This document shows, in pieces, positions 1 to 50,896 of a stretch of DNA of 50,896 nt (positions within the stretch are counted from its first letter, which is position 1; the number at the start of each line of letters is the position of its first letter). Origin of the DNA: Deltaproteobacteria bacterium (lineage in GTDB: Bacteria > Desulfobacterota > GWC2-55-46); contig JACPGB010000059.1 in assembly GCA_016182655.1 (NCBI GenBank), positions 1 through 50,896 of the forward strand, given 5' to 3'. The notes under the pieces were generated by a model, which was not told the origin of the DNA, searched no databases, and was given only the letters and a program-made list of their open reading frames with translations. The position numbers were made by a program, and so were the translations under genes.

Positions 1-576
1 ACGGGGCTCTCTAACGATAAGACAGGGGGCATATACACGAGGCTCCTTAAGGCGCTGAAGCTTGAGGAGCGTCTCGCGGAGCCGCTTGCCGACTGGATCG
101 ACGCGGACGACGACCCGAGGCCTTACGGCGCGGAGGCCCCGGAATACTCGTCGCTCAAGACCCCGCACGGCGTCAGGAACGGGTATGTCGATGCCACAGG
201 CGAGCTCCGTCTCATCAAGGGATACTCGGGCGAGGTCATGAGGAAGATCGAGCCGTTCGTCTCTCCGCATAATACCGACGGCCTTATCAATATAAATACG
301 GCCCCGAAGGAGGTCTTGATGGCCCTCGATGAATCGATGACGGACGCCCTCGCCGAGGCGGTGATAGAGTACAGGAACGCGACGCCTTTCAAGGACAAAT
401 CCGACATATTGAAGGCCAGCGGCTTCTCAACCATAGGCTACGCGATGCAGGACAAGATTACCGTCGAGAGCAGTGTCTACCGGATACGGTCGAGGGCGCG
501 CGCCGGGGACGCAATAAAGGAGGCGGAGGCGGTGGTCAAGACCGGAGGTGGCATACTCTTCTGGAGCGAATACTAA
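1..576 (+). CDS. gspK: Type II secretion minor pseudopilin GspK, C-terminal part (5' truncated)
   Basis: The frame is open from base 1, so the gene begins outside the window and the first in-window ATG (238) is not the start. About 191 residues remain. The segment DWIDADDDPR followed by a Tyr-rich AEAPEY stretch, NG, and EL-x-LIKGYS is typical of the GspK alpha-domain, and INTAPKEVL plus the helix-hairpin-like region near residues 95-150 match its C-terminal half. GspK is the large minor pseudopilin that caps the periplasmic pseudopilus with GspI and GspJ. It is followed after 3 bp by gspL and then gspM, the usual type II secretion order. Family assignment is firm; the substrate secreted is unknown. 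Confidence 0.88.
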   Translation, partial: TGLSNDKTGGIYTRLLKALKLEERLAEPLADWIDADDDPRPYGAEAPEYSSLKTPHGVRNGYVDATGELRLIKGYSGEVMRKIEPFVSPHNTDGLININTAPKEVLMALDESMTDALAEAVIEYRNATPFKDKSDILKASGFSTIGYAMQDKITVESSVYRIRSRARAGDAIKEAEAVVKTGGGILFWSEY

Positions 577-579
577 AGG

Positions 580-1905
580 ATGGCGGGCTGTGTCCTCATA
601 CTGGACCTATCGGGCGACGCCTTGAGGGCCGGGGCGTTCTCGACGCGCGCTCTCGAACCACTCGAGTTCACCTCAGTCAGGTTCGCGCCGGGCGACGACC
701 ATTCCTTCACCCCGGCGATGAAGGCGGCGCTTGAGTCAGTCAGGAAATGGTCGGATGAAAAGGGGCTGAAACCCGCGAGGGTGCTCGCAGGCGTGAGCGC
801 GACGAGCCTCTCCGTAAGGATATTGCCGATACCGTTCGAGGACCGTAAAAAGATGGCCGAGGTGCTTCCGTTCGAGCTCGGGGGGCTCCTTCATATCAAC
901 GTCGATGAGGCGGTCATTGACGGAATGAGCCTCGCTCCCGGCAAGGCCCTTGCCGTCGCCCTTGAGAAGGCGTACTTAAGGGACTATCTCGCGGCGCTTA
1001 AAGACCTCGACCTCGACCCGTTCTGGGCCGGCGTGCCCGTACTCTCCGTGCCCGCGCTCCTGCGGGAGGACGGGGAGGGTACGAAGGCTTTCGTCAACAG
1101 GGACTCGCTTGTCGTCGCGGAGGAAGGGCGGCTCAAGTTCTTCAAGCCGTTCAAGAGGCTCGAAGGCGTAAGGCTCGCATCGGCCTATCTCGAGGCGGAA
1201 TCCGTGAAGATCGACGAGGCGTTCGTGGCCGATTGGGCAGTGGAGAGTGTGGCCGAGATGTTGCCGTGGACGGGCGCGGTAAAGGGGATGGAGCTCCCCG
1301 GCGGATATCCCGCCGAAGGCGCGGCCATACTCGCTCTCTCTCTTGCGCTTAAGAATGGAGTGATCGACGAGACGATAAACCTGAGGAAGGGGGAGTTCGA
1401 GTACACGAAGGAGAAGACCGAGGCAAGAAAGAGGCTAAAGACTACCTCGGCCGCCGTCATCTTCCTGGCGCTCCTCCTCGTGGCAGATACTTATATAAAG
1501 TATCTTGGCGCGTCGAAGGAGCTCTCCTCCTATAACGATACCATGCGGGCGTCATACCTGGAGCTTTTTCCGGCTGACAGGAACGTCGTAGATCCCCTCT
1601 ACCAGCTCGAGGCGAAGATGAAGGCCTTAAGGAGCGAGGCGGCCGTATTGGGCGGAGGGCGCTCCGTCCTCGACATAATGAATTCTCTCGCCCGCTCCGG
1701 AGGCGAGTTGAAGGTAAGGTTCAGCGAGCTCTCCGTTACCCGGGAAAAAGTCACCGCAAAGGGGGAGGCCCCGTCGTTCGAGGCCGCCAACGCCTTGAGC
1801 GAGAGTCTCGCGCCGGGGCCGTTATTCAGCGAGGCGCGCGTCTCTGACGTAAAGGCAGGGCCCGGCGGAGGCGCGGTCTTTTCCATCTCGGCTACGCTCA
1901 GATGA
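580..1905 (+). CDS. gspL: Type II secretion inner-membrane protein GspL
   Basis: This 441-residue protein has the GspL layout: a cytoplasmic actin/PilM-like domain (about residues 1-270), one membrane helix near 288-308 after a basic stretch (EARKRLK), and a periplasmic ferredoxin-like domain to the end. GspL couples the cytoplasmic ATPase GspE to the periplasmic pseudopilus and partners GspM. The ATG at 580 lies 3 bp after the gspK stop, with a GGAG at about 563 inside gspK. The stop overlaps the gspM start (ATGA), indicating translational coupling. Sequence divergence is high, as usual for GspL, so the call rests on architecture and gene order. Confidence 0.85.
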   Translation: MAGCVLILDLSGDALRAGAFSTRALEPLEFTSVRFAPGDDHSFTPAMKAALESVRKWSDEKGLKPARVLAGVSATSLSVRILPIPFEDRKKMAEVLPFELGGLLHINVDEAVIDGMSLAPGKALAVALEKAYLRDYLAALKDLDLDPFWAGVPVLSVPALLREDGEGTKAFVNRDSLVVAEEGRLKFFKPFKRLEGVRLASAYLEAESVKIDEAFVADWAVESVAEMLPWTGAVKGMELPGGYPAEGAAILALSLALKNGVIDETINLRKGEFEYTKEKTEARKRLKTTSAAVIFLALLLVADTYIKYLGASKELSSYNDTMRASYLELFPADRNVVDPLYQLEAKMKALRSEAAVLGGGRSVLDIMNSLARSGGELKVRFSELSVTREKVTAKGEAPSFEAANALSESLAPGPLFSEARVSDVKAGPGGGAVFSISATLR

Positions 1906-2468
1906 GGATGTATGCGGACATAAAGGCGCTCATGGAAGACGGGCTCAGGCGCCTGAAAGGGCTCCGCCGCGAAGAGGCTATCGAGCTCGCCATCTGGGCA
2001 GTCGTGCCGGTCATTACGCTCTCTCTCCTTATCGGCGTCTACTCTCAATACTCCCGGACGAAAAGGCTCGTTGGAACGAAAAAGGCCGATATGGAGAGGT
2101 TCGCCGTGCTTCGGTCCGGGTATGTGTTGGAAAAAGCGAGGATAGACGAACTCTCAAGAAAGGCTTCCGTCGCGGACGCATCCGTCGTGTCGGTCGTCGA
2201 GTCTCTCGCGCAAGGCATAGGCGTAAGGGGGAGGATAGTCTCGTTAAAGCCTCTGGGTGAGAGCGCGGCCGCGGGTTACGTGCAACGCGAGGCAGAGGTC
2301 AGGATGGAGAGAGTGGACCTGAACCAGCTCGTAAACTTCCTTTTTCAGGCTGAAAACGGCAGGCATTTGATAGCGGTAATGGAGTTCTCGATGAAGTCGA
2401 GGTTCGAAGACCCCGATCTCTTCGACGCGACCTTGAGGCTCGCCCATATCACCAAAGCCCCGTCATGA
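1902..2468 (+). CDS. gspM: Type II secretion inner-membrane protein GspM-like
   Basis: This 188-residue protein has an N-terminal cytoplasmic segment rich in charged residues, one membrane helix near residues 26-46 (LAIWAVVPVITLSLLIG), then a periplasmic part that begins as a coiled-coil-like region and ends in a small alpha/beta domain. That is the GspM pattern, and the position directly after gspL with a 4-bp ATGA overlap supports it. GspM binds GspL and stabilises it in the inner-membrane platform. It is the last gene of the operon; no gspN follows, since the next gene is convergent and overlaps its last 6 bases. Confidence 0.78.
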   Translation: MRMYADIKALMEDGLRRLKGLRREEAIELAIWAVVPVITLSLLIGVYSQYSRTKRLVGTKKADMERFAVLRSGYVLEKARIDELSRKASVADASVVSVVESLAQGIGVRGRIVSLKPLGESAAAGYVQREAEVRMERVDLNQLVNFLFQAENGRHLIAVMEFSMKSRFEDPDLFDATLRLAHITKAPS

Positions 2469-3254
2469 GGCGCGGCCGGACCGGGGCCTTCGGAGCTGGC
2501 GTATTATGAGGGTCGTAATGAATATCCCGGAGCTTATCATGATGAATATCGGCCCGGGCGTCATCGCGTAAAGGTGTGAGATGTATATGCCGGTAGAGGC
2601 CGCGGCGACCCCGAAGACGACGGAGCCCGTCATGAAGGAGCGTAGCGACCGCGCGATGTTCTTTGCGGACGCCGCCGGTATTATTACGAGCGAGCCCATG
2701 AGGAGCGCTCCGACGAACCTTATGCCGAGCGCCACGCCGAGCGCGAACGCGAGGAGGTAGATGAACTCGAGCCTCTTGTTCTTTATGCCGATGGACTGCG
2801 CTATCTCCTCGGATACCATGTTGAGGGTGAGCTTTTTGTAGATGGCGAGTATGAGTATTATGAGCAGGACCGAGAGCGTGATGGAGAAGACGGACTCGGC
2901 CATGCTAAGGTCGGTGATGTTCCCGAAGAGCGCTTCGATAAGGTCGTGCTCGGGCATCACAAGCGCGCCTGCCGCCAGAGACGCCGTAAAGAAGACGCCG
3001 ACTATCGTGTCGAGCGAAAGCGAGCTCCTGTATTCTATGACCCAGATGCCGACTACCGTTACGAAAAGGAAAGCGACGGCCCCAATGAACGGGTTGAACT
3101 GAAAGAGGAGCGCAAGGGCCATGCCGGGCAGAGCCACGTGAGAGAGGGCGTCTCCTACGAGCGCCATCCTTTTAAGGATCGCGAAAGAGCCCAGAAGGGA
3201 CGCGCTTGCCGCGACGAACGCCGCGACTATCATCGGAAGGACGATGTTTTCCAT
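2463..3254 (-). CDS. znuB: Metal ABC transporter permease (ZnuB/ABC-3 family)
   Basis: 263 residues with about eight hydrophobic helices and ABC-3 family signatures: ILKRMALVGDALSHVALPG near residues 27-45 (coupling region) and GIRFVGALLMGSLVIIPAA near 185-203. Members form the membrane channel of zinc or manganese importers with a ZnuC-type ATPase and a periplasmic ZnuA-type binding protein. It follows the ATPase gene by 7 bp in a fur-ATPase-permease operon. No binding-protein gene is in the window, so it must lie elsewhere. Metal specificity (Zn versus Mn) cannot be settled from the permease; the Fur-type regulator with paired CxxC motifs is compatible with zinc. Its end overlaps convergent gspM by 6 bp. 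Confidence 0.88.
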   Translation of the reverse strand: MENIVLPMIVAAFVAASASLLGSFAILKRMALVGDALSHVALPGMALALLFQFNPFIGAVAFLFVTVVGIWVIEYRSSLSLDTIVGVFFTASLAAGALVMPEHDLIEALFGNITDLSMAESVFSITLSVLLIILILAIYKKLTLNMVSEEIAQSIGIKNKRLEFIYLLAFALGVALGIRFVGALLMGSLVIIPAASAKNIARSLRSFMTGSVVFGVAAASTGIYISHLYAMTPGPIFIMISSGIFITTLIIRQLRRPRSGRAS

Positions 3255-3259
3255 GGTTT

Positions 3260-3952
3260 TTAAGTCTCGTGCCTGTGGTCGAAGAACGCCCCTTCGCCGC
3301 CGTAAAGGGCAAGGAGCTGTTCGGAGCTCAATACCTCTTTCGGGGCCCCGAAGCAGAGGTTCTTCCTGTTCAGGCAGAGCACCGTCTGGGCGTGTCTGTA
3401 GACGACGTTCAGGTCGTGAGAGACGATTATAACGGTGAGCCCGATGTTCTTCTGCAGGTGGTAGAGCATCTTGTAGACGGACTCCTGCCCGGCGATGTCT
3501 ATGTCGGCGGTCGGCTCGTCGAATATGAGGACGTCCGGGTCGCCGAGGACCGCCCAGGCCACGAGCACCCTCTGCCTCTGCCCGACCGATATCTCGCCGA
3601 AGCCCTTCCTTAGTATCTCAAGGTCCAGTTGCACGAACTCGAGCTTCTCGGCGATCCTCTTGTCCGTCGCCTCCGGCCCCCGGAGCCTGAAGAACTCCCT
3701 GACCGTTAGCGGAACGTCGGTCTCGATGTCCATCCTCTGGGGGACGTATCCGGTCTTTATCCCCGGCACCCAGGTTATCTCGCCCCTGTGGGGGATGAGG
3801 CCGATGAGCGACTTGATAAGGACGGTCTTTCCGGCGCCGTTGGGGCCTATTACGGCGAGGACCTCGCCTTTTTCAACGTCGAAGCTAAGGTCCTCGATGA
3901 CCTTTGTCCCGCCGAACTCGATATTCAGGTTTTTGACGGTCAGTACCTTCAT
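3260..3952 (-). CDS. znuC: Metal ABC transporter ATP-binding protein (ZnuC-like)
   Basis: 230 residues with a complete ABC ATPase set: Walker A GPNGAGKT near residues 36-43, Q-loop YVPQR near 70, signature SVGQRQR near 123-129 (S-V-G-Q variant of LSGGQ), Walker B VLIFDEPTADID near 140-151 and H-loop VSHD near 178-181. It energises zinc or manganese uptake with the downstream permease. The start ATG at 3952 lies 4 bp after the stop of the Fur-family gene, so the three genes form one transcript. It lacks the extended His-rich C-terminus of enterobacterial ZnuC. Confidence 0.88.
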   Translation of the reverse strand: MKVLTVKNLNIEFGGTKVIEDLSFDVEKGEVLAVIGPNGAGKTVLIKSLIGLIPHRGEITWVPGIKTGYVPQRMDIETDVPLTVREFFRLRGPEATDKRIAEKLEFVQLDLEILRKGFGEISVGQRQRVLVAWAVLGDPDVLIFDEPTADIDIAGQESVYKMLYHLQKNIGLTVIIVSHDLNVVYRHAQTVLCLNRKNLCFGAPKEVLSSEQLLALYGGEGAFFDHRHET

Positions 3953-3956
3953 AACC

Positions 3957-4382
3957 CTACCTGCAGTCCTCGCAAAGGCCCATGAATTCGAGCGTGTGGT
4001 TAAGTACCTTGAAACCCCGTGAATTCATTATCTCTCGCTCGTATTTTTCGAGCTCTCCCTCGAGTTCGACGTCCTCGACCCTCTTGCACCCCATGCAGAT
4101 GAGGTGGTGGTGGTGGCCGCCGAAGACGACCTCGTACCTCTTGACGCGCTCGTGTAGGAACTGTATCTCCTGGACTATACCCATCTCCTTAAGGAACGTG
4201 AGCTCCCTGTAGACCGTCGTCTTGTTCGCCGGGACTTTTTTCCCGAGGAGCGCATCTATGAGCCCTTCGGCTGAAAGGGGGAGGCGGCTATCGAGGAGGA
4301 CCTCTATCATGGACCTCCTTGCCCTGGTTATCCTGAAGCCCCCTTTCGAGAGCTCAGCGAGTATCTCTCCGAGCGCCTTCAT
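3957..4382 (-). CDS. zur: Fur-family metalloregulator, probable Zur
   Basis: 141 residues. The N-terminal winged helix (about 1-85) contains the Fur-type helix ANKTTVYRELTFL. The C-terminal dimerisation domain has the HHHHLICMGC metal-binding run and a second CEDC at the end, giving two CxxC pairs for structural zinc. It is first in an operon with a ZnuC/ZnuB-type importer, which argues for Zur rather than iron Fur. No Shine-Dalgarno precedes the ATG: the -10 box ends only 6 bases upstream, so the mRNA is probably leaderless. A perfect palindrome between the -35 and -10 boxes implies autorepression. A Mn-responsive (Mur) role is the main alternative. Confidence 0.85.
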   Translation of the reverse strand: MKALGEILAELSKGGFRITRARRSMIEVLLDSRLPLSAEGLIDALLGKKVPANKTTVYRELTFLKEMGIVQEIQFLHERVKRYEVVFGGHHHHLICMGCKRVEDVELEGELEKYEREIMNSRGFKVLNHTLEFMGLCEDCR

Positions 4383-4388
4383 AGTGGT

Positions 4389-4418
4389 ATATTAATGCAA
4401 CTTAGTTGCATTAGTCAA
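4389..4418 (-). promoter_or_regulatory. Promoter with embedded Fur/Zur-type palindromic operator
   Basis: Reading the minus strand: TTGACT (-35, bases 4418-4413), an 18-bp spacer, then TAATAT (-10, 4394-4389), with the ATG 6 bases further on. The spacer and edges carry a perfect inverted repeat at 4393-4413, arms TAATGCAACT and AGTTGCATTA around one central base. A dimer bound there would cover both promoter boxes. The symmetry is seen directly; binding by the adjacent Fur-family protein is inferred from position. Confidence 0.75.
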
Positions 4419-4419
4419 T

Positions 4420-4444
4420 AAAAATCCGTCTATCCCGGATTTTT
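4420..4444. terminator. A/T-flanked hairpin upstream of the zur promoter
   Basis: Arms AAAAATCCG (4420-4428) and CGGATTTTT (4436-4444) enclose a 7-base loop. The stem is A-rich on one side and T-rich on the other, so it could terminate in either direction and insulate the divergent zur and cytochrome promoters. No plus-strand gene ends nearby, so its role is uncertain. Confidence 0.4.
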
Positions 4445-4541
4445 TCGTGCCTCTAATCGTATTTTAATCTCGCAGGGTTTAGGATTTCTACTAAGAGTAT
4501 AACAGACTGGAAGGCGAGATAAGGCTCGGTGCGCGGAGCAT

Positions 4542-4572
4542 GGCCGAGTTACAAGATCCGGCCCTTTTTTTC
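4542..4572 (+). terminator. Short hairpin plus T-tract in the intergenic region
   Basis: GGCCG (4542-4546) pairs with CGGCC (4559-4563) across a 12-base loop and is followed by a run of eight T. It looks like an intrinsic terminator but no annotated gene ends upstream, so it may end a short untranslated RNA starting somewhere in 4445-4540. I do not recognise a known RNA family in that stretch. Confidence 0.4.
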
Positions 4573-4580
4573 ACAAGCGC

Positions 4581-4609
4581 TTTACTGGTGGTTCAAACTT
4601 TGTTATACT
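4581..4609 (+). promoter_or_regulatory. Probable sigma-70 promoter of the cytochrome cluster
   Basis: TTTACT (4581-4586), 17-bp spacer, TATACT (4604-4609). It lies about 50 bases upstream of the b561 start, just after the T-tract hairpin. The -10 is strong and the -35 moderate. Confidence 0.5.
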
Positions 4610-4661
4610 ACAGCCGCCCGGCGCATTTCGGAGATTCCTTCGAAAAATCAAACCCTTGTGG

Positions 4662-5840
4662 ATGGCGCATGAACAACCGGTCGACTCGTTGAAAATAAAA
4701 GTCTGGGACATACCGACGCGCCTCTTCCATTGGTTTCTGGTAACGGTTTTTGCCTGGGCCTTTTTAAGCTCCCACGGGGACAGGTTCCTCAATCTGCATA
4801 CCTCGTTAGGGTATATCGCCTTGGGGCTCGTGGTCTTCCGGGTGCTCTGGGGGTTTGCGGGTAACGGGTTCGCCAGGTTTTCAGGGTTTCTCCGCGGCTG
4901 GCAGAAGGTCAAAGGCTATATTGTATCGGCTGTGAGGCTTCACCCGCCAAGGTATCTCGGCCACAACCCGGCGGTCGGATGGGTCGTGCTCGTCATGCTC
5001 GCCATGGTCGCCGCTATCGCCGTATCAGGCATAGTCACCTACGGAGGCGAGGAGAACAGGGGGTTCTGGGCCGGGGTCTTCAGCTTCGACGCCGGGTATA
5101 ACGCGAGGGCCATTCACGCGTTTCTGGCGGACCTCGCGATAGCGGTAGTGGTCGTTCACATATGCGCGGCGCTCTTTCACGACTTTCTTCTCCGCGAGAA
5201 CATAATCGTCTCGATGTTCATCGGGACCAAGGAAGACGAGGAGACATACTCCGAGAGGGTCTCACACATCCCCCCGCACGAGAGACGCTCGGTGCCAAGG
5301 CTCATGGTATGGATGATAGTGGCGCTCATGGGAGGGCTTGCGCTCTTCTTCCTGAGGCCCGCCGGAAGGACGGACTTCCTCCACGCGCCACAGCCGAATG
5401 TAGTCGACGACAAAGGCTTCGCCGCCGAGATGAAGGTCAACGCGGCGTGGCAGGAAGAATGCGCCGGATGTCATAACGCCTTCCACCCCACGATCCTCCC
5501 GGCAGAGTCCTGGAAGAAGGTGATGAGCGGGCTCGACGACCACTTCGGCGAGGTAGTCACCCTGGACGCAACGGCAAAGGATGAGATAGAGCGGTTCCTC
5601 GTATCCGCCTCGGCTGAGCGGTCCGCTACAGAGGCGTCGAGGAAGCTCATTCGGTCGTTAAGGGGCCTTCCCGCCCCTGGCAAGATAACCGGCATACCTT
5701 ACTGGAAGGCGAAGCACGCGGATATCGACGAGCAGGTCTTCAAAAGGAAGTCGGTGGTAAGCAGGTCCAACTGCATCGCCTGCCATCCAGGGGCGGAGCT
5801 GGGGTCCTTCGAGGACCATGATATAGCGATACCGGAATAA
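4662..5840 (+). CDS. Cytochrome b561 fused to a dihaem cytochrome c (DHC) domain
   Basis: About 392 residues. The first ~215 form a four-helix cytochrome b561 domain (KVWDIPTRLFHWF at the N-terminus, the typical start of di-haem b561 proteins, with further membrane His). A fifth hydrophobic helix (about 220-240) leads to an exported DHC-type domain with two haem c sites, CAGCH at 267-271 and CIACH at 371-375. The protein probably passes electrons from the quinone pool to periplasmic cytochromes. The next two genes encode an SHP-like cytochrome and a second DHC, and the DHC part here is a paralogue of the protein at 6285. b561, DHC and SHP genes are neighbours in the Rhodobacter SHP cluster; here b561 and DHC are fused. 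Start: ATG 4662 preferred over TTG 4656; the ribosome site is weak. Confidence 0.85.
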   Translation: MAHEQPVDSLKIKVWDIPTRLFHWFLVTVFAWAFLSSHGDRFLNLHTSLGYIALGLVVFRVLWGFAGNGFARFSGFLRGWQKVKGYIVSAVRLHPPRYLGHNPAVGWVVLVMLAMVAAIAVSGIVTYGGEENRGFWAGVFSFDAGYNARAIHAFLADLAIAVVVVHICAALFHDFLLRENIIVSMFIGTKEDEETYSERVSHIPPHERRSVPRLMVWMIVALMGGLALFFLRPAGRTDFLHAPQPNVVDDKGFAAEMKVNAAWQEECAGCHNAFHPTILPAESWKKVMSGLDDHFGEVVTLDATAKDEIERFLVSASAERSATEASRKLIRSLRGLPAPGKITGIPYWKAKHADIDEQVFKRKSVVSRSNCIACHPGAELGSFEDHDIAIPE

Positions 5841-5860
5841 TCGAACGGGGGAGAAAAAGG

Positions 5861-6271
5861 ATGAGGCGAGGGATATTGGCTTTTGTCACCCTTGGGACGC
5901 TTCTGGTCTCTGGCGGCGCATGGGCGGTGCTGAACCCGGATGTACAGATGCTTGTCGATAAGTACCGGTTGGAGGCCGATGTAAAGTCCTTCAGCGCGGA
6001 GGACGGCAAGAGGTTCTTCGCGACAAAGAGGAAGCACTCGAAGGGAGAGGAGCGTTCCTGCTCGACCTGCCACACCAACGACCCGAGGCAGAAGGGCAAG
6101 ACAGTCGTCGGCAAGGTCATAGAGCCGATGGCGCAGTCGGTGAACAAGGAGAGGTTCACGGACCCGAAGAAGGTCGAGAAGTGGTTCAAGCGCAACTGCG
6201 AGTGGGTGCTCGAGAGGGAATGCACGCCGAAGGAAAAGGGCGATTTTATAACTTTTATGACCACCATGTGA
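5861..6271 (+). CDS. SHP-like monohaem cytochrome c (DUF1924 family)
   Basis: 136 residues with a signal peptide (cleavage about after ALA-type GGAWA, residue 22) and one haem c site CSTCH at 67-71. The C-terminal FTDPKKVEKWFKRNC matches the DUF1924/SHP family. In Rhodobacter sphaeroides SHP an Asn is the sixth haem ligand and is displaced on O2 or NO binding; N112 in KRNC is the likely equivalent here, and C113 and C121 could form a disulfide. It sits 20 bp after the b561-DHC gene and 13 bp before the second DHC, so the three are one operon. Likely role: periplasmic acceptor or small-ligand-binding cytochrome fed by DHC. The physiological substrate of this family is not settled. Confidence 0.83.
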   Translation: MRRGILAFVTLGTLLVSGGAWAVLNPDVQMLVDKYRLEADVKSFSAEDGKRFFATKRKHSKGEERSCSTCHTNDPRQKGKTVVGKVIEPMAQSVNKERFTDPKKVEKWFKRNCEWVLERECTPKEKGDFITFMTTM

Positions 6272-6284
6272 TCGAGGAGGATCG

Positions 6285-6806
6285 ATGAAGACGAACCGTA
6301 TCCACAGGACATTGTTTGCCGCCGTATTGGGCCTGACGCTCTCCGCCGGGGCATCTGCCTACGCGGACAGGGGAGAGCGTGAGCACGAGGACCACGGCCG
6401 TTACAAGGCGGTTGAGAACCAGACATACAAGCAGGAGTGCTCTGCCTGCCACTACCTCTACCTGCCGGGGCTCCTGCCGGCGCGCTCCTGGGAGGCGCTC
6501 ATAAAGGGGTCGGACAAGCACTTCGGAGAGAACCTCGCGCTCGACGAGAAGACTTCCTCCGAGATATCGGGTTTCCTCAATGCCAACTCGGCCGAGAAAA
6601 CGAATACCGAGTGGTCGAATAAGATAATGAAGAGCGTGGGGTCTGCGACACCCGAGAGGATAATGGATGTGCCCTGGATCATAAAGGAGCACAGGAAGGT
6701 GAAGAACGCCTTTAAGAGACCGTCTGTCGGGAGCGCCTCCAACTGCGGGGCCTGCCACACAAGGGGGCAGGAGGGGGACTTCGAGGCCGTAAAGGTGCCA
6801 AAATAA
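6285..6806 (+). CDS. Stand-alone periplasmic dihaem cytochrome c (DHC)
   Basis: 173 residues: signal peptide of about 25 residues (LSAGASAYA), then a dihaem domain with CSACH at 52-56 and CGACH at 154-158. The spacing of the two haem sites (about 102 residues) equals that in the C-terminal half of the b561 fusion (104), and both share the patterns ARSW/AESW, KHFGE/DHFGE and I-x-PWI/I-PYW, so the two are paralogues. A strong GAGGAGG ribosome site precedes the ATG. DHC reduces SHP in the characterised Rhodobacter system; two DHC modules in one operon may give a membrane-anchored and a diffusible form. Confidence 0.85.
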   Translation: MKTNRIHRTLFAAVLGLTLSAGASAYADRGEREHEDHGRYKAVENQTYKQECSACHYLYLPGLLPARSWEALIKGSDKHFGENLALDEKTSSEISGFLNANSAEKTNTEWSNKIMKSVGSATPERIMDVPWIIKEHRKVKNAFKRPSVGSASNCGACHTRGQEGDFEAVKVPK

Positions 6807-6828
6807 AAAAGCAATAATATCAATACGA

Positions 6829-6876
6829 CGCGGCGCATAGTTAATGCTCGGTATCATCTTTGCGCCGCGCCTTTTT
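6829..6876 (+). terminator. Intrinsic terminator after the cytochrome operon
   Basis: Arms CGCGGCGCA (6829-6837) and TGCGCCGCG (6861-6869), 23-base loop, followed by CCTTTTTATTT. The T-tract overlaps the stop of the convergent MBL gene. Confidence 0.6.
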
Positions 6877-7612
6877 ATTTCCTGACCGGACCCCCGAGTT
6901 TTTTAAGGAGGGCCACTTCCACCCCGGACCCTTCCAGCAGCCTTGCGAACCTTTCGGGGTCCTCCTTGATGGTAAAGAACTTCGGGTCTTTTGAGAGAAA
7001 TAACCCGCCGGTGACCTCCGGGTCCGGTTCGTCCACGGGAGTAAAATGGACCGGTATGACGAGGCGCGGCCGCATGGACTTTACCGCCTCTGCCATCTCC
7101 TCCATTTTTATCGAGTATGTGTTGTCGGCTATGGGGACGATGGCGCAGTCTATCCCGGAAAGCGAGTCCATCCCGGGGGTCCTTCCGGTATCCCCGGCGA
7201 AGTAGATGATCTGTCCGGATAGCTCGATAAGAAACCCGCAGCCCTCGCCCTTCATGTGAAAGCCTCTTGCGGTGTAGGCCTCTGTGCCGGTGATCTTTGC
7301 CCCGGCAAGCGTAACCGTCTCGCCGACCTTTACCGTGCGCACGCCCTTGATGTCCTTTGCGCAATATTTGATGTAGCTCTCGTGAAAGGCGGCGAGCTTC
7401 GTCTTCTCTCCCCTTATGGGGGTAATGAACTCCGGGAGGCAGTGGTCGACGTGGTGGTGGGAGATGAGTATCAGGGAGGCAAGAGGCGCGCCCTCATCGA
7501 GCATGACAGGGTCGATGTAGACGACGGACCCGTCCCCGGAGGTCATCCGCACCCCTGATTGGCCGAGCCACTCGTATTTTATCCCGTTCAAGTATATACT
7601 TTCCAAGTGCAT
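6875..7612 (-). CDS. Metallo-beta-lactamase-fold hydrolase
   Basis: 245 residues from ATG 7612, which has a GGAGGCG ribosome site 5-8 bases upstream; an upstream ATG at 7627 is less likely. The metal motif H-x-H-x-D-H is at residues 52-57 (HHHVDH). A later His (PRLVIPVHFTP) and Asp (FAGDTG) complete the di-metal site. The pattern, including the short domain without C-terminal extensions and the ending near VPVHF, resembles the UlaG/UPF0173-like branch of MBL proteins, often annotated as Zn-dependent hydrolases. Substrate is unknown. It is convergent with the cytochrome operon and monocistronic. Confidence 0.75.
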   Translation of the reverse strand: MHLESIYLNGIKYEWLGQSGVRMTSGDGSVVYIDPVMLDEGAPLASLILISHHHVDHCLPEFITPIRGEKTKLAAFHESYIKYCAKDIKGVRTVKVGETVTLAGAKITGTEAYTARGFHMKGEGCGFLIELSGQIIYFAGDTGRTPGMDSLSGIDCAIVPIADNTYSIKMEEMAEAVKSMRPRLVIPVHFTPVDEPDPEVTGGLFLSKDPKFFTIKEDPERFARLLEGSGVEVALLKKLGGPVRK

Positions 7613-7833
7613 TAAACGCCTCCGCATCCGGGTTCGACCTTCACTGGATTTTAACCTGAACGGGGTTTACCTTAAAATGATTTTTGTTAGGATGCGCGTA
7701 AACACCTGCTTACGGGTCTTATGAAGTCGTTGAAATGGTTGCGCGAGGGGCGGGGTGCGTGATAAAAGTCACAACTTCTAATCTTCTCTTAATCTATCGG
7801 CCGTAAAATGTTTTGCACGAAAGGGAGGGACGC

Positions 7834-8334
7834 ATGAGCAGGGCAAAAATGATATTTTCAGGGCTTATCCTTGCGCTTTTCATGATAACGCCTGCGCTGG
7901 CCGGGATAGTGAACACGAAGGCCCCCGAGTTCACGCTCCAGGACCTTAACGGCAAACCGGTCTCCCTTTCCGATTTTAGGGGCAAGGTGGTCTTCATAGA
8001 CTTCTGGGCGAGCTGGTGCCCCCCGTGCAAAAAGGAGTTCCCGGAGCTCAACAGCTTCATAAGGGACTACGCGCCAAATACCGTGGTCCTCGCGGTGAAC
8101 GTAGACAGGAAGAGGTCGCATGTAGACGATTTTCTCTCCAGGATGTCCGGGCTCTCAGGCAATTTTCATGTACTCCTCGACCCCGAATCCACGATAATCC
8201 CCAAGTACGGGGCAAGGGCGATGCCGACTTCGTTCATCATCGACAAGGAAGGCGTCATACGCTTCGCTCATTACGGCTACAGGGACAGTGACGCAAAGGA
8301 ATGGGCCGCTGAAATAGAATCGCTCTTAAAGTGA
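7834..8334 (+). CDS. Periplasmic thioredoxin-like protein (TlpA/ResA type)
   Basis: 166 residues from ATG 7834 (AGGGAGGG ribosome site); a TTG at 7813 upstream is not needed. The signal peptide ends at about PALA (residue 23). The thioredoxin fold contains WASWCPPC with C62 and C65, and the cis-Pro loop ARAMPTSF. Such proteins reduce disulfides of exported apo-cytochromes or other clients. Downstream are DUF4266, DUF3570 and ApbE genes, a neighbourhood in which TlpA-like proteins commonly occur, so it probably serves that envelope redox system. Confidence 0.85.
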   Translation: MSRAKMIFSGLILALFMITPALAGIVNTKAPEFTLQDLNGKPVSLSDFRGKVVFIDFWASWCPPCKKEFPELNSFIRDYAPNTVVLAVNVDRKRSHVDDFLSRMSGLSGNFHVLLDPESTIIPKYGARAMPTSFIIDKEGVIRFAHYGYRDSDAKEWAAEIESLLK

Positions 8335-8347
8335 GGAGTACCTTTTT

Positions 8348-8566
8348 ATGAGAAAGCTCGTTTACGCCGCGCTCCTTTTCGGAGCGCTCGCGGCAACCGC
8401 CGGGTGCGCGAATGTCAAGCCCTGGGAGAGGGAGTACCTGGCGGACCCTATAATGCAGCTCGACTATAACAAGGAAGAGAAGTCCGTCCGCGAGCACTTC
8501 CTCGGCACCAGGGAGGGGAGCGTGGGCAGTTTCGGCGTCAGCGGAGGTGGCTGTGGGTGCAATTAA
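8348..8566 (+). CDS. Small lipoprotein, DUF4266 family
   Basis: 72 residues. Signal peptide with lipobox ending A-G-C (cleavage before C20). The mature part has the DUF4266 hallmarks: VKPWER, LADPIM, an H in REHFLGTREGS, and a Gly/Cys-rich end GGGCGCN. The function is unknown; the family is found next to DUF3570 genes, as here. Its last 20 bases overlap the DUF3570 reading frame, so translation is coupled. Confidence 0.82.
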   Translation: MRKLVYAALLFGALAATAGCANVKPWEREYLADPIMQLDYNKEEKSVREHFLGTREGSVGSFGVSGGGCGCN

Positions 8567-9776
8567 AAAGATACTCGCGGCAGGGTCCGTAGCGGCGCTC
8601 ATCCTGTCTTTTGTCCCGAAGAACGCCTCCGCCGAAAATTACTCGAAGGTGGAAGGTTACATCCACAGCTTCAACAACAACGTCTCGGTCTACACGGGCG
8701 TCTTCGCGCTGAATAAGGACGTCGACCTCGATACCTCGGTATATTTCAAGTACAACATCGACCTCATAAACCCGGACACCGAAGGCGGCGAGGGCGGGGG
8801 CGGCGGAGAAGGCGGCGATGATGAGGCCGGGGAGGACGACGACGCCCTCAATAAGCACAGGGCGGTGTCCGCCGTCTCTGGGGCCTCAAGCGCCGTCTCC
8901 TCGGCGGGCGGGTCATCGGCGACCGACACCCGCCACGCGCTTACGCTCGGGGTATCGCATAACTTCAACAACATAATTGGGGCAGAGGCCTATCTGGATT
9001 ACAGCACTGAATCAGATTACAAGTCGCTCACCCCGACCGTTACCCTTAAGAAAGACCTCTTTGAGAAGAACACGACCGTCACGCTCGGCTATTCGAGGAA
9101 CATGGACACCGTAAACGGCACGTTCATGGACGGCTCGGAAGACAAGAACGTGGACAACTTCTTCGTGGGCCTGACGCAGGTGCTTACCCCGTTCACCATC
9201 GCGCAGATCGGGTATTCGAGGAACGAGTCCTCCGGGTTCCAGTCCGAGGGCATAAGGCTCGTGCCGGTCGACGGCGTCACCGCCGACACATGCACGGAGG
9301 AGACTGCAACGTGCGTCCAGGAGGTCTTCCCCGAGACGAGGTCGAGGAACGCGTATCTCGCGGGCATCAGCCACTACTTCTCCGGAGGCCTCCTCGACCG
9401 CTCGTCGATAAAGCTCACGGCCCGCTACTATAACGACGACTGGGACATAACCTCGTATACCGGGGACATCGAATACTACAAGTACCTCTCCGATGAATGG
9501 TTGCTCCGCCTGAACTACAGGTACTACACGCAGACCGAGGCATTTTTCGTAAAGGACAGCTACTTGTCGACCGACGAGTTCAAGTCGTCCTCGCCCCAGC
9601 TCGAGGCGCTGGACTCGAACCTCTACGGCGTCAAGCTTGCGTATCTCTTTAAGGAAGGCGAGGAACTCTTCGACAGCGTCAAGCTCGGCACGATAGAAGG
9701 CAAGTACGAGTACTACACGGAGACGATCGGCGTGAACGCCCATATAATAATGGCGGCCATAAGGCTTCTTTTCTAA
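8547..9776 (+). CDS. DUF3570 outer-membrane beta-barrel-like protein
   Basis: 409 residues from GTG 8547; GTG 8553 is as likely because GGAGG at 8543-8547 then has normal spacing. Signal peptide ends at about NASA. The body has alternating aromatic/hydrophobic strands (for example LRLNYRYYTQTE) and ends in a strand IIMAAIRLLF with terminal Phe, typical of outer-membrane barrels. Residues about 75-100 are a Gly/Glu/Asp low-complexity loop, followed by AVSAVSGASSAV. DUF3570 proteins co-occur with DUF4266, thioredoxin and ApbE. The SGAS motif resembles ApbE flavinylation sites (D-x-x-S-G-A-T/S) but lacks the usual Asp, so flavinylation is only a possibility. Function unknown. Confidence 0.8.
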   Translation: MAVGAIKKILAAGSVAALILSFVPKNASAENYSKVEGYIHSFNNNVSVYTGVFALNKDVDLDTSVYFKYNIDLINPDTEGGEGGGGGEGGDDEAGEDDDALNKHRAVSAVSGASSAVSSAGGSSATDTRHALTLGVSHNFNNIIGAEAYLDYSTESDYKSLTPTVTLKKDLFEKNTTVTLGYSRNMDTVNGTFMDGSEDKNVDNFFVGLTQVLTPFTIAQIGYSRNESSGFQSEGIRLVPVDGVTADTCTEETATCVQEVFPETRSRNAYLAGISHYFSGGLLDRSSIKLTARYYNDDWDITSYTGDIEYYKYLSDEWLLRLNYRYYTQTEAFFVKDSYLSTDEFKSSSPQLEALDSNLYGVKLAYLFKEGEELFDSVKLGTIEGKYEYYTETIGVNAHIIMAAIRLLF

Positions 9777-9791
9777 ATCGATCCGACACAG

Positions 9792-9830
9792 GCGGGCCCG
9801 GCCGGAAACGGCCGGGCCCGCTTTTTTTTT
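9792..9830 (+). terminator. Strong intrinsic terminator after DUF3570
   Basis: Perfect 13-bp G/C stem (arms 9792-9804 and 9809-9821) closed by a GAAA tetraloop and followed by nine T. It separates the thioredoxin-DUF4266-DUF3570 unit from what follows. Confidence 0.92.
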
Positions 9831-10002
9831 GCCTCCAAAAACCTTTTGGAATCGGCAGGATGCATCATTAACCACTCTGAGATCAGCTACCCGTAACAAA
9901 ACTCACCGAAAAGATTTCCTATGCGTTGTATCATGAGCCTCGTAATGAACGCCCTGGTTAATTTTGCTCTAATCTTCGATCTCTATAATGGGAGGCGTAA
10001 GG

Positions 10003-10116
10003 ATGAGGACGAAAATGGATGAGAGGAACGGGATCATGACTACCACCGGCATCTTCGAGATAATTGCGAACCTTGCGATCATAGTTACGATAGCCTCCGT
10101 AGTGCTCATGCCATAA
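10003..10116 (+). CDS. 37-residue single-helix membrane peptide
   Basis: ATG 10003 with GGAGG at 9991-9995 and a tidy TAA at 10116; its own intrinsic terminator follows. The N-terminus is charged (MRTKMDERNG), and a single hydrophobic helix starts at about residue 16 (TGIFEIIANLAIIVTIA) with a Glu near its beginning. The same build, including IF-x-I and L-A-I-[IV], is seen in the peptide at 20057, and the Glu-at-helix-start in all four peptides at 19634-20140. So I regard it as a distant member of that group. It does not match a named family that I recognise. A promoter was not identified: the TATAAT at 9984 would place the start of the RNA beyond the ribosome site. Confidence 0.6.
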   Translation: MRTKMDERNGIMTTTGIFEIIANLAIIVTIASVVLMP

Positions 10117-10155
10117 GACCCCCGCAAATCCACCCGCCGCCCCCCACTCCCCTTC

Positions 10156-10188
10156 GGGGAGGCCCAAAAGGCCTCCCCGCCTTTTTTT
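10156..10188 (+). terminator. Intrinsic terminator after the 37-residue peptide gene
   Basis: Arms GGGGAGGCC (10156-10164) and GGCCTCCCC (10170-10178), loop CAAAA, then GCCTTTTTTT. Perfect 9-bp stem. Confidence 0.85.
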
Positions 10189-10208
10189 CGAGACCTTTGC
10201 ACAAGACA

Positions 10209-10281
10209 CTGGGTCCCCGCTTTCGCGAGGATGACAGTATTGAGTGGCTTGTCATTCCCGAGGTTTTGATCGGGAATCCAG
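10209..10281. repeat. REP-like palindromic repeat pair
   Basis: Two inverted units face each other: 10209-10236 (CTGGGTCCCCG ... GATGACA) and 10250-10281 (TGTCATTCCCG ... GGGAATCCAG). Each is internally palindromic around GCTTTCGCGAGG or GAGGTTTTGATC. The TGTCATTCCCG...GGAATCCAG type is a common dispersed intergenic repeat in proteobacteria and relatives. No other copy is visible in this window. The rest of 9831-10404 apart from the peptide gene and terminators holds nothing I can name. Confidence 0.65.
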
Positions 10282-10404
10282 TTCTAAGGACCTGACTTCA
10301 TACGGAAATACGATCTCTGCAAAGTTCTTCTCTTTTCAGGTGAAGAAATGTGTCCTATGTTTATGGATTGATAATCATCGGGCGATCCTGATATATTTCC
10401 CATC

Positions 10405-11436
10405 ATGGGTCTCTTAAAGAGCCGCATGCCTCTCTCAATCGTTTTGTCCGTCTTTTTATCCGCGTTCATTTTCGCGTCCTCCGCGCGCGCTGAAATTTTT
10501 ACTAAAAAGACCTCTATCATGGGGACAGACCTCGAGATGACGGTATCGGCCTCTGAGGCCTCTACGGCGGAGGCCGCCTTTTCATCCGTCGCGGAGGAGA
10601 TGGCGCGGATAGAGTCCCTCATGAGCGAATGGCAGGAGGGGACCCCGGTATCTGAAATAAACCGGAACGCCGGCATAAAGCCCGTGGCCGTCCCAGATGA
10701 GGTCTTTAAGATAATATCGGATGCCGTTCTCATATCAGAGGCATCGAAGGGCGCGTTCGACATCACTTGGGCCTCGATGAGGGGGATATGGTCGTTCGCT
10801 CCGGGGACCGAACGGCTACCGTCCAAAGAGGAGGTCGAAGGAAGGCTTGGGCTCGTGAACTACCTGGATATCGTCCTCGACCGTCCTAAAAAGACCGTGT
10901 ATCTTAAGAGAAAGGGCATGGCCATAGGGCTCGGGGCAATCGCCAAGGGCTATGCCGTCGACCGCGCGATGAAGAAGATAGTCAGGAGCGGGATAAAGGA
11001 CGCGATAGTCAAGGCCGGCGGGGACATGAGGGTGCAGGGTAGCGGGCCGGACGGCCCCTGGAAGATAGGCATACAGGACCCGAGGGACAGGGAAGGGCTC
11101 ATAGGCACACTCGATTTACCGAACATCTCGATATCGACCTCCGGGGACTACGAGAGGTTTTTCATAAAAGACGGCGTACGCTACCACCACATCATGGACC
11201 CTAAGACCGGATACCCGGCCCGGGGTACGAGGTCGGTGACCATCATCGGCCCGGATACCGAGACGACGGACGCCCTTTCGACCGCCGTCTTCGTCATGGG
11301 GCCTGAGAAGGGGATGGAGTTCGTCAAGTCCCTTAAGAATATCGAGCCCCTTGAGGCCCTTATCATCGATTCGGAAGGGCGAATCCATTCCTCTCCAGGC
11401 ATATCATTGACGCAAACTGCCCCGGCCCGCCCCTGA
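10405..11436 (+). CDS. apbE: FAD:protein FMN transferase ApbE
   Basis: 343 residues with a signal peptide (cleavage about after SSARA, residue 30), so it acts outside the cytoplasm. Family motifs: TSIMGTDLEMTV near the start, GAFDITWASM, GLGAIAKGYAVDRAM (FAD/Mg region), KAGGDMRVQG, ISTSGDYERFF, YHHIMDPKTGYPA and TDALSTAVFVMG (Mg/active site). ApbE transfers FMN from FAD to a Ser/Thr in a D-x-x-[ST]-G-A-T-like motif of exported redox proteins. The likely target is not certain: the neighbouring DUF3570 protein has an SGAS sequence, and no NqrC/RnfG-type gene is in the window. A terminator and a peptide gene separate it from DUF3570. Confidence 0.9.
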   Translation: MGLLKSRMPLSIVLSVFLSAFIFASSARAEIFTKKTSIMGTDLEMTVSASEASTAEAAFSSVAEEMARIESLMSEWQEGTPVSEINRNAGIKPVAVPDEVFKIISDAVLISEASKGAFDITWASMRGIWSFAPGTERLPSKEEVEGRLGLVNYLDIVLDRPKKTVYLKRKGMAIGLGAIAKGYAVDRAMKKIVRSGIKDAIVKAGGDMRVQGSGPDGPWKIGIQDPRDREGLIGTLDLPNISISTSGDYERFFIKDGVRYHHIMDPKTGYPARGTRSVTIIGPDTETTDALSTAVFVMGPEKGMEFVKSLKNIEPLEALIIDSEGRIHSSPGISLTQTAPARP

Positions 11437-11478
11437 GAGGGGTTTTATCCTTTCCGCACCCCCTCCGAAAGCTCCCTA

Positions 11479-11523
11479 TTGACAAAACCTTTTTTTACAG
11501 CTATAACAAGTAAGCACTTACTT
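11479..11523 (+). promoter_or_regulatory. Promoter and palindromic TetR-type operator of the efflux operon
   Basis: TTGACA (11479-11484), 17-bp spacer, TATAAC (11502-11507): a near-consensus promoter. Directly adjoining is AAGTAAG-CA-CTTACTT (11508-11523), a perfect 7-bp-arm inverted repeat that covers the expected start of transcription. The first gene is a TetR-family repressor, so autorepression and efflux control through this site is a sound inference. Confidence 0.82.
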
Positions 11524-11581
11524 ACAAAACGGTTGCGGCGCGTGGCCGTCTCCGGCACGTTCCATTTAAAGGCGGCTCAGG

Positions 11582-12217
11582 ATGCAGGCGACAAAAAGGA
11601 CCGTTAAGAAGACTTCAAAGAGGATGTCCGGCGAGGAGAGAAAGGCCCAGATAGTCAAGGTCGCCTCCGACCTCTTCGCCAAAAAGGGGTTCAAGGGCAC
11701 GACCACGCGCGAGATAGCGAAAAAGGCGGGCATCTCGGAGGCCGTCATATTCAGGCACTTCGCCAAAAAAGAGGACCTCTATGACGCGATCATCGACTTC
11801 CATTGCTCGGACGAGCAGGGAGAGCCGATGCTTATCGCGATACTCAAGGAAAAAAAAGGCAGGGAGGTGTTCTCGACCCTCGCGTCGATCCTGATAGAAG
11901 AGCACCAGAAGGACCCGTCGTTCCTCCGGCTTTTTACCTACAGCGCCATCGAGAAGCACCGTCTTTCGGACATGTTCATCAAGAAGCGCGCCCTTGAGCT
12001 CATCGAGTACCTTGAGACCCGCATAAGGGAGCTTATCAGGGAAGGCGTCTTCAGGCAGGCCGACCCGGCGCTCGCCGCAAGGGCCTTCATGGGCATGGTC
12101 CTGCAGTACAGCATCGCCCAGGAGATATACGGGCTCAAAAAGTATTTCACGAGGCCTAACGAGGCGGCGGTATCAGTCTTTGTCGACATATTCTTTGAAG
12201 GAATGCGGAGGAGGTAA
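11582..12217 (+). CDS. TetR/AcrR-family repressor of the efflux operon
   Basis: 211 residues. After a basic tail, residues about 20-70 form the TetR DNA-binding domain: ASDLFAKKGFKGTT followed by the helix-turn-helix REIAKKAGISEAVIFRHF and KKEDLYDAI. The C-terminal ~140 residues are the variable ligand-binding/dimerisation domain. It is the first gene of the operon, 1 bp before tolC, behind a promoter with a palindrome over the transcription start. The ligand is unknown. The ATG at 11582 has a poor ribosome site; an in-frame ATG at residue 15 (after AGAGG) is possible and would keep the HTH intact. Confidence 0.87.
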   Translation: MQATKRTVKKTSKRMSGEERKAQIVKVASDLFAKKGFKGTTTREIAKKAGISEAVIFRHFAKKEDLYDAIIDFHCSDEQGEPMLIAILKEKKGREVFSTLASILIEEHQKDPSFLRLFTYSAIEKHRLSDMFIKKRALELIEYLETRIRELIREGVFRQADPALAARAFMGMVLQYSIAQEIYGLKKYFTRPNEAAVSVFVDIFFEGMRRR

Positions 12218-12218
12218 T

Positions 12219-13541
12219 ATGGTCCGGCATGCACGCGGAGTAATTTGTCTGGTACTTCTCGCGGTATCGTTTTGTTTTTCCGACACCGCCTTGGCCGAGG
12301 AGCCGAGGCGCGTAACGCTCGAAGAGGCCTGGGCGCTCGCCATAGGGTCTAACGAGTCCGTCAGTATAGCCGCCGAGGGCGTGAGGCAATCCGACTTCTC
12401 TATTACCAAGGCGACATCAAAGATACTCCCCACGGTCACTGCCGAGGGGAGCTACACGCGGTACTCCGAGCAGAAGTCCTCCGGCTCCTTTGTCATCCAG
12501 CCCGATACGGCCTCCAGAGTGGAGCTCAAGGTCTCTCAGCCCCTGTATTCAGGCGGCAGGGAGTTTGCGACCAGGAGGCAGGCGAGGTACGGGTATGAGT
12601 CCTCGAGGGAGGGCTTCGAGCTCGCAAAGGAAGGGACTGTGCTTTCCACTGCGCAGGCCTACTACTCGGTCCTGAAGGCCCTCCGCGATGTGGAGATAAA
12701 AAAGTCCGCCCTCAAAAGGGCTGAAGAGAGGCTTAAGGTGGCCTCAGCCAGGTTCGCGGTCGGCGAAGTGACGAAGTCCGCGGTCCTTCGCGCGGAGGCC
12801 GAATCCGCCGGGGCCGAGGCCGAGCTTATAAAATCAGAGGATAATCTCAGGGACTCTAACGACAACCTCAAGAGGCTCATAGGAGTCGAAGGCGAAATCG
12901 AGGTCGGGGAGCCCGCGAAGCGCTCTTACACTCAGGCTAAACTCGATGAATACCTGGCAAAGGCCGTCGAAGGGAGGCGCGATCTCAAGCAGGCGGTGCT
13001 CTCCGAAAGGTCGGCCTCCGAAGGCGTCAAATACGCCAAAGGCTCGTTCTACCCGTCATTGAAGCTCGAAGGCTCGTACGCCCTGCGGGAGCAGGACCCG
13101 GAGACGACCTTTTTCCAGGCCGACAGCGCTTCGGCCACGGTAACGCTGACATTCCCGCTATTCGAGGGGTTCCTCAGGAAGGCCGAGCTCGACGAGGCCT
13201 CGAGCAAGCTCCGGGCGGCCGAGCTTGAGAGATTGTCGCTCCGCCGCGACCTTGAGGTAGAGGTGAGGGATGCGTACAACAACCTCGAATATTACAGGGC
13301 CCTCATAAAGTCGTTGGAAAAACAGCTTTCGTTCGCCGAAGAGGACTACACGATGGTCTTCGAGCAGTTCAAGTACGGGCTGGCGACTACCGTGGATGTG
13401 ATAGACGCGGACACTAACCTCATATCCGCACAGAGCTCGCTTACGAACGCGAGGTACGATTCCGAGTTGGCCGTGTTGAACCTCAAATACGCGACCGGGA
13501 CTCTCCATGAGGAGACCTCGAAGGCCGTGGAAAACAAATAG
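12219..13541 (+). CDS. TolC-family outer-membrane efflux protein
   Basis: 440 residues from ATG 12219 (GGAGGAGG ribosome site; an in-frame ATG at 12180 lies inside tetR). Signal peptide ends at about TALA. The mature protein shows the two-fold OEP pattern: RVTLEEAWALAI near the start, long coiled-coil helices (VEIKKSALKRAEERL and the equivalent in the second repeat) and QPLYSGG / FPLFEGF beta-barrel turns. It forms the outer-membrane exit duct for the MFP and RND proteins encoded next. Confidence 0.9.
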   Translation: MVRHARGVICLVLLAVSFCFSDTALAEEPRRVTLEEAWALAIGSNESVSIAAEGVRQSDFSITKATSKILPTVTAEGSYTRYSEQKSSGSFVIQPDTASRVELKVSQPLYSGGREFATRRQARYGYESSREGFELAKEGTVLSTAQAYYSVLKALRDVEIKKSALKRAEERLKVASARFAVGEVTKSAVLRAEAESAGAEAELIKSEDNLRDSNDNLKRLIGVEGEIEVGEPAKRSYTQAKLDEYLAKAVEGRRDLKQAVLSERSASEGVKYAKGSFYPSLKLEGSYALREQDPETTFFQADSASATVTLTFPLFEGFLRKAELDEASSKLRAAELERLSLRRDLEVEVRDAYNNLEYYRALIKSLEKQLSFAEEDYTMVFEQFKYGLATTVDVIDADTNLISAQSSLTNARYDSELAVLNLKYATGTLHEETSKAVENK

Positions 13542-13582
13542 ACGCGCAACCAATGCTCGCAAAAAATATAAGGAGCTTTTTG

Positions 13583-14722
13583 ATGAAACGCAAGCCGCTC
13601 TACATAGCCCTCCTCGCGCTCCCGCTTATCATCGGGGCCGGGTGTTCCGGCGAAAAACAGAAGCCTGCGGACGCTCAGAAGACCGCGGCGGCCGCTGACC
13701 AGGTATTGTCAGTAAAGACCGCGCATGTCGAAGCCAGGACCATGGAGAGGTCGGTGGAGGCGACAGGGACGCTCTTCGCCCTCGAAGAGGCGGTCGTAAG
13801 CGCTGAGGTGACCGGCAGGGTGCAGAGGATTGCGGCTGATCTCGGCGATAGGGTCAAGACCGGGCAGGCGCTCGCAATCATCGACACGACGGATCTCCGG
13901 CTCGCCCTTGATGACGCGAAGTCCGCGTACCGGACTAACGTAAACGCGCTCGATAAGGAGAGGGCGCGTCTTGCGGATGCGGAGACGACCCTCAAGAGGT
14001 ACGACGAGCTCTACAAGAAGGGGATGGTATCGAACAGCCAGTTCGACACGGCGAAGATGCAGTTCGATGTGGCGAAGGCGCAATTGAGCGAGGCCGAGGC
14101 GAGGGCCGAGCAGTCGAACGCGAAGATGGACCTCGCCAAGGAGAAGCTCGACGACGCGACTATCAAGTCCCCCATAGACGGAGAGGTGCGGGAACGGTTC
14201 ATCTCCAAGGGCGAGACGGTCGAGGCTAACAAAAAGGCCTTTGCCGTGGTATCCACCGGGGTCCTCAAGTTCAGGGGGACCGTTGCCGAGACCGCAGTGC
14301 CTTACATGAAACAGGGGCAGGCGGTCGCCATAACCGTCGAGGCCTTCAGGGACAAGGAGTTCAAGGGGGTATTGAAGAGGGTGAGCCCGGCGGTCGACGC
14401 CGATACGAGGACGCTCGCCATAGAGGCAGAGGTCCCGAACTTGAAAGGCGAGCTCAAGCCCGGCTTCTTCGCCAATGGACGCATATTCACGAAAAAGGAG
14501 TCAGGGGTGCCGTTCGTGCCCGAGTCGGCCGTCTATTCGTTCGTGGGCATAACCAAGGTCTTCGTCATCAATGACGGGGTCGCGCATGAAAAGACCGTAA
14601 AGACCGGCGGAAGGGTCGGCTCTCTTATAGAGATAGAGGGAGATGTAAAGCCCGGAGATACGGTCGCCTCCACCAACCTCGCTAACCTCTTCGAGGGCGC
14701 GAAGGTCAATATAACCGAGTAA
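13583..14722 (+). CDS. RND efflux periplasmic adaptor (membrane fusion protein), lipoprotein
   Basis: 379 residues from ATG 13583 (AGGAG 7 bases upstream). Lipobox LIIGAGC gives a lipidated Cys. The order is lipoyl half (EEAVVSAEVTGRVQRI), alpha-helical hairpin (about residues 90-160), second lipoyl half (IKSPIDGEVRERFISKGETV), beta-barrel (FRGTVAETAVPYMKQGQ) and membrane-proximal domain. It links the RND pump to TolC. It follows tolC by 41 bp and precedes the RND gene by 25 bp. Short lipidated form, as in the AcrA/MexA group. Confidence 0.9.
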   Translation: MKRKPLYIALLALPLIIGAGCSGEKQKPADAQKTAAAADQVLSVKTAHVEARTMERSVEATGTLFALEEAVVSAEVTGRVQRIAADLGDRVKTGQALAIIDTTDLRLALDDAKSAYRTNVNALDKERARLADAETTLKRYDELYKKGMVSNSQFDTAKMQFDVAKAQLSEAEARAEQSNAKMDLAKEKLDDATIKSPIDGEVRERFISKGETVEANKKAFAVVSTGVLKFRGTVAETAVPYMKQGQAVAITVEAFRDKEFKGVLKRVSPAVDADTRTLAIEAEVPNLKGELKPGFFANGRIFTKKESGVPFVPESAVYSFVGITKVFVINDGVAHEKTVKTGGRVGSLIEIEGDVKPGDTVASTNLANLFEGAKVNITE

Positions 14723-14747
14723 TAAAACACTATCCAGAAGGTCTGAG

Positions 14748-17700
14748 ATGTCTCTATACGAGATCTGCATAAGAAGGCCCGTCTTCGCGACGATGATAAT
14801 AATGAGCCTCGTGGTCATGGGGCTCGCCTCATACAGGGACCTGGGGTTGGACATTTTCCCCAAGGTCGATCTGCCTACCGTCACCGTCACCACACGGCTC
14901 GACGGCGCCTCACCGGAAGAGATCGAGAACCAGATAACCAAGAGGGTAGAAGAGGCCGTCAACACCATAAACGGTATAGACGAGCTCCGCTCGACGACCA
15001 TCGAAGGCCAGTCCCAGGTATTCGCCACATTCAAGCTCGAAAAAGACATAGACGTCGCCTCGAACGAGGTCCGCGACCGCGTCTCGGCCGTGCTCGGAGA
15101 GTTCCCTCCGGGAACGGACGCGCCCATCATAGAAAAGTTCGACCCGGACGCCGCGCCGATCATGTCGATAGTCATTTCCGGCAAAAGGTCGCCGCGCGAG
15201 ATAACCGAGATAGCGGATAAGAGGATAAAGAGACAGCTCGAGGCCATAAAGGACATCGGCGCGATAACGCTTGTCGGCGGGAGGTCCCGCGAGATACAGG
15301 TAGTCGTAGACCCGGACAGGCTCACAGCCTACAGGCTCTCCATCGCGAGCGTGAAGGACGCGCTCAAGCGCCAGAACGTCGAGGTACCCGGCGGAAGGAT
15401 CACCTGGGAGGCGAGGGAAGAGGGTCTGCGCACGATGGGGCGTATCGAGAAGGCGGACGAGTTCAACGACTTGATCGTCGCGGACTTCAAGGGAGCGCCC
15501 GTCCGCATAAGGGACATAGGGTACGCGGTAGACGGCGAAGAGGAGCCCCGTACGGTCTCCCGGCTTAACGGCAACAACGCGGTCTCCGCGCTCATACGCA
15601 AGCAGTCCGGCACGAACACCGTGCAGGTCGTTGACAGCGTAAAGGCGCACTTATCCGAGATCAAATCGACTCTCCCGCTGGACATAGAGATACAGGTCGT
15701 CATAGACCAGTCCAAGTTCATAAAGAGCGCGGTCTCTCAGGTCGAGGAGCACCTTGTGCTCGGCTCGATACTCGCCTCTATAATCATACTCATCTTCATA
15801 AGGGACTTGCGCACGGCCTTCATCGCGGCGCTCGCGATACCGTCGTCCATCATCGGCACTTTCACGATACTCAAGTACATGGGATTCACGCTGAACAACA
15901 TGACGCTCCTTGCGCTTTCGGTCTGCACGGGCATAGTCATAGACGACGCCATCATCGTGCTCGAAAACATATTCAGGCACATGGAGGAGGAAAAGAGGAG
16001 CGCGTTCGACGCGGCCATCCACGGCACCAAGGAGATAGCGCTCGCGGTCATGGCCACGACATTATCCCTCGTCGTCATATTCCTTCCGGTGGCCTTCATG
16101 TCCGGCCTCGTCGGAAGGTTCTGGAAGAGCTTCGGGTTGACCGCCGCGTTCGCAATAATGATATCGCTGCTCGTCTCTTTCACGCTCACGCCGATGCTCT
16201 CCTCACGCCTTCTTAAGCTCAAGCACAACGGGGATAAGGAGAGAAAGTCGTTCTTGTATTCGCGTATGGAGTCCGGTTATCTCTGGATGCTCAAATGGTG
16301 CCTGAACCACAGGGTCATATCGGTTATAGCCGCGCTCGCCATACTCTATTCGGTCGTGCCCCTCGCGAAGATGTCGAAGGCCGAGTTCGTCGTTGACGAC
16401 GACATGAGCGAGTTCGAGGTGATAGTCGAGACGCCTCCGGGCTCGTCGCTTGAGAAGAGCGACGCCATATTGAGGTCTATTGAGACCGAGATAGCGAAGA
16501 TACCCGAGGTCGAGAAGGTATTTACCAACATCGGCGTCCGCGGCCAGTACATGACGAATGTGACCGACGCCTCCATCTATGTCGGTTTGAAGCACATGTC
16601 CGATAGAAAACGCGAGCAGACCGAGATAATGCAGGAGGCGCGCACGCTCATGAAGAAGTTCCAGGGCTTGCGCGTCTCCGTCCAGACCATAAACCTCATC
16701 TCGGGCGGCGGCTTCAAGGCAACACCATTTAACCTTATCGTCAGGGGGCCGGAGCTAAAGAAGCTCGACGAGTACTCGGGAGAGATAATCAAAAGGCTCT
16801 CGGCACTCCCCGGCTTCGTCGATACCGACACCGGGCAGGCCCTACGCCATCCCGAGGTGCAGGTACACATCGACAGGAAAAAGGCCTCGGACCTCGGGGT
16901 CAAGGTCGAGTCGATCGCTTCGAGCCTGCGCACGATGGTAGGCGGCGAGAAGGTGACGCTCTACAGGGAGGGGGACGAGCAGTACAACGTGAGGCTCCGC
17001 CTGAAGGACGACTTCAGGAAGGACGCTTCCGTCATAGAGGAGTTGACCGTACCGAACAGCGAGGGGAGGCTCGTGAAACTCAATAACTTCGCGGTACTTT
17101 CGCAGGGCGTAAGCCCGGGCCAGATAGACAGGTACGCTCAGGGCAGGCAGATAACGGTAATATCGAACCTCCACGGCAAACCGCTCGGAGAGGCGATGAC
17201 CGACGCAAACAGGGTGATCTCCGAGCTCAACATGCCCTCCGAGTACTCGACGAACTTCCTCGGTAGAGGCAAGCTCATGCAGGAGGCGTTCCTCAACTTC
17301 CTCATCGCCTTCGTCTTGAGCCTCCTATTCATCTACATGGTGCTGGCGGCGCAGTTCGAGAGCTTCATACACCCGGTTTCCATCATGATATCGATATTCC
17401 TCTCCATCCCGTTCGGGATACTCTCGCTCATAATAGCCGGGAACTCGATAAACATCTACAGCGTCATGGGGCTCTTCATACTCATCGGGGTCGTGAAAAA
17501 GAACGCGATACTCCAGATAGACTACACGAACACGCTCCGCTCTCGCGGGATGGAGAAGTTCGACGCGCAGATGCTCGCAAACAAAGTAAGGCTCCGCCCG
17601 ATACTCATGACCACACTCGCAATCATCGCGGGCATGCTGCCCGTAACGCTCGGCAGCGGCGACGGGTCTGCCTCGAGGGCTTCGTTGGCGATAGTCATAG

Positions 17701-17843
17701 TCGGGGGCCAGGCGCTATGCCTACTCGTTACGCTCCTTATCGTCCCGGTCTTCTACTCGGTATTCGACGACATGAGCGGCTTGAAGCTATTCAGAAAGAT
17801 AAGATATCCGTTCAAGAGAAAGGTGCCTACCGGCACATATTAA
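14748..17843 (+). CDS. RND-family multidrug-type efflux pump (HAE1)
   Basis: 1031 residues, the full length for AcrB/MexB-type pumps. It has the two-fold arrangement of 12 membrane helices and two large periplasmic loops. The N-terminus SLYEICIRRPVFATMI is characteristic. The proton-relay acidic pair is present at D399-D400 (TGIVIDDAIIVLEN), and the second-half helix has FILIGVVKKNAILQIDYTN with the conserved Lys. Together with the upstream TetR, TolC and adaptor genes it forms a complete tripartite exporter. The protein belongs to the hydrophobe/amphiphile group; substrates cannot be predicted. Confidence 0.92.
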   Translation: MSLYEICIRRPVFATMIIMSLVVMGLASYRDLGLDIFPKVDLPTVTVTTRLDGASPEEIENQITKRVEEAVNTINGIDELRSTTIEGQSQVFATFKLEKDIDVASNEVRDRVSAVLGEFPPGTDAPIIEKFDPDAAPIMSIVISGKRSPREITEIADKRIKRQLEAIKDIGAITLVGGRSREIQVVVDPDRLTAYRLSIASVKDALKRQNVEVPGGRITWEAREEGLRTMGRIEKADEFNDLIVADFKGAPVRIRDIGYAVDGEEEPRTVSRLNGNNAVSALIRKQSGTNTVQVVDSVKAHLSEIKSTLPLDIEIQVVIDQSKFIKSAVSQVEEHLVLGSILASIIILIFIRDLRTAFIAALAIPSSIIGTFTILKYMGFTLNNMTLLALSVCTGIVIDDAIIVLENIFRHMEEEKRSAFDAAIHGTKEIALAVMATTLSLVVIFLPVAFMSGLVGRFWKSFGLTAAFAIMISLLVSFTLTPMLSSRLLKLKHNGDKERKSFLYSRMESGYLWMLKWCLNHRVISVIAALAILYSVVPLAKMSKAEFVVDDDMSEFEVIVETPPGSSLEKSDAILRSIETEIAKIPEVEKVFTNIGVRGQYMTNVTDASIYVGLKHMSDRKREQTEIMQEARTLMKKFQGLRVSVQTINLISGGGFKATPFNLIVRGPELKKLDEYSGEIIKRLSALPGFVDTDTGQALRHPEVQVHIDRKKASDLGVKVESIASSLRTMVGGEKVTLYREGDEQYNVRLRLKDDFRKDASVIEELTVPNSEGRLVKLNNFAVLSQGVSPGQIDRYAQGRQITVISNLHGKPLGEAMTDANRVISELNMPSEYSTNFLGRGKLMQEAFLNFLIAFVLSLLFIYMVLAAQFESFIHPVSIMISIFLSIPFGILSLIIAGNSINIYSVMGLFILIGVVKKNAILQIDYTNTLRSRGMEKFDAQMLANKVRLRPILMTTLAIIAGMLPVTLGSGDGSASRASLAIVIVGGQALCLLVTLLIVPVFYSVFDDMSGLKLFRKIRYPFKRKVPTGTY

Positions 17844-17926
17844 AAAAATATGTAATGGTTTCAACGCCGTTTGCGCCCCGCGCTTGACAACCCCGCCGCC
17901 CTCGGCGAAACTGTTAAAAGCGGGTC

Positions 17927-18931
17927 ATGAGAAAATCGCGAAACGCGCGGGTGGCTATGAGGCTCCTATTCGTAGGCGATGTCATGCTGGGCAGGCTCGT
18001 GAACAGGGTGCTCGAGAGGAAGCCGTCCGAGTTCCCGTGGGGCGACACGCTCGGGGTCTTGAAGAGCGCGGATGTGAGGATATGCAACCTCGAGTGCGTG
18101 GTCTCGGACAGGGGGAGGCCCTGGTCGGCTACACCCAAGGCGTTCCACTTCAGGACCGACGCCAGGAATGTAAGGTGTCTTAAGGCCGCCGGTTTTGACG
18201 CGGTCTCCCTCGCCAACAACCATTCGCTCGACTTCGAGTATGAAGCGGCCTATGATACGCTGGAGATACTCGATAGCGTTGGGATAGCGCACGCGGGGTT
18301 CGGGCATACATTCGAGGAGGCCTCAAGGACGGCGTATTTCGAGAGGGCCGGCGCAAGGCTCGCCCTCGTGGCGTTTACCGACAACGAGCCTGGCTGGGAG
18401 GCGCGGGACGGCGTCCCCGGGGTCTTTTACGCTCCGATAGAGCTCGACGACCCGCGCGCCGTTATGCTCTTTGAGAAGATAGCGGAGGCAAAGGGAGAGG
18501 CCGATATCGTCATAGCCTCTGCCCACTGGGGCCCGAATTGGGGCTACAGGCCTATAGAGTCGCACAGGTCGTTCGGCCGCTCGATGGTGGACGCCGGGGC
18601 GGACATCGTCTTCGGCCACTCGTGCCATGTATTCCAGGGCGTGGAGGTCTACAGGGGCAGTCCCATCATGTACGGGACAGGTGACTTCGTCGACGACTAC
18701 GCTGTCGACGATATCGAGAGGAACGACGAATCGTTCATATTCACGCTCGACTGGGAAGGGATGCTTAAGGGCATAAGCATGTACCCGACGATAATTACCG
18801 ATTTCCACGCCGAGCTTGCGCCGTACCCGAGGGGCGAACTCATTGCCGGGAAGATGATGACGCTTATGGGCGAATTCGGGCTTGAGTCTGAATGGGTCGA
18901 GAAAGACGGGGTACTCCAGGTCAGATTATAG
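17927..18931 (+). CDS. CapA-family (poly-gamma-glutamate synthesis-like) metallophosphoesterase
   Basis: 334 residues; ATG 17927 or ATG 17957 (residue 11), neither with a clear ribosome site. Motifs of the PGA_cap family: LLFVGDVMLGR, NLECVVSD, SLANNHSLDF, SAHWGPNWGY and VFGHSCHVFQGVEVY, which make a calcineurin-like dimetal site. No signal peptide is evident, so it may be cytoplasmic, unlike CapA of Bacillus. Members include CapA for poly-gamma-glutamate and many uncharacterised phosphatase-like proteins. No capB/capC genes are nearby, so a role in polyglutamate synthesis is doubtful. It stands alone after the efflux operon. Confidence 0.78.
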   Translation: MRKSRNARVAMRLLFVGDVMLGRLVNRVLERKPSEFPWGDTLGVLKSADVRICNLECVVSDRGRPWSATPKAFHFRTDARNVRCLKAAGFDAVSLANNHSLDFEYEAAYDTLEILDSVGIAHAGFGHTFEEASRTAYFERAGARLALVAFTDNEPGWEARDGVPGVFYAPIELDDPRAVMLFEKIAEAKGEADIVIASAHWGPNWGYRPIESHRSFGRSMVDAGADIVFGHSCHVFQGVEVYRGSPIMYGTGDFVDDYAVDDIERNDESFIFTLDWEGMLKGISMYPTIITDFHAELAPYPRGELIAGKMMTLMGEFGLESEWVEKDGVLQVRL

Positions 18932-18970
18932 TTTTTTTTCGGCCATAAGCATCGTGCGCTTGATTATTCA

Positions 18971-19016
18971 TGACTAAAATCATATAATTATCAGTGAAAG
19001 TTGACTATATTAGTCA
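18971..19016 (+). promoter_or_regulatory. Inverted repeat TGACTA-TAT-TAGTCA upstream of the DUF1858 gene
   Basis: A perfect 6-bp-arm palindrome at 19002-19016, with an extra half-site TGACTA at 18971-18976. It lies 28 bases upstream of the start codon in an A/T-rich promoter-like stretch. The size and symmetry resemble CRP/FNR-family sites, and DUF1858 genes often belong to anaerobic or nitrosative-stress regulons, but the regulator is not identified. Confidence 0.5.
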
Positions 19017-19043
19017 TATATTAAGTCTCCAAGGAGGATGATA

Positions 19044-19268
19044 ATGTCTGCGGAAAGCATAACTGGCGACATGACTACCGGCGAAGTCACCACAAGGTGG
19101 CCAGCCACAAAGGCGGTATTTTCAAAGCACTTCGGGTCAGGGTGTTTCTCCTGTCCCGCGTTCGGCGGCGAGCCTATCTCGATGGCCTGCGCGATGCACT
19201 CGACCGATTTGAACATGTTTGTGGGCGAGTTGATCGATGCCGCCAAGACCGACGAAGCAAACGCGTAG
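19044..19268 (+). CDS. DUF1858 (hybrid-cluster-protein-associated redox disulfide) protein
   Basis: 74 residues from ATG 19044, 7 bases after GGAGG; the ATG at 19038 is too close. The core TTRWPATKAVFSKHFGSGCFSCPAF, then a later Cys (MACAMH) and D-x-N-x-F-V-x-E-L matches DUF1858, also called the hybrid-cluster-protein-associated redox disulfide domain. The CFSC pair is the putative redox disulfide; the third Cys and His fit the family. It is a single-domain soluble protein. Its biochemical role is unknown, but homologues sit beside hybrid cluster protein or ScdA-like repair genes. Here it is monocistronic with its own palindromic promoter element and a terminator. Confidence 0.83.
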   Translation: MSAESITGDMTTGEVTTRWPATKAVFSKHFGSGCFSCPAFGGEPISMACAMHSTDLNMFVGELIDAAKTDEANA

Positions 19269-19298
19269 GATTATATAGGTCTTTCAGATAACCTCTTC

Positions 19299-19333
19299 GG
19301 GGCAGGCTGGATAAGCCTGCCCCTTCAATTTTT
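19299..19333 (+). terminator. Terminator after the DUF1858 gene
   Basis: Arms GGGGCAGGCT (19299-19308) and AGCCTGCCCC (19314-19323) with a 5-base loop, followed by TTCAATTTTT. Perfect 10-bp stem. Confidence 0.8.
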
Positions 19334-19359
19334 CCTCTTTGTACCCCTCGGCAATTAAT

Positions 19360-19482
19360 GTTTCACGCCATGAAACCTTGTTTCATGGAAGAAAAACGTT
19401 TCCTTTTTGAAAAAAAGCGGTAATTGGCCCGATTTTATTGCATTTTTATGCTCAAGCCTGTTATCTGTTTCATTTTTGAAAA
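19360..19482 (+). promoter_or_regulatory. Upstream activator repeats GTTTCA-N4/5-TGAAAC
   Basis: Four related inverted repeats: GTTTCA-N5-TGAAAC at 19360-19376; GTTTCA-N5-GAAAAA at 19380-19396; GTTTCC-N4-TGAAAA at 19398-19413; GTTTCA-N4-TGAAAA at 19467-19482. They lie about 80-200 bases upstream of a -24/-12 promoter, the usual place for enhancer-binding-protein sites. Similar repeats precede the sigma-54 activator gene at 20670. The 365-base gap 19269-19633 holds only these sites, the terminator and the promoter. Confidence 0.65.
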
Positions 19483-19561
19483 GATATTCCATGGAACATA
19501 GAATGGGTTGCCTCTGCTGAATATGCAATAAAAACAATAAGATATGGCTGATGTGGCCGTT

Positions 19562-19577
19562 TGGCATGCTTCTTGTA
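19562..19577 (+). promoter_or_regulatory. Sigma-54 (-24/-12) promoter of the tiny-peptide operon
   Basis: TGGCATG (19562-19568), four bases, TTGTA (19573-19577): the correct spacing for the sigma-54 consensus TGGCACG-N4-TTGCW, with T for C at two positions. Transcription would start near 19589, 45 bases before the first peptide gene. The activator gene and matching upstream repeats support the call. Confidence 0.75.
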
Positions 19578-19633
19578 TTGTAACAATGCAAGCGTACGGT
19601 AGCAAAGCACTACGTATCAGGGAGGTGGGCAAA

Positions 19634-19726
19634 ATGACGATAGAGGCCATTGAGTTGTTGATAGAGGCATCGGTCATCATAGCGGCCGGGATAATGGGGT
19701 TCGGACCTCTTGTGGTCGGCGCATGA
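19634..19726 (+). CDS. Tiny membrane peptide 1 (30 residues)
   Basis: ATG 19634 with GGGAGGTGG ribosome site 8 bases upstream; first gene after the sigma-54 promoter. It begins MTIEAIELLIE, then a hydrophobic helix ASVIIAAGIMGFGPLVV with three Gly and one Pro. Glu11 stands at the helix start, as in the sister peptides. An in-frame ATG far upstream (19544) precedes the promoter and is not the start. No known family recognised. Predicted to insert as a single helix in the inner membrane. Confidence 0.68.
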   Translation: MTIEAIELLIEASVIIAAGIMGFGPLVVGA

Positions 19727-19746
19727 GCAGGAGAAAGGAGGGATTC

Positions 19747-19839
19747 ATGGACAGGCACAAGATAGAGGTGATGGAGATAGTCGCGATATTCGTGAACCTT
19801 TCGGCAGTAACGTTGATTTCAAGGCTTGTCTTGTCATGA
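19747..19839 (+). CDS. Tiny membrane peptide 2 (30 residues)
   Basis: ATG 19747 with AAGGAGGG 6 bases upstream; 20 bp after peptide 1. The sequence opens with a charged tail (MDRHKIEVM), then E10 and a helix IVAIFVNLSAVTLIS ending in Arg. Its stop overlaps an in-frame ATG of the next gene (ATGA). The E-I-V-A-x-F/L-x-N-L core resembles F-E-I-I-A-N-L in the peptide at 10003. Unknown function. Confidence 0.68.
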   Translation: MDRHKIEVMEIVAIFVNLSAVTLISRLVLS

Positions 19840-19862
19840 GGGTGATGAAGGAGACCTGTGAG

Positions 19863-19964
19863 ATGAAGACGAATACCCGCCTGGCTGAAGCCGTGGCCCT
19901 GTTGCTCGGGATAGTAGCGCTCGTCGCAATGACGCTACTCCAGTCAGGGCGGTTCGCTGGCTGA
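19863..19964 (+). CDS. Tiny membrane peptide 3 (33 residues)
   Basis: ATG 19863 with GGAGA 9 bases upstream. In-frame ATGs at 19836 (overlapping the previous stop) and 19845 would add up to nine residues (MRVMKETCE), including a Cys. The chosen form starts MKTNTRLAE, with E9 at the start of the helix AVALLLGIVALVAMTLLQ, then SGRFAG. Same plan as its neighbours; no recognised family. Confidence 0.62.
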   Translation: MKTNTRLAEAVALLLGIVALVAMTLLQSGRFAG

Positions 19965-20056
19965 AAAAAGCTCGCGAAATCGTCTTCATCCTTTAACGAT
20001 ACCTTAATTTTGGCCATGTATAATGGTCCCGTAACACACGCAAGGAGGTAATGACG

Positions 20057-20140
20057 ATGAAAAAGAGGATCTTCCACATAGTAGAGGCGGCCGCCCACCT
20101 GGCGATAGTAATAGCGATAATCGCGGCTGTAGCGAGGTAA
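20057..20140 (+). CDS. Tiny membrane peptide 4 (27 residues)
   Basis: ATG 20057 with AAGGAGG (20042-20048) 8 bases upstream; the ATG at 20051 is too close to the ribosome site. A TATAAT at 20019-20024 (preceded by TG) gives it its own likely sigma-70 promoter, and a terminator follows, so it is separate from the sigma-54 transcript. The sequence starts with basic MKKRIFHIV, then E10 and helix AAAHLAIVIAIIAAVA, ending in Arg. IF-H-I-V-E and L-A-I-V echo IF-E-I-I and L-A-I-I in the peptide at 10003. Confidence 0.65.
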   Translation: MKKRIFHIVEAAAHLAIVIAIIAAVAR

Positions 20141-20148
20141 CGAACACG

Positions 20149-20173
20149 CGGGCCTGACGGCTGGGCCCGTTTT
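20149..20173 (+). terminator. Terminator after tiny peptide 4
   Basis: Arms CGGGCC (20149-20154) and GGCCCG (20164-20169) with a 9-base loop, followed by TTTT. Modest stem but well placed 8 bases after the stop. Confidence 0.6.
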
Positions 20174-20227
20174 CATAAAACTCCGCAATCAACCCCATCT
20201 TACATCCCCCCCAAACCGCTCTCCTCC

Positions 20228-20264
20228 AAACCCCTGTAAGGGTCAGGCCTTACAGGGGTTTTTC
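20228..20264 (+). terminator. Long perfect hairpin with T-tract
   Basis: 14-bp perfect stem, arms AAACCCCTGTAAGG (20228-20241) and CCTTACAGGGGTTT (20248-20261), 6-base loop, then TTCTTTG. Works as a second terminator behind the peptide gene; its A/T ends also allow reverse function. Confidence 0.75.
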
Positions 20265-20269
20265 TTTGC

Positions 20270-20554
20270 CTAAAAATTGCTATTTTTTCCAATCTCCGCG
20301 TCAGGTCGTAAAATGAAGAACCCAGCAGCAAGCTACGGGGTATCCTTCTTATACTTCCCCTCCCTCGATGGGAGGGGAGTGAGGGGAGGGTGAAATCATT
20401 GTCACCCCACCCATCAAGGGGGAGGGGATTAAAAACGCGGCAAGCCGCAGGGTATTAGACCCTAAGAGAAAATAAAAATGCTCAAATATTCGCATATATG
20501 CTCCGCTTTTTATTTACGCCCTTCTTTGACCTTGAAAAAATATCTAATTTTTAG
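20270..20554. repeat. Palindromic MITE-like repeat, copy A, with a nested insertion
   Basis: The ends CTAAAAATTGCTATTTTTTC and its inverted counterpart (terminating CTAATTTTTAG) are terminal inverted repeats. Both flanks and the core match the 127-bp copy B at 27606-27732 base for base over long runs (for example GCGTCAGG, AATAAAAATGCTCA, CATATATGCT, CGCTTTTTATTT, CGCCCTT). Copy A carries about 158 extra bases (roughly 20316-20473) consisting of G/C-rich hairpin units (CCCTCCCTCGATGGGAGGGG) flanked by the imperfect direct repeats GCAAGCTACGGGGTAT and GCAAGCCGCAGGGTAT. No open frame is inside. With the following promoter it fills the 20141-20669 gap. Confidence 0.75.
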
Positions 20555-20558
20555 TGTT

Positions 20559-20631
20559 TGTTTCAAAATGCAACAATTGTTCCTCAAATGAAACATTTGT
20601 CATTGATTTCAAAAATGGGCCGCCATATAAT
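20559..20631 (+). promoter_or_regulatory. Promoter of the sigma-54 activator with GTTTCA-type sites
   Basis: TTGATT (20603-20608), 17-bp spacer, TATAAT (20626-20631): a good sigma-70 promoter. Immediately upstream are TGTTTCA-AAA-TGCAACA (20559-20575) and GTTCCT-N4-TGAAAC (20579-20594), of the same type as the repeats before the sigma-54 promoter at 19562. This suggests the activator regulates its own gene. Confidence 0.65.
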
Positions 20632-20669
20632 ATGCGTGTATATCAGAAAGATTAAGGAGAGTGTATGTC

Positions 20670-22043
20670 ATGGAAGCATCCGTCATAAACAACAACGAAG
20701 AGAACCTCATAAGCCTGAACAGCGACGCGATACTGAACAGCATCGCAGACGGGGTCGTGGTCATAGGGCTCAACCACAAGATACTCTTTGTGAACCGGGC
20801 GGCCAAGGAGATACTCGGGAGGGCCGGGGCAGACGACCTCCTTAACTGCGCCAAGTGCAGTGACGTCATGGGACATTCGGCCTGCACCTTCGGCTGCCTC
20901 ATAAACACCACCATCAAGACGGGCGAGCACCTTTACAACTACGAGGCGGTATTCGAAGCCGGCGACAGGAAGGTCACGCTCTCCATCAATACGGCGCTCC
21001 TTAAAGACAAGAACGACAACGTCATAGGCGGGATAGAGATTTTCAGGGATGTCTCGCTCATAAAGGAATTGAAGGACGAGCTCAAGGGCAAGTATTCTTT
21101 CGAGAACGTCGTCGGCAAGGACCACAAGATGCACGAGGTCTTCGAGCTCCTGAAAGAGGTCGCGCCGACAAAGGCGACGGTGCTCATAGAAGGCGAGACC
21201 GGCACAGGCAAGGAGCTTATCGCTAACGCCATACACCACAACTCGCCGCGCTCGAACGGGCCTCTCGTGAAGGTCAACTGCGCGGCCCTTTCCGAGGGTC
21301 TACTCGAGAGCGAGCTATTCGGCCATGTGAAAGGCTCGTTCACCGGGGCCATTGCAGACAAGCTCGGCAGGTTCGAGACGGCCGACGAAGGGACGATATT
21401 CCTGGACGAAATAGGCGACATTACGCCGCACACACAGGTAAGGCTCTTAAGGGTCTTGCAGGAGGGCGAGTTCGAGAGGGTCGGCGGCACAAAGACGATA
21501 AAGGTGAATGTCCGCGTCATCGCCGCGACGAACAAGGACTTGAAGGCCGCCGTAAGAAGGGGCGAGTTCAGGGAAGACCTCTACTACAGGCTCAAGATCG
21601 TCCCCATCCAGCTTCCCGCGCTACGCGAGAGAAAAAAAGACATACCGCTCCTTGTCAGGCACTTTATCGACAAGTTCAACAAAGAGATGGGCATGGAGAT
21701 AACGAATATCTCGCCGAACGCGATGGAGCTCCTTATGGAGTACGACTACCCCGGCAACATCAGGGAGCTCGAGCATGTGATAGAGCACGCATTCGTCCGT
21801 TGCCCTGGTAAGACCCTTTCCACGGAGCACTTCCCGAAGGACATACAGGAGCTCAAGAGCAAGGGGGCTTTGTCCAATGTGATTCGCGAGCCCGAGCCCA
21901 TGAAGGCGCTTGAGAGGCAGGTGATCGTGAACGCGCTCGATGAGACAGGCTGGAAGTACAACGACGCCGCGAGCCTCTTGAAGATGAGCAGGACAACACT
22001 CTGGCGGAGGATGAAGGAACTGCAGATAGTGAAAGGGAGATGA
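20670..22043 (+). CDS. Sigma-54-dependent activator with Cys-rich PAS domain
   Basis: 457 residues from ATG 20670 (AAGGAG 10 bases upstream); GTG 20661 is too near the ribosome site. Domains: N-terminal PAS (about 15-130) containing C60, C63, C72 and C76 (C-x2-C-x8-C-x3-C); AAA+ domain (about 145-380) with Walker A GETGTGKE, the sigma-54 contact loop GSFTGA, Walker B GTIFLDEIGD and the arginine-finger region REDLYYRLKI; C-terminal Fis-type helix-turn-helix (YNDAASLLKMSRTTLWRRM). No receiver domain, so the signal probably enters through PAS, where the cysteines suggest redox or metal sensing. Likely target: the tiny-peptide operon upstream and its own promoter. No histidine kinase is adjacent. 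Confidence 0.92.
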   Translation: MEASVINNNEENLISLNSDAILNSIADGVVVIGLNHKILFVNRAAKEILGRAGADDLLNCAKCSDVMGHSACTFGCLINTTIKTGEHLYNYEAVFEAGDRKVTLSINTALLKDKNDNVIGGIEIFRDVSLIKELKDELKGKYSFENVVGKDHKMHEVFELLKEVAPTKATVLIEGETGTGKELIANAIHHNSPRSNGPLVKVNCAALSEGLLESELFGHVKGSFTGAIADKLGRFETADEGTIFLDEIGDITPHTQVRLLRVLQEGEFERVGGTKTIKVNVRVIAATNKDLKAAVRRGEFREDLYYRLKIVPIQLPALRERKKDIPLLVRHFIDKFNKEMGMEITNISPNAMELLMEYDYPGNIRELEHVIEHAFVRCPGKTLSTEHFPKDIQELKSKGALSNVIREPEPMKALERQVIVNALDETGWKYNDAASLLKMSRTTLWRRMKELQIVKGR

Positions 22044-22077
22044 GCACTCCGGGATAGTCAATCGACCTTCCGTAAGA

Positions 22078-22141
22078 CCCTCCTTGTGAAAAGGAGGGGA
22101 GTTTTACGCTCCTCCTCTTTACAAGGGGGGGCCGGGAGGGG
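22078..22141. repeat. G/C-rich inverted repeat
   Basis: CCCTCCTTGTGAAAAGGAGGGG and, inverted, CTCCTCCTCTTTACAAGGGGG form a long imperfect hairpin. It is of the same general kind as the hairpin units nested in repeat copy A (20316-20473) and looks like a dispersed intergenic element rather than a terminator, since the true terminator follows it. Confidence 0.55.
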
Positions 22142-22160
22142 TCGTTTTAGCACTCCATTT

Positions 22161-22190
22161 AAAAGGCGGGTTTCTACCCGCCTTTTTTTA
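22161..22190 (+). terminator. Intrinsic terminator after the activator gene
   Basis: Arms AAAAGGCGGGT (22161-22171) and ACCCGCCTTTT (22176-22186), TTCT loop, continued by TTTATTT. Perfect 11-bp stem. Confidence 0.88.
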
Positions 22191-22202
22191 TTTCCGCCCA
22201 AC

Positions 22203-22232
22203 TTGACACCCCTACAACTCCGCCGGAGAATT
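22203..22232 (+). promoter_or_regulatory. Possible promoter of the dehydrogenase gene
   Basis: TTGACA at 22203-22208 with GAGAAT 17 bases on (22226-22231). The -35 is perfect, the -10 weak. An AAGGAGGG ribosome site (22237) and ATG 22252 follow. Confidence 0.4.
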
Positions 22233-22251
22233 AAATAAGGAGGGTGTTACT

Positions 22252-23259
22252 ATGAAAATAGCAATATTCGAGGTTGAGGACTGGGAAAAAGGGGCCTTCG
22301 AAGCCCTTTCGAAGGCGCACGATGTCGTTATCACGCACGGCCACCTTACGAAAGAGAACGCGCACGAGTACGCGGACCGCGAGGTGGTATCGACCTTCAT
22401 CTACTCCGACTTATCCAGAGAGACCATAAAGGAGTTGAAGGAATTGAGGCTCATCGCCACGCGCTCAACGGGCTTCGACCACATAGACACGGCTTATTGC
22501 GTCGAGCGCGGCATAAGGGTCGCAAACGTCCCGGCTTACGGCGACAATACCGTCGCCGAGCATGTCTTCGGCCTTATCCTCGCCGTCTCCCACAGGCTCG
22601 TAGACGCAGTCGAGAGGACCAGGCGCGGAGAGTTCACCGAGCAGGGGCTCATGGGCTTTGATCTTAAGGACAAGACGCTCGGCGTCATCGGCACAGGCGC
22701 GATAGGCCGATATGTCATCGAGATAGCGAAGGGCTTCCGCATGAAGGTCCTCGCGTTCGATAAATACCCGAACGACATATTCGCTTCCCGCATGGGTTTC
22801 AGGTACGCGCCTTTGGACGAAGTGCTCTCCGCATCCGACATCATAACCCTCCACCTGCCGGCCCTGCCCGAGACGCACCATTTTCTCTCTGAGCGCGAGT
22901 TCGACCTCATGAAAAAGGGCGTGGTCGTAATAAACACCGCGAGGGGCTCTCTTATCGACATACAGGCTCTACTGAAGGCTGTCTCTTCGGGCAAGGTCTC
23001 GGCCGTCGGGCTCGACGTGCTCCCGGAGGAGCCGACGATACGGGAGGAGGCCGAGCTTATCAGGTCCATCGCCCAGAGGAGGCCGCTTGAGTCACTCCTT
23101 GCCGACCACATACTTTTGAGGCTCCGGAACGTCGTCATAACGCCGCACTCGGCTTTCTATACGCGCGAGGCGGTGCAGAGGATACTCGATACTACGATAG
23201 AGAACATATCGGCATACATGAACGCGGAACCGAGAAACCTCGTCGTAGGAGGCTCGTAG
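22252..23259 (+). CDS. NAD-dependent D-2-hydroxyacid dehydrogenase (D-lactate dehydrogenase-like)
   Basis: 335 residues. The catalytic domain flanks an NAD domain with GVIGTGAIGRYV (Rossmann loop, near residue 147), an acidic residue (AFDKYPN) that favours NAD, VVINTARGSLID with the substrate-binding Arg, LDVLPEEP with the catalytic Glu, and VVITPHSAFYT with the catalytic His. The ATRSTGFDHID segment is typical of D-lactate/2-hydroxyisocaproate dehydrogenases. It reduces 2-keto acids to D-2-hydroxy acids or the reverse. A lactate-type role fits the next gene, a LutA/LutB-like fusion, but the two are separated by 260 bases and have separate promoters. Confidence 0.85.
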   Translation: MKIAIFEVEDWEKGAFEALSKAHDVVITHGHLTKENAHEYADREVVSTFIYSDLSRETIKELKELRLIATRSTGFDHIDTAYCVERGIRVANVPAYGDNTVAEHVFGLILAVSHRLVDAVERTRRGEFTEQGLMGFDLKDKTLGVIGTGAIGRYVIEIAKGFRMKVLAFDKYPNDIFASRMGFRYAPLDEVLSASDIITLHLPALPETHHFLSEREFDLMKKGVVVINTARGSLIDIQALLKAVSSGKVSAVGLDVLPEEPTIREEAELIRSIAQRRPLESLLADHILLRLRNVVITPHSAFYTREAVQRILDTTIENISAYMNAEPRNLVVGGS

Positions 23260-23383
23260 TCGTTTTTTTAATCCTTATCGATATCATGTAAGCAAAGGGG
23301 TTCGGGAGAGGCGTTATCCACGACTCTGATATGCTGGAATCTTCATGAAAAAATATCTATTTTGATTTTATTTAAAATGGGGG

Positions 23384-23412
23384 TTGACATTTTTTTAGAA
23401 ATTTGCAATATT
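23384..23412 (+). promoter_or_regulatory. Promoter of the LUD/CCG gene
   Basis: TTGACA (23384-23389), 17-bp spacer, AATATT (23407-23412) with an extended-10 TGC before it. The implied 5' leader is about 125 bases; no structured element recognised in it. Confidence 0.55.
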
Positions 23413-23543
23413 GTAATAAAGCGTTTTAAACCACACAACAGACTTCACACCCCGAAACCCATCAACTGACAACCCAACTCGTCCCGGATCCCTTGCTCTA
23501 AACGGATTTTGGCGTTCTTGTGCGCCCGAAGGGTTGTCTATCC

Positions 23544-25523
23544 ATGACCACTGCCCATCTGAGACTCATAAGCAAGTTCCTCTTCGGAGGCGAGTCTCGC
23601 CTCAAAGGTTCCTCCAAAAGGAGCCTTGAGGCGGCTTTCTCATCTGTCATCAAGAGGCAGGAGGAGAATTCATCGAGGCTCCCGGACCTCTTTGCCATGA
23701 AGGCGCGTCTTAAGTCCGACAGGGAATCCTCGCTCGGAAACGAAAGGCTCTTTGAGAGGGCAATAGAAAACCTCGAAAAGAACAGGTTCAAGGTCGTGCT
23801 TGCCGATTCGATGGATGAGGCCTTCGAGGCGGTCTTAAGCGCCGTAGGCGAAGAAAGGCTCGTCGTAAAATCCAAATCGAACATCACCAAGGAGATGCGC
23901 CTTGCACACAAGCTCTCGGAGCGCGGCATCGAGACAATCGAGACCGACATAGGCGACAGGGTCCTCCAATTGTCCGGCGAGAGGCCTTCGCACCCGACCG
24001 GGCCGGTGAGCCACCTGGGGAGAGAGGCCATATCAGGGATAATCAGCGCTTCACACGGTTACGAAGTACCGGCCGACCCTGAAGTCATAGTAGGGTTTTT
24101 AAAGAGCGAGCTCAAGGACGCGATCGGCAGGGCGCGGGTCGGCATAACCGGCGCGAATGCGATAGCCGCCTCCGAAGGATCTGTCGTAATAATACACAAC
24201 GAAGGCAATGTCGCCGAGATCTCCCGCCTCGAAAAGCACATCATCGTAACCGACTCCAACAAGATATACGAAGACCTGCATTCGGCCCTTAACATGGTAA
24301 AGCTCCAGACCTATTACGCAACGGGCTCGGTGACTACAGCCTATATCAACATCCTCTCAGGGCCGAGCAGGACAGCCGACATCGAAAAGAAGCTCTTCTA
24401 CGGCGTGCACGGGCCTGTTGAGACGATTGTCGTTATCGTAAAAAGGCCGTCAGCGGTTGATCGGCTCAGGGAAAGCCAATACTGCATAGGTTGCGGCGGG
24501 TGCCTCCTTGAGTGCCCCGCGTACCTCGAAAAAGGGCCCGCCTTCGGGAGCGCGTACAAGCAGGGCGGCATAGGCGTAATAGACTCGGCCGTCAAGGAGG
24601 GTGTCGGGGCCGCGTACGAGAACGGCCTTTACTCGTGCCTCAAATGCGGCCTTTGCAAGTCGAACTGCCCTGTCTCGATAGATACGCCCGGGATGATAGG
24701 CAGGCTCAAGGAGGAGGCCGTAAAATACGAGCCGCTGAAAAAGAAACTCAAGCCTTTGAAGCTCGTAGCAAACTCAGTGACATTCGCCGCAAACGCCAAA
24801 GGGGCGCTCGCCGCGCGCGCCGCAAAAGGAAAAAAGACCGCTTATTTCCCGGGGTGCGTCACCACAATAAACACCCCCGAGATAAGAGAGGCCGCGATAA
24901 AAGTCATCGAATACGCGCGCGGTGAAAGGCCCTCCGTCATAGAAGGCTGTTGCGGCGGGGCTTACGACTCCTTCGGGTTCTCGGATGAGCGCGAAAAAGG
25001 GTTTGACGATTTTTTAAAGAGCGCCGGGGAGAGCGGGGCGGAAGAGATAATCGTCTCGTGCCCGCACTGCTACGAGATGCTCGATGAAAGGCGCGGGAGG
25101 CTTGAGGGCCGAGGGGTCAAGCGCGTGCTCCGTTTGACCGAGGCCGTGGGCGGCGCCGAGTTTGTCGCGGACCACGGCGTCAAGGCCGCGTATCACGACT
25201 CATGCGTCTTCGGGAGAAAATACGGAGCGTATGACGAGCCGAGGGAGATCTTAAAAAAAGCCGGGGCCGCAATGGTTGAGATGGAAAGGGCGAGGGAGAA
25301 GGCCAGGTGTTGCGGTTTCCCGCTCATATTGAGGGAGCCTGAGGCCGCTCTTCCGATAGCCCAGAAGGTCGCGGACTCGGCTATATCCTCCGGCGCGGAA
25401 AAGCTCATCACGAGCGCATGCCCGGGCTGTTATTACGCGATGAAGAGGACCTCCGGGATAGATGTCGAGGACATAAGCGTTTATCTCTCAAAAAAAATAA
25501 TGAAAAGGAAGGCGAGCGTATGA
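23544..25523 (+). CDS. LUD-domain / 4Fe-4S / CCG-domain fusion (LutB+LutA-like oxidoreductase)
   Basis: About 659 residues from ATG 23544; GTG 23520 is an alternative and no good ribosome site decides. Order: LUD domain (about 50-290; RLPDLFAMKARLK, VVKSKSNITKEM, ITGANAIAASEGSVV); two 4Fe-4S clusters, CIGCGGCLLECPAY and CLKCGLCKSNCP; then two CCG domains, with PGCVTTINTPE, CCGGAYD, SCPHCYE and later HDSCVFGRKYG, CCGFPLI, ACPGCYY. LutB normally carries LUD plus ferredoxin and LutA the two CCG domains; here they are one chain, which would oxidise lactate or a related hydroxyacid (family knowledge). No LutC gene follows. Its stop overlaps the start of the DegT gene (ATGA), so the two are co-translated despite their different themes. 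Confidence 0.85.
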   Translation: MTTAHLRLISKFLFGGESRLKGSSKRSLEAAFSSVIKRQEENSSRLPDLFAMKARLKSDRESSLGNERLFERAIENLEKNRFKVVLADSMDEAFEAVLSAVGEERLVVKSKSNITKEMRLAHKLSERGIETIETDIGDRVLQLSGERPSHPTGPVSHLGREAISGIISASHGYEVPADPEVIVGFLKSELKDAIGRARVGITGANAIAASEGSVVIIHNEGNVAEISRLEKHIIVTDSNKIYEDLHSALNMVKLQTYYATGSVTTAYINILSGPSRTADIEKKLFYGVHGPVETIVVIVKRPSAVDRLRESQYCIGCGGCLLECPAYLEKGPAFGSAYKQGGIGVIDSAVKEGVGAAYENGLYSCLKCGLCKSNCPVSIDTPGMIGRLKEEAVKYEPLKKKLKPLKLVANSVTFAANAKGALAARAAKGKKTAYFPGCVTTINTPEIREAAIKVIEYARGERPSVIEGCCGGAYDSFGFSDEREKGFDDFLKSAGESGAEEIIVSCPHCYEMLDERRGRLEGRGVKRVLRLTEAVGGAEFVADHGVKAAYHDSCVFGRKYGAYDEPREILKKAGAAMVEMERAREKARCCGFPLILREPEAALPIAQKVADSAISSGAEKLITSACPGCYYAMKRTSGIDVEDISVYLSKKIMKRKASV

Positions 25524-26722
25524 TGAGAGTGCCTTTTGGGACTATTTCGGTGACTGAACGGGCCAAAACCCTTGTAATGGACGCGCTCGCATCAAAAAGA
25601 CTCTCGAGCGGGCGGTATGTGAGGGAGTTCGAAAAGAGGTTCGCATCCATCATGGGCGCGAAGGAAGGTGTCGCAGTCAGCACCGGTACTGATGCCGATA
25701 CTCTGGCGCTTGCCGTCCTCTACGACTTCGGGGCCCGGAGGGAGGACGAGGTGATCGTCCCGGCGCTGTCGTTTGTCGCGACCGGTAATGCAGTCCTTCA
25801 GGCCGGCTTTAAGCCTGTCTTCGTCGACATCGACAGGCGGACCCTCAATATCGACCCCGTGCTCATCGAAGAGAAGATATCCGAAAAGACGCGCGCCATC
25901 ATGCCGGTACATCTGATGGGCAAGCCAGCCGACATGGACCCGATTATGGAGCTTGCAAGGAAGCACGGCCTCTTCGTCATAGAGGACGCGGCAGAGGCCC
26001 ACGGCGCGGTCTACAAGGGCAAGAAGGTCGGGACCATCGGCGACATGGGCGCGTACAGCCTCTATGTGGCGCACATCATATCCACGATAGAAGGCGGCAT
26101 GGTGATAACGGATAGAGAGGACTTCGCCGAGGTCTTGAGGTCTCTCCGCTCGCACGGCAGGGCCTGCAAGTGCGAAAGTTGCGTACTGAACATCAATTCC
26201 GGCTACTGCAACAAGAGGTTCGCAAAGGGCGGAGGCGAGGACATCCGTTTCCAGTTCGAGCGCATAGGTTTTTCCGCCAAGATGAACGAGCTTGAGGCGG
26301 CCATAGGCCTCGGCAACCTCGACATATTCGATGATATTCTCTCGAAGAAGCGCAAAAACCTCCTTTCGATGATAGACAAGTTCCAGCGGTTCGAGCCATT
26401 CCTCTACACCATCGAAGAGGAAGAGGGAGAAGAGATAGGCCCGCACGGCTTCCCGATAATACTTAAGGAAGGCGCGCCGTTTACGAGGAATCAGCTCGTC
26501 GAGCACATGGAAAAGTCCGGCATAGACACGAGGAACCTCTTCCTCTCCATGCCGACGCAGTGTACCGGCTTCTCATTCCTCGGACACAGGGAGGGAGAGT
26601 TTCCAGGGGCAGAGTACATGGGCAGGAACGGCATACACATAGGCGTACACCAGGAGATAGGGGAGGTCCAGATCGAGTATGTGATGGAGACCGTCTCGAA
26701 CTTCCTTACCGTTAATACATAG
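25520..26722 (+). CDS. DegT/AHBA-fold PLP enzyme with His in place of Lys, probable sugar 3-dehydratase
   Basis: 400 residues from ATG 25520 (ATGATG; the second ATG is also possible). The fold is DegT/DnrJ/EryC1/StrS: GTDADTLAL, VIVPALSFVATGNAV, VHLMGKPADM, IEDAAEAHGA and the EGG motif. In SLYVAHIISTIEGG the residue at the Schiff-base Lys position is H185. His here is a hallmark of ColD and of RfbH/E1 3-dehydratases, which remove the C3 hydroxyl instead of transaminating. Cys216, Cys218 and Cys221 (CKCESC) and Cys230 in YCNKRF recall the [2Fe-2S] region of RfbH/E1 (CxC-x7-C, then KRF), but the first Cys ligand (EDNC in that family) is missing, since the sequence is EDAAEA. First gene of the polysaccharide locus. 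Confidence 0.8.
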   Translation: MMRVPFGTISVTERAKTLVMDALASKRLSSGRYVREFEKRFASIMGAKEGVAVSTGTDADTLALAVLYDFGARREDEVIVPALSFVATGNAVLQAGFKPVFVDIDRRTLNIDPVLIEEKISEKTRAIMPVHLMGKPADMDPIMELARKHGLFVIEDAAEAHGAVYKGKKVGTIGDMGAYSLYVAHIISTIEGGMVITDREDFAEVLRSLRSHGRACKCESCVLNINSGYCNKRFAKGGGEDIRFQFERIGFSAKMNELEAAIGLGNLDIFDDILSKKRKNLLSMIDKFQRFEPFLYTIEEEEGEEIGPHGFPIILKEGAPFTRNQLVEHMEKSGIDTRNLFLSMPTQCTGFSFLGHREGEFPGAEYMGRNGIHIGVHQEIGEVQIEYVMETVSNFLTVNT

Positions 26723-26901
26723 CTTCTCGCATCCTGTTTTTCCACCCTCGACGCAACAGAGCCGGGCGACCGGCATCCACCTGGAACACTCATCCCGCTT
26801 TCATCCCGTTTCGCACCCCGGCGCAGTTCAATCCTATATACAAAGGCCGATTTATCCGCAATTCAGTTTGTAGATGTGCATTTGAGTATGGATGGGGAGC
26901 C

Positions 26902-27609
26902 ATGGGTCCAATAAAGGAAGCGATAGTCCTTGCGGGGGGATTCGGCACGAGGCTTAAAAGCGTCGTGAAAGACCTGCCCAAGCCGCTCGCCGAGGTCTCC
27001 GGGAGGCCTTTCCTCCATTATGTCCTCGATAACCTCCGGGAAGGCGGGATAGAGAAAGCTCTCCTCTCGGTCGGGTACATGCACAACAGGGTCATAGACG
27101 CGATAGGGACCGAGTTCAAGGGCATGGAGATAGATTACGTGATAGAGGACACTCCGCTCGGCACGGGCGGCGCCATAAGGGAGGCGCTTAAATTCGCCGT
27201 CTCCAAGGATGTCGTCGTGGTGAACGGCGATTCGATCCTTTTGGGCGCGCTCGGACCCATGAGCTGGTTTCATCACGAAGAGATGGCCGCCTTGACGATA
27301 GCGGTAAAGCTCGTTCCGGACGCCGCGAGATACGGGTCGGTCGCTGTAAACGGAGGGAGACTCTCCGGTTTCGCCGAAAAGGACAACAAGGGCCCCGGCT
27401 ACATAAATACGGGGGTCTATATCATCGACAGGAGGCGCGCGGGGGTCATGGACGTTCAGCTCGACAGTTTTTCCTTTGAAAGGGACTTTCTTATGAAAGG
27501 TCCGAGGGACGTATTCGCCTACGCCACAGATGCCTACTTTATCGACATAGGCGTCCCGGAGGACTATCTGAGGGCTCAGGACGAGCTCGTACTTAAATGC
27601 TGCAACTAA
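26902..27609 (+). CDS. hddC: D-glycero-alpha-D-manno-heptose 1-phosphate guanylyltransferase
   Basis: 235 residues, a nucleotidyltransferase of the sugar-phosphate type. Near the start, AIVLAGGFGTRLKSVVKDLPKP holds the nucleotide-binding loop; later DTPLGTGGAIREAL and VVVNGDSIL (metal Asp) and GYINTGVYII follow the HddC pattern closely. HddC couples D-glycero-alpha-D-manno-heptose 1-phosphate to GDP. The kinase HddA is next, which strongly supports the heptose specificity over hexose pyrophosphorylases. The stop codon TAA (27607-27609) lies in the first bases of the palindromic repeat copy B. The 180 bases before it hold no gene. Confidence 0.85.
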   Translation: MGPIKEAIVLAGGFGTRLKSVVKDLPKPLAEVSGRPFLHYVLDNLREGGIEKALLSVGYMHNRVIDAIGTEFKGMEIDYVIEDTPLGTGGAIREALKFAVSKDVVVVNGDSILLGALGPMSWFHHEEMAALTIAVKLVPDAARYGSVAVNGGRLSGFAEKDNKGPGYINTGVYIIDRRRAGVMDVQLDSFSFERDFLMKGPRDVFAYATDAYFIDIGVPEDYLRAQDELVLKCCN

Positions 27610-27732
27610 AAATTGTTATTTTTCCCGATCTCAGCGTCAGGCCGGAAATAAAAATGCTCACATATAATCCATATATGCTGCGCTTTTTATTTCCGCCCTT
27701 CCTTGACCTCAGAAAAAATTCCTAATTTTTAG
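27606..27732. repeat. Palindromic MITE-like repeat, copy B
   Basis: 127 bp with terminal inverted repeats CTAAAAATTGTTATTTTT and AAAAAATTCCTAATTTTTAG. The interior is also self-complementary (AATAAAAATGCTCA / GCGCTTTTTATT around ATATAATCCATATAT). Highly similar to both halves of copy A (20270-20554). It starts inside the stop of hddC and ends 28 bp before the hddA start. No coding potential; likely forms a long RNA hairpin between the two genes. Confidence 0.78.
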
Positions 27733-27760
27733 AGGCAGCATAAAATCAATGGAGGGCTGA

Positions 27761-28798
27761 ATGATAATCTCGCGCACACCGCACAGGATCTCCTTTTTCG
27801 GCGGCGGCACTGATTATCCATCTTGGTATCTCGAAAACGGAGGCAAGGTACTGGGCACCGCCATCAACAAGTACTGTTACATATCATGCAGGGAACTGCC
27901 GCCGTTCTTCAAGCACAGGCACAGGATCGCGTACTCCAGGGTCGAGACCGTGAACCATATCGACGAGATACAGCACCCGTCCGTCAAAAGCACTCTCAAG
28001 CACCTCGGCGTTCAAAAGGGGCTTGAGATACACCACGACGGCGACATACCGGCGCTCTCGGGCATGGGGTCGAGCTCGGCTTTCACCGTCGGCCTTATAA
28101 AAACGCTCTACGCGCTCGAAGGCAGGATAATACTCAAAGAGGAGCTCTCATTAAAGGCCATACACATAGAGCAGGAGATAATAAAAGAGAACGTCGGCTC
28201 GCAGGACCAGGTGTGGGCCGCATACGGCGGCCTTAATACCATAGAGTTCCTCAGGAACGGGAGGATTATCGTGGAACCCGTCATCATGACTGAGGAGAGG
28301 CTCCGGGCCTTCGAATCCCGCTTCATGCTCTTTTATACCGGAAGGTCGCGTTTCGCGTCTGAAATAGCGAAGGAGCAGATAGAGAACACATCCAAAAACA
28401 AGCGCGACCTCCATGAGATAAGAAAGCTTGTGGACGAGGCAGAGGAGATCCTTACATCCGGTGGAGAATTTACGGACTTCGGCAGGCTCCTGAACGAGAC
28501 CTGGCTCCTTAAAAAGAAACTCTCGGGAAAGATAACAAACCCCGAGATAGACGACCTGTACGCGACTGCCATAAGAAACGGCGCGGTCGGAGGAAAGCTC
28601 CTCGGCGCGGGTAACGGCGGCTTCATGGTCTTTTACGCCGAGCCCGAGGACCAGAAGAGGTTAAAAGAGGCGCTCGGGGGCTTTCTGCACGTGCCTTTCA
28701 GATTCGACTTCAACGGCTCGGAGATCATGGTCTACAAGCCGGACTTCTATAACTACAACAGCTCGTCCGTTGAAGGCACAGAGCGCGCGTGGGCGTGA
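27761..28798 (+). CDS. hddA: D-glycero-D-manno-heptose 7-phosphate kinase
   Basis: 345 residues of the GHMP kinase fold. The N-terminus IISRTPHRISFFGGGTDYP, followed by NKYCYISCRELPPFF, is characteristic of HddA. The ATP loop is LSGMGSSSAFTVG, near residues 105-117, and the third motif GGKLLGAGNGGFMVF lies near 281-295. HddA phosphorylates C1 of heptose 7-phosphate on the way to GDP-heptose. The other enzymes of the route (GmhA isomerase, GmhB phosphatase) are not in the window; the HAD at 36604 is of another subgroup. Confidence 0.87.
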   Translation: MIISRTPHRISFFGGGTDYPSWYLENGGKVLGTAINKYCYISCRELPPFFKHRHRIAYSRVETVNHIDEIQHPSVKSTLKHLGVQKGLEIHHDGDIPALSGMGSSSAFTVGLIKTLYALEGRIILKEELSLKAIHIEQEIIKENVGSQDQVWAAYGGLNTIEFLRNGRIIVEPVIMTEERLRAFESRFMLFYTGRSRFASEIAKEQIENTSKNKRDLHEIRKLVDEAEEILTSGGEFTDFGRLLNETWLLKKKLSGKITNPEIDDLYATAIRNGAVGGKLLGAGNGGFMVFYAEPEDQKRLKEALGGFLHVPFRFDFNGSEIMVYKPDFYNYNSSSVEGTERAWA

Positions 28799-28834
28799 GG
28801 GGCAGGGAATGAGAATTGTGTTGGAAAGCAGGCA

Positions 28835-28880
28835 GGGGGGGGATGGAGGGGAGAGCAGGCTTATCGAGGGGCAGGGGGGG
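28835..28880 (+). repeat. G-tract cluster between hddA and the next gene
   Basis: Runs of 8, 4, 4 and 7 G (28835-28842, 28848-28851, 28868-28871, 28874-28880) on the coding strand. It looks able to form a G-quadruplex with one long loop. The rest of the 189-base gap holds no gene; a G/A-rich ribosome site precedes the next ATG. Confidence 0.5.
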
Positions 28881-28987
28881 AGGCTGTAATGGCAACCTGG
28901 TTTTCAGGGAGTGCCCACAAGGGAGTTTTTTTTGAAAATTTGCCGTAACAAAGTCTCATTAAAATCAAGGACAGGAGAGTCTTATAG

Positions 28988-29926
28988 ATGAACTACAATA
29001 TTCTCGTCACAGGCGGAGCTGGTTATATCGGCTCGACACTCGTGCCGGAGCTTCTCCGGCTCGGGCACCATGTCACGGTACTCGATAACTTCATGTTCGG
29101 GCAAAACTCGCTCCTTGAGTGTTGCGCGAACGAAAGGTTCAATATCGTCAGGGGGGATGCGCGGGACGAAGAAGTCTTGCGGCCGCTCGTCAAGGGCGCG
29201 GACTACATAATCCCCCTTGCCGCGCTCGTAGGAGCTCCGCTCTGCTCGAGGGACAAGATCGGGACCGTCTCGACGAACCGCGACGCGATAGCGACGGCAA
29301 TAAAACTCCTTTCAAGGGACCAGCGGATAATAATCCCCACGACGAACAGCGGGTACGGCATAGGCAGAACAGGTGTCGCCTGCACAGAAGCCACGCCGTT
29401 GAACCCCATCTCCCTCTACGGCAGGACAAAGGTCGAGGCAGAGGCGCTTGCGCTCGGGCGCGGTAACTCCATAAGCCTCCGGCTCGCGACCGTTTTCGGC
29501 ATGTCGCCGAGGATGAGGATAGATTTGCTGGTTAACGACTTCACTTACAGGGCCGTGAAGGAAAAGTTCGTCGTAGTCTTTGAGGGGCACTTTAAAAGGA
29601 ACTACATCCACGTCAGGGACGTGGCGAACGCGTTCATACACGGGATAGACAACTTCGACAGGCTCCGCAACGAGGCCTACAACGTCGGTTTGTCGGAAGC
29701 GAACCTCTCGAAGCTCGAGCTCTGTTCGAGGATAAAGGACGTAGTAGGAGACTTCTACTTCGTCGAGGCCTCGGTCGGCGAGGACCCGGACAAACGGGAC
29801 TATGTAGTCTCCAACGAGAAGATCGAGAAGACCGGCTACAAGGCCGCCTTCACGCTCGACCGGGGCATAAGGGAGCTCGTCAAGGGCTATAAGATCGTCC
29901 TCAATAACAGGTACGGGAATGTTTAG
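28988..29926 (+). CDS. NAD-dependent epimerase/dehydratase (extended SDR)
   Basis: 312 residues. Rossmann motif VTGGAGYIGSTLV near residue 7-19, DNFMFGQ, a TTNSGYG active-site strand and YGRTK with the catalytic Tyr and Lys. Substrate-binding segment LRLATVFGMSPRMR. These are features of UDP- or GDP-sugar 4-epimerases and 4,6-dehydratases. Its place after hddA makes a nucleotide-heptose likely as substrate (inference). Whether it is a dehydratase or epimerase cannot be fixed: the usual TDE triad of 4,6-dehydratases is not obvious. The stop overlaps the next start by 8 bp. Confidence 0.78.
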   Translation: MNYNILVTGGAGYIGSTLVPELLRLGHHVTVLDNFMFGQNSLLECCANERFNIVRGDARDEEVLRPLVKGADYIIPLAALVGAPLCSRDKIGTVSTNRDAIATAIKLLSRDQRIIIPTTNSGYGIGRTGVACTEATPLNPISLYGRTKVEAEALALGRGNSISLRLATVFGMSPRMRIDLLVNDFTYRAVKEKFVVVFEGHFKRNYIHVRDVANAFIHGIDNFDRLRNEAYNVGLSEANLSKLELCSRIKDVVGDFYFVEASVGEDPDKRDYVVSNEKIEKTGYKAAFTLDRGIRELVKGYKIVLNNRYGNV

Positions 29927-30875
29927 CAAAACATCGAAGATATTTGTGGCCGGACACAGGGGGCTACTCGGCTCGGCGATAATGAGAAGGCTTGAATCCG
30001 ATGGGTATGGGAACATAATCACGCGCGGCAGAGACGAGCTCGATCTTACTGACGCGGCCTCGGTGGACGCCTTTTTCAAGGCTGAAAGGCCGGAGTTCGT
30101 CTTCCTCGCGGCAGGGCGTACCGGCGGGATAATCGCGAACATCGCCTACCCTTCGAGTTTTCTCCACGAGAACATATCGATACAGGACAATATATTCGAG
30201 GCCGCCGAAAGGCACGGCGTTGAGAGGCTCATATTCTACGGGTCTTCCTGCATGTACCCGAAGTCCTCGCCTCAGCCGATCCCCGAGGATTCCCTGCTGA
30301 CGGGGCCGGTCGAGAAGACGAGCGAGCCGTACGCCGTGGCCAAGATCGCCGGGGTCGTGGCATGCAGATCATATAACAACCAGTACAAGTCCAGGAGGTT
30401 CATCTCCCTCGTGCCTAATTCGATATACGGACAGAACGACAATTTCAATCTTGAAAGCTCTCATGTGATGGCAGGGCTCATACGTAGGTTCCATGAGGCC
30501 AAGGCCGAAGGCGCAAGCGAGATCCGACTCTGGGGCACCGGGAGACCCAGAAGGGAGTTCCTTTACGCCGACGACGCGGCGTCCGCCTCGGTCTTTGCCA
30601 TGCTGAACGCCGACATGCTTGAGAACACGCATTACAACATAGGCACCGGCGAGGACCACTCAATCGCGGACATCGCGTCGATCATCGCAAGGATCGTCGG
30701 GTACGACGGCGTGATAGTCTGGAATGCGTCGAAGCCTGACGGGGCGCTCCGCAAGGTGCTCGATTCAGGCAGGTTCTCATCGATTGGATGGAAGCCTCTG
30801 GTCTCGCTACATGACGGGATAAGGACGACCTACGAGTGGTTCCTGACCTCCGAATACGCGAAGGCGCACATATGA
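29919..30875 (+). CDS. GDP-L-fucose synthase-like epimerase/reductase (WcaG family)
   Basis: 318 residues. GHRGLLGSAIMRRL (NADP-binding), FLAAGRTGGI, SSCMYP (catalytic Ser and Cys), EPYAVAK (Tyr and Lys) and SSHVMAGLIRRFHEA (His) are all present, so the full active site of GDP-4-keto-6-deoxymannose 3,5-epimerase/4-reductase is kept. In this locus the natural substrate may be a GDP-4-keto-6-deoxyheptose, analogous to known 6-deoxyheptose pathways. It overlaps its neighbours at both ends (8 bp and ATGA). A degenerate paralogue is fused to a cupin at 33243. Confidence 0.82.
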   Translation: MFSKTSKIFVAGHRGLLGSAIMRRLESDGYGNIITRGRDELDLTDAASVDAFFKAERPEFVFLAAGRTGGIIANIAYPSSFLHENISIQDNIFEAAERHGVERLIFYGSSCMYPKSSPQPIPEDSLLTGPVEKTSEPYAVAKIAGVVACRSYNNQYKSRRFISLVPNSIYGQNDNFNLESSHVMAGLIRRFHEAKAEGASEIRLWGTGRPRREFLYADDAASASVFAMLNADMLENTHYNIGTGEDHSIADIASIIARIVGYDGVIVWNASKPDGALRKVLDSGRFSSIGWKPLVSLHDGIRTTYEWFLTSEYAKAHI

Positions 30876-31777
30876 GGTCCCAAAATTTTGCCCTGATAGA
30901 AAACGGCCCGGCCATAGTCGGAGAGGATGCCGCGCTCGAGATATTCAGGCGCGTCTGCCGGACCCGTTTCTTTGAAGAGGGCCTCGTAAGGGCCGTTAAA
31001 GACGGTTTCGTGACCTCGCCCGTCTATCTCTCGACCGGGCAGGAGTCGGTCGCGGCCGCGCTTTCGGTCGCGCTTCCCCGCCCCATAATATTCGCCCAAC
31101 ACAGGTGCCACGGGGTCTATCTTTCTTACGGCGGCGACCCTGTAAGGCTCCGCGACGAGCTCATGGGACTGCCCACCGGGACGAGCGGGGGCAGGGCCGG
31201 CTCCAACTGCGTACAGTGCCATGACGACGGCGTTACGATGCACGGCCATCACGGACTCATCGGCGAGAACGTCCCGCTCGCCGTCGGATACGCGTTGGCG
31301 TCAGGGGATACGACGCTTGCCATATTCGGCGACGGCGCGGCCGAGGAGGACTATGTGCTATCTTCCCTCGGCTTCGCCGCCACGCACAGGCTGCCGGTGC
31401 TTTTCGTCTGCGAGGACAACAACCTCTCGATATTGACGACCGTCGAGACCCGTCGCTCGTGGAAGGTCTCGAATGTGGCAAGCTCTTTCGGGATAGGCTC
31501 AGAAGACCTCTCGGACGACCCGTGGACGGTCTATCTCAAGGCCAGGGAGCTTGCGAAAAGGACACCGGCGCTGATGAACATCTATACATGCAGGGCCAAC
31601 TGGCATGTGGGCGTTGGCACGGACGGCCCCGTGGAGTGGGACAGGTTTGCCGAGGTTAAAGCCGCGCTTGACGGCGCGGGCCTCAAGGACAAGGCGCTGG
31701 GAATAGAAGACGCCGAAAGGCTCTCCATGGAGAAGGTATGGGAACAAGGACAGTTGCGGAGACTATCAGGGAAATAA
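30872..31777 (+). CDS. ThDP-dependent E1-type enzyme, alpha subunit
   Basis: 301 residues from ATG 30872 (ATGA overlap). ThDP-binding motif GDGAAEEDYVLSSLGFAA followed by VCEDNNLSI (GDG-x~28-N), and HGHHGLIGENVPLAVGYALA upstream. It matches the alpha subunits of pyruvate/acetoin/branched-chain 2-oxoacid dehydrogenases. No E2 or E3 gene is present and the neighbours are sugar-nucleotide enzymes, so it probably acts alone with its beta partner as a decarboxylase or carboligase. Attachment of a two-carbon unit to a keto sugar is a reasonable idea (compare YerE in yersiniose synthesis, from a different ThDP family). It overlaps the beta gene by 40 bp. Confidence 0.83.
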   Translation: MRSQNFALIENGPAIVGEDAALEIFRRVCRTRFFEEGLVRAVKDGFVTSPVYLSTGQESVAAALSVALPRPIIFAQHRCHGVYLSYGGDPVRLRDELMGLPTGTSGGRAGSNCVQCHDDGVTMHGHHGLIGENVPLAVGYALASGDTTLAIFGDGAAEEDYVLSSLGFAATHRLPVLFVCEDNNLSILTTVETRRSWKVSNVASSFGIGSEDLSDDPWTVYLKARELAKRTPALMNIYTCRANWHVGVGTDGPVEWDRFAEVKAALDGAGLKDKALGIEDAERLSMEKVWEQGQLRRLSGK

Positions 31778-32652
31778 CGAGGGCGCACCTCGAAAACGGC
31801 GGGATGCTCCTCGGGGAATCCATCTCAGCCGTCGGGTGGGTGAACAACACGGTCCCTGACGTGAAGAATATCGTGGAGCTTCCGATGACAGATGTGGCGG
31901 GCGCGGGCATAGCCGCGGGCGCGGCGCTTGCGGGCAGGAGGCCGGTCTTCGTGGTCAGGTTCCAGGATTTTCTGATACTGAACGGCAGTCCTCTCATATT
32001 CTACGCGGCAAAGCTCAAGGACCTGCACGGAAGGTCGGCCCCCGTCTTCGTAAGGGCGATAGCCGCCGAAGGGCTCGGCCCAGTGCACTCGGGCGTCCTC
32101 CACAGCCTGTTCATGCACTTCCCGGGCTTCAAGGTCGCTTCCCCCATGACGCCCCGCGAGTACGAAGAGGTATGGCGGATATACATGGAAAACGACGACC
32201 CGTTTATCTGTAGCGAGCACAGGGCGTCGTACGCCAATAAAGACGAGCTTGCAGATGAAACGGTCGACGGCGCGGACATCACCATCTACTCGATATCATC
32301 CACGAGGTTCGAGGCTAAAAAGGCACTGAAGCTCCTTCAGAACGAAGGGGTCAGGTGCAACCTCGTAAATATCGTATGGCTGAAACCTTTCGCCCTGTCC
32401 AGCAGACTCATCGAGCCTTTAAAGGACAGCAAGATCGGGCTGGTCGTCGACCCGGGGCACGAGATAGCAGGCGCCTCGGAGTCTATCGCGTACACGTTGA
32501 TGATAAATACCGGCTATCCGGTAAAGGCGTTGGGGGTCGAGGACCGGACGAAGTGCCTGGTTCCGCCGCTACAGAACAAGGCCCCGGACGCCTTCAGGAT
32601 ATACGAGGCGGCAAAGGGACTGCTCGCCTGCACCGGCAGGGTCTTTACCTGA
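31738..32652 (+). CDS. ThDP-dependent E1-type enzyme, beta subunit
   Basis: 304 residues with the transketolase-like pyrimidine-binding domain (GMLLGESISAVGWVN; Glu for ThDP; PMTDVAGAGIAAGAAL; VRFQDFLILNGSPLIFYAAK) and C-terminal transketolase domain (DITIYSISSTRFEAKKAL; VVDPGHEIAGASESIAY). It forms an alpha2beta2 E1 with the preceding gene; the 40-bp overlap indicates coupling. The classic lipoyl-domain partner E2 is missing from the locus. The C-terminal Leu/Val-rich interface is intact, so no sign of decay. Confidence 0.83.
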   Translation: MGTRTVAETIREITRAHLENGGMLLGESISAVGWVNNTVPDVKNIVELPMTDVAGAGIAAGAALAGRRPVFVVRFQDFLILNGSPLIFYAAKLKDLHGRSAPVFVRAIAAEGLGPVHSGVLHSLFMHFPGFKVASPMTPREYEEVWRIYMENDDPFICSEHRASYANKDELADETVDGADITIYSISSTRFEAKKALKLLQNEGVRCNLVNIVWLKPFALSSRLIEPLKDSKIGLVVDPGHEIAGASESIAYTLMINTGYPVKALGVEDRTKCLVPPLQNKAPDAFRIYEAAKGLLACTGRVFT

Positions 32653-32725
32653 TCACGGCATATTCATCGCGCCCGGTTGGCAAGAACGCGGATTTACCGA
32701 CAACATTACAGAAAGGACGATACAG

Positions 32726-33250
32726 ATGAAAAGAGCCGTCATCATCACAGGCCCGAATTTTCAGGACGAGGAGTTCATCTACCCGTTCTACCGCCTCCAG
32801 GAGGCGGGTTTCCACGTGGACGTCGCCGTTAAGGACAAGGAGGCGATAAAGGGCAAGTACGGCGTCCCGGCAAGGCCGACCGTGGATGTAAAAGACCTCC
32901 GTGAAGAGGACTACGACATCGTCGTGCTCCCCGGCGGCCACGAGGCCCCGGACAGGGTGCGGCAGATGAAGGAGGTCCTGAGCTTCGTTAAGGCGATGGA
33001 CGACAAAAAGAAGATAGTCTCGTCGGTCTGCCATGGGCCGTGGATCATGATATCGGCAAGGATCGTCCGGGGGAGAAAAATATCGGGCTACATCGCCATA
33101 AAGGACGACATAGTGAACGCAGGGGCCGAGTACGTGGATGCCCCGGTCGTCGTCGACGGCAACTTCGTCACCTCACCGCACTACAAGTACAACGGCGACT
33201 GGATGCGCGAGACCGTAAGGCTCGCCGAGGCTGAGACCCTGAATGGATAA
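32726..33250 (+). CDS. DJ-1/PfpI family protein
   Basis: 174 residues. Flavodoxin-like fold with GPNFQDEEFIYPFYRL (Glu of the triad), VLPGGHEAPD and the nucleophile elbow SSVCHGPWIM, followed by a conserved MRETVRLAE end. The family includes intracellular peptidase-like PfpI, glyoxalase III and deglycase activities. Here it lies between the E1 beta gene and a sugar-modifying fusion, whose start overlaps its stop by 8 bp, so it may protect against or process a reactive carbonyl intermediate. That role is conjecture. Confidence 0.83.
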   Translation: MKRAVIITGPNFQDEEFIYPFYRLQEAGFHVDVAVKDKEAIKGKYGVPARPTVDVKDLREEDYDIVVLPGGHEAPDRVRQMKEVLSFVKAMDDKKKIVSSVCHGPWIMISARIVRGRKISGYIAIKDDIVNAGAEYVDAPVVVDGNFVTSPHYKYNGDWMRETVRLAEAETLNG

Positions 33251-34958
33251 AAAAGACCGCATATTCATCGCAGGCCACCAGGGCCTCATTGGCTCGGCGA
33301 TAGCAAGGAGGCTCGAGCGCGACGGGTACACTAACGTCATCACGCGCACCCACGCGGAGCTCGACCTCAAAGACCAGTCGCAGGTCTCAGCCTTTTTCGA
33401 GAAGGAGAAGATAGACTATGTCTTTTTTGCCGCGGCCAGGGTAGGCGGCATATTCGCAAACAACACCTACAGGGCGGAGTTCATATACGAGAACCTCCTC
33501 ATGGAGGCTAACGTCATCCACAACGCCTTCATAAACGAGGTCAAAAAACTCGTATTCTTCGCCTCGGCCGACGTCTACCCGAAGGCTTGCCCACAGCCCG
33601 CACGGGAAGAGTACCTCCTTTCGGGCGAGTTGGAGGCGACCTGCGAGCCGTTCGCCGTAGCGAAGATCGCAGGGATAAAACTTTGCGAATCGTACAACAG
33701 ACAGTACGGGACGGACTTCGTAGTGGTCATCCCTCCGAACGTATACGGCCCGAACCAGCACTACGACGTCATGAACTCGCAGGTACTGCCTTCGCTTATA
33801 AAGAGAGTCCATGAGGCAAAGGCAACAGGCGCCGAAGAGGTCGTCATCTGGGGGAGCGGCGAGCCGATAAGGGACTTTCTCTTCGCGGACGAAGTCGCCG
33901 ACGCCTCCATCTTCCTCGTAAACGAGTATTCCGGAAACGACGTATTCAATATCGGGACCGGAGCCGGCACGACGATACGCGACCTCGCGGAGGCGATAAA
34001 AGACGCGGTCGGATACGCGGGGCGCATCACATTCGACCGGACGAGGCCGGACGGCGCAGCAAAAAAGCTCCTCGATGTATCGAAGATAAACGCGCTCGGA
34101 TGGCGTCACAAGACCTCTCTCTCGGAGGGCGTTAAACTCACGTACGGGTCTTTTCTGAAAGAGATAGAAAGGTCGAATGTAAGGACGCTAAAGGTCTCAA
34201 AGATAGCGCCGACGGACAAGGACGCCGACGTTATCGGAGAGAGAAAAAAGCCATCCGTAACGCCGGGCCAGCCCGCCTCGTACAGGGACAAGGTCGTCAT
34301 AAAGCCCTGGGGTCACGAGTTCCTCATGTTCGAGAACGACTGCTCGGCTGTCTGGTTCCTGTACATCAAGAGCGGACATTCCACGTCGATGCACTGCCAT
34401 CCGAAAAAAAAGACGTCCCTTATCCTCCTTAACGGAAGGGCGATGTCGAACACTTTCAGGAACAGGCGCTTTATAAAGGCCGGTGACGCTCTCATAATGG
34501 AGAAGGGCGTGTTCCACTCTACAAAAGCGTTATCAAGCCATGGTATATGCATACTCGAGATCGAGACGCCGCCCGACAAGACGGACCTCCTCCGGCTCGA
34601 GGACCGCTACGGCAGGGAGCGTTCCGGGTATGAGGGGGTCTCCGAGATGCAGACCACAAACCTTGAAAAATACGATTACTTCTCATTCGTCGAACCGGAG
34701 AGGTTCGAGCGGCATTCATTCTCAAAAGACAAGTTCTCCATCTCCTTCGAGGTATTCGCCGACGACGATGAGTTCAAAAAACACTTCAAGTCGCGCGATA
34801 ACGAGCTCTATACATCGCTCCGCGGCACGGTCCTCGACAGGAACGGCGCGGCGGTCCTCGATACCGGCGACACGCAGAACTCCAACGCCTTTTCAAGCGC
34901 CGGAGGGCTCCGCATCCCTGGCAAGGCAGTGATACTCAAGACCATGACTCGGGAGTAG
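33243..34958 (+). CDS. Degenerate GDP-fucose-synthase-like domain fused to a cupin domain
   Basis: 571 residues. Residues 1-315 are a WcaG-type SDR: the Rossmann loop GHQGLIGSAIARRL is intact, but catalytic positions have changed. SSC is SAD (S108, D110), YAxAK is F137-AVA-K141, and SSHV is NSQV (Q180). The paralogue at 29919 keeps all of them. Residues about 350-460 form a cupin (KPWGHEFLMF; HSTSMHCHP; GDALIMEKGVFHS) resembling the mannose-6-phosphate isomerase or small sugar-binding cupins, followed by about 110 residues I do not recognise. The protein may be a sugar-nucleotide-binding isomerase/epimerase through its cupin. Overlaps the DJ-1 gene by 8 bp. Confidence 0.8.
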   Translation: MDKKDRIFIAGHQGLIGSAIARRLERDGYTNVITRTHAELDLKDQSQVSAFFEKEKIDYVFFAAARVGGIFANNTYRAEFIYENLLMEANVIHNAFINEVKKLVFFASADVYPKACPQPAREEYLLSGELEATCEPFAVAKIAGIKLCESYNRQYGTDFVVVIPPNVYGPNQHYDVMNSQVLPSLIKRVHEAKATGAEEVVIWGSGEPIRDFLFADEVADASIFLVNEYSGNDVFNIGTGAGTTIRDLAEAIKDAVGYAGRITFDRTRPDGAAKKLLDVSKINALGWRHKTSLSEGVKLTYGSFLKEIERSNVRTLKVSKIAPTDKDADVIGERKKPSVTPGQPASYRDKVVIKPWGHEFLMFENDCSAVWFLYIKSGHSTSMHCHPKKKTSLILLNGRAMSNTFRNRRFIKAGDALIMEKGVFHSTKALSSHGICILEIETPPDKTDLLRLEDRYGRERSGYEGVSEMQTTNLEKYDYFSFVEPERFERHSFSKDKFSISFEVFADDDEFKKHFKSRDNELYTSLRGTVLDRNGAAVLDTGDTQNSNAFSSAGGLRIPGKAVILKTMTRE

Positions 34959-34960
34959 TC

Positions 34961-34985
34961 GGGGGCGGGTCGTGGCGGGTCGGGG
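34961..34985 (+). repeat. G-quadruplex-type motif after the SDR-cupin gene
   Basis: G5-c-G3-tcgtggc-G3-tc-G4 fulfils the G3+N1-7 rule, starting 3 bases after the stop. The remaining gap to 35044 holds no clear promoter. Confidence 0.55.
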
Positions 34986-35044
34986 CGAGGATGAAAAAAC
35001 TATATTCAAGTCATGCGATTTTTTTACGGACATAACGGATAATT

Positions 35045-36607
35045 ATGAAAAACTGGCCGTTTCATACAAATAGAGAGGCCTCGATAATCGCGCGCCATGA
35101 CAACGTCGCGGTCGCGAAAAGGGACATAGACCGCGGGACCGTCGTACGGCTTAACGGTTTCGAGATCAGGGTGGTCGACGATATACCCGCGGGGCAGAGG
35201 TTTGCCGTTACGGACATAGAAGGAGGGGAACTCCTTAACCAGTACGGCTGGCCCTTTGGCATTTCAAATGGGATAAAAGGCGGGTCTCTTGTAAACCCCT
35301 CGTCCATGAGAAGGCATCATGAGGATGTCAGGGAAATGGCCGAGAGAAGGATGGAATCGCTAAGGGGCGTAAGCAGGTTTGTTCCTACGGTCTTTACCGA
35401 TATCGGAAGGACCTTCGAAGGCTACGCGAGACATGACAATAGGGCCGGTACGCGGAACTTCTATCTCATAGTCCCGGCCTCGCTTTGCGCAAGCGACGTC
35501 GCCTCCAAGATAGCCTTTACTGCGGGGGCCGTAGCCGGCGGCATTGAGAACCTCGACGGGGTGGTAGCCGCCGCGCACACCGAGGGGTGCGGGTGCAACG
35601 ACGGGGAAATAATAGAGAGGTTGATAACAGTCCTTAAAAATACTATCATCCACCCCAATGTTGGCGGCGCGCTCATAGTCGACCTCGGGTGCGAAAAGAT
35701 ACACGGCAACGACCTTATGGACGCGCTCGGGGACCTGAAAGCCATAGGCAAGCCCGTGGACGCGCTCTCGATTCAGGCCTGCGGCGGAACGCGGAGAGCG
35801 GTCGAGAAAGGGCGCGAGATAGTCCTCTCCATGCTCGCCGAGGCCTCTTCCGTAAAAAGGCGGCCCCTGCCCCTGAGCTTGCTGACGGCAGGGCTTGAGT
35901 GCGGCGCGTCCGACACGTTCTCGGGGTTGACCGCAAACCCGCTCATTGGAAAGACCGTCGACAGGGTCATATCAGGCGGGGGCTCCGCGATACTCTCGGA
36001 GGTCCCCGAGATGCTCGGCGCCGAGGCTCTGCTCCTTTCAAGGATGAATGCCACGGAGACCGTCGAAAGGTTCGTAAAGGGCGTTGAATATTACCGGGCT
36101 ATCGCGGAGGGCCTCGGGGTCTCGATGGACGGGAACTTCGTATACGGTAACGAGAAGGGCGGGCTACTTAACCCGGCGCTCAAGAGCCTTGGGGCGGTGC
36201 TTAAGGGCGGGGAGGCCGAGATAGTCTCTTTTCTCGAATACGGCGAAAGTCTTAAGGAACAGGGGCTCTCGCTCATGAACGGACCGGGCAACGACCTCGA
36301 ATCCATGACGGGCATCGTCGCGGGCGGGGCGAACATAATACTTTTTTCGACGGGCATGGGCGCGACGGAGGGGAACCTGATCGCGCCTGTAATAAAGATA
36401 TCCTCGACGACCGGGCTTTTCCAGAAGATGGACGAGGACATAGACTTTGACGCAGGGCCGCTGCTCGACGGAGAGATAACGCTCGATGAGATGAGCGGCA
36501 GGCTCATGGACTTGATGGTCGACGTGGCATCGGGTAAAAAGACCTGGGCGGAACAATGGGAAAAGAGGTCATTTCAGATATGGACGGCTGGAAAGCTTTC
36601 TCTATGA
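35045..36607 (+). CDS. UxaA-family (altronate/galactarate dehydratase-like) enzyme
   Basis: 520 residues. An N-terminal SAF domain (about 1-105; DNVAVAKRDIDRGTVV, IPAGQRFAV) precedes the dehydratase domain with GYARHDNRAGTRNFYLIVP, HTEGCGCND, GCEKIHGND and GLECGASDTFSGLTANPLIG, signatures of altronate/galactarate dehydratases that bind iron through Cys/His. Those enzymes dehydrate sugar acids to 2-keto-3-deoxy acids. Its place in a polysaccharide locus is unusual: it might make a 3-deoxy-2-keto sugar acid component or act on a sugar nucleotide derivative. A HAD phosphatase follows with ATGA overlap. Confidence 0.85.
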   Translation: MKNWPFHTNREASIIARHDNVAVAKRDIDRGTVVRLNGFEIRVVDDIPAGQRFAVTDIEGGELLNQYGWPFGISNGIKGGSLVNPSSMRRHHEDVREMAERRMESLRGVSRFVPTVFTDIGRTFEGYARHDNRAGTRNFYLIVPASLCASDVASKIAFTAGAVAGGIENLDGVVAAAHTEGCGCNDGEIIERLITVLKNTIIHPNVGGALIVDLGCEKIHGNDLMDALGDLKAIGKPVDALSIQACGGTRRAVEKGREIVLSMLAEASSVKRRPLPLSLLTAGLECGASDTFSGLTANPLIGKTVDRVISGGGSAILSEVPEMLGAEALLLSRMNATETVERFVKGVEYYRAIAEGLGVSMDGNFVYGNEKGGLLNPALKSLGAVLKGGEAEIVSFLEYGESLKEQGLSLMNGPGNDLESMTGIVAGGANIILFSTGMGATEGNLIAPVIKISSTTGLFQKMDEDIDFDAGPLLDGEITLDEMSGRLMDLMVDVASGKKTWAEQWEKRSFQIWTAGKLSL

Positions 36608-37245
36608 CGGATATCAAGGCTGTGCTATTCGACTTCGACGGCGTCCTCGGAAGGACGATGGAGGACAACTACCGCGCATGGGTCCACGCCTTTTCGGCAC
36701 ACGGGCTTCCATTCGAAAGAGAGCCGTACTTCCTCATCGAAGGATTCAATTCGAGGAGGGTGGCCGAATACTTCCTTGGGGATCCGGCGGGAAGGAACGG
36801 GCTCATCGAGGAGCTCATCGATCTGAAGGAGACGCATTACGCCGAGAACGCGTCGTTCTCACTCTACGACGGCGTGGAAGAGCTTATCAACGGGCTCAAG
36901 GCAAGGGGGATCAAGCTCGGGCTCGTCTCGGGCGCGAGCTCAAAGAGGCTCGAAGCCTCTATCGGCGGCTTTCTCGGATATTTCGACGCGGTCGTAACCG
37001 GCGACAGGGTAAGGAACTGCAAGCCGCACCCAGAGCCGTATCTTACGGCCGCTAAAGCGCTTTCGTGCGCCCCTTCAGAGTGCGTCGCCGTAGAGAACGC
37101 GCCCATGGGCATAACGTCGGCAAAGGGCGCGGGGATGCGCTGTGTCGCGATAACGTCCACACTGCCGGAGCGCGCCCTTATCCATGCCGACCGGACCTTT
37201 ACGAGCATCATGGAACTGAAAAGATTTTTTTGCGACGACGCCTAA
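36604..37245 (+). CDS. HAD-family phosphatase (beta-phosphoglucomutase-like)
   Basis: 213 residues from ATG 36604, which overlaps the UxaA stop (ATGA); the in-frame ATG 36556 lies within uxaA. DFDGVLGRTMEDN (motif I with nucleophile and acid Asp), LVSGASSKR (motif II), KPHPEPYL (motif III Lys) and VAVENAPMGITSAKGAGM (motif IV region). The cap domain is the helical C1 type of phosphoglycolate phosphatase/phosphoglucomutase. It likely dephosphorylates a sugar or sugar acid made with UxaA. It is not the GmhB subgroup, so it does not obviously complete the GDP-heptose route. Confidence 0.83.
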   Translation: MTDIKAVLFDFDGVLGRTMEDNYRAWVHAFSAHGLPFEREPYFLIEGFNSRRVAEYFLGDPAGRNGLIEELIDLKETHYAENASFSLYDGVEELINGLKARGIKLGLVSGASSKRLEASIGGFLGYFDAVVTGDRVRNCKPHPEPYLTAAKALSCAPSECVAVENAPMGITSAKGAGMRCVAITSTLPERALIHADRTFTSIMELKRFFCDDA

Positions 37246-37398
37246 GCCGGGGCTCTGTATTCGATCCGCCGGTTCGCATCAAGACAGCACACCTCGATAT
37301 CTCAACCTGACCCCTCAAAACCTTGGCATCGCCAAAACAGGCTTATATAGCCATATGTGCGTGTTCGCGCGCACAAATTAAATATCAGGGGAGGGCCG

Positions 37399-38886
37399 AT
37401 GAAAGAGCAGATCGACATTGTACTCGTCAACCCAGGGGACAGAAAACAGGTCTATCAGGACCTCGGTGCCGAGCTTGCGGCGATAGAGCCGCCCTTCTGG
37501 ATAGCGGTCATCGCCGCATACTTGAGGAACTGCGGCTTTGGAGTGAAGATAATAGACGCGAGCGCCGAGAACATCTCACCCGAGGAGACCGCTGGAAAAG
37601 TCCGAGAGTACGACCCGCACGTCGCGGCGGTCATCGTTTACGGCTCACACCCTTCGGCCTCTACGCAGAACATGACGATAGCCGGGAAGATCTGCACGGC
37701 ACTCAAGGAGAAGACTGCGGCAAGGGTCGCAATAGGCGGCCTCCACCCCTCAGCGCTCCCGGAGAGGACTTTAAGGGAAGAGGACGTGGACTTCGTCATC
37801 GAAGGCGAGGGGCCGCTCACCTTAAGGGCGCTTCTTACGGAGATAAAGTCAGGCGGCGATTTTCGAAAGGCGCCGGGGCTATGGTACTACGCGGGAGGCG
37901 AGGTCTTATCCACGCACAAGGCCCCGCTCATAAAGGACCTTGACGAAGGGCTCCCTCTCGCGGCATGGGACCTCCTTCCGATGAAAAAATACCGCGCGCA
38001 CAACTGGCACTGCTTCGACAATATAGAGGACAGGGAACCCTACGGAGCGATATATACGAGCCTCGGATGCCCGTACTCGTGCGTCTTCTGTTGTATTAAC
38101 GCGCCGTTCGGAAAACCCGGCATAAGGTACAGGTCGCCGGAGCTTGTCGTGGAGGAAATAGGGACGCTCGTCAGGGATCACGGCGTAAGGAACTTGAAGA
38201 TCGCGGACGAGCTATTCATCCTGAACGAGGCGCACTACATGTCAATTTCCGACCTCATCATAAAGAACGGCTTCGACCTCAACATCTGGGCGTACGCGAG
38301 GGTCGATACCATCAACTTCGACAACCTAAAGACCCTCAAAAAGGCGGGCATCAACTGGCTCGGGCTCGGCATAGAGTCGGCCTCGACCGTCGTCCGCGAC
38401 GGCGCGAACAAGCGGATGAGGAGACAAGACATAGCCGAGGTGGTAAGACGCATACAGGACTCGGGGATAAGGGTAGGGGCCAACTACATTTTCGGGCTCC
38501 CTGACGACACTATGGAGACGATGCGGGAGACGCTGGAGATGTCCCTTGAGCTCAATACCGAGTGGGCCAACTTCTACTCGGCGATGGCGTATCCCGGCTC
38601 CAGGCTCTACGATATCGCGGTCAGCGACCGCTGGCCCCTGCCGTACCAGTGGCACGGGTATTCGCAACACTCCTATGAAACGCTCCCGCTCCAGACGAAA
38701 TATATAAGCGCGGCGGAGGTGCTTAAGTTCAGGGACGAAGCGTTCCACAGGTACTTCGAGAACCCGGCGTACCTCGCGATGGTAGAGAAGAAGTTCGGCA
38801 GGAAAGTCCGGGAGCACATCGTCTCGATGACCAAGGTGCGGTTAAGGCGAAGGCTCCTCGAAGGACGAGACCTTGTCGCGCTCTGA
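37399..38886 (+). CDS. B12-binding-type radical SAM protein 1
   Basis: 495 residues from ATG 37399 (GGGAGGG ribosome site). Residues about 1-160 form a Rossmann-like B12-binding domain (IDIVLVNPGDRK; LRNCGFGVKIIDAS; VAIGGLHPSALPE; IEGEGPLTLRALL). The radical SAM core has CPYSCVFCC (C224, C228, C231) and GIESAS. A C-terminal tail of about 110 residues follows. Such class B proteins include C-methyltransferases and other radical enzymes. It is the first of three in a row with different tails; substrate unknown. Confidence 0.85.
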   Translation: MKEQIDIVLVNPGDRKQVYQDLGAELAAIEPPFWIAVIAAYLRNCGFGVKIIDASAENISPEETAGKVREYDPHVAAVIVYGSHPSASTQNMTIAGKICTALKEKTAARVAIGGLHPSALPERTLREEDVDFVIEGEGPLTLRALLTEIKSGGDFRKAPGLWYYAGGEVLSTHKAPLIKDLDEGLPLAAWDLLPMKKYRAHNWHCFDNIEDREPYGAIYTSLGCPYSCVFCCINAPFGKPGIRYRSPELVVEEIGTLVRDHGVRNLKIADELFILNEAHYMSISDLIIKNGFDLNIWAYARVDTINFDNLKTLKKAGINWLGLGIESASTVVRDGANKRMRRQDIAEVVRRIQDSGIRVGANYIFGLPDDTMETMRETLEMSLELNTEWANFYSAMAYPGSRLYDIAVSDRWPLPYQWHGYSQHSYETLPLQTKYISAAEVLKFRDEAFHRYFENPAYLAMVEKKFGRKVREHIVSMTKVRLRRRLLEGRDLVAL

Positions 38887-38890
38887 CGAT

Positions 38891-40618
38891 ATGACGAAGA
38901 TACTCCTTATGAACATACCGGCCGGGCCGTTCCCGTCGGATTATCCGCCTGTCGCGATATCAAGGGTCATGGAGGGGATAGACCCTTCCCTCGGGTGTGA
39001 GGTCTCTTTTCTGAACCTCGACCTCTACAGGCCGTCCCTGGATTCGATCGGGGAGAGTATTGCCCGCTTCGCGCCTGACATCATCGGCATAAGCGCGATG
39101 CTCACGCCGTCGTACGCGTATCTTAAAAAGCTATCCAACTATATCGAAGAGCGCTTCCCTTCGATAATACAGGTACTCGGCGGCCAGATGAACGTGATCG
39201 CGAATATAATACTGCTTAAAACGCGCATCAACTTCTGCGTCATCGGCGAATCAGAGCCCGCATTCAGCAGTCTCATCGAAAAACTCGTGGAGAGCGATTT
39301 TGGCATCGATGATCCGGCTGAGTTCGCGGGGATAAAGGGGCTGGTATTTCTCAGCGGCGGAAAACCTTTTTTTACAGGTTACGGTCCTGAGGACTCCGGG
39401 GCAGGGACGAGGCAGTTCAATTACAGGCTCATCTCGCGCTTCTCAAGCCTCGATAACTACATCCACAGGGTCGACGGCCAGTACTTCAAGGTGAGGCTCG
39501 CGAACAGCGATATCAACGGGCTTTTCAGCCTCTTCAGGCCGGAAAATATGGAGAAGAACCTTTCGACGGTCTTTACGAGCAAGGGGTGCGTAAACAGGTG
39601 CACCTTCTGCCACAGGTTCACGAAAGGGTACAAGGTGCTCGGGGGCGAGGACGTTATCGCGTACATTGAGGCCTTGAGGGTCGAACATAATGTGGGCCTT
39701 CTCCTCTTCTCGGAAGAAAACTTCGGCAATCACAGGAAGGCGACCGCGAAACTCGTCGAGTACCTGAAAGGCTCTGGGCTCAACTGGGCGGCCCCGGCCG
39801 TGAGGGTAAAGTCCGTGAATGAAGAGATATTGAAGTCGTGGAAGGAGGCCGGATGCGTACATGTCAACTTCGGGATCGAATCGCTCTCCCAGAAGATACT
39901 CGATGTGATGGAGAAGAACTCCACGGTCGAGGAAAACCTCGCCGCTATACGCCTATGTTTCAAGCTCAAGCTTTTTACAGTCATCGGCCTCGTCATCGGC
40001 ATGCCCGGCGAGACGGAGGATACGATAGAGGAGACCATCAGGAACCTCTCATCGGCCGTGCCGGACGACATCGATTTTCCATTCGAGGTCTATGTAAACT
40101 TCGTCCAGGCGATACCCGGAACGCCGGTATACGAGTATGCGAGGAAGATGGGGCTCATCGGCAATACGCTCGATGAGGAAGAGCGTTATATCGAAAGCCT
40201 CCACGATGTCGACGCCAACGAGATAGGCCATTACCTCAATTTTACCGACTACGAAAAAGAAGAGCTCGCGTACTGGAAGTACTATATCTCGATGGAGTTG
40301 ATAACCGCGTACATCAGGAAGAACGGGTACTCGAAGGTCTTCAGGAAAAAAAAGACGAGACCGTACAGAATAGGGCTTGCGTATTCAATAATACCAAAGC
40401 CCTTAAGAAAATTTATTCTCAAGTACGCCCTCCTCGTCAGGCACTTTGGCGTAAAGGGGCTCGTTGCGACAATGATGCGAAAGATACGAAAGGGGCTTGC
40501 GAGCGAGGGCGACAGGTTCGTCGGCGTGAACAGGTCCTTGAGGAAGGTCAATTCGGAGATGAGCATAGAGACGCGCGAGGACGACCTTTCCACCGCGATA
40601 CTCCGCGAGAGCCGATAA
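38891..40618 (+). CDS. B12-binding-type radical SAM protein 2
   Basis: 575 residues from ATG 38891; an upstream in-frame TTG at 38873 overlaps the previous stop. The B12-like domain (MTKILLMNIPAGPFPSDYPP; IGISAMLTPSYAYL; VLGGQMNVIANI; IGESEPAF) leads to the radical SAM core with CVNRCTFCHRF (C233, C237, C240) and FGIESLSQKIL. Residues from about 460 are basic and Lys/Arg-rich, with no recognised domain. Adjacent to the two related genes at 37399 and 40654, but only about a third similar by eye, so these are not recent duplicates. Confidence 0.83.
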   Translation: MTKILLMNIPAGPFPSDYPPVAISRVMEGIDPSLGCEVSFLNLDLYRPSLDSIGESIARFAPDIIGISAMLTPSYAYLKKLSNYIEERFPSIIQVLGGQMNVIANIILLKTRINFCVIGESEPAFSSLIEKLVESDFGIDDPAEFAGIKGLVFLSGGKPFFTGYGPEDSGAGTRQFNYRLISRFSSLDNYIHRVDGQYFKVRLANSDINGLFSLFRPENMEKNLSTVFTSKGCVNRCTFCHRFTKGYKVLGGEDVIAYIEALRVEHNVGLLLFSEENFGNHRKATAKLVEYLKGSGLNWAAPAVRVKSVNEEILKSWKEAGCVHVNFGIESLSQKILDVMEKNSTVEENLAAIRLCFKLKLFTVIGLVIGMPGETEDTIEETIRNLSSAVPDDIDFPFEVYVNFVQAIPGTPVYEYARKMGLIGNTLDEEERYIESLHDVDANEIGHYLNFTDYEKEELAYWKYYISMELITAYIRKNGYSKVFRKKKTRPYRIGLAYSIIPKPLRKFILKYALLVRHFGVKGLVATMMRKIRKGLASEGDRFVGVNRSLRKVNSEMSIETREDDLSTAILRESR

Positions 40619-40653
40619 ACCCCGCGGCTTTTCTAAAAGAAAGAGTCTGAGAA

Positions 40654-42261
40654 ATGAAAGAGACTGAAAAACCGAAAGTCCTGCTCGTATATCCGGGCAG
40701 TAAATCAATGGGATTTACATTTCCTATGGGGCTTCTTTATGTCGCCCAGGCGCTGCAGAAAGCCGGCATCGAAGTGACGATGCTCCATCTGGGCGTGGAC
40801 AGCCTGAGCGACCTGAAATTTACAAATTATCTTTTCGTCGGCATAAGCATGCTCACCGGCGAGATAGTCTCTAACGGCCTTGAAGTGGCCCGGATGGTGA
40901 AGGGGTACGACAGCCGCATCCCGGTCGTGCTCGGTGGTGTGCACCCGTCGCTCCTTCCCGAGGAATCGCTTGAAAACGCACTTGTGGACATCGTAGTCAT
41001 AGGCGAGGGCGAGAGGACGGCACAGGAGCTCGCGGAGTGCCTTTTGGCCAAAGGCGATCTGGCAAGCGTGAAAGGGATAGGCTACAAGGACCCGGATAAA
41101 AAGATACGCATAAATCCCAAGCGGGAGCTGATAGATCTTGACGAGCTTGAGTTCGACGTGCCGTATGAGCTCCTCGGGAGACACTTTTACAATTCATTTA
41201 CAATGCCGGTACACACCTCCAGAGGGTGCCCGTACAGGTGCGGGTTCTGCTACAACCCCGTCCTGAACAAAAGGAGGTACAGGTCTAAAAGCGCCGCCAG
41301 GGTCGTGGCGGAAATAGAGTACCTTCACAGGAAATACGGCGTATTCAACTTCAACTTCGATTACGAGGACGAGTTCTTTGTAGACCCGAAGAGGGCCTAT
41401 GAGATATTCAAATCCGTAATAGAGAAGGGCCTCAAGATACAATGGAGCGCGTTCTGCAGGTTCAATACCTTCGATAAGGCGATAGAGAGGTTCGGGGACG
41501 ACTTTCTGGAAGTCCTCAAGAAGTCGGGGTGTTATTACATGAGCTTCGGCGCCGAATCCGGCTCACAGAGGCTCCTCGACGATGTGATACTGAAGGACAT
41601 AAAGGTCGAACAGGTGGTAAGGACCATCGACCGGATGAAAAGGGCAGGCCTCATGCACCGGGTTAGCTTTATCTGCTGTTTCCCTACCGAGACTCCGGAC
41701 GACCTCGAAGAAAGCTTCAGGCTGATCGACAGGATATCTCGCGACAACGACAAGATCGTCCTCGGCATCTTCAGGCTGGTCCCTCTCCCGGGGACGATGA
41801 TATACGAAAGGCTCAAAAAGGAGCACGGTTTCAAGTCCCCGGCCTCTCTCGAGGAATGGGGGAGGTACAAGATCCCGAGCGAGTCGTTCGAGGACGTCAC
41901 CTGGCTCCCCGGGGATTACGCGCGGATGTGCCACAACATATCGCTTCTGTCGAATTACCCCTTCCACCAGGATTTCAGATCATACGGTGAATACAGGAGG
42001 TTCGTCTATAACATCGATTCCTCCTACGGCACGGGATATCTCGATTATCTGATGGCTCGGCTGCAGAGATGGAGGTACAGGAACAGGCGCTTTGGTTTCA
42101 ATGTCGAGCCGCTTATATTCAATCGGTTCATAGAGGCCCGGATGTTCGCAAAGAGGTACATACTCAAGAAATACCTGCCTGCCTTTGCGTACGAGTTGCT
42201 GAAAAAAAGGTTCGGCAAGCATTCATGGACGTTCAGGGAAGAGGCCGGGGGCGGGAATTAA
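40654..42261 (+). CDS. B12-binding-type radical SAM protein 3
   Basis: 535 residues. B12-like N-terminus (KVLLVYPGSKSMGFTFPMG; VGISMLTGEIVSN; VLGGVHPSLLPEE; IGEGERTAQE) and radical SAM core CPYRCGFCYNP (C192, C196, C199) with FGAESGSQRLL. The C-terminal ~130 residues are aromatic and basic. Closest in style to class B methylases acting on lipids or sugars. With the two preceding genes it forms a set of three tandem enzymes; the next gene is a glycosyltransferase beginning 36 bp downstream. Confidence 0.85.
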   Translation: MKETEKPKVLLVYPGSKSMGFTFPMGLLYVAQALQKAGIEVTMLHLGVDSLSDLKFTNYLFVGISMLTGEIVSNGLEVARMVKGYDSRIPVVLGGVHPSLLPEESLENALVDIVVIGEGERTAQELAECLLAKGDLASVKGIGYKDPDKKIRINPKRELIDLDELEFDVPYELLGRHFYNSFTMPVHTSRGCPYRCGFCYNPVLNKRRYRSKSAARVVAEIEYLHRKYGVFNFNFDYEDEFFVDPKRAYEIFKSVIEKGLKIQWSAFCRFNTFDKAIERFGDDFLEVLKKSGCYYMSFGAESGSQRLLDDVILKDIKVEQVVRTIDRMKRAGLMHRVSFICCFPTETPDDLEESFRLIDRISRDNDKIVLGIFRLVPLPGTMIYERLKKEHGFKSPASLEEWGRYKIPSESFEDVTWLPGDYARMCHNISLLSNYPFHQDFRSYGEYRRFVYNIDSSYGTGYLDYLMARLQRWRYRNRRFGFNVEPLIFNRFIEARMFAKRYILKKYLPAFAYELLKKRFGKHSWTFREEAGGGN

Positions 42262-42296
42262 TCGGCTGTCGTTCATGCGGACTCTCAATATATCGG

Positions 42297-43514
42297 GTGA
42301 TTGCGGTGGCGGGTCCTCTTAAATACGCGATTCTGTCTAGCCTCAAGGACGATTTTCTGAACGACCTCGGGAGCGGCTATATAAGGGAGTTCCTTAAGAT
42401 GGGCGCCGTCTTCATCGATTACGAGGAAGAATACCTGAGGCACGGGAACAGGAAAGTGCAGGAGATAATACAGAAGACCCTGGACGAAAACGCCACGGAG
42501 GTGCTCATATACCAGGCAAGCCCGAGCGACTTCCACTTCAGCCTTGAGTTCTTCCAGAAGCTTCGTGAAAAGGTCTTCACTGTGATGACGCTCGGCGACA
42601 GCGACCATTATTTCGACATAAGGGACATATACTACGCGCAGTGCATGGACCTTGTGGTCGTCTACGACTGCCTCACGAGGTACAGGTTCAGGCAGTACGG
42701 GGTGGACGCGATATCGTTCTACAGCTCCTTCGACAGCGACATATACACAAGGCGCGCGCTCTCCCCAAGGACCATAGACGTCTCTTTCATAGGCGATACC
42801 GCGAACAAGATGGAAAGGCGCAGATACATCGACTACATGGCTGAAAGAGGCATGCCCGTGGAGGTCTTCGGCACCGGGTCTGAAAACGGGCAGGTGACGC
42901 TGGAGCGGATGGTGGAGATATTCAACTCCACCAAGATAAACCTCAACTTCACGGGGATCTCGCTTAAGAACGCCATAAGGAGAGAGCCGAACATAAACTT
43001 GAGGCTAAGGCAGATAAAGGGCAGGTTATCCGAGATCGCGCTTTGCGGGGGTTTTGTCTTGACCGAGCATGTCCCCGGCATAGAGGAGGTCTTCGAGGTG
43101 GATAACGAGATCGTCACCTTTGACTCGCGGGAAGAGCTCGTCGATAAGGCAAATTATTATCTGAAAAACGACGCCGAAAGGGAAAGGATAGCGAACAACG
43201 GGCATGCAAGGGCCCTGAAGGAATACAGCCTCAAGACCGCGGTCCCAAGGCTCATAAGCCGGATAGAGGAGATCAAGAAAAACTCCGGAAAAAAAACGGA
43301 GAAGGACGTCTTCGTGGACGGAGTTTTCGTAAAAAATTACGTCACATTCAGGGTAGAGCTCATCACAAGGCTCTTGAGGTCCGGCAAATGGGCGCTCGTC
43401 CTTGAGGAGCTTCTGCTGATACTCAAGAACAGGAAGATCAACTTTAGGAAAGCCGCGGGGATATCCATCTTCAGCCTGTTCCCGCCCTTAAAGAAGATCT
43501 ATCTAAGGTTATGA
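42297..43514 (+). CDS. CgeB-like glycosyltransferase 1
   Basis: About 405 residues from GTG 42297 (GTG 42306 is an alternative; upstream frame lies inside the radical SAM gene). The core VSFIGDTANKMERRRYI, FGTGSENGQV, MVEIFNSTKINLNFT and EIALCGGFVLTEHV, with a C-terminal HARALKEYS, is that of the glycosyltransferase 1-like CgeB family. The same motifs recur in the protein at 44964, so the two are paralogues on either side of the flippase. Cytoplasmic; donor and acceptor unknown. Its stop overlaps the flippase start (ATGA). Confidence 0.78.
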   Translation: MIAVAGPLKYAILSSLKDDFLNDLGSGYIREFLKMGAVFIDYEEEYLRHGNRKVQEIIQKTLDENATEVLIYQASPSDFHFSLEFFQKLREKVFTVMTLGDSDHYFDIRDIYYAQCMDLVVVYDCLTRYRFRQYGVDAISFYSSFDSDIYTRRALSPRTIDVSFIGDTANKMERRRYIDYMAERGMPVEVFGTGSENGQVTLERMVEIFNSTKINLNFTGISLKNAIRREPNINLRLRQIKGRLSEIALCGGFVLTEHVPGIEEVFEVDNEIVTFDSREELVDKANYYLKNDAERERIANNGHARALKEYSLKTAVPRLISRIEEIKKNSGKKTEKDVFVDGVFVKNYVTFRVELITRLLRSGKWALVLEELLLILKNRKINFRKAAGISIFSLFPPLKKIYLRL

Positions 43515-44983
43515 TGGCGCTTAACATAAAAAAAGACTCCAAACTGAAATCAGGCGTAAACCTGATAATCGTCCAGTTCGCCCTGTATTTCATCCCCCTC
43601 ATAACCATACCCTATGTGGTGAAGACCGTCGGGATAGAGAACTACGGCAAATACGCCTTTTTCCAGGCCGTGATGGGGCTCCTCTCGGTCCTCATCAATT
43701 ACGGGTTTATCCAGACCGGGGTCAGGGACATATCGGTCTGCAAGGGCCTCAGGGAGATAAACCGCGAGTTCTCCAACATCATGTATTGCAAGCTCCTCGC
43801 CCTCGTACTTACGCTGATACTCGGCCTCGGCCTTTTCATTTTTCCGAAGTTCCAGGAGGAAAGACTGCTCTATTCATACTCGTTCCTCTCCATCCTTGTC
43901 ATATCCCTTGACACCTCATTCGTTTACCAGGGTATAGAAAAACTGAAAGACTACGTGAACATAAACCTCGCCGGGACTTTCGTGGTTCTGATACTCCTTT
44001 TCACGACTGTAAAGAGGCAGGAGGATTACGTGCTCCTGCCCGTGGTATTTTCTCTCCCGCGCATAGCGGCCTCGCTTTTCTCGATCTACTTCCTCCATTA
44101 CCGGTTTAGTATTATCGCAAATGCCTTCAGCGCCGGCGGGATACTGGAGAAGCTCAAGAGCAACTTCAATATCTTCGCGACAAATATCTCAGCCATCCTG
44201 TATACGAGGGCGACCCAGGTCATACTCGGGATCGCCGCAGGCAACGAGTTTCTCGGGTATTACGTCATAGCCGACCAGCTTGTCTTCGCGTATTCGAACA
44301 TCCAGGGCAAGGTCTCGACGGTCTACCAGCCTCAGATAGCCCAGGCGTTCAAGGATGACTTCAAGGACGGGGTCCTCAAAGCGCGCGAAAACGCATTCAT
44401 CATATTCCTGATCGCGATAGCCGGTTTTCTTTTCACCCAGTTTTTCTCGCGCGAGATACTCTACATCCTGTACAAGGAGCACGCGAACTTCTCGGAGACC
44501 GTCCTCAGGATTCTCTCGATCAATTTCGTGACAATGCACTTAAGCTACATCATGGGGATGCAGATACTCCTTTCCCTCTACAAGGACAGTGACATACTGA
44601 GACCCTCCATATATGCGGCCGTTCTCAACCTTACCCTCGGGAGCCTTCTCATCTACTATTTTCGGCATATCGGGGCCGCGGTCTCGGTCGTTGTCATTGA
44701 GTGCCTCATCTGCGCTTACTTCTACAGAAAAGTAAATGGCTACGGGATAACTTTCTTTGACAAAAAGCTCCTATTGAGGCTCTTCAACTTTGTGATCTCG
44801 CTTGCTTTGATCCTCTCGGCATTGAAGCTCATATATGCCTTTTTAGACGTGAGCATATTCGTAAAATTCCCTGCGTTAGTGGTCCTATACGGCCTTTTGA
44901 TACTTTTGACGCTCAAATCCTTGAACATGGTGGATTTCAAGAACAGAAAGGTGATCGTCGAGCATGTATCGGTCAATGGGTAA
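43511..44983 (+). CDS. wzx: Wzx-type polysaccharide flippase
   Basis: 490 residues with about 12-14 hydrophobic helices and the MATE/oligosaccharide-flippase look: SGVNLIIVQFALYFIPLIT then IPYVVKTVGIENYGKYAFFQ near the N-terminus. Members move lipid-linked repeat units across the inner membrane. With a Wzy-like protein at the end of the window it implies a Wzx/Wzy-type export route. ATG 43511 overlaps the previous stop; a second ATG follows at once. The end overlaps the next gene by 20 bp. Confidence 0.85.
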   Translation: MMALNIKKDSKLKSGVNLIIVQFALYFIPLITIPYVVKTVGIENYGKYAFFQAVMGLLSVLINYGFIQTGVRDISVCKGLREINREFSNIMYCKLLALVLTLILGLGLFIFPKFQEERLLYSYSFLSILVISLDTSFVYQGIEKLKDYVNINLAGTFVVLILLFTTVKRQEDYVLLPVVFSLPRIAASLFSIYFLHYRFSIIANAFSAGGILEKLKSNFNIFATNISAILYTRATQVILGIAAGNEFLGYYVIADQLVFAYSNIQGKVSTVYQPQIAQAFKDDFKDGVLKARENAFIIFLIAIAGFLFTQFFSREILYILYKEHANFSETVLRILSINFVTMHLSYIMGMQILLSLYKDSDILRPSIYAAVLNLTLGSLLIYYFRHIGAAVSVVVIECLICAYFYRKVNGYGITFFDKKLLLRLFNFVISLALILSALKLIYAFLDVSIFVKFPALVVLYGLLILLTLKSLNMVDFKNRKVIVEHVSVNG

Positions 44984-46295
44984 AAAGGCTCGCATATTGG
45001 TACTCAACGTCCACAAGAAGGACGCCTCGACCATGAACGACTTCGCGGACCAGAACGCGCGCCTTCTTATCGAGAACTTCGGGGGGGGGACCGTATTCCA
45101 TTTTTCCGACTCTGTCGCGACACGCGGGATAAGGTCTACCGAGGAGGAGATACTCCGTATTGTCCGGGACGAGTCCATAGACTTGGTTTTTTTCGCCCCG
45201 AACGGCGACAGCTACGAGCTCTCAATAGAATTTTTCAGGGACTTGAGGGAGAAGACAGGCGCAAGGCTCGTCCTCTGGGTGCTCGATGACGAGATGATAT
45301 TCGACGTCCTCTCAAAATACTACGCGCAGGTATTTGACGCGGCGGTAACGACCGATTACTACGCCTGCTTCGCTTACAGAAAGCTCGGGGTTCCCGCGAT
45401 ATATTACTTCTCAAGCTATCTCAATAAAGACTTCCATCCAGTTGAAATAAAAAAAGAAATAGAAGTCAGTTTCATCGGCGACTGTGCCAAGGGAGGAAGA
45501 GGGGCTTATATCGAAAGCCTTAGAAGGAACGGTATCGCCGTAGCTACCTTCGGGGACGGCTCGGAGAACGGATTTGTAAAAAAAGAGGATATGCCGGACA
45601 TCTTTTCACGCTCGAAGATAAACCTTAATTTCACGAAGGTCGACTCAGCCGGGCCCAACGCATGGTTCCTTGAAGAGAACTCGCTTACGAACATCGTAAG
45701 GCAGAACAAGGGGCGCCCCATGGAGATCGCGCTTACAAGGTCGTTTTGCCTGAGCGAATACTCTTCTTCCCTGGGCGTGACCTTTGTGCCCGGGGAAGAG
45801 TTGGACACCTTCCATGATGAGGGTTCTCTCATTGAAAAGGTCAGGTACTATCTCGAGAACGACGCCGAGAGGGAAAGGGTCGCCGAGGCGGCATTCAATA
45901 AGGCCATGCAGTTTGAGGCAGGGACCTATTTTCCAAGGCTCGTCGATGAGATCTCCCGCCTGCTCGACGGCTCTCGTTACCCTCAACGGAGACGTTCGAT
46001 ACACAAGGACCCCGCCTTCAAGAGGAACCATATCATAAGGCTTACGATTCTCATGTTCTTTCAGCTCTCGAAGCTTGGATCGGCCGCCGCGTTTGAATCG
46101 TTCGTCAATACTTTTCAATACGGTCCGGCCTTTTTTCTTTCTGCCTTCCCCAAAGGGCTCTCTATCGCCGTCAACAAGGCGCTCAAAAAAAAGAGGTTCA
46201 AAAATGCGAAAGGCAAGGCTCAAAGTCCTCTGCATAGTCTCGATAATGCCCCCCTACCAGGGCGGGGCCGCCGTGGACTACGGCATAATCCTTGA
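44964..46295 (+). CDS. CgeB-like glycosyltransferase 2
   Basis: 443 residues. Shares with the protein at 42297 the motifs VSFIGDCAKGGRGAYI, FGDGSENGFV, DIFSRSKINLNFT and EIALTRSFCLSEY. The N-terminus differs (KKARILVLNVHKKDAS). The C-terminal ~30 residues (from about 46204) are encoded in the overlap with the next gene and look like a low-complexity tail, so the natural end may not be essential. The 92-bp overlap with the GT4 gene is longer than usual in this locus. Confidence 0.78.
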   Translation: MYRSMGKKARILVLNVHKKDASTMNDFADQNARLLIENFGGGTVFHFSDSVATRGIRSTEEEILRIVRDESIDLVFFAPNGDSYELSIEFFRDLREKTGARLVLWVLDDEMIFDVLSKYYAQVFDAAVTTDYYACFAYRKLGVPAIYYFSSYLNKDFHPVEIKKEIEVSFIGDCAKGGRGAYIESLRRNGIAVATFGDGSENGFVKKEDMPDIFSRSKINLNFTKVDSAGPNAWFLEENSLTNIVRQNKGRPMEIALTRSFCLSEYSSSLGVTFVPGEELDTFHDEGSLIEKVRYYLENDAERERVAEAAFNKAMQFEAGTYFPRLVDEISRLLDGSRYPQRRRSIHKDPAFKRNHIIRLTILMFFQLSKLGSAAAFESFVNTFQYGPAFFLSAFPKGLSIAVNKALKKKRFKNAKGKAQSPLHSLDNAPLPGRGRRGLRHNP

Positions 46296-47274
46296 GCGCC
46301 TCGGTACCGGCTTCGGCAGGGATTTTGATATCAGGGTACTGACCGAGCGCGGGTGCTCCAAGGGGGCCGAAGGGGTTTTCTATGACGACAGCCTTCTTAG
46401 CTATGACTCCACGCCTGTAAAAAGGCGGGGTCGTCAGGCGCTCAATTATCTTAAGATCGTCCGGAAGATACTTTTTTCAGGGGCGGACGTCATCCATATT
46501 CACGCGAGATACGTCTACGGAAGGTATATTGGGCGTCTCATCTGGCTTGCGCTGCTTCTCTCGCCGGCGAAGGTCGTCGTAGACATAAGGGACAGGTTTT
46601 ACAAGAATTTCGGCTTCGGCCATAACTTCATATTCTGCTCGGATGAGCTCAGGGAGTTCTACGGTTGGATCGAGAACGCAGTGACCATACCAGTGCCGCT
46701 TGCGTTGAAGCCTTCTAAAACAACCGTAGCGCCGGGGCGGAATATAGCGTACTTCGGGACGATCGTGCGGAACAAAGGGGTAATGGAACTGCTTGACGCA
46801 TACAGCGAGTACCGGAAGGGCTCGAAGACCCCGCTCGGGCTCGACTTTTACGGGTTTAACGCGATGGGCGCGGAGTTCACGGACAGAGTCGCTGAGATCG
46901 AAGGTGTCGCATATCGCGGACACGTGTCGCCCGGGGATGTTGTCGACAAGATACTCGAGTACAAGGCAGTCGTGCTTCCGTCTGCCTCCGAAGGCATGCC
47001 GAGAGTCTGCCTTGAGGCCATGTATGCCCGACGCATGGTCTTCTGCCACGAATCCGTGAGAAGGTCTATACCGTGCATCCCCGAGGCCTTCACCTTCAGG
47101 GATGCCGCGAGAGAATTGCCCGGGCTCATCACAAAAGCGGAGTCCGCTGATACGGACTTTTCATACGGATACGATTTTAAAAGGCACGACCCTGACGCCG
47201 TATGCGCGGAGCTTGCGGAGCTATACAGGTGGTTAGCTCCGGAGAGCAAAAGAAAAGAGGCGAGGACGGCTTGA
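46204..47274 (+). CDS. GT4-family glycosyltransferase
   Basis: 356 residues from ATG 46204 (AGAGG upstream); longer in-frame starts lie inside the previous gene. GT-B fold: N-terminal VSIMPPYQGGAAVDYG and DVIHIHARYVYGRY; C-terminal NIAYFGTIVRNKGVMELLDAY, GHVSPGDVVDKILEYKAVVLPSASEGMPRVCLEAM with the E-x7-E retaining signature. Cytoplasmic, adds a sugar to the lipid-linked repeat unit. Donor unknown. Confidence 0.83.
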   Translation: MRKARLKVLCIVSIMPPYQGGAAVDYGIILERLGTGFGRDFDIRVLTERGCSKGAEGVFYDDSLLSYDSTPVKRRGRQALNYLKIVRKILFSGADVIHIHARYVYGRYIGRLIWLALLLSPAKVVVDIRDRFYKNFGFGHNFIFCSDELREFYGWIENAVTIPVPLALKPSKTTVAPGRNIAYFGTIVRNKGVMELLDAYSEYRKGSKTPLGLDFYGFNAMGAEFTDRVAEIEGVAYRGHVSPGDVVDKILEYKAVVLPSASEGMPRVCLEAMYARRMVFCHESVRRSIPCIPEAFTFRDAARELPGLITKAESADTDFSYGYDFKRHDPDAVCAELAELYRWLAPESKRKEARTA

Positions 47275-47308
47275 AAAAAAGCGGCTATGCATTAAACGGA
47301 GGTTCAGG

Positions 47309-48289
47309 ATGCTGATATCGATAGTGTTGTCGTTCAGGAACGAGGAGGAGAACATCCCGGAGCTCATAAGCAGGCTTCATAAATCATTAAAGACGACCGG
47401 GTGCGGCTACGAATTCATATTCGTCAACGACGACTCGACCGACGGCTCGCTCAAGCTCCTTATGGAGATGCGGAAGAGCGATAAGACGATACGGATAATA
47501 AACATGTCGAGGAGGTTCGGCTCTACGCCGTGCGTCCTCGCGGGCATGAGGCTCGCCAAGGGGGACGCCGTCGTCTATATGGACACCGACCTGCAAGACC
47601 CGCCGGAGCTTATCCCGGAACTCGTTTCCAAATGGAAGAAAGGGGCCGACGTCGTGTACACCACAAGGGTCTCGAGGGACGGAGAGAGCCCGCTCAAGAT
47701 GTGGCTTACGAAGAAGGCGTACAGGGTCTTGAAGGTCTTCTCCGAGATAGACCTTCCGGTCGATTCCGGCGATTTCAAGCTACTCGACAGGAGGGTCGTG
47801 AAGGAGGTCCTGAAACTCAAGGAAAAGGACGCCTTCATGCGCGGGCTCGTCTCGTGGGTCGGGTTCAGGCAGGAACAGGTATTCTACGCGAGGGAGAAGA
47901 GGTTCGCCGGAAATACCCATTACCCGATCTTCGGGCTCGGCCCGATAAGCGCGTTCACTTCCGGCCTCACGTCCTTCTCCCTCGCGCCGTTGAGCCTCTC
48001 ACTCATCATAGGCTTCCTCGTCTCGGTCGGAGCGTTCATGTACCTTGTCGCGATAATCGTGATGAAGTTCCTGAACATGAACCTCCCGGGCTGGTCGGCG
48101 ATAATGGTCACCATGCTTTTTCTCGGCGGCACGCAGCTCTTCACCGTGGGCATACTCGGTATCTACATCGGACGCATATATAACGAGAACAAGAAGAGGC
48201 CCAACTACATAATCGAGAGCACGTCCGGGTTTGAAGACGACAGAGACAAAGACCAGACAGACGACCTTAGACTGCGGCTCTATCGTTGA
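47309..48289 (+). CDS. GT2-family membrane glycosyltransferase (dolichyl-phosphate-sugar synthase-like)
   Basis: 326 residues with GGAGG ribosome site. GT-A domain: ISIVLSFRNEEENIPEL, VNDDSTDGS and VYMDTDLQDPPELIP (DxD). QEQVFYAREKRFAGNTHYP follows, then two C-terminal membrane helices (about 228-254 and 262-288). This is the ArnC/GtrB/DPM1 pattern: transfer of a sugar to polyprenyl phosphate. The next gene, a GT39/ArnT-like membrane protein, could use the lipid-linked product on the periplasmic side. Confidence 0.86.
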   Translation: MLISIVLSFRNEEENIPELISRLHKSLKTTGCGYEFIFVNDDSTDGSLKLLMEMRKSDKTIRIINMSRRFGSTPCVLAGMRLAKGDAVVYMDTDLQDPPELIPELVSKWKKGADVVYTTRVSRDGESPLKMWLTKKAYRVLKVFSEIDLPVDSGDFKLLDRRVVKEVLKLKEKDAFMRGLVSWVGFRQEQVFYAREKRFAGNTHYPIFGLGPISAFTSGLTSFSLAPLSLSLIIGFLVSVGAFMYLVAIIVMKFLNMNLPGWSAIMVTMLFLGGTQLFTVGILGIYIGRIYNENKKRPNYIIESTSGFEDDRDKDQTDDLRLRLYR

Positions 48290-48296
48290 CGGCCGT

Positions 48297-48317
48297 GGGG
48301 CCGGGAGGGGGGGCGGG
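48297..48317 (+). repeat. G-quadruplex-type motif
   Basis: G4-cc-G3-a-G7-c-G3 immediately after the GT2 stop. Fits the G3+N1-7 rule with very short loops. Confidence 0.55.
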
Positions 48318-48400
48318 CTAGATGAGGCAATCTCATGGCTGGCTGCTGAATGGGCGTGGGAAAATCGAAGAGTGTGAATGCACTCAGGAGCTGAAAATAG

Positions 48401-50056
48401 ATGAGCGAGTCCATGGATAAAATAGTGTCGAACGACAGGAGGACAGAGGAGGATGCCTCGGAGCGCGGGCTCGCATTCCCGGAGTTCTCGCCTCTTTCCA
48501 CTTCTATCGCCGTCTATATCGCGTTCGTGGCCCCGTTCCTTTTCCAGCTCCCGATGCACGAGGAGGTCATTCACATAAGGGACACGTCGAGCTGGGGAAG
48601 AGCTCTCGCCTACTATTGCCACCCGCCGCTATACGCGTTACTGGGTAAGGGAGCGCGCACACTTTTGGGCGACAGCTATTTGTCTCTCTATATGTTAGGG
48701 GCCGCCTCGGCGATCATTACCCTTTTCCTTTTATCGAGACTTCTGAAAGAGGCAGGGGCCGGGAGGTATGACGCTTTTGCGCTCGTCTTTATCTCCATCA
48801 TGCCGCCGTTTGTGCACGGCTCGCTCCTCCTTGAGATGGAGCCCGTGGTGCTTACGCCGCTTATCCTGTTATCTCTCCTCTATTATATAAAGGGGCGCGG
48901 AACAGAAGAGACCTCAGTAGCCTTTTACCTCAAGGCCGGATTTCTCGCGGGGCTCGCCATGTGGGCGAAATACTTTTTTACCCCCTTTCTATTAGTCTTC
49001 TCCATATTCGTCTATGAGTCTTCGTCAGGCGTTGGTTTTAAAAGGGCGGTAAGGGATTCGGCCCTGATACTTTCTTCAGCCCTTTTTACGTTCGTCCCGT
49101 TCTACCTCGCATACGCGTACTTTTTCATAGACGGCCCGAACTCGTTCGAGTTCATCGCCTTCAACAAGACCAATGAGGGAGCGCCGCTCTTTGCCTCAGG
49201 CGAGGCGTTCTTCGCCCCGTTCACAAAGCTTCTGGCCATGACCTTCTGGCTTAGCCCGTTCTTTATAGCGCTCTTCGCCACGGCGACGCTAAGGGTTTTG
49301 AGAGGATGGAGGCGAGGGGGCGTAGAGAATCTCATCCTGGCCCTCATAACCTCAATATTCTTTTTTTATTTGCTCCTTCACCCGTACCCGTTCGGAGAGC
49401 TCAAGTACTTCTACCCGGTATACCCGCTTTCGGCCCTCCTTGTTTTTATTGTGTTCAGGCGCGACTTCGTCGAGTTGCCTCTAAAGCCGGCACTGATCGT
49501 AGTACCGATAGCCGCCGTCTTTTTATACGCGACAACCGGCGACCCATTGTATGAGTCGCTTTCGCGTTACAGGGTCCAGGATTACTCCGGGCTCGCCTCG
49601 TATATATCACTCTACGCCGCTCTGAACGCGGCGGTATTTGTCCCTGTTTACATGTTTTTTAAAAAGCGCGCCGTGGTCGGCGGTGTTCAATGCGCTCTCG
49701 TGGCGCTTTCCATTTCATCGTTCCTGTCGCTCTTCGCGTCTCAGGCCGCCGGCCAGTACCAGACGAGGGTCCAGTACGGCGAGACCGGCGCGGCAGAGAC
49801 GATAGAGTTTGTAAAGGCGGCCGTCCCGCCGTGGAGCGCGGTCGTAATACCCGGCGACATAATGTACTACACAGGCATTGAATTCAAAAAGACAGGTGGC
49901 CTGCCATCCGTTACAAACGACTTGAACGGATGGGACTGGATAATCGAGAGAAAGATAAATCTGGCGAGGCTTGACCACGCGGAGATACAAAAAATAGACC
50001 GGGTCTTTGAGCCTGTCATGGAACTCGGCTCTTATCGTATCTACCGTAAAAGGTAA
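48401..50056 (+). CDS. GT39/ArnT-like integral membrane glycosyltransferase
   Basis: 551 residues, AGGAGC ribosome site. An N-terminal soluble stretch, then about ten to twelve helices. The first periplasmic loop contains MHEEVIHIRDTSSWG and HPPLYALLGK, the acidic plus HPP pattern of the PMT/ArnT (GT-C) superfamily. Helices continue to about residue 460, followed by a periplasmic C-terminal domain. It probably uses a polyprenyl-phosphate sugar, possibly supplied by the GT2 enzyme before it. Acceptor unknown; could be a lipid A/O-unit-type or protein. Confidence 0.7.
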   Translation: MSESMDKIVSNDRRTEEDASERGLAFPEFSPLSTSIAVYIAFVAPFLFQLPMHEEVIHIRDTSSWGRALAYYCHPPLYALLGKGARTLLGDSYLSLYMLGAASAIITLFLLSRLLKEAGAGRYDAFALVFISIMPPFVHGSLLLEMEPVVLTPLILLSLLYYIKGRGTEETSVAFYLKAGFLAGLAMWAKYFFTPFLLVFSIFVYESSSGVGFKRAVRDSALILSSALFTFVPFYLAYAYFFIDGPNSFEFIAFNKTNEGAPLFASGEAFFAPFTKLLAMTFWLSPFFIALFATATLRVLRGWRRGGVENLILALITSIFFFYLLLHPYPFGELKYFYPVYPLSALLVFIVFRRDFVELPLKPALIVVPIAAVFLYATTGDPLYESLSRYRVQDYSGLASYISLYAALNAAVFVPVYMFFKKRAVVGGVQCALVALSISSFLSLFASQAAGQYQTRVQYGETGAAETIEFVKAAVPPWSAVVIPGDIMYYTGIEFKKTGGLPSVTNDLNGWDWIIERKINLARLDHAEIQKIDRVFEPVMELGSYRIYRKR

Positions 50057-50154
50057 CGAGGATGCTGTGAACGAGGCGGCACCCGAGAGACTACGAGGTT
50101 CATGTGAACGGAGTCATTTCAACTTCGGAGGCGGACAAAGGTGGCTGAAGAGGC

Positions 50155-50197
50155 GGGCGGGGCAGTGGGGGCAGTGGGGGCAGTGGGTGGGAGGGGG
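50155..50197 (+). repeat. GGGGGCAGT tandem repeat with G-quadruplex potential
   Basis: About three copies of a 9-base unit (GGGGGCAGT) between G3/G4 runs (50155-50162) and GGGTGGGAGGGGG. Every run has at least three G with 1-4 base loops. It lies in the gap before the last gene; a GTG start at 50183 for that gene would place part of it inside the coding region. Confidence 0.6.
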
Positions 50198-50290
50198 ACG
50201 GCGCGGAAGGTAATCATTGTAAGTGAGAGAGTTTCCTGGGGCGGGAGATACAGAGGCACGTTATTAGAACCTCTGATCGGCGCTTTCCGC

Positions 50291-50896
50291 ATGAGCCCCA
50301 GGTTTGCCCTTGCCCTTGTCTTTGTAGCTTCCGTCTTCGTATTTTCGAACGACAACGCTCTTAAGATCGGCTCCATAAGCGCATCGTCATTGGCCGCCGT
50401 AATAATGCTCGCCGCATCGATCGCCGAGGCGCTCGCGAAGGGCTCGTTCGATTTAAAACCGCACCCCTTGCAAGCGCCTTTATTCCTTATATTTATTTGG
50501 GCGTCAATTTCTCTCATCCTTGCGAACCTTGTCCCTTCAAAGGCCTTTCCCCCGGACGTTTACTCCCTGCCATGGGCAGTGTCCATCAACTCCCCGGAGT
50601 ACAGGGGGCTCTCGTTCCTCATAAGGCTCTTCCTCTCGATATTCGCAATAGACTTTGTCATCTCGGCCTTAAGCGACAGGAAGAGGTTCGCTAACGCCCT
50701 TGACTTCGCCATATTCCTCCATGCGATAGCCGTAATATACGGGTTGGCGCAGTTTCTTCTTTATGTGACGGGAGGGATCAAGATGGGAAGCGTTATCACA
50801 TTCCCTTTTTTAAGGCTCGGTGGTTATGTGGGAGAGCCGCAGACCTACGGACTGCTTCTCATCACTATGACATTCCCTGTCATCGGGGCGATAAGA
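50291..50896 (+). CDS. O-antigen polymerase/ligase-like membrane protein (3' truncated)
   Basis: The frame is open to the end of the window; 202 residues are visible from ATG 50291. There are about five hydrophobic helices (for example RFALALVFVASVFVF), and GGYVGEPQTYGLLL near the end resembles the loop of Wzy/WaaL O-antigen polymerase-ligase proteins. The frame also remains open upstream to GTG 50183, with no good ribosome site for either choice. A GGAAGG at 50205-50210 sits before an ATC-ATT, which leaves the true start unresolved. Location after the transferases and flippase fits a Wzy polymerase. Confidence 0.62.
   Translation, partial: MSPRFALALVFVASVFVFSNDNALKIGSISASSLAAVIMLAASIAEALAKGSFDLKPHPLQAPLFLIFIWASISLILANLVPSKAFPPDVYSLPWAVSINSPEYRGLSFLIRLFLSIFAIDFVISALSDRKRFANALDFAIFLHAIAVIYGLAQFLLYVTGGIKMGSVITFPFLRLGGYVGEPQTYGLLLITMTFPVIGAIR

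Follow-up and report, generated by a model that had tools for sequence, protein, structure and literature searches.

Single-helix proteins of 27–33 amino acids (aa) that carry no catalytic domain act by membrane insertion or by binding membrane proteins, and such small proteins are usually found singly. KdpF, CydX and AcrZ, for example, are tiny single-transmembrane (TM) accessory subunits that are encoded with, or bind to, one defined complex. In the Psp system, which responds to membrane damage, small membrane proteins are controlled by the sigma-54 activator PspF. PMC12719787 describes YohP of E. coli as a 27-aa stress-induced small membrane protein and states that YohP-like peptides lower the membrane potential. 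As a class, small membrane proteins are already known; what appears to be undescribed in the open-licence full text that was searched is the multi-copy family under a common promoter reported here, together with its sigma-54 operon. Both were identified in a Deltaproteobacteria bacterium (assembly GCA_016182655.1), where four tiny open reading frames (ORFs) follow one another in a 50,896-nucleotide stretch of DNA, referred to as the window. Their products resemble YohP in length, in the single helix, in the lack of a catalytic domain and in a stress-type induction that is here predicted, a likeness drawn from the text of PMC12719787, but that text does not present YohP as one of many copies behind a common promoter element. 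As in the Psp system, a sigma-54 activator would control small membrane proteins. However, the activator carries an N-terminal PAS domain and scores 288 bits against a PspF cut-off of 443.55, and so is not a PspF orthologue; in addition, the tiny proteins are about 30 aa long, and no pspA, pspB or pspC gene lies beside the operon, whose neighbours are a DUF1858 and a 2-hydroxyacid dehydrogenase gene. KdpF, CydX and AcrZ are similar in build, whereas most copies of the present family stand alone behind a common promoter.

Each of the four ORFs encodes fewer than 50 residues, which form a single hydrophobic helix flanked by few others, as judged from the hydrophobicity of the translations (Table 1). 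They are preceded by the Shine-Dalgarno (SD) sequences GGAGGTG, AAGGAGG, AAGGAG and AAGGAGGT at spacings of 6, 5, 9 and 7, respectively. A DNA search located the locus in three relatives of the same genus (G001, G003 and G004; 71–79% identity), in which the starts, stops and SDs of ORF1–4 are all kept, the start of ORF1 being GTG in two of them, and the frame of all four ORFs is conserved across the four genomes. In this same-genus comparison the pooled in-frame pN/pS lies between 0.25 and 0.49, and shifted-frame controls give about 1 or higher for ORF1, ORF3 and ORF4. The shifted frames of ORF2 also give 0.6–0.7; ORF2 is therefore the weakest coding case, with a weaker synonymous bias, and its reality rests more on the conserved start, stop, SD and position than on the codon pattern. 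An origin of the ORFs as chance frames within a regulatory RNA or intergenic DNA would fit their falling below the length that most gene callers accept, but frame-specific purifying selection, the kept starts and SDs and profile matches in 18 of 30 genomes of the taxonomic family make this practically negligible; for ORF1, ORF3 and ORF4 it is ruled out by the codon substitution pattern. All four ORFs are real and under purifying selection. The initial annotation had held them to be real, functional and equipped with SDs, and had named conserved-ORF and codon-substitution analysis as the check; all four are present with their SDs, no start or SD is lost, and synteny, the codon substitution patterns and the conserved promoter speak for function. 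For ORF3, an alternative start at 19836 would give 42 aa and overlaps the ORF2 stop as ATGA, but the internal start at 19863 is probably the one used, since in G017 the orthologue exists in the shorter version alone and is preceded by a strong SD. ORF4 has an alternative ATG at 20051.

Table 1. Features of the tiny-ORF locus and of related copies. Positions refer to the window unless a locus is named; enhancer and promoter elements are predicted, and pN/pS values are pooled in-frame estimates.
Feature	Position	Strand	Remarks
Direct-repeat promoter of the fifth in-window copy	9958-9989	+	
Fifth in-window core-family copy, 37 aa, MRTKMDERNGIMTTTGIFEIIANLAIIVTIASVVLMP	10003-10116	+	pN/pS 0.30; own terminator-like hairpin
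Enhancer site 1, TGTTTCATGGAAGAAAAA, about -182/-183 from the sigma-54 promoter	19379-19396	.	same position in relatives' loci
Enhancer site 2, CGTTTCCTTTTTGAAAAA, about -164/-165	19397-19414	.	
Enhancer site 3, TGTTTCATTTTTGAAAAG, about -96	19466-19483	.	
Sigma-54 promoter, TGGCATGCTTCTTGTA	19562-19577	+	conserved in relatives of the operon
ORF1, 30-aa single-TM protein, MTIEAIELLIEASVIIAAGIMGFGPLVVGA	19634-19726	+	pN/pS 0.31
ORF2, 30-aa single-TM protein, MDRHKIEVMEIVAIFVNLSAVTLISRLVLS	19747-19839	+	pN/pS 0.49
ORF3, 33-aa single-TM protein, MKTNTRLAEAVALLLGIVALVAMTLLQSGRFAG	19863-19964	+	pN/pS 0.39
Direct-repeat promoter immediately 5' of ORF4: TTAAC-N4-CCTTAAT, 10 bp, TATAAT	19993-20024	+	
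ORF4, 27-aa single-TM protein, MKKRIFHIVEAAAHLAIVIAIIAAVAR, multi-copy core family member	20057-20140	+	pN/pS 0.25
GGGCC...GGGCCC hairpin followed by GTTTT, 3' of ORF4	20150-20174	+	kept in same genus
Intrinsic terminator downstream of the operon	20228-20261	+	
Enhancer-type site 5' of the activator gene, TGTTCCTCAAATGAAACA	20578-20595	.	
Activator: PAS, sigma-54 AAA+ and Fis-type HTH	20670-22043	+	
Tandem array of tiny TM genes, L189	7226-7611		
Tandem array of tiny TM genes, L190	6777-7274		
Tandem array of tiny TM genes, L192	1603-2064		

The dedicated sigma-54 promoter that had also been proposed is present and conserved, and is accompanied by three phased enhancer sites. These predicted sites, read from the sequence, have the consensus TGTTTCA-N4-TGAAACA and would be expected by chance at 0.34 per shuffled sequence. 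In nine genomes the three sites lie near -182, -164 and -96 of the promoter and one more stands before the activator gene, which suggests that the activator is autoregulated. When the paired-site pattern was searched in the taxonomic family, it returned the operon and little else, with control counts near zero. The order of DUF1858 gene, sigma-54 promoter, tiny ORFs and PAS-sigma-54 activator is kept in G001, G003, G004, G006, G010, G017, G019 and L038, and likewise in G022 as far as its contig reaches, which stops short of the activator. Across the taxonomic family an operon locus holds about two to six tiny single-helix ORFs, most loci having a P3-like and a P4-like ORF; the locus of G005 has one clear tiny ORF and that of G008 one with a weak SD. 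L037 encodes an activator of 72% identity without enhancer sites or tiny ORFs.

The helix-turn-helix of the activator, SRTTLWRRMKEL, is nearly invariant among orthologues, in agreement with the conserved enhancer sites, and the neighbouring activator is probably the protein that binds them. Its PAS domain, in the window and in the orthologues, contains a conserved KC-x7-H-x2-C-x3-C pattern, suggestive of redox, metal or possibly Fe-S signal sensing. In the host genome (G000) the enhancer motif occurs, with up to two mismatches, at 10 places. Three of these are in the tiny-ORF locus and most of the others belong to one further locus, present on two contig ends, in which a sigma-54 promoter precedes genes for a DedA-type (VTT domain) protein and an MscS channel with a cNMP-binding domain. 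The same enhancer-promoter layout before DedA-MscS is found in two genomes only, G000 and G004. On the strength of this layout, DedA-MscS appears to be a further target of the sigma-54 activator, which points to an envelope or membrane response. Whereas G004 has an intact DedA gene, the DedA-type gene of G000 (L224 on contig C57, reverse strand 501-1147) is divided between two ORFs that are out of frame with each other, owing to either a real frameshift or an assembly error. The end of C57 and the start of C9 are almost alike over a stretch that includes enhancer sites and a terminator, and C9 continues into a hemerythrin-like gene (DUF2249-type by eye).

The initial annotation missed this DedA-MscS link as well as the promoter of ORF4 and the multi-copy family to which ORF4 belongs. 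A profile of ORF4 orthologues finds further copies, namely one elsewhere in the window, tandem clusters and single copies. The larger profile A3, which gave the matches in 18 of 30 genomes, finds up to nine copies per genome; as the family sequences are related, these counts are not independent trials. By these searches the core family is lineage-restricted, multi-copy and previously unnamed. Its members share the motif E/D-x-x-A-[NHS]-L-[AT]-[VI] at the helix start of a 25–40-aa ORF with an SD, as does ORF4, and both the fifth in-window copy and the first tandem copy show purifying selection. In a draw of 395 genomes of the phylum, profile matches came from this taxonomic family alone, bar three weak partial ones in long frames, and no match was obtained in 12 genomes reached via named loci. 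One of these 12 (L038/G438) does contain tiny ORFs, too divergent to be picked up by the profile, and for this reason a lack of the core family outside the taxonomic family is unproven.

In an arrangement conserved across genomes, ubiE is separated from a CGGC-domain gene near ubiB by a tandem array of three to four tiny TM genes. One such cluster, together with the finding that several genomes have the operon 3' of an RND efflux operon, would agree with the proteins being accessory subunits in the manner of KdpF, CydX or AcrZ, each binding one large membrane complex, with paralogues fitted to different complexes. The size, the one helix and the charged ends fit this proposal too, and the acid and the [NHS] residue could dock as a pair on a partner helix. 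Against it, no copy lies inside the operon of a complex, the contexts differ (dinB, ubiE, PGA_cap/DUF1858), and the copies that belong neither to the operon nor to a tandem array are mostly solitary genes, each with a promoter of its own; we regard such a role as possible but doubtful.

The initial annotation had also claimed that the four proteins share a Glu at the start of the helix. An acidic residue, E or D, is indeed present at this position in every aligned sequence (P1 6/6, P2 5/5, P3 11/11 and core family 35/35), and is thus common to ORF1–3 and ORF4, but the residue had been misassigned in ORF1, where the Glu conserved furthest is E7 (IELLIE) and the E of IEASVII is kept within the genus only. 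Counted from the acid, the core consensus reads E/D(0) in 35/35, A(+3), N/H/S(+4), L(+5), A(+6), V/I(+7), I(+11), V(+12) and S/A(+13). Small residues are favoured at +3, +6, +10 and +13; as these positions would share one face of the helix, the residue pattern suggests helix packing. When ORF1–3 were compared with the core family by hhalign, the E-values were 0.17, 0.007 and 0.009, at low probability, leaving homology without statistical support. A type IV pilin-like origin was rejected, as the prepilin peptidase site with Glu at +5 is absent and the Gly is not conserved; where a Gly is present in the tiny ORFs, the Glu stands at +3, as opposed to the +5 of pilins.

In agreement with the view that no named family could be recognized, searches of Pfam, NCBIfam, PHROGs and PADLOC returned no family above the curated cut-off or with a significant E-value; the best curated-family score was that of NF040912 (E 0.11; 12.4 bits against a cut-off of 35), and PDB sequences gave chance-level matches only. 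A phage or defence origin was dismissed given the lack of a PHROG or PADLOC match, and an RNA element given the lack of an Rfam match in the window. Exported signalling or antimicrobial peptides of a leaderless bacteriocin-like or pheromone-like kind could also be expected to occur as tandem sets of similar short paralogues. However, no exporter, immunity or processing gene is kept with the copies, there is no cleavage motif and the sequence stops where the helix ends, so that export is very improbable.

We lean slightly towards the hypothesis that the locus is an inducible membrane-response operon, the products of which would be stress-induced membrane modulators packing helix to helix. From among the roles listed in the initial annotation, namely small regulators, subunits of membrane complexes, and pore or stress peptides, the sequence by itself does not single out one. 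According to this model, the PAS-type sensor and sigma-54 activator would bind the three phased enhancer sites and drive ORF1–4 from the sigma-54 promoter, as well as DedA and the MscS-type channel elsewhere in the genome. The products would be single-helix inner-membrane proteins with a short charged N-terminus, and, with the invariant acid where the helix begins and, among core-family members, a face lined by small residues, the helices would probably pack with each other or with larger membrane proteins. As a result, membrane permeability, fluidity or transporter activity may be altered under envelope or respiratory stress, a type of signal to which the DedA/MscS co-regulation and the PAS sensor point. 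It speaks against this reading that no partner gene adjoins all copies.

ORF4 is predicted to be transcribed from two promoters, that of the sigma-54 operon and its own direct-repeat element. The element has the consensus YTAAY-N4-YYYTAAT-N10-TATAAT, with a 7-bp direct repeat and a 4-bp spacer at the -35 position. The host genome contains exactly seven exact matches, 7/7 before a tiny TM ORF with an SD, and three of these sites, on contigs C1, C47 and C51, represent new subfamilies. In the taxonomic family the element has 52 exact matches, compared with 0 for the reversed pattern in the genomes searched with that pattern. A tiny TM ORF follows the element at 38 of the 51 sites that could be read; laxer rules raise the count to 39, including one before a TlpA gene. 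By comparison, such an ORF with an SD follows 21 of 1200 random window positions (1.8%), tiny-ORF counts being dependent on the SD and hydrophobicity filters applied. Conversely, the element, with up to two mismatches, lies within 260 nt of 44 of the 54 core members. The M. tuberculosis regulator PhoP binds 7-bp direct repeats with a 4-bp spacer, and boxes of the OmpR/PhoB family are alike in the 7-bp repeat, the spacer and the -35 region [PMC4832192]. The repeat geometry thus suggests that the second promoter is of the response-regulator type, although the letters YTAAY-N4-YYYTAAT differ from those of the Pho-like repeats before pstS in the host genome. Phosphate (PhoB) control was rejected, as the pst operon lacks the element, which is absent from pstS even at three mismatches; the region upstream of pstS has Pho-like repeats of its own, CTGTAAC-N4-CTGTAAC (L333, about 395–470).

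Multi-copy, tandem, lineage-restricted single-helix proteins of about 30 aa also bring to mind type I membrane toxins (TisB, Hok, Ibs, Ldr), which would lower the proton-motive force and be silenced by antisense RNA, and a reduction of membrane potential is what PMC12719787 states for YohP-like peptides. Several features make toxins improbable: the distance between the -10 and the start codon, taken as an estimate of the leader, is mostly about 15–70 nt, with no long 5' region that could hide the SD, the window has no Rfam match, and the copies share activator-type promoters, with several different peptides encoded in one sigma-54 operon.

For membrane modulators as preferred above, the wiring has a further implication. 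Since most ORF4 paralogues share the second, response-regulator-type promoter, different copies could be deployed under different signals. More tentatively, and with well under even confidence, we propose a regulatory layer of two promoters devoted almost wholly to helices of about 30 residues that would assemble combinatorially via an acid-anchored small-residue face; if so, the make-up of the membrane device would depend on which copies are expressed. In any case, the direct-repeat promoter can serve as bait for unannotated membrane peptides across a whole genome, at a low background, and the peptides that it retrieves share one invariant acidic residue. The set of paralogues, the regulator and the co-regulated DedA and MscS provide an entry to what tiny membrane proteins do.

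Some of the remaining element sites precede genes for TlpA-like thioredoxins. In the window, an element with one mismatch (7778-7809) stands before a TlpA-like thioredoxin gene (7813-8334), and TlpA-like genes of G017 and G012 (L315 and L307) have an exact copy in front of them. In L302 and L328 (G013 and G020), the element is found before a gene for a 179-aa, secreted-looking protein of unknown type.
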